From Terriglobia bacterium (GTDB taxonomy: Bacteria; Acidobacteriota; Terriglobia; JAIQFV01), in contig JAQUPQ010000035.1 of NCBI GenBank assembly GCA_028716525.1, positions 1-42,719 on the forward strand: DNA of 42,719 nucleotides, given 5' to 3'. The position numbers and the translations under genes are program-made. Under the pieces are notes generated by a model. It was not told the DNA's origin, searched no databases, and saw nothing but the letters and a program-made list of their open reading frames with translations. Positions 1-42,719 of the stretch are shown piece after piece (within the stretch, counting starts at the first letter, position 1; each line of letters opens with the position of its first letter).

Positions 1-729
1 GGCTTTCTGAAGATCTTCCTGGGCGGCGGCCAGTTCTTTAGGGGCGTATTTGTCGGCTCCGGAGCGCATCGCCAAATCAATGGAGGTTTCGGCTTGAGCC
101 AGATCGGATCGCGTTTCTCCCTTGGTGCGGTTGAAGTTCTCCAGGCTTTCGCGGTCAAAATTGTAGCTCCCATCAAATCCCCGATAGGTAATTTCGGCCG
201 TTCGAATGATGCCCGCGGTGATGTCCTGTTTGGGCGCCGAATTTTCGAGTACCACAAAACGGCTGGGTGAGCTGACTAGAAAATGCGGTTCCGCCGTCAC
301 AAACATGCCAAAGGTTTCAAGGTGTGTTGTGACGTTGAGCTTGCTCTTGTTGCCTTCCAAAATAAATTCGCCGACATTGTCGACGTGGCCTTCGGGCGAA
401 ACGGTCCACAAGACAAAGGTATTGTAGTCGCCCCCGAAGAAGGCCGCGGGTTTCAGTCCGGCCAGATCAATGTGAATCTTGGTGGTGCCTTTCAATCGTT
501 CGACTTTGGCCATCCCACTGGCTTCCGGGTCGCGAAAAGTCCCTTGAAATCTTACACCCAGATTAGCACCTTCCGGATATTGGATCGCCAGACTTTGGCG
601 GGTCCCCGTGACCGGCTTGACGGCTTGCACCGGTTCGGTTGTTTGTGCCAATCCCAGCGGCAGCATTCCCCAAATCATGCCGACGCCCAAACTTAAAACA
701 GTGAGTTTCCAATTCGCTTTTGTGTTCAT
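1..729 (-). CDS. Secreted protein with DUF4398-like tract (C-terminus off window)
   Basis: An open frame runs on the minus strand from an ATG at 729 to the window edge: 243 codons with no stop, so the C-terminus is missing. A strong Shine-Dalgarno (GGAGGGAAAGG) precedes the ATG. Residues 1-28 form a signal peptide (short basic start, hydrophobic core, LALGLAQ-like end as GLPLGLAQ-type cleavage). Residues ~45-190 look like a beta-rich domain. The last ~35 visible residues (AETSIDLAMRSGADKYAPKE, then LAAAQEDL) match the pattern of DUF4398, an alpha-helical envelope domain often followed by an OmpA peptidoglycan-binding domain. The OmpA-like C-terminus is therefore an inference that the next DNA would settle. 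The gene is divergent from the trehalase gene. No enzyme motif is visible. Confidence 0.75.
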   Translation of the reverse strand, partial: MNTKANWKLTVLSLGVGMIWGMLPLGLAQTTEPVQAVKPVTGTRQSLAIQYPEGANLGVRFQGTFRDPEASGMAKVERLKGTTKIHIDLAGLKPAAFFGGDYNTFVLWTVSPEGHVDNVGEFILEGNKSKLNVTTHLETFGMFVTAEPHFLVSSPSRFVVLENSAPKQDITAGIIRTAEITYRGFDGSYNFDRESLENFNRTKGETRSDLAQAETSIDLAMRSGADKYAPKELAAAQEDLQKA

Positions 730-872
730 GACCTTTCCCTCCAATTCCCAGTTTCAACAGGTTTTGAACATGAGGGCGACACCCGCCATGTCGACGGGCG
801 GCCTTCTGCACGTTGCACGCTCTGCGTTCTTCAAATGCAATGGCACCGCTAATTTCTTTGGTGGGTAAAGCT

Positions 873-901
873 ATTGTAAACATTCTATAATTGGAAAGCA
901 A
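873..901 (-). promoter_or_regulatory. Candidate sigma70-type promoter for the gene at 1-729
   Basis: On the minus strand there is a weak -35 TTGCTT (901-896) and a good -10 TACAAT (878-873), 17 bp apart. They lie about 145 bp upstream of the ATG at 729. The -35 matches consensus at only three positions, so this is a candidate only. Confidence 0.35.
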
Positions 902-1052
902 TCCCTATGCCAGTCGGTTCGAGTAATTTGCATCCTCTTGAGATTCAGCACTTGCAAGCCCCAAAATCATACCCTTGAAAGGCGGCGCGACGTGTCGGGC
1001 AGGAGAATTTTCCCTATTCAAGGGCGAGGGAAGACTAATGCAAATACAATAC

Positions 1053-1081
1053 TTGAGTCGATCCGAAGGCTCTCTTAAAAT
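1053..1081 (+). promoter_or_regulatory. Candidate sigma70-type promoter for trehalase
   Basis: -35 TTGAGT (1053-1058) and -10 TAAAAT (1076-1081) are 17 bp apart, matching consensus at 4/6 and 5/6 positions. Transcription would start near 1088, giving a leader of about 94 nt before the ATG at 1182. Confidence 0.45.
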
Positions 1082-1181
1082 GAGGAGGGAATCTTTATCA
1101 AAGGTGAAACTCTTGACGGGCCGCTCCATGAGCGGGCGAGCTTTTGGGAATACATGAAATGGTTTCAACCGGGTCGCGGCC

Positions 1182-2870
1182 ATGAAACACAAAATTCTCT
1201 GGGCCGTTCTTTTGACCCTTCTCGGTTTGTTCGTTCCGACAAACGCGGCGGTAAATCTCCGTGGGTCGGATGCAAAGAAGGGGAGCGAAGCCTTGAAGGA
1301 TATTCTTCATTACATTTCAGAGGGCTGGGATTCGCTGACACGGTCCATGACCACCTGCAACGAAGTCCTCGATCCCAAAGAACGCGAACGATCCGTACTG
1401 TACCTTCCGGCACAGTTTTCCGTACCCCCGGAAGTTCAAACTCTTGAGAAGAACTGCGAAATCCGAGTGGAGCATCTGCCTCAGAAGATCACCCAGCTTG
1501 GAGAAATCGACGCCGCTGAGATTGACCCGCCCGGATTACTTTACCTCGAACATCCCTATGTGGTTCCGGGAGGGCGGTTCAATGAGATGTACGGATGGGA
1601 CAGCTACTTCATCATCCGGGGTCTACTCAGGGAAGGAAAGTTTGATCGCGCCCGCGGAATTGTAGAAAACTTCTTTTTCGAAATCGAGCATTACGGAGGC
1701 GTCTTGAACGCCAACCGGACCTACTATCTCTCGCGCTCGCAGCCGCCGTTTTTGACCTCGATGATCCTCGATCTTTACGAAGCCGTGAAGAGTCGGGGAC
1801 AGGACGATCGCGCCTGGTTGGAATATGCGTATCCATTCGCCTTCAAGAGCTACGAATCCTGGATGCGGCCACAACATCTGGCCGGAACCACAGGCCTGTC
1901 GCGATACTTCGATTTTGGCGAGGGTCCGGTTCCGGAAATGGCTGACTCCCCGGGTTATTATCGCGAAGTGGCGCGATATTTCCTGGCTCACCCCAAGGAA
2001 GCTGATTCCTTCCTCATACACGTGAAGAACGCCGATCATTCTACGGATCAGATGGGACCAACCTTTTCGTTTCATCACCACAAGCCTGAAGATCGACGCG
2101 CTCACGGCAAGAACGGCGCGGTGCACGTCCGGCTTTCACGAGATTTTTACAAGGGCGATCGCAGCATGCGGGAATCGGGGTTTGATGTTTCCTTTCGATT
2201 TGGACCTTTCGGCGCCGCGACTCATCATTTTGCCGGCGTGGATTTAAACAGCCTGCTGTACAAAGAGGAACGCGACTTGGAGCGTATCAGTAAGCTCTTG
2301 AACCGTCCTCAAGAGTCCGAACAATGGCGTGAACGGGCCGAGAAACGCCGCGAGGCCATAAACCGGTGTCTTTGGGATGAGGACCGCGGGCTCTATTTGG
2401 ACTACAATTTCGAGACGGGCCGGCGTTCGACCTATGTGTATGCCTCGATGTTTTATCCCCTCTGGGTGGGGCTGGCATCTGCCGGGCAAGCCGCCGCTGT
2501 CGAGCGGAACTTGAAACGGCTGGAGCAGCCCGGCGGACTGGCGATGAGCGAAACCCGCTCGGGGACACAGTGGGATTATCCCCATGGCTGGGCGCCCGTT
2601 CAATTATTGGCTGTCGAAGGTTTGCGCCGATACGGTTTCAACGCCGATGCCGACCGAATTTCAACCAAGTTTCTTACCACGGTTCTGGAAAATTTTCGCC
2701 GCGATAAAACCATTCATGAAAAATACGATGTGGTCTCCCGATCTTCGGTGACGCATGTCGCCGAGGGATACAAACAGAATGTGATCGGTTTTGGATGGAC
2801 CAACGGCGTTTTTCTGGAGCTTCTCGCGGCCCTGCCTGAACCAACGCGCGGGAAGTTGAAAGGAATGTAA
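1182..2870 (+). CDS. treA: Secreted/periplasmic trehalase (glycoside hydrolase family 37)
   Basis: 562 aa; hydrolyses alpha,alpha-trehalose to two glucose outside the cytoplasm. Residues 1-23 form a signal peptide (MKHK, hydrophobic core, PTNAA). Both family signatures are present: PGGRFNEMYGWDSYF at ~129-143 and QWDYPHGWAP at ~463-472. The catalytic acid is expected at Asp335 in RESGFDVSFRF and the catalytic base at Glu513 in HEKYDV, by comparison with E. coli Tre37A. The length is normal for the family. The ATG at 1182 places the signal peptide right at the N-terminus. Its Shine-Dalgarno is weak, and the overlapping ATG at 1154 is in another frame. It probably serves osmolyte scavenging. 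Downstream genes are secreted peptidases on the same strand, but 119 bp away and with their own promoter candidate. Confidence 0.95.
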   Translation: MKHKILWAVLLTLLGLFVPTNAAVNLRGSDAKKGSEALKDILHYISEGWDSLTRSMTTCNEVLDPKERERSVLYLPAQFSVPPEVQTLEKNCEIRVEHLPQKITQLGEIDAAEIDPPGLLYLEHPYVVPGGRFNEMYGWDSYFIIRGLLREGKFDRARGIVENFFFEIEHYGGVLNANRTYYLSRSQPPFLTSMILDLYEAVKSRGQDDRAWLEYAYPFAFKSYESWMRPQHLAGTTGLSRYFDFGEGPVPEMADSPGYYREVARYFLAHPKEADSFLIHVKNADHSTDQMGPTFSFHHHKPEDRRAHGKNGAVHVRLSRDFYKGDRSMRESGFDVSFRFGPFGAATHHFAGVDLNSLLYKEERDLERISKLLNRPQESEQWRERAEKRREAINRCLWDEDRGLYLDYNFETGRRSTYVYASMFYPLWVGLASAGQAAAVERNLKRLEQPGGLAMSETRSGTQWDYPHGWAPVQLLAVEGLRRYGFNADADRISTKFLTTVLENFRRDKTIHEKYDVVSRSSVTHVAEGYKQNVIGFGWTNGVFLELLAALPEPTRGKLKGM

Positions 2871-2896
2871 CACCAGCCACGATGAATTACCGCGGG

Positions 2897-2926
2897 TTGA
2901 CTCGCGGCGATGCCTCTCGATAGAAT
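2897..2926 (+). promoter_or_regulatory. Candidate sigma70-type promoter for the S10 peptidase
   Basis: -35 TTGACT (5/6) at 2897-2902 and -10 TAGAAT (5/6) at 2921-2926, with an 18-bp spacer. The predicted start near 2933 leaves a leader of ~57 nt with a strong Shine-Dalgarno (GAGGAGGG) before the ATG at 2990. Confidence 0.55.
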
Positions 2927-2989
2927 TCTCCGCGCTCCAATTCTTTCGAGCATGCCGAATTCAGATTTTTTTCCTCGAGGAGGGTAGCT

Positions 2990-4600
2990 ATGCAGAAGTT
3001 CTTCCGTCTGTGCGTACTGGGTGTGTTTTTATTCTTTGGACAGCAGGTGTTTTCCTGGGCTCAGGCTCCTGAACGGCCGCAGCGCCCGGCCGAACAGAGG
3101 ACACAGGAGACCCGGTCGGCTGAAGGCCGGTCCGGCGGACCGCAAACCGGCACCGAGGCACTGACGCCGATTCCAAAAGAAGAGTCCTCCGTCACCGAAC
3201 ACAGCATTCGCATCGGGGGCCAAACAATTCCCTACAAAGCCACCGCCGGGACCATCAACATCAAGAACGAGCAGGACGAAACGACCGCCAGCATTTTTTA
3301 CATCGCCTATACGCGGTCGGATGTGAAGGATCTCAGCCGGCGTCCCTTGTCCTTTCTCTATAACGGAGGTCCGGGTTCCTCCTCGGCCTGGTGCCACATG
3401 GGCGCTTTTGGTCCGCGCCGCGTCGTGACGGTGGACGCCGCCGACACCGGTGCGCCTCCCTATGAAATCGTCGACAATGCCGATTCACCGCTCGACGTGT
3501 CGGATTTGGTGTTCATCGATCCCGTGGGGACCGGTTTCAGCAAAGCGGTGGGGAAATCCAAGGACAAGGATTTCTGGGGCGTCGATCAGGATATCGCTTC
3601 GCTGGCGGAGTTCGTGCGTTTGTATGTGACCCGGAATGACCGTTGGAATTCGCCCAAGTTTTTGATCGGGGAAAGCTACGGCACTTTCCGTTCGGTGGCT
3701 CTTTCCAATTACCTGCAGTCACACGACGGCATGTACTTCAACGGCGTCGACCTGGTATCGTCGGTGCTGAATTTGAACACCATCACGTTTCATCCCGGCG
3801 AGGATATGCCCTACATTTTCTATCTGCCCAGCTACGCGGCAACGGCGTGGTATCACAAGGTTTTGAAAGACCGGCCGGCCAATCTGTCGAAGTTCCTCGA
3901 TGACGCCCGGCACTTTGCTGCCACCGAATACGCCGACGCCCTCATGAAGGGTTCCGCGATCGACGCCGCCGAAAAAGAAGCCATCGCCAAAAAGATTTCC
4001 AGTTTCACAGGGTTGAGTGCCGATTATGTGATGAAGGCGAATCTCCGTGTGAACCTTGGACAATTCCGTGAAGAATTGCAACGCAGCCGCGGACTGAGCA
4101 CCGGCCGGCTGGACGCGCGTTTTTCAGGTCCCATCGAGGATTTGCTGGCCGAGAGCGCCGGAGGGGATGCCCAGAGCGCGGCTGTGACGGGAGCGTTTAC
4201 GGCCATTTTCAATCGTTATGTCCGCGAAGAATTGAAATTCGGCGGCGATCGCGAGTATCACTTGTCGGCGCGCGGCGCCGGCCAAAATTGGGACTGGAAA
4301 CACAACACCGGACGCGGCGCTGGATTTGGTTTTCCGGGCGCCCCCAATGTCATGGCCGACATGGTTCAAGCCATGATTGCCAATACCCATCTGCGGTTTC
4401 AGGTTGAAAATGGATACTTCGACCTGGCGACGCCCTTTTTCGCCACCGAACACACCATGGAGCATCTGGGACTGCCCGCGAGCCTGCAGAGTCACATCAA
4501 GGAGGATTATTACGAATCCGGCCACATGATGTACCTGCATGAACCCTCGCTGGCGCAGCTTAAAAAGAACATCGCCGCGTTCATTGAATCGGCGAAATGA
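2990..4600 (+). CDS. Secreted S10 family serine carboxypeptidase-like peptidase
   Basis: 536 aa. A signal peptide (residues 1-25, hydrophobic then FSWAQA) is followed by a low-complexity Pro/Gln/Arg-rich linker (~26-60). The S10 fold follows: the oxyanion-hole motif NGGPGSSS at ~125-132, nucleophile Ser229 in GESYG, Asp478 in GYFDLATPF and His512 in SGHMMY, so the catalytic triad is complete. Members of the family remove C-terminal residues from peptides, usually at acidic pH. A strong GAGGAGGG Shine-Dalgarno sets the start. It is followed 153 bp later by an S9 peptidase, suggesting a local extracellular peptide-degradation set. The exact substrate cannot be read from the sequence. Confidence 0.93.
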   Translation: MQKFFRLCVLGVFLFFGQQVFSWAQAPERPQRPAEQRTQETRSAEGRSGGPQTGTEALTPIPKEESSVTEHSIRIGGQTIPYKATAGTINIKNEQDETTASIFYIAYTRSDVKDLSRRPLSFLYNGGPGSSSAWCHMGAFGPRRVVTVDAADTGAPPYEIVDNADSPLDVSDLVFIDPVGTGFSKAVGKSKDKDFWGVDQDIASLAEFVRLYVTRNDRWNSPKFLIGESYGTFRSVALSNYLQSHDGMYFNGVDLVSSVLNLNTITFHPGEDMPYIFYLPSYAATAWYHKVLKDRPANLSKFLDDARHFAATEYADALMKGSAIDAAEKEAIAKKISSFTGLSADYVMKANLRVNLGQFREELQRSRGLSTGRLDARFSGPIEDLLAESAGGDAQSAAVTGAFTAIFNRYVREELKFGGDREYHLSARGAGQNWDWKHNTGRGAGFGFPGAPNVMADMVQAMIANTHLRFQVENGYFDLATPFFATEHTMEHLGLPASLQSHIKEDYYESGHMMYLHEPSLAQLKKNIAAFIESAK

Positions 4601-4753
4601 GAGCGGGATCGAACGATGGAAGCGCCAAGTTCATTAAAGATTGGCCATTTCCTGTGGGGTGTATCGCCGGTCTAGGGCGAATTTGTGAAGAAAGTCCGAT
4701 GGGTTTTTTGGAAGATCTCTTCTGCCCAGATTTTTAGTACAAAGGAGAAATTG

Positions 4754-6979
4754 ATGAAGAAGACGAGTTTAACCTTTTTAGCGATCGCTCTTTTCACGAG
4801 TCTTGTTTTGTGGGGCCAGGCGGCTCCCAAATCGCACGCTCGTTCAACCCACCGCGCAGCGGCAAAGGCCGGCCATTCCAAATTGATTTATCCGCCCGCC
4901 AATCGAGAAGGCACAGTGGATGATTACTTCGGAACAAAAATCCCCGCGCCTTATCAATGGATGGAAAATCTCGACAACCCCGCTGTGAAGGATTGGGTGG
5001 AGTCTGAAAACAAACTGACTTTTTCCTACCTCGACAAAATTCCCGAGCGTCAATGGATGCGGGATCGTCTCACCAAGTTGTGGAATTATGAGAAGGTGGG
5101 TGTTCCGCGGCGCGAAGGGGGAAAGCTTTTCTTCAGCAAGAACTCCGGTTTGCAAAACCAATCGGTGGTGTATGAGCAAGATTCACTGACTGCCAAGCCC
5201 CGCTTATTGCTCGATCCCAACGTGCTCTCCCCGGACGGTTCCCTCGCCTTGGCCGATTATGTGCCTTCTCCGGACGGCCAGCACCTGGCCTACGGGCTTT
5301 CGCAGGGAGGCTCCGACTGGATTGTTCTTCATGTCAAGGAAATCGCGACAGACCACGATCTATCAGATCAGGTGCGCTGGATCAAATTTTCCTCCATCTC
5401 GTGGACTAAAGACGGAAAAGGATTTTTTTACTCGCGTTATCCCGAGCCGCCCGCCGGCAAGGCCATCAGTGAATCGCTGAAAGATCACACGCTTTATTAC
5501 CACCGCCTGGGGACCGATCAAAGTGCCGATCCGGTCATCTATGCACGGCCGGACCTGCCCAGCTGGATTATTGAAGGCGATGTGTCCGAAGACGGACATT
5601 ATTTGTTGATCGCGCTGATCAATGGGACCGCGCCTACCAATGAACTGTTTTACGTGGATTTGGGCGATCCGCAACATCCCGATGTCAAGGCTCCGGTGAA
5701 GGCGCTTTACACCAAGAATGATGCCGAATACGCGCCCCTGGGAAACGAGGGCGATACGCTCTTCCTTCGCACCACTTTGCATGCGCCGAAGCGGAAGATT
5801 GTTGCTGCCAAGCTCAATGACCCCGACCCGGCGCATTGGCACACCGTCGTTCCCGAAGGACCCAATGTGATTGAGAGTTCTTTGCTGGCGGGTCGGAACG
5901 TGGTGGTTCAATATTTGGTCGATGCCAAGAGCGAACTGAAGATCTTCGGGGAGGATGGGGCTTCGAAAGGATCCGTGGCGCTGCCCGGGATCGGATCCGT
6001 GGCGGGGTTGAGCGGCCGCAACGATACGCCGGAACTCTTCTATGGATTCACTTCCTTTCTCTATCCTTCGACAGTCTACCGTTATGACTTCAACACCAAT
6101 AAGACCGGCGAATTTGCCAAACCCCATGTGGCCTTTGATCCCTCGCGTTACGAGACGCGGCAGGTGTTTTATCACTCCCAAGACGGAACTCGCATTCCGA
6201 TGTTCGTCACGGCCCGCAAAGGCCTGAAGCTCGACGGCCAGTATCCGACGATCTTGTACAGCTATGGTGGTTTCGATATCAGCATCACTCCGAGCTTTTC
6301 GCCGATGCTCCCCGTGTGGCTGGAAATGGGAGGTGTCTATGCGGTCGCCAATCTAAGAGGCGGTGGTGAGTACGGGGAAGCCTGGCATGAAGCCGGCATG
6401 TTGAGTCATAAACAGAACGTCTTCGACGATTTCATTGCGGCGGCGCAGTATTTGATCCAGGAGAAGTACACCTCACCGCACAAGCTGGGAATCCAAGGTT
6501 ATTCCAATGGGGGTTTGCTGGTGGGAGCAACCATCACACAGCACCCCGAATTGTTCGGGGCCGCTTATCCGGGAGCCGGAGTCTTGGACATGTTGCGCTA
6601 CCAGAAATTTTCCGGAGGAAATTTGTGGGAACCGGAGTATGGCGCGTCGGATGATTCCAAAGCTTTCCAATGGCTTCGGACCTATTCACCGCTGCAAAAT
6701 TTGAAGAAGGGCACCTGCTACCCCCCCACGCTCATCACCACGGCCGACCATGATGATCGCGTGGTTCCCAGCCACTCCTACAAGTTCGCGGCGGAAATTC
6801 AACATGATCAAGGGTGCGGCAATCCGGTTCTGATTCGAGTGGAAACGCAGACCAGTCATGGCTACATGCCCACCGACAAGAGAATCGCCCAAACGACTGA
6901 CATTTGGGCTTTCATGGCTTATAACCTGGGAATTCGCCAAGTTCCTAAACAGGGTTCCGGAAAGAAGCCAACCCCGTGA
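4754..6979 (+). CDS. Exported prolyl oligopeptidase (S9A family)
   Basis: 741 aa from the ATG at 4754. I chose this start over an in-frame GTG at 4685 because AAAGGAG stands just upstream and because it puts the signal peptide (MKKTSLTFLAIALFTSLVLW) at the N-terminus. An N-terminal segment packing with the catalytic domain (LIYPPANREGTVDDYFG, ~44-60) is followed by a seven-bladed propeller (~115-460) and the alpha/beta hydrolase domain. Nucleophile Ser584 lies in GYSNGG, the acid in DHDDRVVP (~665-672) and His702 in SHGY. The oxyanion region RGGGEYGEAWHEAG is typical of the family. It cleaves short peptides after proline. It is likely periplasmic and probably works with the upstream S10 peptidase. 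Confidence 0.94.
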   Translation: MKKTSLTFLAIALFTSLVLWGQAAPKSHARSTHRAAAKAGHSKLIYPPANREGTVDDYFGTKIPAPYQWMENLDNPAVKDWVESENKLTFSYLDKIPERQWMRDRLTKLWNYEKVGVPRREGGKLFFSKNSGLQNQSVVYEQDSLTAKPRLLLDPNVLSPDGSLALADYVPSPDGQHLAYGLSQGGSDWIVLHVKEIATDHDLSDQVRWIKFSSISWTKDGKGFFYSRYPEPPAGKAISESLKDHTLYYHRLGTDQSADPVIYARPDLPSWIIEGDVSEDGHYLLIALINGTAPTNELFYVDLGDPQHPDVKAPVKALYTKNDAEYAPLGNEGDTLFLRTTLHAPKRKIVAAKLNDPDPAHWHTVVPEGPNVIESSLLAGRNVVVQYLVDAKSELKIFGEDGASKGSVALPGIGSVAGLSGRNDTPELFYGFTSFLYPSTVYRYDFNTNKTGEFAKPHVAFDPSRYETRQVFYHSQDGTRIPMFVTARKGLKLDGQYPTILYSYGGFDISITPSFSPMLPVWLEMGGVYAVANLRGGGEYGEAWHEAGMLSHKQNVFDDFIAAAQYLIQEKYTSPHKLGIQGYSNGGLLVGATITQHPELFGAAYPGAGVLDMLRYQKFSGGNLWEPEYGASDDSKAFQWLRTYSPLQNLKKGTCYPPTLITTADHDDRVVPSHSYKFAAEIQHDQGCGNPVLIRVETQTSHGYMPTDKRIAQTTDIWAFMAYNLGIRQVPKQGSGKKPTP

Positions 6980-7128
6980 GCCGTCATGCGACACTCCGCA
7001 TTGGCAGCAGGGTTCTTCAACACAAGGGTGATTCCGGGTTTAGTGTGTGTAAAGATCGAGCACTTCGAGGAATTGTGTGCGCCGTTCAAGAGGTACCAGA
7101 GTCCGCGTCAGCCGTTCACTTAAAGCCA

Positions 7129-7622
7129 GTCCGCTTGTGCGGACGGAATGACCGTAGCCTGAGGCGTAAGTCTCAGGTAGGACCCATCACCGAAGCAGAT
7201 ATAAGCCCCCCTTGGGGGGCGATAGACAATGGATGGGCCAGGCGATATTTTGGGATCTTCGCCAGCCGGTCCTGGTGAAGATTGGAGCACCCAACGAAAT
7301 TCAGAGACCCTCAACCGCGGAGCAATTCCGAAGAACAGGCCGTGAATTCAAAAATGAATTGCGCACAACTCTCTGTCGCCCCCTCCAGGGGGCTCAACCA
7401 TTCTCTGATTCCGCGGACTCCTGAGGCTGACGCCTCAGGCTACGATTATTTCAGCCCGATAAATCGGGCTTGCACCCAGACAAGGCTAGCCCCAGAGCGC
7501 CCACTACGGCACCTACTCCCTGCCAGTTAAGCATAGGAAAGCTGGAAGCATCTTAAAATTGAGTCACTATCGTGAGGTTCGTTGTCTTTTATTTCGTTTG
7601 GTTTTCCCTTATGCGGAAAACC
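7129..7622. repeat. Cluster of REP-like hairpins
   Basis: Perfect or near-perfect small palindromes occur at: 7129-7144 (GTCCGC/GCGGAC, loop TTGT); 7158-7177 (CCTGAGGC/GTCTCAGG, loop GTAA, one G.T pair); 7205-7220 (GCCCCCC/GGGGGGC); 7378-7393 (GCCCCCT/AGGGGGC); 7420-7439 (CCTGAGGC/GCCTCAGG, loop TGAC); 7453-7470 (AGCCCGAT/ATCGGGCT); 7600-7622 (GGTTTTCC/GGAAAACC, loop CTTATGC). Two use the same CCTGAGGC stem with different tetraloops and a compensating wobble. This suggests repeat-family or RNA-structure constraint. Confidence 0.6.
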
Positions 7623-7756
7623 GAAAGCTGATCCGATTACACAGTTTGTACTCACACCATTCCCGGACATCCAACACAAGAATGCCATGGGCCTTCCCAA
7701 CAATCCGTTGCAATTTTTTGGAGATGCCTCGTTGTGTATAGGACTGGAGTCCCTAC

Positions 7757-7800
7757 AAAAAAAGCCACGGTTGGTTGAGTCCGGGGAATCCAACCGTGGC
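7757..7800 (-). terminator. Rho-independent terminator of the 7864-8526 gene
   Basis: An 11-bp perfect stem (GCCACGGTTGG at 7764-7774 with CCAACCGTGGC at 7790-7800) is followed, on the minus strand, by seven T (A7 at 7757-7763). It lies 64 bp beyond the minus-strand stop codon. Confidence 0.85.
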
Positions 7801-7863
7801 CTATTTCGGAACGATCAGGCGTTATGAATCGTCCCGTTGATAAACGGCCGAGTAGCCCATAAG

Positions 7864-8526
7864 CTAATCCGCATGTCGACGGAATTTTCTATGGATATCC
7901 GGCCAAAACTCTCGAAACACATTAGCTCCCACGTCGACGCCCAGAGAAATTCCTCCACTCTCCAAGCCCGTCGCCACGACGCTGCCCGTGGTCGGCCACC
8001 AGGCACGTGAAACCATGCCGGAGCCGAAATCACCGGACAAGCGGCCGAGGGAAACCGTCTTGCCTTCGCGATCAGTTCTCGGAACCACAAAGGTGCTTTT
8101 CACGGCGTACTTGGTGCGCGTCCAGAATCCGCTTTCATGCGAGCGATAGTGCCGCGGGTCTTCGTGGTGCGCCGCACCCACTCCCGCCATAATCGATTCC
8201 TTCACGACATGTTGTCCGAAGGCCGAGCCAAATCGGCGCGCGAATCCGCCGGCGCCTTGCGGCCAGGTGGCGGGTTTATCACGCTCTTGATTGAGGCCGC
8301 CCGTCACTGCCGCTCCGGCAATGGCCGAAGGCCCAAAAGCGCCTCGAACGAAAATCTTGGCGCGTTCTTTCTTGGTGATTGAATTCGGTGATGCATTCTT
8401 CGTGTCGTGCACGGTCGTGTCGTTGGGGGATGAAGCCCTCTCAGGCTCCGATTGCCCCTTGGCAACACCGGTGCTGAAAGCCAGAAAAAATATGGTTGCC
8501 CAGATCATTGTTCGAATTTTGCGCAT
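7864..8526 (-). CDS. Exported protein of unknown function
   Basis: 220 aa from the ATG at 8526, which has a CAGGAGAC Shine-Dalgarno; the frame stays open further upstream, but that extension lacks a signal peptide. Residues 1-26 are a signal peptide (MRKIRTMIWATIFFLAFSTG, then VAKGQ). A charged Ser/Asn/Thr-rich linker (~27-55) follows. The rest is small-residue-rich and helical in character, with conserved-looking aromatic/charged motifs: HHEDPRHYRSHESGFWTR (~120-137) and RLSGDFGSGMVSRAWWP (~160-176). I do not recognise a named domain. The pattern recalls a secreted family frequent in Acidobacteriota with no known role, but that is recollection, not a search. It stands alone, with its own terminator. 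Confidence 0.75.
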   Translation of the reverse strand: MRKIRTMIWATIFFLAFSTGVAKGQSEPERASSPNDTTVHDTKNASPNSITKKERAKIFVRGAFGPSAIAGAAVTGGLNQERDKPATWPQGAGGFARRFGSAFGQHVVKESIMAGVGAAHHEDPRHYRSHESGFWTRTKYAVKSTFVVPRTDREGKTVSLGRLSGDFGSGMVSRAWWPTTGSVVATGLESGGISLGVDVGANVFREFWPDIHRKFRRHAD

Positions 8527-9158
8527 ACTCTTGTCTCCTGAACTCCAGATTTGGAGAGGACGTCTGCATCCAGCGGGCAAATTCCATCTCCCAAGTTCTG
8601 CGCCACCCAGGCCGGACCACGATGAAGGTTGCTCTTTGCCTCGTGACTTGTCGCAACATAAGAGGCTGGCGGTCCGGCTAAATCTTTCCGCGAGCGGTTC
8701 AGGTTTTCCGCCGCCCATCCAACTGGATTTATTTTCAAAACTACCAGTTAGCGGGGATGCCTCTCCAAAAAGGGTGGTTGCCAGCAAGGTGTGATTCAGC
8801 CTGCCGAAATCTCGTCTTCACTTGCCAAGAGGAATGCATATTCAAAGAGTTATCGTGTGGATAACAGCATTGAAATAGTTTGTCTTTTCTGCAAGAAAAT
8901 ACGCTTCCTGAAGACATCAACCACAAAAGAATTTCGGTAGTGACTCATTTTGAATGGGGTGGCGCACACATGCGCTCCAGGCATGTGTGCGGAGTCCCCC
9001 TTGTTGATGTACGCACACATCGTCCGCCACGGCGGCCGATGTATGCGCCACCCAGAGGTGAAAAAGAATTCAGAATGAGTCACTACCAGAATTTCGATCA
9101 AATTCGAGATTTCGAGGGGTGTGATAGGATAGCGGCTTGTCTTTTGAGGGCGATTTTC
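8527..9158. other. Divergent spacer holding a MITE insertion
   Basis: This spacer lies between the minus-strand secreted protein and the ThDP enzyme genes. 8527-8927 shows no gene. It holds an imperfect operator-like palindrome, GTTATC GTGTG GATAAC (8849-8865), which includes one DnaA-box-like 9-mer on the minus strand. 8928-9096 is the mobile element with its target duplication. 9097-9158 is the leader of the next gene. Confidence 0.6.
8937..9087. mobile_element. MITE-like non-autonomous element, copy 1
   Basis: This 151-bp element has terminal inverted repeats: GTAGTGACTCATTTTGAAT at the left, matching the reverse complement of the right end (GTAGTGACTCATTCTGAAT) at 18 of 19 positions. It is flanked by a perfect 9-bp direct repeat, AGAATTTCG (8928-8936 and 9088-9096), the mark of a transposition event. 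Inside are a 10-bp stem (GCACACATGC/GCATGTGTGC, loop GCTCCAG) and further complementary GTGGCGCA/TGCGCCAC blocks, so one strand can fold over most of its length. It encodes no transposase. A second copy at 24497-24646 is ~97% identical. A 9-bp duplication is typical of several DDE families (for example IS1, IS4/Tn5-like and some IS5-group elements); the helper is not in this window. Confidence 0.88.
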
Positions 9159-9704
9159 ATGATTTCTGCGCAACGATTGCTGGAGGAACTAAAGCGTCGC
9201 GGTGTGACCCACCTGGTCGGACTTCCCGACAATTCTTCGGCTCCGCTTTTCTCTTTGTTACAGGGAAACGGTGACGTTCGATTGATCGCGGTGACGCGTG
9301 AAGGGGAGGCCTTCGCCTTGGCGGCCGGATTGTGGATGGGAGGGAAAACACCGGCCTTGCTGATTCAGAACACCGGTCTTTTGGAAAGCGGCGATGCCCT
9401 TCGCGGAACTGTTTCCCGCATGAGAATTCCCTTGCTGTGCCTGATTACGTACCGCGGTTTCAAGAGCCTGAAATCGACCTCCAGCGAATCTGCGGAGATG
9501 CAGCCGCCTTTTTCCCCGAATCTCTTGAGTCGGCCGGACGTGGATTCAACCGCCCTGGTCACCGAACCGACGTTGCGAGCTTGGGGAATTCCATATTTCT
9601 TTCTGAAGGATGACCAAGGTCTGGCCGGGTTGGACGAAGCGGTTGAAGAAGCCGAACGTTTGTCTCATCCCGTGGCGGTGCTGATTACCGAGGGAATGAA
9701 ATGA
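9159..9704 (+). CDS. Thiamine-diphosphate decarboxylase, alpha (PYR-type) subunit
   Basis: 181 aa from the ATG at 9159. GAGGG at 9146-9150 gives good Shine-Dalgarno spacing, and the longer open frame upstream would read through the MITE, so it is rejected. The sequence matches the N-terminal pyrimidine-binding half of ThDP decarboxylases: LVGLPDNSSAPLFSLL, VTREGEAFALAAGLWMGGK (the Glu of REGEA is the conserved cofactor-activating glutamate), LLIQNTGLLESGDALRG. Size and split arrangement resemble sulfopyruvate decarboxylase ComD and the N-terminal part of phosphonopyruvate decarboxylase. The partner subunit starts 43 bp downstream. No PEP mutase or coenzyme M genes are nearby, so the 2-oxoacid substrate is unknown. 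The MITE ends 71 bp before the start codon. Confidence 0.82.
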   Translation: MISAQRLLEELKRRGVTHLVGLPDNSSAPLFSLLQGNGDVRLIAVTREGEAFALAAGLWMGGKTPALLIQNTGLLESGDALRGTVSRMRIPLLCLITYRGFKSLKSTSSESAEMQPPFSPNLLSRPDVDSTALVTEPTLRAWGIPYFFLKDDQGLAGLDEAVEEAERLSHPVAVLITEGMK

Positions 9705-9747
9705 GTCCCTCATTTAAAATTTCGTATGGAGATATTTTGATCAAATC

Positions 9748-10371
9748 ATGCTGACGAAAGAACAGCTTCTGTTACCGCTCAGTCGAAATCGTGGTGACGC
9801 GATCGTCGTGACCACCATGGGAGTGGTCCGCCCGTGGGGGAAGATTTCACACTCCGACTTGGATTTTGCTTCCGCCGACAGTGCCATGGGACACGCTGCG
9901 GATTTGGCCTTGGGAATTGCCTTGGCTCAGCCGCAACGAAAAGTCATCTGCCTGAATGGCGACGGCAGCATGCTGATGTCCTTGGGAACTTTGGTGACCA
10001 TCGTCGGGAGCGGCGTTTCCAATCTGATCTTGTTCGTGATCCAAAATGGAACTTATGAAATCACGGGCAATCAATCCATCCCCGCCGGTGAGCATATCGA
10101 TTTTTTGATGATGGCTCGAGCCGCAGGCTTCCAGCGACTGTACCGATTCAACGAACCGACCGAATTCACCGGTCAGTTGCCTGAAATTCTTTCCGGGAAG
10201 GGGCCGGTGTTTGTTCTTGTCCACATCAAGCCTGGGACGGAAGGCCCCATCCGCCGCCACGAGGAAGAGGAGTCGCAATATCTGAAGGTCTCACTTGCAG
10301 AGTCTTGTCATCGCATGCGAAAAGTTCTGAGCGGCTCTGATGTTGCTTCGGATTTATTGACGAAGATTTAA
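9748..10371 (+). CDS. Thiamine-diphosphate decarboxylase, beta (PP-type) subunit
   Basis: 207 aa; the cofactor diphosphate-binding half. The metal/diphosphate motif GDGS at ~71-74 is followed by Asn100 in IQNGTYEITGNQ, about the 26-residue spacing typical of this motif. SADSAMGHAADLALGIALA (~42-60) and the C-terminal GPVFVLVHIKPGTEGPI agree with the ComE/phosphonopyruvate decarboxylase C-terminal half. It should form a heteromer with the product of 9159-9704. The nearest GGAG is 16 nt from the ATG, so translation may rely on coupling to the upstream gene. No other in-frame start fits better. The substrate is not determined. Confidence 0.82.
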   Translation: MLTKEQLLLPLSRNRGDAIVVTTMGVVRPWGKISHSDLDFASADSAMGHAADLALGIALAQPQRKVICLNGDGSMLMSLGTLVTIVGSGVSNLILFVIQNGTYEITGNQSIPAGEHIDFLMMARAAGFQRLYRFNEPTEFTGQLPEILSGKGPVFVLVHIKPGTEGPIRRHEEEESQYLKVSLAESCHRMRKVLSGSDVASDLLTKI

Positions 10372-10717
10372 GAATGGCGACATACAGTAACTCCCCTCGA
10401 ATGGCGCTCGCTTGGGTAGCCGCGGTGCGGTTTCTGCACCGCGGACCTCGAGGTGTCACTATGCTCTGTCATCTGTAGTCACGAAAAGGTGAACATTTTT
10501 CCGTCAACCTTTTCATATCTCGTTGGTGCAGATTTCTCACTCGAGGGGCTGAGCCGATTCCAGAAAGGGGCACCGCCTCGCGTCGAAAGTCATGAGGTTG
10601 ATTTTCTGAGCAATAATTTTCAATTGAAATCCTTGAAGCAGACAACCCCTATCGCCCTGAAAGCTCTCAAAACAAGGGTAATTCTCAACCGGGTAGCCCA
10701 AAGGCTGGTTTTCACAC
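10372..10717. other. Intergenic region with one strong hairpin
   Basis: 346 bp with no convincing gene. A 9-bp perfect stem (CCGCGGTGC at 10420-10428, loop GGTTTCT, GCACCGCGG at 10436-10444) lies 48 bp after the ThDP beta stop codon. There is no T-run after it, so it looks more like a REP-type palindrome than an intrinsic terminator. 10480-10717 shows nothing recognisable. Confidence 0.5.
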
Positions 10718-12718
10718 ATGAAGCTGCTACCTTGTTGCAGAAGCGTATCCAATCGACCTGCTCATGAACAGAGAAGCGCATTCTCTCCGCACGCTCTGAG
10801 ACACCATCCGATTTTCTCCGGTCTTGCTTTGTGCGTGTTGCTTCTGGGCGTCGTGGCGCCGCTCGGCGCAGGTTCCGGAACTTCAAATCCCCGGGATCTC
10901 ATTCCCTATCTCAATCAAGTGATCGAATGGTATCACCAGGCCGATGCTCAGCATCAGATGGCCGCGGAGCCAAACGATGTAATAACGGTGACCGACAATC
11001 GGCGCATTGCCGATGAAGTGGTGCGGCTGGCGTTCAACTATGCCCGGGCGGAGGTGGAAGGGGCAGCTCCCGAGGGTGCCAACGGAACTCCGGGTTCCGG
11101 TGTTGAAAATTCGCGCTATCAATCCTTGATGCAGTACTCGTCGAAGCTGGATAAGGAAGCTCAACAGGTTCAAACCGAGCTGGCGGCTCTCAAACAGAAA
11201 CTTGCGACTGCCTCCGGTTCGTCGCGAAAGGATGTGGAATCGGCCTTGGCGGAAGAGCAAAGCGAGCTGGACTTGGCCAATGCGCGGCGCGACATGCTTC
11301 ACAACATGGTGGAGTTCGTCAGCGGGTCCAGCGGCAACAGTCTGGGTGTCACCGGATTGCGCGCCCAAGTGGAAGCGTTAGCCCATTCCTTGCCGGCTTC
11401 ATTGACGGAACCGCCGCCGGCGGGCAAGAACACTTCCTCGGCGCCGGAGACATTCAGCCCCGTGCCCATCTCCGTCGGCAATAGAATTCCGCCCACCGGT
11501 CTGTGGGGATTGACGGCGGATTTGTTTGCGAACTTTCGCAATATGCGCAGGCTGGATCAGGCCACCGAGCAAACCCAGGCTTTGGCGCAGAGGTCCAAGG
11601 AATTCCGCGGTCCGCTGGTCGAGAGCTTGCGGGATTTGTCCAAGCGCGCGGATGAAATGGCGAGTCGTCCGGATTCCACCGATCCCACCGTGCTGGCCCA
11701 GCAGAAGAAGGATTTGGATGCCTTGACCCTGCAATTCAAGCAGGTGTCGGCGATGGCGTTGCCATTGAGCAAGGAGGGCATTCTGCTGGATCTTTACAGC
11801 AAGAGTCTTTCGGATTGGCGCCAGAGTTTCAAAAGCCGCTACAGTTCAGATCTGAAAAATCTCCTGGCTCGTTTGGTGTTTCTGGCTGTCATTCTGGCGG
11901 CTGTTTTGGGCGCCGCAGAACTGTGGCGCAGAACCATTATGCGGTATGTTCACGAAGCCCGCCGCCGTTATCAGTTTCTGTTGCTGAGAAAAATCGTACT
12001 GTGGTGCGCCATCGCCATCATCATTGCGTTCTCGTTTGCCAACCAGTTAGGCTCGGTGGCCACCTTTGCCGGTCTGTTGACCGCCGGAATTGCAGTGGCG
12101 CTCCAAAGTGTCATTCTCTCGGTGGCCGGCTATTTTTTCCTGATCGGAAAATACGGCATCCGAGTGGGCGACCGGGTTCAAATCTCGGGCGTCACGGGCG
12201 AGGTGCTCGACATCGGTTTGGTGCGGCTGCACCTCATGGAATTTGGTTCCGGTGGGGCAGAGAGTCCCAGCGGGCGGGTCGTTGCTTTTTCGAATTCCAT
12301 CGTGTTCCAACCCACCGCGGGATTGTTCAAACAAATCCCCGGAACCAGCTTTGTGTGGCATGAGGTGATGCTGACGGTGTCGCCGGACAGCGATTTTCGC
12401 GCCGTCGAGAAACGCATGCTCAATGCCGTGCAAGCCGTCTATGCCGATTACCACGACAATATGGAGCAACAACGGCGGCAGCTGGAGCGCGTATTGCGAT
12501 TCTCGCCTGTGGATGCCCTGCAGCCCAAAAGCCGGCTGCGATTCACGCCCGGCGGAGTGGAGGTAGCCATTCAATATCCAGTCGACCTTGCCAACGCCGG
12601 TGAAATCGATGATCGGGTGACACGGGAGCTGTTGAATGCCCTCGGCCAAAAGCCGCGGCTGAATCTGGTGGGCTCGGGCGCCCCGACCGTTGTTTTAAAA
12701 ACCGACCTGGCTTCTTGA
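10718..12718 (+). CDS. MscS-family mechanosensitive ion channel, large form
   Basis: 666 aa. A hydrophobic N-terminal segment (~31-50) is followed by a long extracytoplasmic region (~55-380) rich in Gln/Glu/Lys/Ala with coiled-coil character. Several membrane helices then lead into the MscS core: pore helix TFAGLLTAGIAVALQSVILS (~447-466), KYGIRVGDRVQISGVTGEVLDIG (beta domain) and a cytoplasmic domain to the end. The core is the small-channel pore that opens on membrane tension in hypo-osmotic shock; the long N-terminal part is like that of the larger MscK/MscM relatives. The ATG at 10718 has only a weak AAAGG 13 nt away, so the true start could be slightly different. It appears to be a single-gene unit. 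Confidence 0.88.
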   Translation: MKLLPCCRSVSNRPAHEQRSAFSPHALRHHPIFSGLALCVLLLGVVAPLGAGSGTSNPRDLIPYLNQVIEWYHQADAQHQMAAEPNDVITVTDNRRIADEVVRLAFNYARAEVEGAAPEGANGTPGSGVENSRYQSLMQYSSKLDKEAQQVQTELAALKQKLATASGSSRKDVESALAEEQSELDLANARRDMLHNMVEFVSGSSGNSLGVTGLRAQVEALAHSLPASLTEPPPAGKNTSSAPETFSPVPISVGNRIPPTGLWGLTADLFANFRNMRRLDQATEQTQALAQRSKEFRGPLVESLRDLSKRADEMASRPDSTDPTVLAQQKKDLDALTLQFKQVSAMALPLSKEGILLDLYSKSLSDWRQSFKSRYSSDLKNLLARLVFLAVILAAVLGAAELWRRTIMRYVHEARRRYQFLLLRKIVLWCAIAIIIAFSFANQLGSVATFAGLLTAGIAVALQSVILSVAGYFFLIGKYGIRVGDRVQISGVTGEVLDIGLVRLHLMEFGSGGAESPSGRVVAFSNSIVFQPTAGLFKQIPGTSFVWHEVMLTVSPDSDFRAVEKRMLNAVQAVYADYHDNMEQQRRQLERVLRFSPVDALQPKSRLRFTPGGVEVAIQYPVDLANAGEIDDRVTRELLNALGQKPRLNLVGSGAPTVVLKTDLAS

Positions 12719-12880
12719 TGCCGGTGAGGATTCATTTTTGAGAAACGCGAGAAGCCGATGCCTGTGGCAGGAGTTGATGGCCTTCCGGACGTTTCTTGAA
12801 TGAAAGGAATGGTTCGAAGTTTTGCTTCCAACCGCCCCGGCAAAGACCCGGAGGAAGGATTGTCGGGAGAGGATTTCGGG

Positions 12881-12909
12881 TTGGGATTGGCGCTCAATCG
12901 AACTATAAT
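12881..12909 (+). promoter_or_regulatory. Strong sigma70-type promoter for the ABC transporter operon
   Basis: -35 TTGGGA (4/6) at 12881-12886, a 17-bp spacer, and a perfect -10 TATAAT at 12904-12909. Transcription would start at about 12916. An ATG at 12915 would then not be on the mRNA in full, which favours a downstream start (12969). Confidence 0.65.
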
Positions 12910-12968
12910 AGCCCATGCCCCAAATTATGGCCGGAGCCGCCCGCGACGGGCGCTCTGGAAGATTGCGG

Positions 12969-14759
12969 ATGACGCATCTGCTGCGTCCCTATTGGACCGC
13001 GTTGACCATTGCGTTAATGGCCGTGCTGGGAGAGACGCTGACAGATGTTCTGGAACCCTGGCCCATCAAGGTGGTCATCGATCACCTTCTACAGACCAAG
13101 AGGATGACGCCTTGGCTTGACCGCACCGTCGCCGACTGGTTTGGCCAGGGCAAAATCGCGGTCCTGAATTTTGCCGTGGCCGCAGTGGCCGTCATTGCGG
13201 TCGTGGGGGCCATCTCCTCCTATCTCGAAAAATATCTCACCACCAGCGTGGGCCAGTATGTGGCCCACGATTTGCGACGCACGCTCTATCATCACATCCA
13301 ACGGCTCTCCCTCTCGGAACACGATGAAGCGCGCACCGGCGATTTGATTACCCGCGTCACCAGCGACATTGACGCCGTCCAGGATTTCATCACCTCGGCG
13401 TTGCTGGGGCTGTTGGTGAATGTGTTGACCATTGTGGGGATGATCGGCGTGATGGCCTACGTCAATTGGCGATTCACCTTGATCGCGCTCTCCATTGTGC
13501 CGTTGCTCTTCCTGGTGGTGTATTCCTTCACACTGCGCATCAAAAAAGTCTCGCGGGCCGTCCGGAAAAAACAAAGCGAGCTGGTGTCCGTGGTGCAGGA
13601 GGTGTTGACCTCGATTCGCGTGGTGCAGGCCTTTGCGCGGGAAGATTACGAACAGCAACGTTTTGAATCGCAGAGTTTGGAGAGTGTTGAAATGGCGCTG
13701 CGCGCCCGCAGTCTGAAAGCCAAGTTGGTGCCGACCGTCGAAGTGATCGTGGCCGTGGGAACATGCCTGGTCCTGGGTGTGGGGGCCAGGTTGGCGTTGG
13801 CGGGCCAACTCAGCGCCGGGGTGTTGGTAGTGTTCTTGCTGTATCTCGGGAAGATGTACAAACCCATGCGCGACCTCTCAAGAACCATGGACACCGTATC
13901 CAAAGCCATGGTCGGGTATGAACGCATCCAGGAGGTGTTGGAGATCGAGAGCCGGGTGCATGATTTGCCCCGGGCCCGGCCGGCGAGCCGATTTCGCGGG
14001 CTCATTGAGTTCGAGCGGGTGAATTTCAGTTACGACAGCGGACCTCTCATTCTCAAGAACATCAGCTTCAAGATCGAACCGGGGCAGGTGGCCGCCTTTG
14101 TCGGCCCTTCGGGGACAGGAAAGACCACCATCATCAGTTTGATGGCGCGGTTTTATGATCCGCAGTCCGGGCGCGTTTCCATCGACGGGCGGGACGTGCG
14201 CCAGTACACCTTGAAGTCTCTGCGCGAACAAATCAGTTTTGTGCTTCAAGAAACATTGTTATTCCGCGCCTCCGTCTGGGAAAATATTGCCTACGGAAAA
14301 CCCGACGCCACCATGAGTCAAATCATCCGCGCGGCGGAATTGGCCAACGCCCACGAGTTCATCGAGAAAATGCCGAACGGCTACGGAACGATGGTGGGAG
14401 AGCGAGGCATCACGTTGTCCGGCGGGCAACGCCAGCGCATTGCCGTGGCCCGCGCGATTGTCCGGAATTCACCCCTCTTGATTCTCGACGAGCCGACCAC
14501 CGGCCTCGACGCGGCCTCGGAACTCAGTGTCATTGAGGCGCTGAATCGCTTGATGGAAGGGAAGACCTGCATCTTGGTGGCGCATCACCGGGCAACGATT
14601 AGCCACGCGGATGTCATCTTTGTAGTAAAGGATACGGAATTGGTGGAGCAAGGAACTCACGAGAGCCTGCTGGCCACCGGCGGACTGTACGCTGAGATGT
14701 ACGCGCTTCAAACGGCCCCTGCGGCCGGAGGCGCGATCCATTCCCCCGGCGGTCAGTAA
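12969..14759 (+). CDS. ABC exporter, fused permease and ATPase (type IV/MsbA-like)
   Basis: 596 aa from the ATG at 12969. I prefer this over in-frame ATGs at 12915 and 12927 because the promoter's predicted start is ~12916 and GGAAG stands 7 nt before 12969. The N-terminal half holds six membrane helices of the exporter type (DVLEPWPIKVVIDHLL, then the AVIAVVGAISSYLEKYLTTS region, to ~330). The nucleotide-binding domain carries Walker A GPSGTGKTT (~378), Q-loop VLQETLLF, signature LSGGQ (~483), Walker B LLILDEP (~502), D-loop GLDA and switch His in VAHH (~537). It works as a homodimer or heterodimer; no partner half-transporter is next to it. Substrate is unknown; lipid, peptide or drug export are typical. 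It heads a five-gene run of envelope proteins, with 29 bp to the next gene. Confidence 0.92.
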   Translation: MTHLLRPYWTALTIALMAVLGETLTDVLEPWPIKVVIDHLLQTKRMTPWLDRTVADWFGQGKIAVLNFAVAAVAVIAVVGAISSYLEKYLTTSVGQYVAHDLRRTLYHHIQRLSLSEHDEARTGDLITRVTSDIDAVQDFITSALLGLLVNVLTIVGMIGVMAYVNWRFTLIALSIVPLLFLVVYSFTLRIKKVSRAVRKKQSELVSVVQEVLTSIRVVQAFAREDYEQQRFESQSLESVEMALRARSLKAKLVPTVEVIVAVGTCLVLGVGARLALAGQLSAGVLVVFLLYLGKMYKPMRDLSRTMDTVSKAMVGYERIQEVLEIESRVHDLPRARPASRFRGLIEFERVNFSYDSGPLILKNISFKIEPGQVAAFVGPSGTGKTTIISLMARFYDPQSGRVSIDGRDVRQYTLKSLREQISFVLQETLLFRASVWENIAYGKPDATMSQIIRAAELANAHEFIEKMPNGYGTMVGERGITLSGGQRQRIAVARAIVRNSPLLILDEPTTGLDAASELSVIEALNRLMEGKTCILVAHHRATISHADVIFVVKDTELVEQGTHESLLATGGLYAEMYALQTAPAAGGAIHSPGGQ

Positions 14760-14788
14760 GCGTTTCCCCGTGAAGCAAGGAGAGACTT

Positions 14789-15805
14789 ATGAAACGGAAT
14801 CGAATGGTGTTGTGTACAGGTCTTTTCCTCCTTTTGCTGCTGGTGTCGGTTTCTGTGCCAGCGCAACACCCCCGCAAAACGGAGCGAAAACGCGCCCGCC
14901 GAACGACGCAGCAGGCCTTGATGTGGCGCGATCCTGGAGACGTGGCTGCATTGAATACGTTTTATGGAGCCGGCGGAGAGGCGCATGCGCCTAATCCGCA
15001 TGGTCATTTCACTTTCATTAAGGAAGACATGAACGGCACCAGCCCGAAATTTTATGTGGAGGACGAACAGGGCGTGCGCTGGATCGCGAAAATGGGCCAG
15101 GAGCCCGAAGCGGAAACCGCCGCCACGCGCTTGCTGTGGGCGGCCGGCTATTTTGTGGATGAAGACTATTACTTGGACTACCTCGAAGTGCGGGGCATTT
15201 CGAAGTTGAAACGCGGTCAGGAATTCATCAGCGACGACGGCATCGCACATCACGTGCGCTTGAAGCGGAAGCCCAAGGAAGTCAAAACCGTCGGCGAGTG
15301 GAGCTGGTTCCACAATCCGTTTGTCGGCACCCGGGAGTTTAACGGTCTTCGCATCATGATGGCCCTCATCAACAACTGGGATCTCGCCAACAATAACACG
15401 GCCATTTATTCCGTCGACGGTGAGCAGCATTATCTCGTCAAAGACGTGGGTGCCAGCTTCGGCAATACCGGAAACAGTCTTACGCGCTCCAAGGGAGTGC
15501 TGAAGGATTATGCCAACTCAAAATTCATCGATAGTGTGAACGGCAACACGGTGAATTTTGTGATGCATAGTCGGCCGTTCGTGCTTTCCGTCGTGAACAC
15601 GCCCAACTACGTGCGGCGAACCCGCTGGGAGGACATTGCCAAGAATATCCCTCGGGCCGATGCCCGCTGGTTGGGAGCCCGATTGGCACAGCTCTCCGAC
15701 GACCAGATCCGCGATTGCTTCCGGGCAGCCGGATATTCCCCGGATGAGGTGGAAGGATATACGATGGTTGTGAAACAGAGAATTGCCCAGCTGAACGAGC
15801 TGTGA
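14789..15805 (+). CDS. Secreted kinase-fold-like protein of unknown substrate
   Basis: 338 aa; AAGGAG lies 6 nt before the ATG. Residues 1-26 are a signal peptide (MKRNRMVLCTGLFLLLLLVS, then VSVPAQ), followed by a basic stretch. The body has the layout of an atypical kinase lobe pair. WIAKMGQEPEAETAATRLLW (~98-117) has a Lys followed by acidic residues on a helix, then AGYFVDEDY. NNWDLANNNTAIYS (~195-208) resembles a catalytic loop with Asp198 and Asn202/203. LVKDVGASFG (~216-225) resembles a metal-binding DxG loop with Asp219. HipA-like and FAM20C-like kinases share this order. That reading is mine, from motifs only; the family could equally be a catalytically dead scaffold. It sits between an ABC exporter and a PLD-like protein. 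Confidence 0.7.
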   Translation: MKRNRMVLCTGLFLLLLLVSVSVPAQHPRKTERKRARRTTQQALMWRDPGDVAALNTFYGAGGEAHAPNPHGHFTFIKEDMNGTSPKFYVEDEQGVRWIAKMGQEPEAETAATRLLWAAGYFVDEDYYLDYLEVRGISKLKRGQEFISDDGIAHHVRLKRKPKEVKTVGEWSWFHNPFVGTREFNGLRIMMALINNWDLANNNTAIYSVDGEQHYLVKDVGASFGNTGNSLTRSKGVLKDYANSKFIDSVNGNTVNFVMHSRPFVLSVVNTPNYVRRTRWEDIAKNIPRADARWLGARLAQLSDDQIRDCFRAAGYSPDEVEGYTMVVKQRIAQLNEL

Positions 15806-15923
15806 GCTTGAATCTGACTTTTATGGATCGGGCATCGGTCATTGGACTCCCCGATTCGAGGGATTCGGACGAGGACGCGGGAAGAGTGTTCCTTCCCGGA
15901 AAATTCGATTGGGGAGATCCCCT

Positions 15924-17027
15924 GTGAATCTGATCATCGAGCCTGACGATGGAGCTGCGCCTCTTCTTGCAGCCATCAAGAAAGCCAAGAAGAGCGTGGA
16001 GATTGCGATCTTCCGATTTGATCGCGGCGATATTGAAGCGGCGTTGAAAGCGGCGGCGAGCAAAGGCGTCAAAGTGACGGCGCTCATCGCCTGGGCCAAT
16101 CGCGATGGAGAGGAGCACCTGCGGCGCCTGGAGACCCGCTTTTTGGAAGCCGGAATCATCGTGGCCCGCAGTGGCGATGATCTCGTGCGCTACCACGACA
16201 AACTGACCATCATCGACCGCTCCACGCTTTACCTGCTTTCCTTCAACTTCACGCACCTCGACATCGAACACAGCCGGGGATTCGGAATCGTCACCAAGAA
16301 CGCCAAGTGGGTGCAGGAGGCCGTAAAACTGTTTGAAGCCGACTGCACGCGCAGTCCGTACACGGCGGGCGTGGATACCTTTGTCGTCAGCCCCGTGAAC
16401 TCCCGCAGGGTGCTGAGTGAGTTTTTGGTGCAGGCCAAGAAACAGTTGCTGATTTACGATCCCAAAGTTTCGGACAAGGAGATGATTCGCGTGCTCGAAG
16501 AACGTCAAAAGGCGGGGGTCGAGATTCGAATCATCGGCAAGGTCAGCCCGCGGGCTCACTTCCCCAGCCAGAAGCTTTCGCGGGCGCGATTGCATACCCG
16601 CACCATCATCCGGGATCGCCGCCAGGCCTTCGTCGGAAGCCAGAGCTTGCGGCCGATGGAGTTGGATATGCGCCGGGAAGTGGGGCTCATCGTTCGAGAA
16701 CCGAAAATCGTGAAGCGCTTGATCGATCTTTTCGAGAAGGATTGGGATCCCGGATCCGACGGCGCCGGCTCCGTGAGGACGAAAGCCGATCTTCTGGCCC
16801 CTCTCAGCAGGGATTCTCAACTGGCGGTTCAGGTGCTGGAAAAGGAACTGCATCCCATTGCCGTCCAGGTTAAAGATGTGGTGAAAAAGGTGGTGGCTCA
16901 GGCCGGTGAAGAGGTGCTGGAAGATAGAACCGTCAAGAACACGGTTAAGAGAGTGGTGAAAAAAGCCGTCAAGCAAGCCGTTGAAGAGGTAATCAGCGAA
17001 ACGGCTCAGGAAACTAAAAAGTCGTAG
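15924..17027 (+). CDS. Phospholipase D-like protein with one degenerate HKD motif
   Basis: 367 aa from the GTG at 15924, which has GGGGAG seven bases upstream; the in-frame TTG at 15909 overlaps that ribosome site. Two PLD repeats are visible. The first has a full HxKxxxxD motif (H91, K93, D98 in YHDKLTIID). The second reads HxRxxxxD (H224, R226, D231 in LHTRTIIRD, then FVGSQS), with Lys replaced by Arg. The C-terminal ~90 residues are a charged amphipathic helix region (VVKKVVAQAGEEVL, VKRVVKKAVKQAVEE) that may bind membrane. There is no signal peptide, unlike its neighbours. Superfamily members cut or transfer phosphatidyl groups (cardiolipin synthase, PLD) or cut nucleic acid. The operon context favours a lipid or envelope role, as an inference. 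Confidence 0.85.
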   Translation: MNLIIEPDDGAAPLLAAIKKAKKSVEIAIFRFDRGDIEAALKAAASKGVKVTALIAWANRDGEEHLRRLETRFLEAGIIVARSGDDLVRYHDKLTIIDRSTLYLLSFNFTHLDIEHSRGFGIVTKNAKWVQEAVKLFEADCTRSPYTAGVDTFVVSPVNSRRVLSEFLVQAKKQLLIYDPKVSDKEMIRVLEERQKAGVEIRIIGKVSPRAHFPSQKLSRARLHTRTIIRDRRQAFVGSQSLRPMELDMRREVGLIVREPKIVKRLIDLFEKDWDPGSDGAGSVRTKADLLAPLSRDSQLAVQVLEKELHPIAVQVKDVVKKVVAQAGEEVLEDRTVKNTVKRVVKKAVKQAVEEVISETAQETKKS

Positions 17028-17076
17028 GCGCGCATCTCACCTCTTGTGGGGTGATGGAGCGTGAGGAACAAACGGA

Positions 17077-17676
17077 ATGGATTCAAGGACGACAAAAAGG
17101 TTGCCACAGTTTGTGCTGCTGTTGGCACTGCTGCTGGCCTGGGGATGGAACCTCCGAGCTCTTGCCGCCACGGACCCGAAAGATGAGGCGGCAGAAGACA
17201 CCGCCGGGTTTAAAGAGTTTATGACGCATGTGAAGGACTACATGCATGTTCACAAATCTGCGGAATCCTCGTTGCCGGCATTACGACCCACCGATCGGCC
17301 GGAGCTGATCCTGGAACACCAACAAAAACTGGCCCAAAATATTCGAAAAGCCCGGCCCCATGCCCGCCGAGGGGACCTCTTCACGCATCACGCTCGAGAA
17401 GCGTTCCGGCACGCGATCTACACTGAGTTTCACGGTCCACCGGCTCCCCACGCCAAAGCCACGCTGAAGCAAGGCGATCCTCTCCCGGAAGTGCATCTTC
17501 GAGTGAACCAGGAGTATCCCAAGACGGCCCCCTTCACTACGGTGCCGCCCACGTTGCTGCTCAAATTTCCGAAGCTTCCGGACGAATTGACTTACCGCAT
17601 CGTGGGGCATGACTTGGTGCTGTACGACGTCAAGGCCAATTTGGCGGTCGATGCCCTGAGGGGGGTCATTCCCTAG
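17077..17676 (+). CDS. Small secreted protein of unknown function
   Basis: 199 aa with a signal peptide (residues ~1-30: basic start, LLLALLLAWGWNL, cleavage near ALAA). The mature part starts with acidic residues, then has helical segments with several His (HVKDYMHVHKS, HHAREAFRHAIYTEFHG). It ends in a motif-like stretch, LPDELTYRIVGHDLVLYDVKANLAVD. This last part resembles a segment common in small acidobacterial secreted proteins that I cannot name by function. It lies 49 bp after the PLD-like gene and 20 bp before the metallophosphatase, so it is probably co-transcribed with both. Confidence 0.75.
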   Translation: MDSRTTKRLPQFVLLLALLLAWGWNLRALAATDPKDEAAEDTAGFKEFMTHVKDYMHVHKSAESSLPALRPTDRPELILEHQQKLAQNIRKARPHARRGDLFTHHAREAFRHAIYTEFHGPPAPHAKATLKQGDPLPEVHLRVNQEYPKTAPFTTVPPTLLLKFPKLPDELTYRIVGHDLVLYDVKANLAVDALRGVIP

Positions 17677-17696
17677 AAGAGGGGTGGTGAGAAGAT

Positions 17697-18641
17697 ATGA
17701 TGTCACGACGATGTTTGCTTTTTCTAAGTTTGCTTTTTTTCTTGGGATCCAATCTGTGGGGCGATGAATTCAAGTTTCCCCTCAAATCGGGTTCTGTGCG
17801 TTTCGCGGTGATTGGCGATATGGGAACCGGTGCTTCGGAGCAATATCAAGTGGCGCAGCGCATGGCCGAAGTGCATCAGCGCTTCCCTTTTGATTTTGTA
17901 ATCATGCTGGGCGACAACATATACGGGGGCAAGCGCCCCAGCGATTTTGAAAAAAAGTTCGAAACTCCCTACAAATCCCTCTTGGATGGCGGCGTGAAGT
18001 TTTATGCCTCCCTCGGGAACCACGACAGCCCCAATGAGCGCTTTTATAAATTGTTCAACATGAACGGCGCGAATTACTATTCCTTCAAGAAGGGCAATAC
18101 CCGCTTTATCGCCCTGGACAGCAACTACTTGGATCCCAAACAATTGTCCTGGTTGCAGTCGCAGTTACAAAATGAAGGGAGCGGCGAATGGAAGATATGC
18201 TACTTTCATCATCCTTTATATTCCTCGGCCCGGGCCCATGGGCCCTCCACGGACTTGCGGTTGCTTTTGGAGCCGCTGTTTACACGCTATGGAGTGGATG
18301 TGGTCTTCTCCGGGCACGAGCACGTGTATGAACGTATCCGTCCGCAGAAGAATGTTTACTACTTCATTGAAGGGGCTTCCGGCCAATTGCGATTGGGTAA
18401 TTTGAAAAAGGACGACATCACTGAGAAAGGGTTTGATTCCGACCGATCATTCATCCTGGTCGAGATCGTCGGCGATCAAATGTATTTTGAGACTGTCTCG
18501 CGCGCCGGTGATACGGTGGATGCGGGAGTCATTCACAGACCGGTGCCCCAGAAGACCGCCGTGGCTGCGGCTGGCGATCTTTCGTCGGCCTTGATGGTCG
18601 GAATGAAGGTGAGTTGGTCGGCCGCGCCAATTGTTCTATAG
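17697..18641 (+). CDS. Secreted metallophosphoesterase (calcineurin-like)
   Basis: 314 aa with a signal peptide (MMSRRCLLFLSLLFFLGSNL, then WG). All five blocks of the metallophosphoesterase site are present: Asp41 in VIGDMG, Asp73/Asn74 in LGDNIYGG, GNHD at ~107-110, FHHPLY (~170-175) and GHEH (~206-209) followed by VYERI. The layout is that of the purple acid phosphatase/tartrate-resistant branch, which hydrolyses phosphomonoesters. The last ~40 residues are less conserved. ATGs at 17697 and 17700 are equivalent candidates. It is the last gene of the run that begins at 12969. Confidence 0.9.
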   Translation: MMSRRCLLFLSLLFFLGSNLWGDEFKFPLKSGSVRFAVIGDMGTGASEQYQVAQRMAEVHQRFPFDFVIMLGDNIYGGKRPSDFEKKFETPYKSLLDGGVKFYASLGNHDSPNERFYKLFNMNGANYYSFKKGNTRFIALDSNYLDPKQLSWLQSQLQNEGSGEWKICYFHHPLYSSARAHGPSTDLRLLLEPLFTRYGVDVVFSGHEHVYERIRPQKNVYYFIEGASGQLRLGNLKKDDITEKGFDSDRSFILVEIVGDQMYFETVSRAGDTVDAGVIHRPVPQKTAVAAAGDLSSALMVGMKVSWSAAPIVL

Positions 18642-19112
18642 ACTTTAACCGCCCGAAGTTGCCTGTTTTTTGAAGCTGAGTCCTGCGTCCCTTTTGTTTC
18701 TGCAAAACTTTCTTTCCAGAATGTTACTGCCTTGTTCGGAGGCGTTACTCATCCCGTTCGGCTGGATCCTTAGATATGAAAGTGTTTCGCTTGTCGGGAG
18801 AGCCGTTCACCGCGAAGGCGCCAAGGGCGCTGAGGTTACGCAGAGAATCCTCCAGCTATTTTCCTAACAAAAACTTTTTCCCGACACCTGACAACCGGCG
18901 CTCATTTTCGAGGCGGTTCTTCGTGCGGCGTGGTTGCACGCAGGAGCATGAATAATGATGAGGCCCGATTCGATCAGGCCCGGAGGGCCAGTCAGAATCT
19001 AGCCCCGCACGAAGCTCCACGCCTTTCGTGGAGCAAGGGTGGGGTATGATGTGGGATTCTATCACCCAGCCCCTTCAGGGGCGGCAGAAGCTTATCTGTA
19101 GAACGGAGGCCT
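18642..19112. other. Repeat-rich intergenic region
   Basis: 471 bp without a gene. In order it holds an interspersed 9-mer/7-mer composite repeat (18806-18896) and small hairpins at 18977-18989 (GGCCC/GGGCC), 19014-19034 (GCTCCACG/CGTGGAGC, loop CCTTT) and 19069-19082 (GCCCC/GGGGC, loop TTCA). I see no terminator with a T-run. Confidence 0.55.
18806..18896. repeat. Composite intergenic repeat, copy A
   Basis: A tract beginning TTCACCGCGAAGGCGCC and ending ACGCAGAG (18806-18846) is followed after ~36 bp by two heptamers, GACACCT GACAACC (18883-18896). The same order recurs at 42159-42255. The first tract belongs to a low-complexity class of ~9-bp period often seen between bacterial genes. Confidence 0.55.
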
Positions 19113-19577
19113 TTGACCAAACATAGTGCAGGATTATTGATGTACCGATGCCGCGGTGACCGGGTGGAAGTGTTTCTGGTCCATCCCGGTGGACCTTTTT
19201 GGGTCAACAAAGACTTGGGTGCGTGGTCCATTCCCAAAGGTGAATTTGAACCGCCCGAGGAGGCCTTAAGCGCCGCGCAACGAGAGTTTGAAGAAGAAAC
19301 GGGGTTCAAGGCCCGCGGACCTTTCATATCCTTAACCCCTGTGCGGCAGAAGAATGGAAAGATTGTTGACGCTTGGGCATGCGAAGGCGATTGCGACCCG
19401 GCAGACCTGAAGAGCAACATGTTCGCTATGGAATGGCCGCTCCACTCCAGCCGCCGCCAGGAATTTTCTGAAGTCGATCGCGCGGGTTGGTTCGGATTGG
19501 AAGAAGCCGGACGGAAAATTCTTCCCGGACAAAGCGCATTCCTGGAGGAGTTATCCAAATTGATCGGTCAAGCCTGA
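19113..19577 (+). CDS. Nudix hydrolase
   Basis: 154 aa. The Nudix box is complete at ~43-65 (GEFEPPEEALSAAQREFEE then ETGF): Gx5Ex7REUxEExGU. The start MTKHSAGLLMYRCRGDRVEV is typical of bacterial Nudix proteins that act on diadenosine polyphosphates, dNTPs or similar nucleoside-diphosphate-linked substrates. The start codon is TTG with GGAGG only 3 nt upstream. The next in-frame ATG (19140) would remove the first beta strand, so TTG is preferred. The substrate is not predictable. It is cytoplasmic and probably monocistronic; a heptamer repeat follows the stop codon. Confidence 0.9.
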   Translation: MTKHSAGLLMYRCRGDRVEVFLVHPGGPFWVNKDLGAWSIPKGEFEPPEEALSAAQREFEEETGFKARGPFISLTPVRQKNGKIVDAWACEGDCDPADLKSNMFAMEWPLHSSRRQEFSEVDRAGWFGLEEAGRKILPGQSAFLEELSKLIGQA

Positions 19578-19600
19578 TTCGGGAAGGGGTGTTGGAAGGC

Positions 19601-19628
19601 AGGTGTCGGGTGTCAGGTGTCGGGTGTT
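19601..19628. repeat. RGGTGYC heptamer array (4 units)
   Basis: AGGTGTC GGGTGTC AGGTGTC GGGTGTT in perfect heptad phase, 23 bp after the Nudix stop codon. It is the same family as the arrays at 32912-32974 and 33079-33155. Confidence 0.8.
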
Positions 19629-19787
19629 GGGGAAAGGCTTTGAGGTGGCGAGAGTTGATAAGGTTTACTGTGCCAACCCGGAGGCTGTTGGATGCTTCCT
19701 TCTGTCTCTCCTCATTCAAACGCGTTATACTCTTTCCCTCCGTTTTAAGGCTTCATTGAATTTCTAATCTTCATTTCGAGGTGAATC

Positions 19788-22700
19788 ATGACACTGGGGC
19801 GTCGGCTTCTTCAGCTGGGATGCGGATTCGTTTTGTTCTTGGTCTTCGTTGCGGGTTCATGGGCGCAGGTGGCCTCAGAAACCGGCTGCACAGACAAGTC
19901 GCAGGGATTTCCGACTGAGAACTGTTTGTCTTTGCTGGTTTCAGAGATGCATTGGCGGATGATCGGACCTTTTCGCGGAGGGCGGACGGTGGCCGTGTCC
20001 GGCGTGCCGTCGCAGCCCAACATTTATTACATGGCGCCCAACAATGGGGGCGTTTGGAAAAGCGACGACTACGGGCATACCTGGACTCCTATTTTTGACA
20101 ACCAGCCCACGCAATCCATCGGCGCGCTGGCTGTGGCGCCGTCTGATCCCAACATTATTTATGTGGGCAGCGGCGAAGGCCTGCAGAGGCCGGATCTTTC
20201 GGTGGGTGACGGCATGTACAAATCCACCGATGCCGGGAAAACCTGGCAGCATCTCGGCCTGCGCGAAGGCCGCCAAATTGCCGATATCATCGTGGATCCC
20301 CGCAATCCCAATCACTTGTTTGTGGCCGTGTTAGGACATCCTTACGGGCCGAATGAAGAACGCGGCATCTACCGGTCGACAGATGGCGGGGCGACGTTTG
20401 AAAGGGTTTTTTATACCGATGAAAACACCGGCGCCTCCCAGGTGGTTTTTGATCCCCACAGCACCAGGATTCTTTATGCCGTCATGTGGGCGGCGCGACA
20501 AGGTCCCTGGGAATACAACAACGCTTATTTGGGACCCACCAGCGGGTTGTTCAAGTCCACGGACGGAGGCAAGAGCTGGCATCCTTTGACAAAGGGTTTG
20601 CCCACCTATGCCGAGGGCTTGGGCCGCATTGGGATTGCCATCGCTCCCGGTCAGACCCATCGGCTCTATGCCTTGGTTGAGGCAAACCCCCGCGTCGGCG
20701 GGCTGTATCGCTCCGACGATGCCGGCGAAAGCTGGGAGAGAGTGAACCACGAATCACGGGTGTGGGGACGCGGCGACGATTTTGCGGAAGTGAAAGTCGA
20801 TCCTCGAAACCCCGATATGGTGTACAGCGCCAACACCTCAGTCTATCGCTCCACCGATGGTGGAAGAACATTTTTGGCCTTCAAGGGCGCACCCGGCGGC
20901 GATGACTATCACCGCATTTGGATCAATCCCGAGAATCCCGACATCATTTTGCTGGGCGTGGATCAGGGCGCGACGCTGAGCGTGAACGGCGGACGTACCT
21001 GGAGCTCCTGGTACAACCAACCGACGGCACAGATGTTTCACGTGACCGCCGACAATCGATTTCCCTATTGGGTGTATGGCGGCCAGCAGGAAAGCGGTTC
21101 CGCAGGAGTGGCCAGCCGAAGCGATTATGGTGAAATCAGTTTTCGAGATTGGCATCCCGTGGGGTTGGAAGAATACGGTTATGCCGCACCGGACCCGCTG
21201 CATCCCGGCATTATTTATGGAGGCAAACTGACGCGCTTCGACGAACGCACGGGCGAGGTGCAAAACATTTCGCCGGTGATCGGTCGAGACAGCAAGTATC
21301 GATTTGATCGCACCGCCCCCGTCATTTTTTCTCCAGTCGATCCCCGCGTTTTGTTCTATGCCTTGAATGTTCTCTTCAAAACGACGGATGGCGGGAATTC
21401 CTGGGAAGTTATCAGCCCCGATTTAACGCGTAAAAATCCCGGCATTCCGCCGACCATCGGCATTTATCAGAAAGACGCCGAAAAGATGCCGCATCGCGGC
21501 GTGATCTATTCCCTCGGTCCTTCATCCAAGGATATCAATTTAATTTGGGCGGGGACGGACGACGGCTTGATCCAAGTCACACGCGACGGCGGCAAAACCT
21601 GGCATGACGTGACGCCTCCTGAGATGACGCCCTGGAGCAAGGTATCGCAGCTCGATGCCGGACACTTCGACGTCCTGACGGCCTACGCCTCGGTGTCGCG
21701 CTTCCGGCTGGACGAACTGCATCCTTTTGTCTACCGCACTCACGACGGCGGCAAGACCTGGAAGAAAATTGTGAACGGTTTGCCCGATAATGCCCCCGTG
21801 AACGCCGTGCGCGAAGATCCCGTTCGGAAAGGGCTGCTTTACGCGGCCACGGAGCTGGGTGTGTTTACTTCGCTGGACGACGGCGAACATTGGCAATCGC
21901 TGCAGCTGAATCTGCCGCACACCTCGGTGCGCGACCTGATTGTTCATGGAAACGATTTGGCCATTGCTACGCATGGCCGCTCTTTTTGGATTTTGGACGA
22001 CGTTTCGCCGTTGCGCCAGATCGGCGCGAAGGCGATGGAAGGCGACGCTTTTCTTTTCAAACCCGCCGCCGCGTATCGCCTCCGCTGGAACAACAATACC
22101 GACACGCCGCTTCCCCCGGAAGAACCGATCGGAAAGAATCCGCCGGACGGCGCCGTGTTTGATTATTATTTGAAATCCCAGCCCGCCGGACCGGTAACAC
22201 TGGAGATTTTGAATTCGTCCGGAAAACCGGTCCGTAAATTTTCGAGTGATGACAAGCCGGAGGTGACCGTCGAACAGCTTGACAGAGAGTTGCGGGTGAC
22301 GACCGATTGGGCGCGCCTGCCGAAAATTCTGTCGGCCGAGGCGGGTCCGCACCGTTTTGTGTGGGATTTGCATTATCCGCCCGTGGACGCGCTGAATCAT
22401 GAGTATCCCATTTCGGCGATCGTCGGCGACACGCCCCGTGAACCGCGCGGCCCGGTGGTTCTGCCGGGTCAATATACCGTCAGGTTAACGGTCTCGGGAA
22501 AAACGTACTCGCAACCGCTTACCATCAGGATGGATCCCCGCATCAAGACTCCACCGGCGGGCCTGGCCCGACAATTCAATCTGGCTCAAAAAATCGCAAA
22601 CGCCATGCATGAAGATTTTGTGGCGGTTGGAGAAGCCCGGAAGTTGCGCTCCCAATTGAAGGACTTGGAGGGCCGAGCCGGCAAAGGCGCAATGGCAGAT

Positions 22701-23003
22701 GCCATTGCCGCCCTCGACAAAAAGGCCGCGGCGCTTTTGGGCGCGGGACCTCGCTTTGAAGAAGAACCCGGTAGCGGGGGAGGCGAAAGTCTTGCACGAT
22801 TGAATGGGGAGCTGGCTCAACTGCTTGACGTGGTCGAAGGGGCCGACGCCACGCCCACCACGCAGGCCACGGCGGCTGTGACTGAAATTCAGAAAATCGT
22901 CTCGGCCCAGCTTGCCCGATGGGGAGAGTTGAAGCAAAAGGATGTTCCGGCCTTGAATGCAGAACTCCGGAAAGCGGGATTGCCGGAAATCACCATGAAA
23001 TGA
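19788..23003 (+). CDS. Secreted BNR/VPS10-like beta-propeller protein
   Basis: 1071 aa; signal peptide ~1-26 (LLQLGCGFVLFLVFVAGSWA). Residues ~45-730 carry repeated BNR/Asp-box-type turns: GGVWKSDDYGHTW, GMYKSTDAGKTW, GIYRSTDGGATF, GLFKSTDGGKSW, GLYRSDDAGESW, VYRSTDGGRTF, LFKTTDGGNSW, VTRDGGKTW, YRTHDGGKTW, FTSLDDGEHW. These form two propellers like those of sortilin/VPS10 proteins and family 74-type glycosidases. A beta-sandwich region (~770-900, GPHRFVWDLHYPP, LPGQYTVRLTVSGK) and a helical C-terminus (~925-1071) follow. I see no glycosidase catalytic pair I could vouch for, so 'glycosyl hydrolase' labels would be by similarity only. A binding or scaffolding role outside the cell is equally possible. 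Confidence 0.9.
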   Translation: MTLGRRLLQLGCGFVLFLVFVAGSWAQVASETGCTDKSQGFPTENCLSLLVSEMHWRMIGPFRGGRTVAVSGVPSQPNIYYMAPNNGGVWKSDDYGHTWTPIFDNQPTQSIGALAVAPSDPNIIYVGSGEGLQRPDLSVGDGMYKSTDAGKTWQHLGLREGRQIADIIVDPRNPNHLFVAVLGHPYGPNEERGIYRSTDGGATFERVFYTDENTGASQVVFDPHSTRILYAVMWAARQGPWEYNNAYLGPTSGLFKSTDGGKSWHPLTKGLPTYAEGLGRIGIAIAPGQTHRLYALVEANPRVGGLYRSDDAGESWERVNHESRVWGRGDDFAEVKVDPRNPDMVYSANTSVYRSTDGGRTFLAFKGAPGGDDYHRIWINPENPDIILLGVDQGATLSVNGGRTWSSWYNQPTAQMFHVTADNRFPYWVYGGQQESGSAGVASRSDYGEISFRDWHPVGLEEYGYAAPDPLHPGIIYGGKLTRFDERTGEVQNISPVIGRDSKYRFDRTAPVIFSPVDPRVLFYALNVLFKTTDGGNSWEVISPDLTRKNPGIPPTIGIYQKDAEKMPHRGVIYSLGPSSKDINLIWAGTDDGLIQVTRDGGKTWHDVTPPEMTPWSKVSQLDAGHFDVLTAYASVSRFRLDELHPFVYRTHDGGKTWKKIVNGLPDNAPVNAVREDPVRKGLLYAATELGVFTSLDDGEHWQSLQLNLPHTSVRDLIVHGNDLAIATHGRSFWILDDVSPLRQIGAKAMEGDAFLFKPAAAYRLRWNNNTDTPLPPEEPIGKNPPDGAVFDYYLKSQPAGPVTLEILNSSGKPVRKFSSDDKPEVTVEQLDRELRVTTDWARLPKILSAEAGPHRFVWDLHYPPVDALNHEYPISAIVGDTPREPRGPVVLPGQYTVRLTVSGKTYSQPLTIRMDPRIKTPPAGLARQFNLAQKIANAMHEDFVAVGEARKLRSQLKDLEGRAGKGAMADAIAALDKKAAALLGAGPRFEEEPGSGGGESLARLNGELAQLLDVVEGADATPTTQATAAVTEIQKIVSAQLARWGELKQKDVPALNAELRKAGLPEITMK

Positions 23004-23059
23004 AATCGAAATCGAGCCTCATCACCTGCGATATACACGGGATGAACAAGGCGGTCTGA

Positions 23060-23599
23060 GTGAATAGGACACTGAGCGAACTGTCGGAATATCTGTCCGA
23101 AACCCGGTCCGCCTTGTTTCGTTCCGTTGCCGACGTCTCTCCCGAAATGGCGAGTTTCCGTCCGGAACCGGAGGCCTGGTCCGTGGCTGAAATCATGGAT
23201 CATTTGTGCCGTGTGGAGCGAGGCACGAATATTCTTCTGAAACGTTTTGTTGAACAAGCCCGAACCGCCGGCTTGAACCAGGAAGACGCGACGGCATCGG
23301 TTCTCTCGAGCTTGGACTCTTTCCAGGTCGTTGAGGCACCGGTGCGCGCCAAAGCGCCGGATCGAGTCCGGCCCGCGCCCCATGTGCCGGTTGCCGAATC
23401 CGTCGAGAGGCTCGAACAATCACGCCATGAACTGTTGAGGGTCTTGGACGAGGCGGAAGGCTTGGCCTTGAGTCAGGTGTCTTTCGATCATGTGTTTCTC
23501 GGAAAATTGAATGGCTATCAATGGATTCTGGTTCTAGGACAACATGAAGCGCGTCATACGAGGCAAATTCAAAGGACAAAAGGACAATGGAGTGCATGA
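23060..23599 (+). CDS. DinB-family putative metal-dependent enzyme
   Basis: 179 aa from a GTG at 23060. This is a four-helix-bundle protein of the DinB/YfiT superfamily. The expected metal triad is present: His48 in EIMDHLCRVE, and His162 and His166 in GQHEARHTRQI. The typical motif FRPEPEAWSVAEIMDHL precedes it. Superfamily members include thiol transferases using bacillithiol or mycothiol, but many, including this subgroup, have no known reaction. It is 56 bp after the BNR protein gene and just before an exported cyclophilin. Confidence 0.85.
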   Translation: MNRTLSELSEYLSETRSALFRSVADVSPEMASFRPEPEAWSVAEIMDHLCRVERGTNILLKRFVEQARTAGLNQEDATASVLSSLDSFQVVEAPVRAKAPDRVRPAPHVPVAESVERLEQSRHELLRVLDEAEGLALSQVSFDHVFLGKLNGYQWILVLGQHEARHTRQIQRTKGQWSA

Positions 23600-23653
23600 C
23601 GATGCCGTCCGATGGACACCCCACCGATCCGCACTGGGATGAATAGGACCCCT

Positions 23654-24331
23654 ATGAGAATGCCAGGCGGCGGCTTGCGAATAGTCATTCGGGCAGTGCC
23701 TGTTCTTGTCTGCTTATTCTTGCCCCTCTCAAATTTTCGGTCAGCAGATATTCCTCCCCTGAAGAACCCTTCCGATCCCCTCTGGCATCAAGGATCTCCC
23801 GAAAAATTTTTCGCCCGCATGGAGACCAGCAAAGGGAGTTTTGTGATTCAAGTTCACCGCGACTGGGCGCCCCACGGGGCCGGCCGCTTTTTCAATCTGG
23901 TTCGAAGCGGCTTTTTCGACGACTCACGGTTTTTTCGGGTGCGTGCGGGATTCATTGCCCAGTTTGGAATCCCCGGTAATCCTGAAATTGCTGCCTTGTG
24001 GCGCACTCAGGTGATTTCCGACGATCCGCCCCGTGAATCCAATCGACGCGGCACTCTGGCATTTGCCATGACCGGTCCCGACACCCGAACCACGCAGTTG
24101 TATCTCAATTTGAGCGACAACCGCCGTCTCACTGTCGAAGGTTTTGCACCCATCGGGGAGGTGGTTCAAGGGATGAACGTGGTCGATCAGTTGTACTCTG
24201 AGTACGGTGAGGCTTCGGGCGGGGGAATGCGCGGGGGCAAACAGGGTCCCCTTTTTGAAGAAGGCAATGCGTATCTAGATCGAGAGTTCCCACGTCTTGA
24301 CCGATTGGTCTCCGCTCGCCTTAAGAAATAA
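23654..24331 (+). CDS. Exported peptidyl-prolyl isomerase (cyclophilin type)
   Basis: 225 aa from the ATG at 23654, preceded by AGGA with 5-nt spacing; in-frame ATGs at 23612 and 23639 would add residues before the membrane/signal segment (VIRAVPVLVCLFLPLSNFRS). The cyclophilin domain spans ~55-215: FARMETSKGSFVIQVHRDWA, FFNLVRSGFFDDSRFFRVRAGFIAQFG (catalytic Arg in FRV), GTLAFAMTGPDTRTTQLYLN, GFAPIGEVVQGMNVVDQLYSEYG. The NTNGSQFF-type block is altered to DTRTTQLYL, as in divergent bacterial forms. It would assist folding of exported proteins. It abuts the DinB-like gene and may share its transcript. Confidence 0.88.
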   Translation: MRMPGGGLRIVIRAVPVLVCLFLPLSNFRSADIPPLKNPSDPLWHQGSPEKFFARMETSKGSFVIQVHRDWAPHGAGRFFNLVRSGFFDDSRFFRVRAGFIAQFGIPGNPEIAALWRTQVISDDPPRESNRRGTLAFAMTGPDTRTTQLYLNLSDNRRLTVEGFAPIGEVVQGMNVVDQLYSEYGEASGGGMRGGKQGPLFEEGNAYLDREFPRLDRLVSARLKK

Positions 24332-24698
24332 CATCTGTGTTCGACATGAAGCTTCAGCGGTTTGCTGATTAACTGTTGCACCGCGCAACGCTCCAATCAA
24401 TCCTCCAGAAAATCAGGTATCGGCGGAACCCATGAGGCTATTTCTCCGTATCTTAATGATGAAGAATTCATGGTAGCGGATAAACGCCGATTGGGGGTAG
24501 TGACTCATTTTGAATAGGGTGGCGCACACATGCGCTCCAGGCATGTGTGCTGAGTCCCCCTGTTGATGTACGCACACATCGTCCGCCACGGCGGCCGATG
24601 TATGCGCCACCCAGAGGTGAAAAAGAATTCAAAATGAGCCACTACCCGATTGGCGAGCAATCACCTGCGGAAGTTTATCTTGTGAGAGGGTCCTCCTG
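24332..24698. other. Spacer with MITE copy 2, no gene
   Basis: 367 bp. 24332-24487 has no feature I recognise beyond a small stem (GTTGC/GCAAC near 24375). 24488-24655 is the MITE with its target duplication. The remaining ~45 bp is the leader of the permease gene. Confidence 0.6.
24497..24646. mobile_element. MITE-like non-autonomous element, copy 2
   Basis: A 150-bp element, ~97% identical to 8937-9087 (four substitutions and one single-base deletion by eye), in the same orientation. The inverted ends are GTAGTGACTCATTTTGAAT and, on the other strand, GTAGTGGCTCATTTTGAAT. The flanks form a 9-bp direct repeat with one mismatch (CGATTGGGG 24488-24496, CGATTGGCG 24647-24655). The decayed duplication suggests an older insertion than copy 1. 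It ends 52 bp before the start codon of the permease gene. Confidence 0.88.
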
Positions 24699-27164
24699 AT
24701 GTTTGATACGCTCCGGCAAGACCTCAAGTATGGCCTGCGGTTGATGTGGAAGGACAAGTCGTTCTCGCTGACAGCTGTGGCCACCTTATCGCTCTGCATC
24801 GGGGCCAACGCTGTCATCTTCAGTTTTATTCATTCGGTTCTTTTCAAACCCTTGCCGTTTCCCCAGGCCGATCGCTTGATTACTATCTTCAACAGCTATC
24901 CCAATGTGGGCGTGAAACGAGCCAGCAACAGCGGTCCGGATTTCTATGACCGCCGGCGCGCTTTGACGGCCTGTGAGGATGTGGCCGTGTATCAAACGCA
25001 AGGAATGACGATTGGAGAAAGCGGGTCTGTTCAACAGGTCCAAGGCATGAACGTGAGCCCTTCCTTTTTCCGGTTGCTGCGGACTCAGCCGATCCTCGGG
25101 CGCATTTTCACCGAGGATGAGGGCGAGGAGGGGAATGAGAAGCGCGCCATCCTGAGTTATGAGCTATGGCAGGAGCTGTACGGTGGGGACCGCTCCGTCA
25201 TCGGAAAGAACCTGCGCATATATGGCAATCCCTTTCAGATCGTCGGCGTCCTCCCCAAAAATTTTCAATTTGTTGATCCCAAAGTGAGGCTGTGGAGACC
25301 GATTGCTTTCACGCCACGGCAAAGGATAGCCCGTCACAGTAACAGCTGGGATATGTTCGGACGGCTGAAACCCGGTGCTACGTTGGAACAAGTGCGCAGT
25401 CAACTTCAAACCCTGAACGCGGCCAATCTCGACCTCACGCCCGATCTCAAACCACTGCTCCTCAACGCCGGATTTCATACGGAAGCTTACGACCTCGAAT
25501 CCGATCTGGTTCGCGAAGTTCGGGGGGCATTATATTTCCTTTGGGGAGCCGCTTTGCTGGTGCTGTTGATTGGGGCCGTCAACATCGCGAACCTGATCTT
25601 GGCGAGATCTACCATTCGCGCCAAAGAACTGGCGACGCGGTTGGCGATGGGAGCGGGGCGTTGGCGCGTGGCCGCACAGTTGATAACAGAAAATACTTTG
25701 GTGACATTGCTGAGTGCCTTGGTGGGCTTGTTGCTTGGATTTTGGAGCCTGCGCCTGTTGAGATCGTTCGCCTTGGAATTCATTCCCCGCGGCAGCGAAA
25801 TCGCGTTGGATTGGAAAGTGGTTCTCTTCATTATTGCTTTGGCCACGGTGCTGGGTCTGGCGATCGGTTTGATCCCGATAGTGCACGCCTTCCGCATTCA
25901 TCTCACCACCTTGTTGCGGGCCGAGGGTCGTGCCGGAACCAGTACGCGCCGGGCTCGCATCTTTCGCAGCGTGCTGGTGACTGTTCAAGTGGCCTTTGCG
26001 TTGATCCTGCTGGTAGGGGCGGGATTGTTGGCGGCCAGCTTTCGCGCAGTCTTGGGGATCAAACCGGGTTTTGTGACTGAGGGCGTCTGGACGGGGACCA
26101 TCGCACTTCCCAGCGTCAGGTACAAAGAAGAAGATAAGCAGAGAGAATTCATGCAGCGTGCGCTGGACCATATTCGATCCATTCCCGGAGTGGTCGGGGC
26201 AGGCGCCACAAACACGATTCCGATGGGCAACAATGAAAGCGACAGCGTTATTTTTGCGGAAGGATACGTCATGCAGCCGGGCGAATCCGTGATTTCCCCT
26301 CAGCAAATTGTGGTCACACCGGGTTATTTCGAAACCCTGGGAATTCCCTTAAGGGAAGGTCGGTTGTTTGATTCCCGTGACACCGAAAAATCGCTCAAGG
26401 TGTTGGTGATTGATGAGCAGTTGGCCAAAAAGTTCTGGCCCAACACCAGTCCCATCGGAAAACGCATGTGGCAACCCGGGGACGCCAATGAAGTAACCCA
26501 TCCGGGACCCCGGACCCAATGGTATACCGTTGTCGGGGTTGTCGGAAATGTCAAGACTCGTGGCCTGGTGAACACCGACGCGCGCCTGGGAACCTACTAC
26601 TATCCATACGCCCAGAATGCCGATTCGGTGATGACCTTTGCAGTACGGACCGGCATTCCGGCACAGACATTGACGCCCGCCATTCAAACGGCGATCTCAA
26701 GGCTGGATCCCGAGCTGCCGGTTTACGACGTGCGGACGCTCCAAGAGCGCCTGGACGAATCTCTGATCACCCGCAAATCGCCCATGTTGATGGCGCTGGG
26801 CTTTGCCATCGTGGCGTTGATGCTGGCGGGCCTGGGGATTTACGGCGTCCTGGCGTATGTGGTGTCGCAACGCAGCCGCGAAATTGGCATCCGCATGGCC
26901 TTGGGCGGGACGGCGCAGAGAATTTTTCAAATGGTTTTGCGCGAGGGGCTGTTGATCATCGGCATCGGAATGGCCGTGGGCATTGGCGGAGCCGTGGGGC
27001 TGCGGCGATTCCTTCAGAGCCAGCTTTACGGCGTGCAACCCATGAACCCTGAAGTGTTGGCATCCGTTCTTGTGATTCTTTTGGCGGTCGGCTTCTTCGC
27101 CTGCGCCTTGCCGGCCCGGCGCGCTACGCGCGTCAATCCCGTCGTGGCGTTGCGCGAAGAGTAA
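24699..27164 (+). CDS. MacB/FtsX-like ABC permease (duplicated orphan permease type), first copy
   Basis: 821 aa. It begins LRQDLKYGLRLMWKDKSFSL followed by a first membrane helix (LTAVATLSLCIGANAVIFSFI) and the motif LPFPQADRLI. This is the MacB periplasmic core domain layout, then an FtsX domain near ~285-430. A second periplasmic domain follows, with a final FtsX block (~700-821: LAGLGIYGVLAYVVSQRSRE, then IGIRMALGG). Two fused core/FtsX units without an ATPase are characteristic of the acidobacterial duplicated orphan permease family. Related MacB proteins couple to an ATPase for export of peptides or lipoproteins. No ATPase gene is adjacent. The Shine-Dalgarno is GAGAGGG about 11 nt upstream. 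The next gene is a diverged paralogue. Confidence 0.92.
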   Translation: MFDTLRQDLKYGLRLMWKDKSFSLTAVATLSLCIGANAVIFSFIHSVLFKPLPFPQADRLITIFNSYPNVGVKRASNSGPDFYDRRRALTACEDVAVYQTQGMTIGESGSVQQVQGMNVSPSFFRLLRTQPILGRIFTEDEGEEGNEKRAILSYELWQELYGGDRSVIGKNLRIYGNPFQIVGVLPKNFQFVDPKVRLWRPIAFTPRQRIARHSNSWDMFGRLKPGATLEQVRSQLQTLNAANLDLTPDLKPLLLNAGFHTEAYDLESDLVREVRGALYFLWGAALLVLLIGAVNIANLILARSTIRAKELATRLAMGAGRWRVAAQLITENTLVTLLSALVGLLLGFWSLRLLRSFALEFIPRGSEIALDWKVVLFIIALATVLGLAIGLIPIVHAFRIHLTTLLRAEGRAGTSTRRARIFRSVLVTVQVAFALILLVGAGLLAASFRAVLGIKPGFVTEGVWTGTIALPSVRYKEEDKQREFMQRALDHIRSIPGVVGAGATNTIPMGNNESDSVIFAEGYVMQPGESVISPQQIVVTPGYFETLGIPLREGRLFDSRDTEKSLKVLVIDEQLAKKFWPNTSPIGKRMWQPGDANEVTHPGPRTQWYTVVGVVGNVKTRGLVNTDARLGTYYYPYAQNADSVMTFAVRTGIPAQTLTPAIQTAISRLDPELPVYDVRTLQERLDESLITRKSPMLMALGFAIVALMLAGLGIYGVLAYVVSQRSREIGIRMALGGTAQRIFQMVLREGLLIIGIGMAVGIGGAVGLRRFLQSQLYGVQPMNPEVLASVLVILLAVGFFACALPARRATRVNPVVALREE

Positions 27165-27311
27165 GTTCTCCTCTTTTCCAAATATCTCTTGTGATTTTGA
27201 GACCGGGGTCACGGCGCCCCCGTGGTAAGATGCCGCGGTGTTTTTCAAAAGAGTTGCGGCGATCGCCGACCCGGCGTTACAACCGCGACCACTGCTTGGA
27301 GTGTCCCCCTC

Positions 27312-29747
27312 ATGGATCATCTTTTACGCGATCTTCGTTACGGCCTGAGGATGATCGCCAAGAACCCGGCCTTCTCGGTGATCGCCGTGCTTACGCTGGC
27401 ATTGGGAATTGGCGCCAATAGCGCCATCTTTACGGTTACCAATGCCTTGTTGCTCCGCCCCTTGCCGTATGAAAATCCCGGCCAGTTGGCCGTGGTGTAC
27501 ATCTCCCGAAACGACGCTCCCGGTCAAATAGGCCCTTTCTCATTGCCGCGATTCAATCTTCTCAACGAGCAGAACCGTTCTTTTTCGGGAATGGCCGCGT
27601 TTGCCGGGGAGTACTTCAATTTGACGGGCCGCGGCGACCCGGAACAAGTTTCGTCGGCACGCGTCTCATGGAATTTTTTCGACGTCTTGGGAGTGCATCC
27701 CTTCCTGGGCCGGTCGTTTGTCCGGGAGGAAGGACAGCCGGGCGGTCGCGACGTTGCCCTCATCACTTACTCCTTGTGGCTCCGTCAATTCGGCGGCGAT
27801 CGCGGGATTGTGGGGCAGAGCGTTCAACTGGACTCACGTCCTTATACCGTGGTGGGCGTGCTTCCCTCCAATTTCACTTTTGGATTCTTGAGTTCCAAGA
27901 CCGATGTCTGGGTGCCTCGAATCGACGAGCTGAACTTGTTGACGTCTGCTCAGATTCAAGGAGGGGCCGGATATCTTGACGCCGTAGCGCGGCTGCGCCC
28001 CTCGGTGACAACGCGACAGGCGCATGAGGACATGGAGGTGCTCTCCTCGAGATATCGCCAAGAGAACCCCGGCAGGCCGGACGCCGACCCGCGTTTGGGA
28101 ACCGAGGTAACCAATCTTCAAGAAGCCACAGTGGCCAATTTTCGTCCGGCCGTGCTGATTTTGTTGGGCGCTGTGGGGCTCGTGCTGCTGATCGCCTGCG
28201 CCAACGTGGCCAGCCTGCTTCTGGCACGGGCCTTGGCCCGGAGAAAAGAAATGGCCGTGCGTGCTGCCATTGGGGCGGGACGAGGCACGATCGTGCGCCA
28301 ACTCTTGACCGAGAGTGTGTTGCTGGCGTGTATGGGCGGAATTCTCGGGATTTTCCTGGGCATCGCGGGAACACGGCTTCTGTCCATCCTCGGTCGCAAC
28401 AATCTCCCCCCTACATTGAATTTGCATTTGGATTGGCGCGTCTTGTTCTTTACGGCATTCATTTCTTTGCTGAGCGGGCTGCTATTTGGATTGATGCCCT
28501 CACTGCATGTTGCCCGAACCGATGTCAATACGGTTCTGCACGACGAGGCCCGCGGCAGCGCCGGAAGCCGCACCCGCAGCTATGCCCGCAGCGCGTTGGT
28601 GGTGGCCCAGGTGACCTTGTCCATGGTCCTGCTGGTGGGTTCAGGGTTGCTGATTCGAAGTTTTGTCCGGCTTCTCACCGCCAATCCCGGTTTTGATCCT
28701 TCCAATGTACTGACCTTGAGCGTTTCTTTGCCGCCGGCCCGCTATCCGGCGCGAGCTCAATTGATCTCTTTTTACAACGAAACCCTTCGGAGGATGCAAA
28801 CCTTGCCGGGAGTCCGCGCGGTCGCCATCTCCTCGGCATTGCCCGTGAATCCCATTCGATTTTCGCCCGTGCTGGTCGAAGGACAGCCGGAGGTTCCACT
28901 GGGTCAGCGCCCTATTTTGAGCATCCGGACAATCAGCCCCGATTATTCTCGTGTCATGCGTGTTCCGCTTCTCCGGGGGCGATTGTTTGACGTCCACGAC
29001 GATGCTTCCAGGCCGCAAGCGGCCATTGTGAACCAGGCCTTGGTTCATCGCTTTTGGCCGAACGAAAATCCCATCGGCAAGCGTTTGTGGTTGGGTCGTA
29101 TGACGACCCCCACGGAGGTGGTCGGCGTCTTTGGCGACGAGCGCAACCTGAGCCTGACGGCCGATCCCAATCCGGAAGTGTTCATGCCCTTTCCGGAGCT
29201 GCCGTGGGCGCTGTTGAAGCTGAGTTTGCGGACTGACGGCGATCCCCACTCCCTCATTCCGGAGGTTCGGCGCCAAGTCGCGGCCATCGACATCAATCAG
29301 CCCGTTACCGATGTTCAAACCATGGATGAACTCTTGAACACCGCCCGGGCCTCATCCAGATTCACCATGTTCTTGCTGGGCCTGTTTGCCGCCATGGCTT
29401 TGATTCTGGCCGTCGTGGGGATTTACGGCGTCATCGCCTATTCCGTCACGCAACGCACCCAAGAAATGGGAGTTCGGCTGGCTCTGGGCGCCACACCCAA
29501 CGATATTTTGAAGCTCATCATTTTTCAGGGCCTGATTCTTGCAATGATTGGAATCTCCGGGGGTGTGGTGATCGGTTTGGCGGTTACCCGCATGATGAAT
29601 ACGCTTCTGTTTCAAATCACCGCCAATGACCCCCTCACGTTTGTGGGGAGTGCTGCAATTTTCGCTGCTGTGGCGCTGTTGGCGAGCTACTGGCCCGCCC
29701 GTCGCGCCATGCGCATCGATCCCGCCGGGGCTTTGAGAGCGGAATAA
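27312..29747 (+). CDS. MacB/FtsX-like ABC permease (duplicated orphan permease type), second copy
   Basis: 811 aa from the ATG at 27312 (MDHLLRDLRYGLRMIAKNPA), which aligns with the start of the upstream paralogue; an in-frame start at 27222 would add a non-homologous stretch. The architecture is the same: first helix FSVIAVLTLALGIGANSAIF, LPYENPGQLAVVYI, periplasmic core, FtsX helices (~285-430, RKEMAVRAAIGAGRGTIVRQ), second core, and final block VVGIYGVIAYSVTQRTQEMG then VRLALGA. There is no ATP-binding motif. It is 147 bp from the first copy; identity between the two is clearly partial, so the duplication is old. They may function together or with an ATPase encoded elsewhere. Confidence 0.92.
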   Translation: MDHLLRDLRYGLRMIAKNPAFSVIAVLTLALGIGANSAIFTVTNALLLRPLPYENPGQLAVVYISRNDAPGQIGPFSLPRFNLLNEQNRSFSGMAAFAGEYFNLTGRGDPEQVSSARVSWNFFDVLGVHPFLGRSFVREEGQPGGRDVALITYSLWLRQFGGDRGIVGQSVQLDSRPYTVVGVLPSNFTFGFLSSKTDVWVPRIDELNLLTSAQIQGGAGYLDAVARLRPSVTTRQAHEDMEVLSSRYRQENPGRPDADPRLGTEVTNLQEATVANFRPAVLILLGAVGLVLLIACANVASLLLARALARRKEMAVRAAIGAGRGTIVRQLLTESVLLACMGGILGIFLGIAGTRLLSILGRNNLPPTLNLHLDWRVLFFTAFISLLSGLLFGLMPSLHVARTDVNTVLHDEARGSAGSRTRSYARSALVVAQVTLSMVLLVGSGLLIRSFVRLLTANPGFDPSNVLTLSVSLPPARYPARAQLISFYNETLRRMQTLPGVRAVAISSALPVNPIRFSPVLVEGQPEVPLGQRPILSIRTISPDYSRVMRVPLLRGRLFDVHDDASRPQAAIVNQALVHRFWPNENPIGKRLWLGRMTTPTEVVGVFGDERNLSLTADPNPEVFMPFPELPWALLKLSLRTDGDPHSLIPEVRRQVAAIDINQPVTDVQTMDELLNTARASSRFTMFLLGLFAAMALILAVVGIYGVIAYSVTQRTQEMGVRLALGATPNDILKLIIFQGLILAMIGISGGVVIGLAVTRMMNTLLFQITANDPLTFVGSAAIFAAVALLASYWPARRAMRIDPAGALRAE

Positions 29748-29886
29748 CCGGAATGAGGAAGTTCCGCATTCCAAGAGTGTCGACTTGGTTCCGCGGTCGT
29801 GTTAGGATACGACGCTTAAACTTCGTCCAGTGGCCTGATTTTCGGAGGCACTTCCCGCAGAAATCCGTCCTGAAGGAGATCCCGTA

Positions 29887-31428
29887 ATGAAGACTTCAAA
29901 ATGGGTGGTTCTATCTCTGATTGTTGTCTTATTTTTCTCAACGCTCGTTTGGGCGCAGCAAGTCTCGCTCACCATTCTTCATACCAACGACACCCACGGC
30001 CATCTGTTGCCTTTCAGCTATCCCTCCATTGTTCCTCCGGGATCGGAACTTGCAGGTCTCAAGGTGCGGAGCAATATTGGCGGAATTGCGCGGCGCGCCA
30101 CATTGATAAAACGTCTGCGTCAGGAACTGGAGCCGCACGGCACCACGGTGTGGGTGATGGATGCAGGCGACTTTTCGGACGGCACACCCTTTTCGACGGA
30201 GTATCACGGGGACGCCGATCTGGCCGCAATGAACGCTGCCGGATATGACTTCGGAACTCTCGGCAATCACGAATTCAACAATCCTCTGGCCACGCTGAAA
30301 AAATTGGTCGGTGAATACCAGTTCACATTGCTCTGTGCCAACGCGGTTGAGAATTCCACCGGGAAATCGCTGGCGGAACCCTACACGATTCGCGAAGTGG
30401 GTGGGATCAAAATCGGTTTGTTCGGTTTGGTCACGAAAGATGCGGCCACCTATCCGGCGGCCAAAGACCAGCTTACCGTGGCGGATGACATTGAAACCGC
30501 GCAAAAAATGGTGAAGATTTTACGGCCGAAGGTGGACATCATCATCGCCATCTCGCATGCCGGCGAGCCGGTCGACGAGAAAATGGCGGCCGTGGTTCCG
30601 GGAATCGACGTGATCGTGGGCGGGCATTCGCACTCGCGCCTGCCCGTAGGCCAATTTGTGTGGTGGTCCGACGAATTGATGGCTAAGGAAGTGAATGGAA
30701 CCATCATCGTTCAAGCCCACCAGTGGGGCGGCGAGTTGGGTCGGCTGGATTTGTTGTTTGAGAAGGACGGCCACGGTGTTTGGCACGTCGATCGCTATCG
30801 TGCCCGTCTGATTCCCATTACGGTTGAAGTCCCGGAGGATTCGAAAGTGGCCGCGGTCGTGGATCACTACTGGAAACCCATTGCCGCACGCTATGGCGAA
30901 GTTGTGGGGCATGCGGCCGACGACATCACGGAACGCGGCGACGATTTGGCGCCCTACAATCTGATGGCCGATTTGATTCGTGAAGCCATGGGAACCGACG
31001 TCGAATTCGAAAACCTGGGCGGCGTCCGGGCGCCGTTTGTCAAAGGCAATATCACGCTGGCGGACATCATCGAGGTCGATCCCTTTGACAATAAGATACT
31101 GACCTTCAAAGTAACAGGGCGGCAATTGAAAGAGATCCTTGTGAAATCGCGTCCGGCCGTTTCCGGTGTTCGCTTCCGCATGGAGAACGGCGAGCTTCGA
31201 GAAGCCACGGTGAACGGGAAAGCGATCGAAGACGAGCGGGTGTATACCGGCGCCACCAATTCTTATTTTGCCGGATACGCTTTGAAGGGAATTGAATTGA
31301 CCGACACCGGAAAATTGCGCCGGGATGTATTCATTGAGCAGATCCGCAAAAAGGGAACGGTCAAACCGGTTTACGATGGCCGTCGCGTGGTCATCGGGTT
31401 TCGGCCGAATGGCAATGCCGGTCAATAA
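29887..31428 (+). CDS. Secreted 5'-nucleotidase / UshA-type metallophosphatase
   Basis: 513 aa; signal peptide ~1-23 (VVLSLIVVLFFSTLVWA). The metallophosphoesterase domain has HTNDTHGH (~32-39), MDAGDFSDG (~91-99), GTLGNHEFNN (~123-132), ISHAGEP and GGHSHS. The C-terminal 5'-nucleotidase substrate domain (~320-500) has NLMADLIREAMGTDVEFENL, GGVRAP, GNITLADIIEVDPFDN, and ends with TNSYFAGY. It hydrolyses nucleotides or related phosphoesters in the periplasm, releasing phosphate and nucleoside. A good GAAGGAGAT Shine-Dalgarno precedes the ATG. It is followed by an OPA-type transporter, suggesting linked use of phosphorylated compounds. Confidence 0.93.
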   Translation: MKTSKWVVLSLIVVLFFSTLVWAQQVSLTILHTNDTHGHLLPFSYPSIVPPGSELAGLKVRSNIGGIARRATLIKRLRQELEPHGTTVWVMDAGDFSDGTPFSTEYHGDADLAAMNAAGYDFGTLGNHEFNNPLATLKKLVGEYQFTLLCANAVENSTGKSLAEPYTIREVGGIKIGLFGLVTKDAATYPAAKDQLTVADDIETAQKMVKILRPKVDIIIAISHAGEPVDEKMAAVVPGIDVIVGGHSHSRLPVGQFVWWSDELMAKEVNGTIIVQAHQWGGELGRLDLLFEKDGHGVWHVDRYRARLIPITVEVPEDSKVAAVVDHYWKPIAARYGEVVGHAADDITERGDDLAPYNLMADLIREAMGTDVEFENLGGVRAPFVKGNITLADIIEVDPFDNKILTFKVTGRQLKEILVKSRPAVSGVRFRMENGELREATVNGKAIEDERVYTGATNSYFAGYALKGIELTDTGKLRRDVFIEQIRKKGTVKPVYDGRRVVIGFRPNGNAGQ

Positions 31429-31464
31429 CCGAGTTCCGAAATTTCTGAAAATCGTAAATTGATC

Positions 31465-31492
31465 ATTACGAATTAGGAATTAAGAATTAGGA
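31465..31492. repeat. ATTANGA heptamer array (4 units)
   Basis: ATTACGA ATTAGGA ATTAAGA ATTAGGA in exact heptad phase in the spacer upstream of the MFS gene. A related array (33035-33054) lies on the other side of the same gene. Confidence 0.75.
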
Positions 31493-31604
31493 AACAGTGT
31501 CATCTCGGTTCCTTATCGTAATTGCGGGAACGTTTTCTTTCGTATCCGTAATTCACAAACTGCAATCTGGCCGACTCATTACCCATCCAGTTGGGGAATA
31601 ATCC

Positions 31605-32906
31605 ATGTCCATGATCCAGGATCGCCCGGTGCACAGCCCTGCGTTCCGCCGCCGGCGGGCGCTGAACTGGCTGATGCTGGGGACAACCTATGCCTCGATG
31701 TACATGGCCCGCTACAACCTTTCCTTTGCCAACAAATCGCTTTCCGACACCTTCGGATGGGACAAAGCGGAAGTGGGCGCCATCATTTCGATGATGTTGA
31801 CGATTTATGGGGTCTCGGCCTTGTTCAACGGGCCCATCGCCGACCGCATCGGCGGGCGTCGCGCCATGCTGATCGGAGTCTGTGGCGCCATCGTTTCGAA
31901 TCTGGCATTCGGCTTGGGTGCTTACCTGCACTTCCTCGGGACCGGCCCGGTCTTGCTGGCCTATCTTTCCACCGTGTGGGCCTTGAACGGTTACTTCCAA
32001 TCGTATAGCGCCCTCTCACTCATCAAGGTGAACTCCGCTTGGTTTCATGTCCGTGAACGAGGAGTATTCTCCGCCATCTTCGGATCCATGATTCAGGGCG
32101 GACGCGTTCTGATCTACGTGATTGGTCCGCTGGCGGTGACCTTTTTGCCTTGGCAATGGGTGTTTTTCATTCCCTCGGGAATCATGGTGGTGATGGCGGT
32201 GCTCACCTATTTATTTGTTCGGGACGCTCCCGTCGACACCGGTCACGAAGATTTTGATACGGCCGATGCCACCAGCGGCGATACGGGGAAGGTGGATTTG
32301 GCATATCTGTTCAAGAAGGTCTTTACCAATCCCATCACGCTGACCATTGCGGCTGCGGAGTTTTGCACCGGCTTTGTACGGCATGGATTTGAGCAGTGGT
32401 TCCCTCGCTACATGCAGGAAGCCCAGCACCTGGCACTCAATTCCCGGATCTTTGAATCCGGCGCCTTGGCCGTCGTGGCCACGGGAATTCTGGGGGCTTT
32501 TGCAGCCGGAACAGTTTCCGACTGGGTGTTTCATTCTCGCCGTCCGCCCGTGGCTTTTCTGGGTTACGCTATGCAAGTTGTCAGCCTGGGCATGATCTGG
32601 TGGGCGCCCAATCTCACGGTGATCATGGCAGCGTTCATTCTGAATTCGTTTGCGATCAGCATGGTTCATTCCATGCTGTCCGGAACGGCTTCGATGGATT
32701 TTGGCGGAAAGAGAGCAGCGGCCAGCGCCACGGGAATGTTCGATGGAATGCAGTATATCGGCGGCTCGGCGGTGGGCATCGGCATGGGCTGGATGCTGGA
32801 GAGATTCGGGTGGGGCGTTTGGGGACCTAGTATGATCGGCTTTTCGGTGATCGGCGCCGTTCTGATGCTGCGTCTGTGGAACGTGGTGCCGAGGAGCAGG
32901 GGCTAG
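31605..32906 (+). CDS. MFS transporter, organophosphate:phosphate antiporter (GlpT/UhpT-like)
   Basis: 433 aa with about 12 membrane helices. Features of the OPA family: TYASMYMARYNLSFANKSL near the N-terminus, GVSALFNGPIADRIGGRRAM (the cytoplasmic loop 2-3 motif), and FEQWFPRYMQEAQHL in the second half. Characterised members swap phosphate for glycerol-3-phosphate or hexose-6-phosphate; the substrate here is not proven. The start is the ATG at 31605 after GGGGA. Heptamer repeats flank the gene on both sides. The stop codon lies 5 bp before a large inverted heptamer array. Confidence 0.88.
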   Translation: MSMIQDRPVHSPAFRRRRALNWLMLGTTYASMYMARYNLSFANKSLSDTFGWDKAEVGAIISMMLTIYGVSALFNGPIADRIGGRRAMLIGVCGAIVSNLAFGLGAYLHFLGTGPVLLAYLSTVWALNGYFQSYSALSLIKVNSAWFHVRERGVFSAIFGSMIQGGRVLIYVIGPLAVTFLPWQWVFFIPSGIMVVMAVLTYLFVRDAPVDTGHEDFDTADATSGDTGKVDLAYLFKKVFTNPITLTIAAAEFCTGFVRHGFEQWFPRYMQEAQHLALNSRIFESGALAVVATGILGAFAAGTVSDWVFHSRRPPVAFLGYAMQVVSLGMIWWAPNLTVIMAAFILNSFAISMVHSMLSGTASMDFGGKRAAASATGMFDGMQYIGGSAVGIGMGWMLERFGWGVWGPSMIGFSVIGAVLMLRLWNVVPRSRG

Positions 32907-32911
32907 GGACC

Positions 32912-32974
32912 AGGTGCCGGGTGTCTGGTGCCGGGTGTCAGGTGCCGGGTGTCGGGTGTCAGGTACTGGGTACC
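32912..32974 (+). repeat. RGGTGYC heptamer array, left arm (9 units)
   Basis: Nine consecutive heptamers (AGGTGCC, GGGTGTC, TGGTGCC, GGGTGTC, AGGTGCC, GGGTGTC, GGGTGTC, AGGTACT, GGGTACC) start 5 bp after the MFS stop codon. They are the reverse complement of the array at 33079-33155. Confidence 0.85.
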
Positions 32975-33034
32975 AGTTCCATGGTGTGAGGAGCGAGAGG
33001 AACTCGGTTTTCAGAGGCCTGAATTCAATTAATA

Positions 33035-33054
33035 ATTACGAATTAAGAATAAGA
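33035..33054. repeat. ATTANGA heptamer array (about 3 units)
   Basis: ATTACGA ATTAAGA and a 6-base ATAAGA, inside the loop between the two inverted heptamer arrays. Related to the array at 31465-31492. Confidence 0.6.
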
Positions 33055-33078
33055 AATCTTCCTGACGCCATACCGCCT

Positions 33079-33155
33079 GACACCTCAATCCTGATCCCTG
33101 GCCCCTGAAACCTGATACCCGACACCCGGCACCTGACACCCGGCACCTCGCACCT
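33079..33155 (-). repeat. RGGTGYC heptamer array, right arm (11 units, inverted)
   Basis: Eleven heptamers of the form GRYACCY, degenerate at the left end, run up to and overlap by two bases the stop codon of the minus-strand P-loop gene. 33110-33147 pairs with 32927-32964 over 38 positions with a single G.T, leaving a 145-nt loop. Confidence 0.85.
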
Positions 33156-33870
33156 ACCTTCCTTCCCTCATTCTCCACAATCTTGCGGTGACACGTTCCA
33201 GCTCTTCTCCAATCAAGTTGGGGTCCAAGGTCTTCTCAGGCATATTTTCGAAAACGGCGTAGGGTATTTTGTGTCCTCGCACTTCGATGTGGTTCGAATC
33301 CTTCGCCTCGAGTTTTTCCCAATCGTTGGTCTTGTAATACGCCTCCATCTTCTCGTCGGGCAAGGAGTGATAAAGGATTGAATCCTCCTGGCCCTGGCGT
33401 GCCCGCCGATGATTCTTACGAACGGATTCTTCGTAGCTCACCCGGATATACATTAAAGAAGCCCGGCTGAGCATCTCGTCGGATAGAAACGTCAAGGCAT
33501 GGTAAATGGCATTGTCACCGCCACGGGCAAATTCTACCAGCGTAGTCATTTGGTTGTGATAAGCCGGGTCTCTGGCGATTTTCTTGCGGTAGTCCAAGGC
33601 CAGGCGTTTAATGTAAAGATCCCAGATGTAAGAATCTTTGAACCAGTACTTCTCATCGCTCCACACGCGCGGCTGACCCATTTGCGCCATCAAATCGTCG
33701 AGTTCAAAGGTTTCCCAGACATAAATGAAATCATCCAGCTCCTCGAAGCTGGCGATGTGGTATTTTTTCAAGCGCACCGCGGGATCGCACTTTTTCAAAA
33801 AATCGATGACTTCAGATTTTCCGGCGGCCGGTCGGCCGGTTATGATCAGAATGGGGAAGTGATCACTCAC
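33154..33870 (-). CDS. P-loop NTPase of unknown function (possible kinase)
   Basis: 238 aa, GTG start at 33870 with AAGGAAAA just upstream. Residues 7-20 (ILIITGRPAAGKSE) are a beta strand plus Walker A loop GxxxxGKS. The rest suits a nucleoside/small-molecule kinase-like fold: ASFEELDDFIYVWETFELDD, LVEFARGGDNAIYHALTFLS, then LMYIRVSYEESVRKNHRRAR, where an Arg-rich segment may form a lid. A Walker B is not obvious; VEFARGG might take the role. Trp, Tyr and acidic residues are frequent. I cannot assign a substrate. The 3' end overlaps a heptamer array. It converges on the MFS gene and is divergent from the small ORF at 33934. Confidence 0.8.
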   Translation of the reverse strand: MSDHFPILIITGRPAAGKSEVIDFLKKCDPAVRLKKYHIASFEELDDFIYVWETFELDDLMAQMGQPRVWSDEKYWFKDSYIWDLYIKRLALDYRKKIARDPAYHNQMTTLVEFARGGDNAIYHALTFLSDEMLSRASLMYIRVSYEESVRKNHRRARQGQEDSILYHSLPDEKMEAYYKTNDWEKLEAKDSNHIEVRGHKIPYAVFENMPEKTLDPNLIGEELERVTARLWRMREGR

Positions 33871-33933
33871 AGGTTTTCCTTTCGCATGGAGTGGCGTAAA
33901 GCATTTGGAACATCTTCAGCCGGTTGAGGAGGG

Positions 33934-34188
33934 ATGAACCGGCGGCGTTCATTGTATCAACTGGGCGGCCGGTCGGCCAATGGTGTCGAGAAACTTGGGT
34001 GTGCCGAAGAAGAAATGATCCTTTGGGAGCAACGCTTGTCCCATAATGCCTACGAAAAAATCATCGCCGCCCAGGAGGCGAACGAATGGGACATGGAAGG
34101 ACATGCTGCCAAGGCGAAGGATTTGCTCGAACAAGCGAATCGTGAACTGAAACAAGCGGCGGCTGCGGCCAACCAAAACCGCAAGTAA
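33934..34188 (+). CDS. Small helical protein of unknown function
   Basis: 84 aa if started at the ATG at 33934. The C-terminal 57 residues (from the in-frame ATG at 34015) are strongly helical and charged (AYEKIIAAQEANEWDMEGHA, then AKAKDLLEQANRELKQAA), like a small TPR or coiled-coil segment. A perfect GAGGAGGG touches the 33934 ATG with no spacing, which is too close for normal initiation. The 34015 ATG is preceded only by GAAGAAGAA. The start is therefore uncertain. A terminator-like hairpin 18 bp after the stop codon supports a real short transcript. No known function. Confidence 0.55.
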   Translation: MNRRRSLYQLGGRSANGVEKLGCAEEEMILWEQRLSHNAYEKIIAAQEANEWDMEGHAAKAKDLLEQANRELKQAAAAANQNRK

Positions 34189-34205
34189 GCTGTCGTAACT
34201 CAAAA

Positions 34206-34238
34206 GGCCCGCGTCTTCCGATTCAGCCGACGTGGGCC
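34206..34238. terminator. Bidirectional terminator-like hairpin
   Basis: The 10-bp stem GGCCCGCGTC (34206-34215) with GACGTGGGCC (34229-34238) has one G.T pair and a 13-nt loop. It has AAAA on its left and a T-rich TTGTTTT on its right, so it could end the + strand small gene. Confidence 0.6.
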
Positions 34239-34383
34239 CCATTGTTTTGATGGCAAAACTTCTGACTCCCCGGGAGAAGATGATCGCGTCATTTCTATTC
34301 TGACCTTGCCCAAATCGGATCCGCAGTCTTCATTGTTCCACCTCTATCGGGGGTTTACCCACGGTTGAACTGAAAGAGTGGTA

Positions 34384-34418
34384 GAAAGAAATCAGCCCCT
34401 GGCGAGAACCAGGGGCTG
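34384..34418 (-). terminator. Rho-independent terminator of the sigma/anti-sigma operon
   Basis: The 10-bp perfect stem CAGCCCCTGG (34393-34402) with CCAGGGGCTG (34409-34418) has loop CGAGAA. On the minus strand it is followed by the T-rich ATTTCTTTCT. It lies 16 bp beyond the stop codon of the anti-sigma gene. Confidence 0.8.
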
Positions 34419-34433
34419 AGATGAAGCGTGTGG

Positions 34434-36035
34434 CTAGGCTTGTTGAGGGCGCACGGCGCGGTAAAGTTGATAACAGATCGTTCCAAAGCCGAAGCAAAAC
34501 ACCAGCAGATGAACAATGGCGCCAATGCCGTAAGGAATGTGGTAGACCACCATCAGAATCAAGCAACCCACCAGCAACGCCAACAGAAATCCGCCTACAT
34601 TGGTCAAGGAAGATCGGAGCACGAATCTTCCCACGAAAAGTCCGCACACGATTCCGGCCAAATAAAATCCGATAATATAAAAAACCAAACTTATCAACGC
34701 CACCGGCAAGCCAATCAGCGTGATCCCCAGAATGATGATGGCGACCGGAGTGCCCACAAGTATCGCAAATCCTAAACCCAGGCTGCGTCCCCAGGCGCGC
34801 AGTCCCTGAGTTGTGTGATCCAGAAACTGTGGAACCAGCAGCCGCAAGATCAAGCCCACCAGCAAGGCGCCTAAAAGACCGATGGCTTTCCAAAAGTAGA
34901 ATTTCGGGCGGAGATAAGGGTTGGTGGTCTGACGGACGCTAATTTCCTTTTTTCCTCCAATGAAAGCCCCGGGGTCGATGGTTGTACTCTTCATGTGAAT
35001 GACGGAGGCGTGAACATCTCCCTGGATGTGTGCCGGCGGTGTGATGGTGAATTGTCCGCCATGGAAAGTGAGGTTTTCACCGATAGATCCTCTGAAATCT
35101 GCGGTGTTGCCCGCCGCCAGGACCGAGCGTTTGATGGCCCCTTCGAGCGTCAAGTCTCCCGCCACGATCGCATCGCCGTCAATTTGACTGTGAGCGGAGG
35201 TGAGAAGCGCTTGGCCGCAAGCGTAAACGCTGTGGCTGACATGACCGAGAAAGTCCACATCCCGCCCGCAAGTGAAAACATTTCCACCGACTTCACCGCT
35301 GATTTCGATCCTTTGAGCGAAAGCGATCACATCGCCGGTCACCCGGCCGCGGATTTCAACTCGCCGTCCGAAGGCGAGAAGATCGCCGTTGATGTTGCCC
35401 TCGATTTCGATGGAATCGGCGGCCGCGATCAGCGATTCGTTCAAAGTCTCGGTCGGGCCCACCGTAACCACGGTCTTGCTGGTGCGCATGTCGAGCGAGA
35501 AACCCGGAACCACCAGAACCAGGAGCATCAACAAGCCCACGCCGGGCCGAAGCAGTCGAATGCGGAGGCGTGTGAAGACCAGAACCGCAAACACGGCTAG
35601 AAGCAGGAAGGCGGGAAGATTTGCAAGTTTTTCGATTTGGGAAATCATAGACACTCCTAAGTTGGTTAAGTAGAAAACCAGGTTGGTGAACAGGCTGAAT
35701 TGGACCGAGGGTTTCATGGGATTCAGCCAACTTGTTTCCGGGACAAATTGCTGGGTAATCCAGTTGATCGAGAGGTAAGGCAGGGTGGCGATGAGGAAAA
35801 CCGCAGCAATTTTCCAGCCCAGAGAGAACAGGGACGCCGTCTGCGACATTCGAGCGGGGGCTTCTTCGGTGGCTTGAAGAGCGTAGATGAGTGCCCGGTT
35901 CTCTTCACGAAGGGCCGCGACGCGTTGGCGGCAACCGGAGCAGGCGGCCAGGTGAAGTTCCACCTGGCGGGTTTCATCCGACGGCAATTCGCCATCGCAA
36001 TAAATGGCGTAGGTCATTTCTGAGAAACATGTCAT
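34434..36035 (-). CDS. Membrane anti-sigma factor with bactofilin-like polymer domain
   Basis: 533 aa. The N-terminus is a zinc-binding anti-sigma domain (zf-HC2): Cys3/Cys13 and H28-x3-C32-x2-C35 in LHLAACSGCRQ. Membrane helices follow at ~72-90, ~115-130, ~141-157 and ~164-178. Residues ~200-350 consist of short repeated turns (IEGNINGDLLAFGRRVEIRG, then VTGDVIAFAQRIEISG) typical of the right-handed beta-helix of bactofilin/polymer-forming proteins. Helices at ~383-400, ~420-470 and ~480-525 end the protein. It overlaps the sigma gene by 4 bp (ATGA), so the two are translationally coupled. It would hold the sigma factor at the membrane and release it on a signal; the beta-helix may be the sensor or an assembly platform. 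That fusion is the unusual part. Confidence 0.88.
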   Translation of the reverse strand: MTCFSEMTYAIYCDGELPSDETRQVELHLAACSGCRQRVAALREENRALIYALQATEEAPARMSQTASLFSLGWKIAAVFLIATLPYLSINWITQQFVPETSWLNPMKPSVQFSLFTNLVFYLTNLGVSMISQIEKLANLPAFLLLAVFAVLVFTRLRIRLLRPGVGLLMLLVLVVPGFSLDMRTSKTVVTVGPTETLNESLIAAADSIEIEGNINGDLLAFGRRVEIRGRVTGDVIAFAQRIEISGEVGGNVFTCGRDVDFLGHVSHSVYACGQALLTSAHSQIDGDAIVAGDLTLEGAIKRSVLAAGNTADFRGSIGENLTFHGGQFTITPPAHIQGDVHASVIHMKSTTIDPGAFIGGKKEISVRQTTNPYLRPKFYFWKAIGLLGALLVGLILRLLVPQFLDHTTQGLRAWGRSLGLGFAILVGTPVAIIILGITLIGLPVALISLVFYIIGFYLAGIVCGLFVGRFVLRSSLTNVGGFLLALLVGCLILMVVYHIPYGIGAIVHLLVFCFGFGTICYQLYRAVRPQQA

Positions 36036-36601
36036 CGTGCGACCTCCCGGAACTCCATCGCCAAAGCATGTCGCAATTCCTGTTTGCCGCGAAAGATCAT
36101 TGTGGCAACGGTATTTCGTTTCATGTGCAGTTGCGCTGCGATTTCGTCGTAGCTCAGATCGCTGTAATATTGCAGAACCAGGGGTAGGCGGTACTCATCA
36201 CGAAGCCGGTCGACTGCGGCTCGTATCCGGGCTCCCTTCTCCTGGGCGATCAGTTCCGTCAGCGGCGACGCGGGGGGAGCCGGCGCTTGCTCCGGTTCAA
36301 AGTCCTCGTCGGTCATCCAAAGACGGTCGTGCTGGCGGCCGCGCAGCACGTCAATGCAATAATGGCTGGCGACGCTGAACAACCAGTTGCGAAAAGGCAT
36401 GGAGTCGTTGAATGTGTTCATGGATCGCTGCACCTTGATGAAAACCTCATGTAGGGCGTCTTCCGCCGCTTCTTTTGTCCCCAACATGTGCCGACAGAGA
36501 CCCAAGACCGGAGCGGCAAACTCGCGGTAAAGCGCCTCGAAGGCCGAGGAATCGCCGCGGCGGGCTTGCTCGAGAACGGCCGATTGTTCCTGTGTATTCA
36601 T
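36032..36601 (-). CDS. ECF-type RNA polymerase sigma factor
   Basis: 189 aa. Region 2 spans ~20-90 (FEALYREFAAPVLGLCRHML, AEDALHEVFIKVQRSMNTF, PFRNWLFSVASHYCIDVLRG). An acidic/proline linker follows (~95-115), then region 4 at ~125-180 (LRDEYRLPLVLQYYSDLSYD, EIAAQLHMKRNTVATMIFRG), the helix-turn-helix that reads the -35 box. No extra domain. The stop codon overlaps the start of the anti-sigma gene (ATGA). It is probably autoregulated, but I could not find a convincing ECF promoter upstream. The Shine-Dalgarno before the ATG at 36601 is weak. Confidence 0.94.
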   Translation of the reverse strand: MNTQEQSAVLEQARRGDSSAFEALYREFAAPVLGLCRHMLGTKEAAEDALHEVFIKVQRSMNTFNDSMPFRNWLFSVASHYCIDVLRGRQHDRLWMTDEDFEPEQAPAPPASPLTELIAQEKGARIRAAVDRLRDEYRLPLVLQYYSDLSYDEIAAQLHMKRNTVATMIFRGKQELRHALAMEFREVAR

Positions 36602-36906
36602 TCGCTCAACTCAAGACCAGGATCGATCAACCCACGGGCAGTGCTTCCTCGCCATTCATAATGGGTTACGTTCGAGCCGGGTAGAAAATTTCAGATCTTG
36701 ATGTGAATTGGAGATTGAACTCCAGGAGCCCTGTCCGAAATAGGTCGTTTCAAAGGATATCAGAAGAAGCGCCGCAAGGCATTCTTCTTGGAGCCATGCG
36801 GCCAGGTCGGGTGCATGCCGCAGTGATGTCTTTCTGAATATTCTCTTGACAACTCCTGCGGCGCGGAATTAGATTGCCTGAAATCTTCCCCCCGACGGAT
36901 TCCATC
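36602..36906. other. Divergent spacer between sigma factor and dprA
   Basis: 305 bp, no gene. It holds a hairpin at 36762-36788 (AGAAGAA ... TTCTTCT, with an inner GCC GCAA GGC tetraloop stem) and the dprA promoter candidate at 36846-36875. The ~150 bp nearest the sigma gene shows no clear promoter. Confidence 0.5.
36846..36875 (+). promoter_or_regulatory. Candidate sigma70-type promoter for dprA
   Basis: Consensus -35 TTGACA (36846-36851) and -10 TAGATT (36870-36875, 4/6), 18 bp apart. Transcription would start near 36882, which excludes the in-frame TTG at 36874 as the dprA start. Confidence 0.55.
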
Positions 36907-38016
36907 ATGAGCGATTTGCACCCTTGGGTGGCTTTATCGTTGGTCGGTGGGTTGGGATTGCGATCGGTGCACAAACTGTTGGCACGGTTTCGTGATCCGG
37001 CAAAGATTTTTTCGATGTCTCTTCAGGAGCTGGCTGATGCGGGCGTCCCGAAGGAAGTGGCTGGGCGGCTCATCGATCCTCAAGTCAAAGAGGATGCCGA
37101 AACGGAAATTTCCAAGGCCCAACAGTTGGAAATAACGCTGCTCTCGATCGACCATCAAGACTATCCGCGCCAGCTCAAAGAGATTTACGATCCGCCGATC
37201 GTGTTGTACGTTCTTGGAAATGCGAAGTTGTTGAATTCCGATTCCATTTCGATTGTGGGAGCCCGGCACGCCACCACCTATGGTTCTCAGGTGGCGGTGC
37301 AACTGGCGCGTGATTTGGCGGGCCGCGGACTGACCATCGTGAGCGGTCTGGCCCGGGGTATCGATTCTTCCGCCCACCGCGGGGCGCTGGAGGCCAAGGG
37401 TAAGACCATCGCCGTGCTCGGCTCCGGCATCGATGAAATTTATCCCAAGGAAAACAAGAAACTCGCCGGCGAGATTCTGCGGGACGGCGCCGTGGTCAGT
37501 GAATTCCCGATCGGAACGTTTCCGGCGCCACAGAATTTCCCCATTCGCAACCGCATCATCAGCGGTCTGTCGCTGGGAACGGTTATTGTGGAGGCGGCGG
37601 AATACAGCGGCTCTCTGATCACGGCGCGGCTGGCCAACGAACAAAACCGTGAGGTCTTTGCGGTGCCGGGAAATATTACGCAGAAGACATCCTTCGGGCC
37701 GAATTTGTGGATCAAACAGGGAGCCAAGCTGGTGCAAAGCTGGGAAGATGTGGTAGAAGAGTGTCCGCCGCGCCTCAAAGACCGGCTGCTCCAGGCGCCC
37801 GCGACCGGGGTCGAAGCGTCGCTGCCCGGATTGCAACTGTCCGGGAATGAAGAACGCGTTTATGGTATTTTAAAGGCGGACGAATCCTTGCACATCGATG
37901 TGCTGATGGCGCGGTCGAAGCTGCCGCAGCAGGATCTTTTGAGCGCGCTGCTGGAACTGGAATTAAAAGATTGCATCCAACAGTTGCCGGGAATGTGTTT
38001 TGTGCGACGGCTCTAA
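36907..38016 (+). CDS. dprA: DNA-processing protein DprA/Smf
   Basis: 369 aa from the ATG at 36907 (MSDLHPWVALSLVGGLGLRS). An N-terminal helix-hairpin-helix/SAM-like segment (~1-60) is followed by the DprA Rossmann-like fold: SIVGARHATTYGSQVA, IVSGLARGIDSSAHRGAL, VLGSGIDEIYPKENKKLA, SEFPIGTFPAPQNFPIRNRI, SGLSLGTVIVEAAEYSGSLI, FAVPGN. A winged-helix C-terminus (~305-369) completes it. It binds incoming single-stranded DNA and loads RecA during natural transformation. The gene is followed 44 bp later by topA, a pairing common in bacteria. Confidence 0.96.
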   Translation: MSDLHPWVALSLVGGLGLRSVHKLLARFRDPAKIFSMSLQELADAGVPKEVAGRLIDPQVKEDAETEISKAQQLEITLLSIDHQDYPRQLKEIYDPPIVLYVLGNAKLLNSDSISIVGARHATTYGSQVAVQLARDLAGRGLTIVSGLARGIDSSAHRGALEAKGKTIAVLGSGIDEIYPKENKKLAGEILRDGAVVSEFPIGTFPAPQNFPIRNRIISGLSLGTVIVEAAEYSGSLITARLANEQNREVFAVPGNITQKTSFGPNLWIKQGAKLVQSWEDVVEECPPRLKDRLLQAPATGVEASLPGLQLSGNEERVYGILKADESLHIDVLMARSKLPQQDLLSALLELELKDCIQQLPGMCFVRRL

Positions 38017-38060
38017 GAGGCCGGGAGAAATTTTTGAGAGGAAACTGAAACGTTTTTATT

Positions 38061-40541
38061 ATGGCGAAGTCGTTAGTCATTGTGGAATCGCCCGCCAAGG
38101 CGAAGACCATTAACAAGTATCTGGGCCGCGATTACGTGGTGAAGGCCTCCATGGGCCACATCCGCGATCTGCCGCGCAAGAAACTCGGCGTGGATGTGGA
38201 CGAAGAGTTTGCCCCCACCTACGAAGTGATTCCCGGGAAAGAAAAAGTCATCCGGGAGCTGAAAGCCGCCGCCGAAAAAGTGGAAACCATCTATGTGGCC
38301 ACCGACCCGGACCGCGAGGGCGAAGCCATTGGATTTCACATTGCTGAAACTCTGAGTGGAAAGAAAAAGAGCACCAAAAAGAACGGTGCCCCTCGAATTC
38401 AACGCGTCCTGTTCAATGAGATTACCAAGAAGGCTATCCTTGAAGCCTTCCAGCATGCGGGTGAAATAGACCAGCATCTGGTGGACGCCCAACAGGCACG
38501 ACGGGTCCTGGATCGTCTGGTGGGGTATCAGGTATCTCCGCTGTTGTGGGACAAGGTGCGCCGCGGAATTTCGGCGGGCCGCGTGCAGACGGTCGCCGTG
38601 CGCTTGATTGTCGAACGCGAACGCGAAATCAAAGCCTTTGCCCCGCAGGAATACTGGACCATCGACGCGAATCTTTCGGCCCATGTCCCCCCGCTGTTCG
38701 ACGCCCGCCTGACAAAGTTTGGCGGCCAAAAGCTGGAAATTTCGAATCAGGAGCAGGCCGATATCGCCTTGGCGGCGTTGCAACAATCCGACTTCCTGGT
38801 CGAAGAAGTCACCACCAAAGAGAAGAAGCGTTATCCCGTCCCTTCGTTCATTACCTCGAAGCTGCAGCAGGAGGCCTCGCGCAAACTTCGTTTTACCGTC
38901 AAGAAAACCATGATGCTGGCGCAGCGCTTGTACGAGGGAGTCGATCTCGGCGAGGAAGGCACCGTGGGATTGATTACGTACATGCGAACGGATTCGACGC
39001 GGGTGTCTGCCGAAGCTTTGGCGGAGTGCCGCGAGTTGATCGCTTCCACCTTCGGCCCGTCTTATCTTCCCGAAAACGCCATTCATTACCGATCGAAGAA
39101 GGGCGCGCAGGATGCTCACGAAGCGATTCGACCCACGGCCGTCGTGCGGACGCCGGAATCCGTACAGCCGTTTCTGGATCCCGATGCCTTCAAACTGTAC
39201 AAACTCATTTGGCAGCGCTTTGTAGCCTCGCAAATGAATCCCGCTTTGTTCGATCAAACCACCATCGATATCGCAGCGGGAAAATATTTGCTGCGCGCCA
39301 CGGGTTCCGTGGTGAAGTTCAATGGATTCCTGGCGGTCTATGACGAATCCAAGGACGACGACGAGAAGGATGAAGAAAAAGAGGAATTAGAACACACCCT
39401 GCCTCCGGTCACGCGGGGGGAGAAGTTGGCGTTGAAGGAGCTCAAGCCGGAGCAGCATTTCACCGAGCCGCCGCCACGTTTTAACGAAGCCACCCTGGTG
39501 AAGGCCCTCGAAGAAAAAGGGATTGGCCGTCCTTCGACATACGCCACCATCATCAATACCATTCAGGAACGCGAGTACGTGGTGAAGAACACGGGTCGGT
39601 TCTATCCGACCGAGCTCGGCAACATTACCAACGATTTGCTGGTGGAAAATTTTGACGACATCTTCGACATCCAGTACACCGCTCACATGGAAGAGGAGCT
39701 GGATGAGATCGAGGACGGCAAGCTGGCTTGGACCGATGCCCTGCGGGAGTTTTACACCAAGTTCAAGAAGGATCTGACCTTGGCCAAGAAGCACATGCGC
39801 AACGTCAAGCGTCAGGAGACTCCCACCGAAGAGGTGTGTGAGAAATGCGGCAAGATGATGGTCATCAAATGGGGACGGCACGGCAGTTTTCTGGCGTGCA
39901 GTGGATATCCCGAGTGCAAGAACACCCGGGAGCTGTCCAAGGAGATGGCCGCGAACAACGGAAGCTCCGATCTCTCGGTTCATGAAGGCATGCCGGACGT
40001 GTCCGAAGAGGTGTGCGAAAACTGCGGGCGTCCGATGGTGCTCAAGCGCGGACGCTTCGGAACCTTTCTGGCCTGCAGCGGTTATCCGGAATGCAGGACC
40101 ACCAAGAAGATTGTGACTCATCAAGGCGCCAAGAAGATTGTGGCGGATGTGGTGTTGGACGAGAAATGCCCGCAGTGCGGAAACGCCCTGGTTATTCGCC
40201 ATGGCCGCTACGGCGAATTCACCGCCTGCAGCAATTATCCCAAGTGCAAATATGTGAAGTTGAAAACCATCGGAATGTCTTGTCCGGAGTGTGGCGTCGG
40301 CGAGTTGGCGGAAAGGAAATCACGATTTGGCAAGGTGTTTTACGGCTGTTCCCGATATCCGGATTGCAAATTTACGCTTTGGGACAAACCTCTCCTTGAA
40401 CCCTGCCCGCAATGTGGAGCAAAATACATTCTCGAACATCGCACCAAGAAGCATGTCGTCCACCGGTGTTCTGTCGAGTCGTGCCATTGGAAGGAAAAGG
40501 TGGAAGAAGCCCCCGAAGCTCCTGAAGCCGTCGGCGCCTGA
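38061..40541 (+). CDS. topA: DNA topoisomerase I with five C-terminal zinc ribbons
   Basis: 826 aa; relaxes negative supercoils by transient cutting of one strand. Toprim domain: VESPAKAKTINKYLG (Glu9) and DPDREGEAI (~82-90). Active-site Tyr307 lies in GLITYMRTDSTRVS. YKSKKG-type motif HYRSKKGAQDAHEAIRPT and GIGRPSTYATII are also present. An acidic Asp/Glu/Lys-rich insert stands at ~430-450. The C-terminus carries five CxxC...C zinc-ribbon units, starting at CEKCGKMM, CENCGRPM, CPQCGNAL, CPECGVGE and CPQCGAKY. There are often three or four, so five is on the long side. The Shine-Dalgarno is poor (AGAGGA, 18 nt away), so it is probably read through from dprA. Confidence 0.97.
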   Translation: MAKSLVIVESPAKAKTINKYLGRDYVVKASMGHIRDLPRKKLGVDVDEEFAPTYEVIPGKEKVIRELKAAAEKVETIYVATDPDREGEAIGFHIAETLSGKKKSTKKNGAPRIQRVLFNEITKKAILEAFQHAGEIDQHLVDAQQARRVLDRLVGYQVSPLLWDKVRRGISAGRVQTVAVRLIVEREREIKAFAPQEYWTIDANLSAHVPPLFDARLTKFGGQKLEISNQEQADIALAALQQSDFLVEEVTTKEKKRYPVPSFITSKLQQEASRKLRFTVKKTMMLAQRLYEGVDLGEEGTVGLITYMRTDSTRVSAEALAECRELIASTFGPSYLPENAIHYRSKKGAQDAHEAIRPTAVVRTPESVQPFLDPDAFKLYKLIWQRFVASQMNPALFDQTTIDIAAGKYLLRATGSVVKFNGFLAVYDESKDDDEKDEEKEELEHTLPPVTRGEKLALKELKPEQHFTEPPPRFNEATLVKALEEKGIGRPSTYATIINTIQEREYVVKNTGRFYPTELGNITNDLLVENFDDIFDIQYTAHMEEELDEIEDGKLAWTDALREFYTKFKKDLTLAKKHMRNVKRQETPTEEVCEKCGKMMVIKWGRHGSFLACSGYPECKNTRELSKEMAANNGSSDLSVHEGMPDVSEEVCENCGRPMVLKRGRFGTFLACSGYPECRTTKKIVTHQGAKKIVADVVLDEKCPQCGNALVIRHGRYGEFTACSNYPKCKYVKLKTIGMSCPECGVGELAERKSRFGKVFYGCSRYPDCKFTLWDKPLLEPCPQCGAKYILEHRTKKHVVHRCSVESCHWKEKVEEAPEAPEAVGA

Positions 40542-40677
40542 TTCGACGGGTGCACAAGTCGTCTGTCCGGATGCCGGATGGTGAGCTCGCGGAATCGGCT
40601 TGCAGGCGGGCGTCATCAATCCGGTCGGTCGTGATTCAAATCAGGCCTTTGGTATTTCGAAAAAAGTCAGGGTGCTT

Positions 40678-42039
40678 ATGCGCAAATTGTTTGGAACAGA
40701 CGGCGTTCGTGGAATGGCCAATCGATATCCCATCACTCCTGAAGTCGCCATGAAGTTGGGGAAAGCGGCCGCCGAAGTTTTCAAGACCGACAAAGAGGAA
40801 CACCTGATTCTTATCGGCAAAGACACCCGCCGCAGCGGCTACATGCTCGAAAATGCCTTGACGGCCGGCATCTGTTCCATGGGCGTCAACGTGTTGTTGG
40901 TCGGCCCCATGCCGACCCCGGCCATCGCCCACCTGACGCGCAGTTTTGCCGCCGACGCGGGCGTCATGATTTCGGCGTCTCACAATCCCGCCGGAGACAA
41001 CGGCATCAAGTTCTTTTCGAGGGATGGCGCCAAATTGCCGGATGAAACGGAAGAGCGCATCGAGAAATTGTTTTTCTCTGAGGAGATTCCCAACGCGCAC
41101 ATCGTGGAGGGAGCTGTGGGACGGGCCAAGCGCATCGACGATGCCCGGGGACGCTACATCGAGTTTGCCAAAGCCTCGAACAGCAATCAATCGCTCAAAG
41201 GCATCCATATGGTGCTGGATTGCGCCAATGGCGCCGCCTACTGCGTTTCTCCCTTTATTTTTCGCGAACTGGGTGCGGAGGTGGACATCATCAACGACTC
41301 GCCCAACGGCCTGAACGTCAATCTCAATTGTGGATCTGAACATCCTGAGATGATGCGCCAAACGGTGCTTCACCATCATGCCGATGTCGGCGTGGCCGTC
41401 GATGGCGATGCGGACCGTGTTGTCATGGTGGACGAACATGGCGAGTTTGTGGATGGCGATATGCTGATGGCTCTGATGGCGCCTCATTGGAAGCGCCAGG
41501 GCCGTTTGAAGCACGACACCGTGGTGGCTACGGAAATGTCCAACGGAGGGCTGGCCAAGGCTTTGGAGCGAGAGGGCATCCGCCTGCTGCGTACGCGAGT
41601 GGGCGACCGCTATGTCTACGACGAAATGGTGCGCGGCGATTTCAATCTGGGCGGCGAGCAGTCAGGTCACATCATTGTGCGGGATTACTGCACGACCGGT
41701 GACGGCACCGTGGTGGCGCTGCAAGTCATCACACAGATGAAGCAAACCGGGAAAAAGCTCTCCGATATGGCTCGCGTTATGACCCGCCTCCCTCAAGTGC
41801 TCCTGAACGTGGAAGTCGACGAAAAAATTCCATTTGAGGAGTTGCCGGAATTGCGGAAGAAAATTGAAGAAGCTGACCGGCAGTTGAAGGGCTCAGGGCG
41901 CGTCAATGTGCGCTATTCGGGCACACAGAATCTTCTGCGAATCATGTTGGAAGGCCCGTCGGAGGAGTTCGTGCGGAAACAGGCGGATGCCATCGCCGTG
42001 GAAGCCAAACGATCTTTGCAAGCCGGAGTTAAGAAGTAA
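40678..42039 (+). CDS. glmM: Phosphoglucosamine mutase
   Basis: 453 aa from the ATG at 40678 (MRKLFGTDGVRGMANRYPIT), the universal start of this enzyme; an in-frame start at 40600 would add a spurious 26 residues. It converts glucosamine-6-phosphate to glucosamine-1-phosphate for peptidoglycan and LPS precursors. The phosphoserine Ser101 lies in MISASHNPAGDNGIKFF, the metal site in DGDADRV (~242-248), sugar specificity in GGEQSGHII, and the phosphate loop in VRYSGTQNLLRIM. The last reads GTQN where GTEP is usual. The enzyme is activated by phosphorylation. It is 136 bp after topA. Confidence 0.96.
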   Translation: MRKLFGTDGVRGMANRYPITPEVAMKLGKAAAEVFKTDKEEHLILIGKDTRRSGYMLENALTAGICSMGVNVLLVGPMPTPAIAHLTRSFAADAGVMISASHNPAGDNGIKFFSRDGAKLPDETEERIEKLFFSEEIPNAHIVEGAVGRAKRIDDARGRYIEFAKASNSNQSLKGIHMVLDCANGAAYCVSPFIFRELGAEVDIINDSPNGLNVNLNCGSEHPEMMRQTVLHHHADVGVAVDGDADRVVMVDEHGEFVDGDMLMALMAPHWKRQGRLKHDTVVATEMSNGGLAKALEREGIRLLRTRVGDRYVYDEMVRGDFNLGGEQSGHIIVRDYCTTGDGTVVALQVITQMKQTGKKLSDMARVMTRLPQVLLNVEVDEKIPFEELPELRKKIEEADRQLKGSGRVNVRYSGTQNLLRIMLEGPSEEFVRKQADAIAVEAKRSLQAGVKK

Positions 42040-42158
42040 GTTTTCCCCCACTGAGATTGCGATTGAATCTTTCCCGCCTTGGAAGAGCCGTAAGCCTTCG
42101 TCCCTCGATCCTGCCATGACACGTTGTGTCTGAGAATTGCTCACTTCTGGGAGGGGTG

Positions 42159-42255
42159 TTCACCGCAGAGACGCCGAGATCGCGGGGACGCGCAGAGAGT
42201 TTTCTCAGTAAGAGTTTCAGATCAGCCCTTTCCTGATACCTGATACCCGACACCT
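42159..42255. repeat. Composite intergenic repeat, copy B
   Basis: TTCACCGCAGAGACGCCGAG starts a ~9-bp-period tract (42159-42199), followed after ~35 bp by three heptamers, GATACCT GATACCC GACACCT (42235-42255). Same order and spacing as 18806-18896. Confidence 0.55.
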
Positions 42256-42324
42256 CTTCTCGAAGCAAATGTTCCATCGCAATCGTCGGAGATGGCGACG
42301 GTGGCCGGGGCCCCCAAAAAATCT

Positions 42325-42719
42325 CTAATACAAGCGCGTCTCTTCGCCGGGCGGTTTTTGGGGCGCTGCCGGGGTCAACTTTGATTCCATGTATTTCACG
42401 AATGAAAAATCGGCCGGCATCTTGTCTTGTGCCCCGGCCTCCTTGATGAGATCGGCCTCGCCGGCTTTGGCCGGGTCTTCACCGTAAGCTTTGAACAGGG
42501 AGTCCAAAGCATCTTTGGACTGCTTTTCGCTCACGCCCTTGAGGGCCGTGGCGTGCGCCAGGTTCCACGCGGCGTTGTCATATTTCTTATCGTAGGTGTA
42601 AGCCACACCCAAGCGGTAATAGAAAGTGGGATCAGTGTTCAAAAATGAAATGGCTTTTTCGTATTCCTGTTCGGAGCCGACATAATCCTTCTGCAGGAGT
42701 TTAACAAAGCCCAGGGAAG
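42325..42719 (-). CDS. TPR-like protein, C-terminal part (N-terminus off window)
   Basis: The frame is open from the window edge to a TAG at 42325-42327: 131 full codons including the stop. It is not limited to the internal TTG at 42642. The visible part has TPR-like helix pairs: GSEQEYEKAISFLNTDPTFY, then YRLGVAYTYDKKYDNAAWNL, ending AHATALKGVSEKQSKDALDS. A Pro-rich tail (TPAAPQKPPGEETRLY) closes the protein. TPR proteins act as binding scaffolds; partner and location are unknown without the N-terminus. It converges on glmM across a 285-bp spacer holding the composite repeat. Confidence 0.75.
   Translation of the reverse strand, partial: SLGFVKLLQKDYVGSEQEYEKAISFLNTDPTFYYRLGVAYTYDKKYDNAAWNLAHATALKGVSEKQSKDALDSLFKAYGEDPAKAGEADLIKEAGAQDKMPADFSFVKYMESKLTPAAPQKPPGEETRLY

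Follow-up and report, generated by a model that had tools for sequence, protein, structure and literature searches.

A MITE family in a Terriglobia genome with IS1-type ends and a REP-like core

Two near-identical repeats of about 150 bp lie in the stretch of Terriglobia DNA analysed here (the window, 42,719 nucleotides), and they raise two questions: what moved them, and where did their interior come from? A sequence-only reading had taken them for copies of a recently mobile MITE. We have followed that reading through the draft genome (4.2 Mb in 104 contigs, 96.5% complete) and through a comparison set of 101 genomes, made up of this genome and 100 relatives, the nearest of which belong to another genus of the same taxonomic family and the next to the class level.

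The repeat and its target duplications

MITE copy 1 occupies positions 8936-9087 on the + strand (152 bp), and the segments 8936-8955 and 9068-9087 are its 20-bp terminal inverted repeats (TIRs); copy 2 lies at 24496-24646, also on the + strand (151 bp). The sequence-only reading had both copies and their inverted repeats, but it began each copy one G too late and gave the repeats 19 bp. The element is symmetric, of the form GGTAGTGACTCATTTTGAAT...ATTCAAAATGAGTCACTACC, in which GGTAGTGACTCATTTTGAAT returns as the inverted repeat. It is short, under the limit of about 400 bp for MITEs, and has no coding capacity, as had been said, and the foldable interior is borne out by a predicted RNA fold of -85.5 kcal/mol (z -8.6), as stable as which none of 200 shuffles came. 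A search against Rfam gave no match for the window or for four loci. The apparent start at 9160, just 5' of a TPP-enzyme ORF at 9748, lies 72 bp downstream of the end of copy 1, and a MacB/FtsX-type permease ORF at 24699 lies 52 bp downstream of the end of copy 2. From this placement, it is possible that the copies affect the adjoining genes, on the TPP-enzyme side and at the permease. Elsewhere in the window, degenerate tandem heptamers resembling GGTGTCGGGTGTCAGG occupy 19567-19645 and 32878-33156, and the latter array has an inverted copy 100-145 bp away.

Both copies are flanked by direct repeats, but these are 8 bp long and not 9 bp, as had been proposed. Around copy 1, AGAATTTC stands at 8928-8935 and again at 9088-9095 (no strand assigned); the 9-mer AGAATTTCG was read there because the base 3' of the right duplication is the same as the first G of the element. 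Around copy 2, the pair given as CGATTGGGG/CGATTGGCG is corrected to CGATTGGG at 24488-24495 and CGATTGGC at 24647-24654 (no strand assigned), with one mismatch. The wider family settles the length. A search of the whole draft found 16 full-length copies, in keeping with the expectation of many, and two more of about 100 bp that each lack one internal hairpin, which brings the family to 18. Among the 12 full copies that were machine-aligned, pairwise identity is 92-100% (mean 97%), and identity between the two flanks is 0.97 at 8 bp versus 0.42 at 7 bp and 0.39 at 9 bp; the fall at 9 bp rules out a 9-bp target duplication. All 16 full copies carry an 8-bp duplication, perfect in 12 and with one mismatch in four, where 0.006 of 16 copies would be expected by chance to match with at most one mismatch. 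The idea that flanking 9-mers would match at other copies fails as worded and survives with the corrected length.

Each of the 16 full copies has flanks unlike those of the others. A private 8-mer together with distinct flanks at each copy directly indicates that the copies transposed separately, and the claim of real transposition stands. The near identity of the copies is also what homologous recombination or segmental duplication would produce, but neither would give every one of the 16 its own duplication in its own surroundings, and we see virtually no chance that the copies arose in this way. When the empty sites of the 16 copies were reconstructed, most had no long gene frame that spans the junction; the two longest junction-crossing frames run into sequences resembling by eye a YchF-like GTPase and a leucyl-tRNA synthetase, and the insertion lies upstream of the apparent start. 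Beside one copy (L019, 1440-1860; contig C3 of the same draft, about 104240-104660), there is a run of N that has the left flank to either side of it, which is probably an assembly or scaffolding artefact due to the repeat.

Same-ends elements and their transposase

The ends are not confined to this family. The draft genome also holds same-ends elements of 45 bp (C22:59964), 103 bp (C3:104527) and 318 bp (C8:25087), with the perfect duplications CTCCAGAG, GAGCCAAC and CTTCAACG, respectively, as well as elements of 74 bp (C7), 324 bp (C3:167694) and 1110 bp (C83) and some solo ends. The same ends on the 45-, 74-, 318-, 324- and 1110-bp elements indicate that several non-autonomous families have used them. 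The 1110-bp element (C83:7156-8265; L068, 1657-2766) encloses an IS200-type Y1 transposase ORF and is apparently one transposon nested inside another. We considered and rejected it as the parent: its flanks are poorly matched, and its sole transposase is of a type, Y1, that makes no 8-bp duplications.

The parent transposase was said to be absent from the window, which is correct, and we found no fitting one in the draft genome either, using a single query and a 10-sequence profile, both of which were positive in sister genomes. The transposase has presumably been lost since or lies in sequence that the draft lacks. The 18-bp end, with at most two mismatches, is present in 46 of the 101 genomes, and in a scan of species genomes the exact 19-bp end occurs in Acidobacteriota, Bacteroidota, Proteobacteria and others. 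Ends were paired, 8-bp duplications were required, and the coding content was inspected. The longer element with the same ends and a transposase, which the sequence-only reading had foreseen, does exist, but only in other genomes, both of Acidobacteriota and of further phyla: complete elements there are 1.9-3.5 kb long, with perfect 8-bp duplications and a single transposase ORF of about 270-300 amino acids. Four have the same ends as the window MITE, namely L181 (2302 bp, duplication TGGCGCGC), L193 (2723 bp, CATTGCTG), L202 (2521 bp, TAGCTGTG) and L206 (3233 bp, GGAAAATC), all perfectly duplicated, the last with a broken transposase. Closely similar ends bound seven further complete, transposase-bearing elements (L132, L133, L134, L147, L148, L154 and L165), and the genome of L133 belongs to the window's own taxonomic family. 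A possible parent in G008 (C50:4654) has its right end beyond the end of the contig.

Every element with these ends and a transposase that we examined encodes one IS1-like DDE type, found in 45 of the 101 genomes. Two of the three transposases scanned match Pfam DDE_Tnp_IS1 (PF03400) above its cut-off, and the best NCBIfam match of all three is the IS1 family model NF033558, with scores of 67.6, 59.8 and 64.8, each below its cut-off of 100. Ten aligned transposases show 57-66% identity with the first and have CDEIW, TTDGH and YVERQ-type blocks in common; a search of solved structures with the transposase profile returned no match. The elements elsewhere also show IS1-type ends, with a GGTxxTG start, and 8-bp duplications, within the 8-9 bp of the IS1 family. 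We read this transposase, from its sequence, as an IS1-like lineage. It is conceivable that a different 8-bp-duplicating DDE family (e.g., IS1595, ISL3 or IS66) moved the MITE and that the ends are convergent, given the absence of a parent from the draft and given that the IS1595 and IS6 models match the transposases weakly and secondarily. However, IS1595 scores 23.6 bits versus 67.6 for IS1, and the uniform transposase type between these ends leaves this explanation improbable.

Of the transposase gene, two shorter derivatives, L136 (588 bp) and L186 (1046 bp), retain only the part that encodes the C-terminus, and we take them, as sequences, to be intermediates linking parent and MITE. Similarity between MITE and parent is limited to the ends. 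Altogether, it is very probable that the MITE family is trans-mobilised by an IS1-like DDE transposase, and we infer that this type moved the copies in the window. Such a transposase would bind the 20-bp ends and move or copy the MITE, which would be joined to a staggered 8-bp cut; repair would then leave the 8-bp duplications.

Besides the transposase, 1-2.5 kb of each parent element is taken up by other genes, among whose products are a Fic protein in L132, a proteasome-fold protein in L133 (similar by eye in L147 and L148), an AAA_21/AbiEii-like ATPase in L134, an XRE/IrrE-type protein in L206 and a Gp49-like protein in L202. The cargo protein of L181 resembles by eye the cargo of a transposase-less 1802-bp element in L131. 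These cargo-bearing IS1-like elements look like small transposons with putative toxin-antitoxin or defence-like cargo. Our literature search, which covered few subscription papers, found no direct precedent for passenger genes on IS1-type elements.

A REP-like core between the ends

Two GTGG-tagged, REP-like hairpins, inverted relative to each other and each beginning GGGTGGCGCA, make up the core of the MITE. In copy 1, the first hairpin lies at 8957-8992 on the + strand (GGGTGGCGCACACATGCG..GCATGTGTGCGG) and the second, inverted, at 9012-9053, where the minus strand reads GGGTGGCGCATACATCG..CGATGTGTGCG; the corresponding hairpins of copy 2 are at 24517-24552 (+) and 24571-24612 (-). With at most two mismatches, the hairpin motif has 79 matches in the genome, about half of them inside MITEs, versus 8 for the control. 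Elsewhere, complete inverted pairs without the ends measure 91-127 bp (G001, G002) or 79 bp (G081), and in G001 the REP-like units are present while the ends are nearly absent (one match). The hairpins that lack the ends, in the window's own genome and in those of sister genera, indicate that the core is a dispersed REP-dimer-like repeat independent of the ends.

One might attribute the movement of the family to the core, as REP doublets (REPINs) mobilised by a tyrosine (Y1/RAYT) transposase, with the outer inverted repeats incidental. The core is indeed an inverted REP-like pair, and there are 10 Y1 transposase genes in the genome. Yet Y1 transposition makes no target duplication, the 8-bp duplications lie outside the TIRs at all 16 copies, REP-like units without TIRs in other genomes bear no trace of the ends, and no core REP lies within 1.5 kb of any of the 10 Y1 genes. 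We regard this explanation as less probable still than a different DDE family. Because no Y1 gene adjoins a core REP, we also call the core REP-like and do not treat it as a proven REPIN.

The REP pair was likely captured between IS1-type ends. It would have come between two ends by insertion into an element or by deletion within one, and the chimera of REP and IS1 ends would then have been amplified as a single unit.

Other genomes hint that this has happened more than once. In G008 and G016, a palindrome, GGGCACGGCTTCAGCCGTGCC, has 248 and 245 matches, respectively, with at most three mismatches, many of them forming inverted pairs at a spacing of about 116 bp, and the end has 28 and 27 matches. 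End-pairs enclose this palindrome in 4 of 8 examined in G008 and 4 of 4 in G016, versus about 1% by chance, for end-pairs picked from a listing in which copies of one family are not independent. Six copies of GGGCACGGCTTCAGCCGTGCC without TIRs have no trace of the end (at best 9-10 of 18 bases, versus 15-18 in the MITEs). The same ends surround other palindrome pairs in G037, G101, G103 and G104. In G008, G016, G037 and a Chitinophagaceae MAG, the pairs between them are REP-like, genome-specific and unrelated in sequence. A second MITE-like family of G008 (L262-L265) is 247-304 bp long; it shares the ends but has a different palindrome pair, CCCAGGCCTTCAGGCCTGGG ... CCCAGGCGTAAACGCCTGGG, for its core.

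This distribution suggests that IS1-type ends have repeatedly joined local REP-dimer families, in a direction that we infer. Our more far-reaching proposal, against which we would ourselves lean slightly, is that the joining was independent each time and involved each host's common REP-dimer family, giving chimeric MITEs whose REP dimers are dispersed by means of a DDE transposase. If this is true, REP dimers have a second, RAYT-independent dispersal route. No direct precedent for REP dimers inside transposon ends came up in the same literature search, again with few subscription papers covered.

Comparison with known systems

The analysis assigns an orphan MITE to one type of transposase. It also shows that the interior of a bacterial MITE can be a dispersed palindrome pair of the host and not a deletion relic of the parent, which offers a possible, testable route for the spread of REP-like repeats without a transposase of their own. 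The REP-like core may be the reason for the strong folding of the MITE and may bear on its effect on neighbouring transcripts.

Among IS1 family elements, ISAba3 is reported to have an end beginning GGTGGTGTTTC.., and the composite insert that it bounds to be flanked by 8-bp duplications (PMC6382973). The elements described here resemble the family in their DDE_Tnp_IS1 and NF033558 matches and in GGTxxTG ends like those of ISAba3 (GGTGGTG..), but they differ in being 1.9-3.5 kb long with 1-2.5 kb of other genes and in falling below the NCBIfam cut-off. The MITE itself is close in kind to MITEAba12, which has 9-bp duplications and a coresident parent, ISAba12 (PMC6382973): both are about 110-150 bp long and non-coding, with TIRs and target duplications, and in both the parent was inferred from shared ends, to which the similarity is limited. 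In contrast, the window MITE has 8-bp duplications, an IS1-like parent type that is not in the draft, and a REP-dimer core.

That core has its counterpart in REPINs and GTAG-type REP head-to-head dimers (PMC3116915, PMC3733652), which are likewise dispersed, inverted pairs of tagged hairpins, set apart by some tens of bases; here, however, IS1-type ends with 8-bp duplications enclose the dimer, and no RAYT gene adjoins these REPs in the draft. By mechanism the MITE is ordinary, and its chimeric REP-dimer core is its one unusual feature. In the literature that we found, this architecture is only partly foreshadowed. In A. variabilis and H. neapolitanus, a 2013 survey described REP dimers that lie within longer palindromes and are thus similarly nested in a larger inverted repeat (PMC3733652, section 7). 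The outer palindromes there were not identified as transposon ends, whereas here they are ends, with target duplications and a transposase-bearing parent type.
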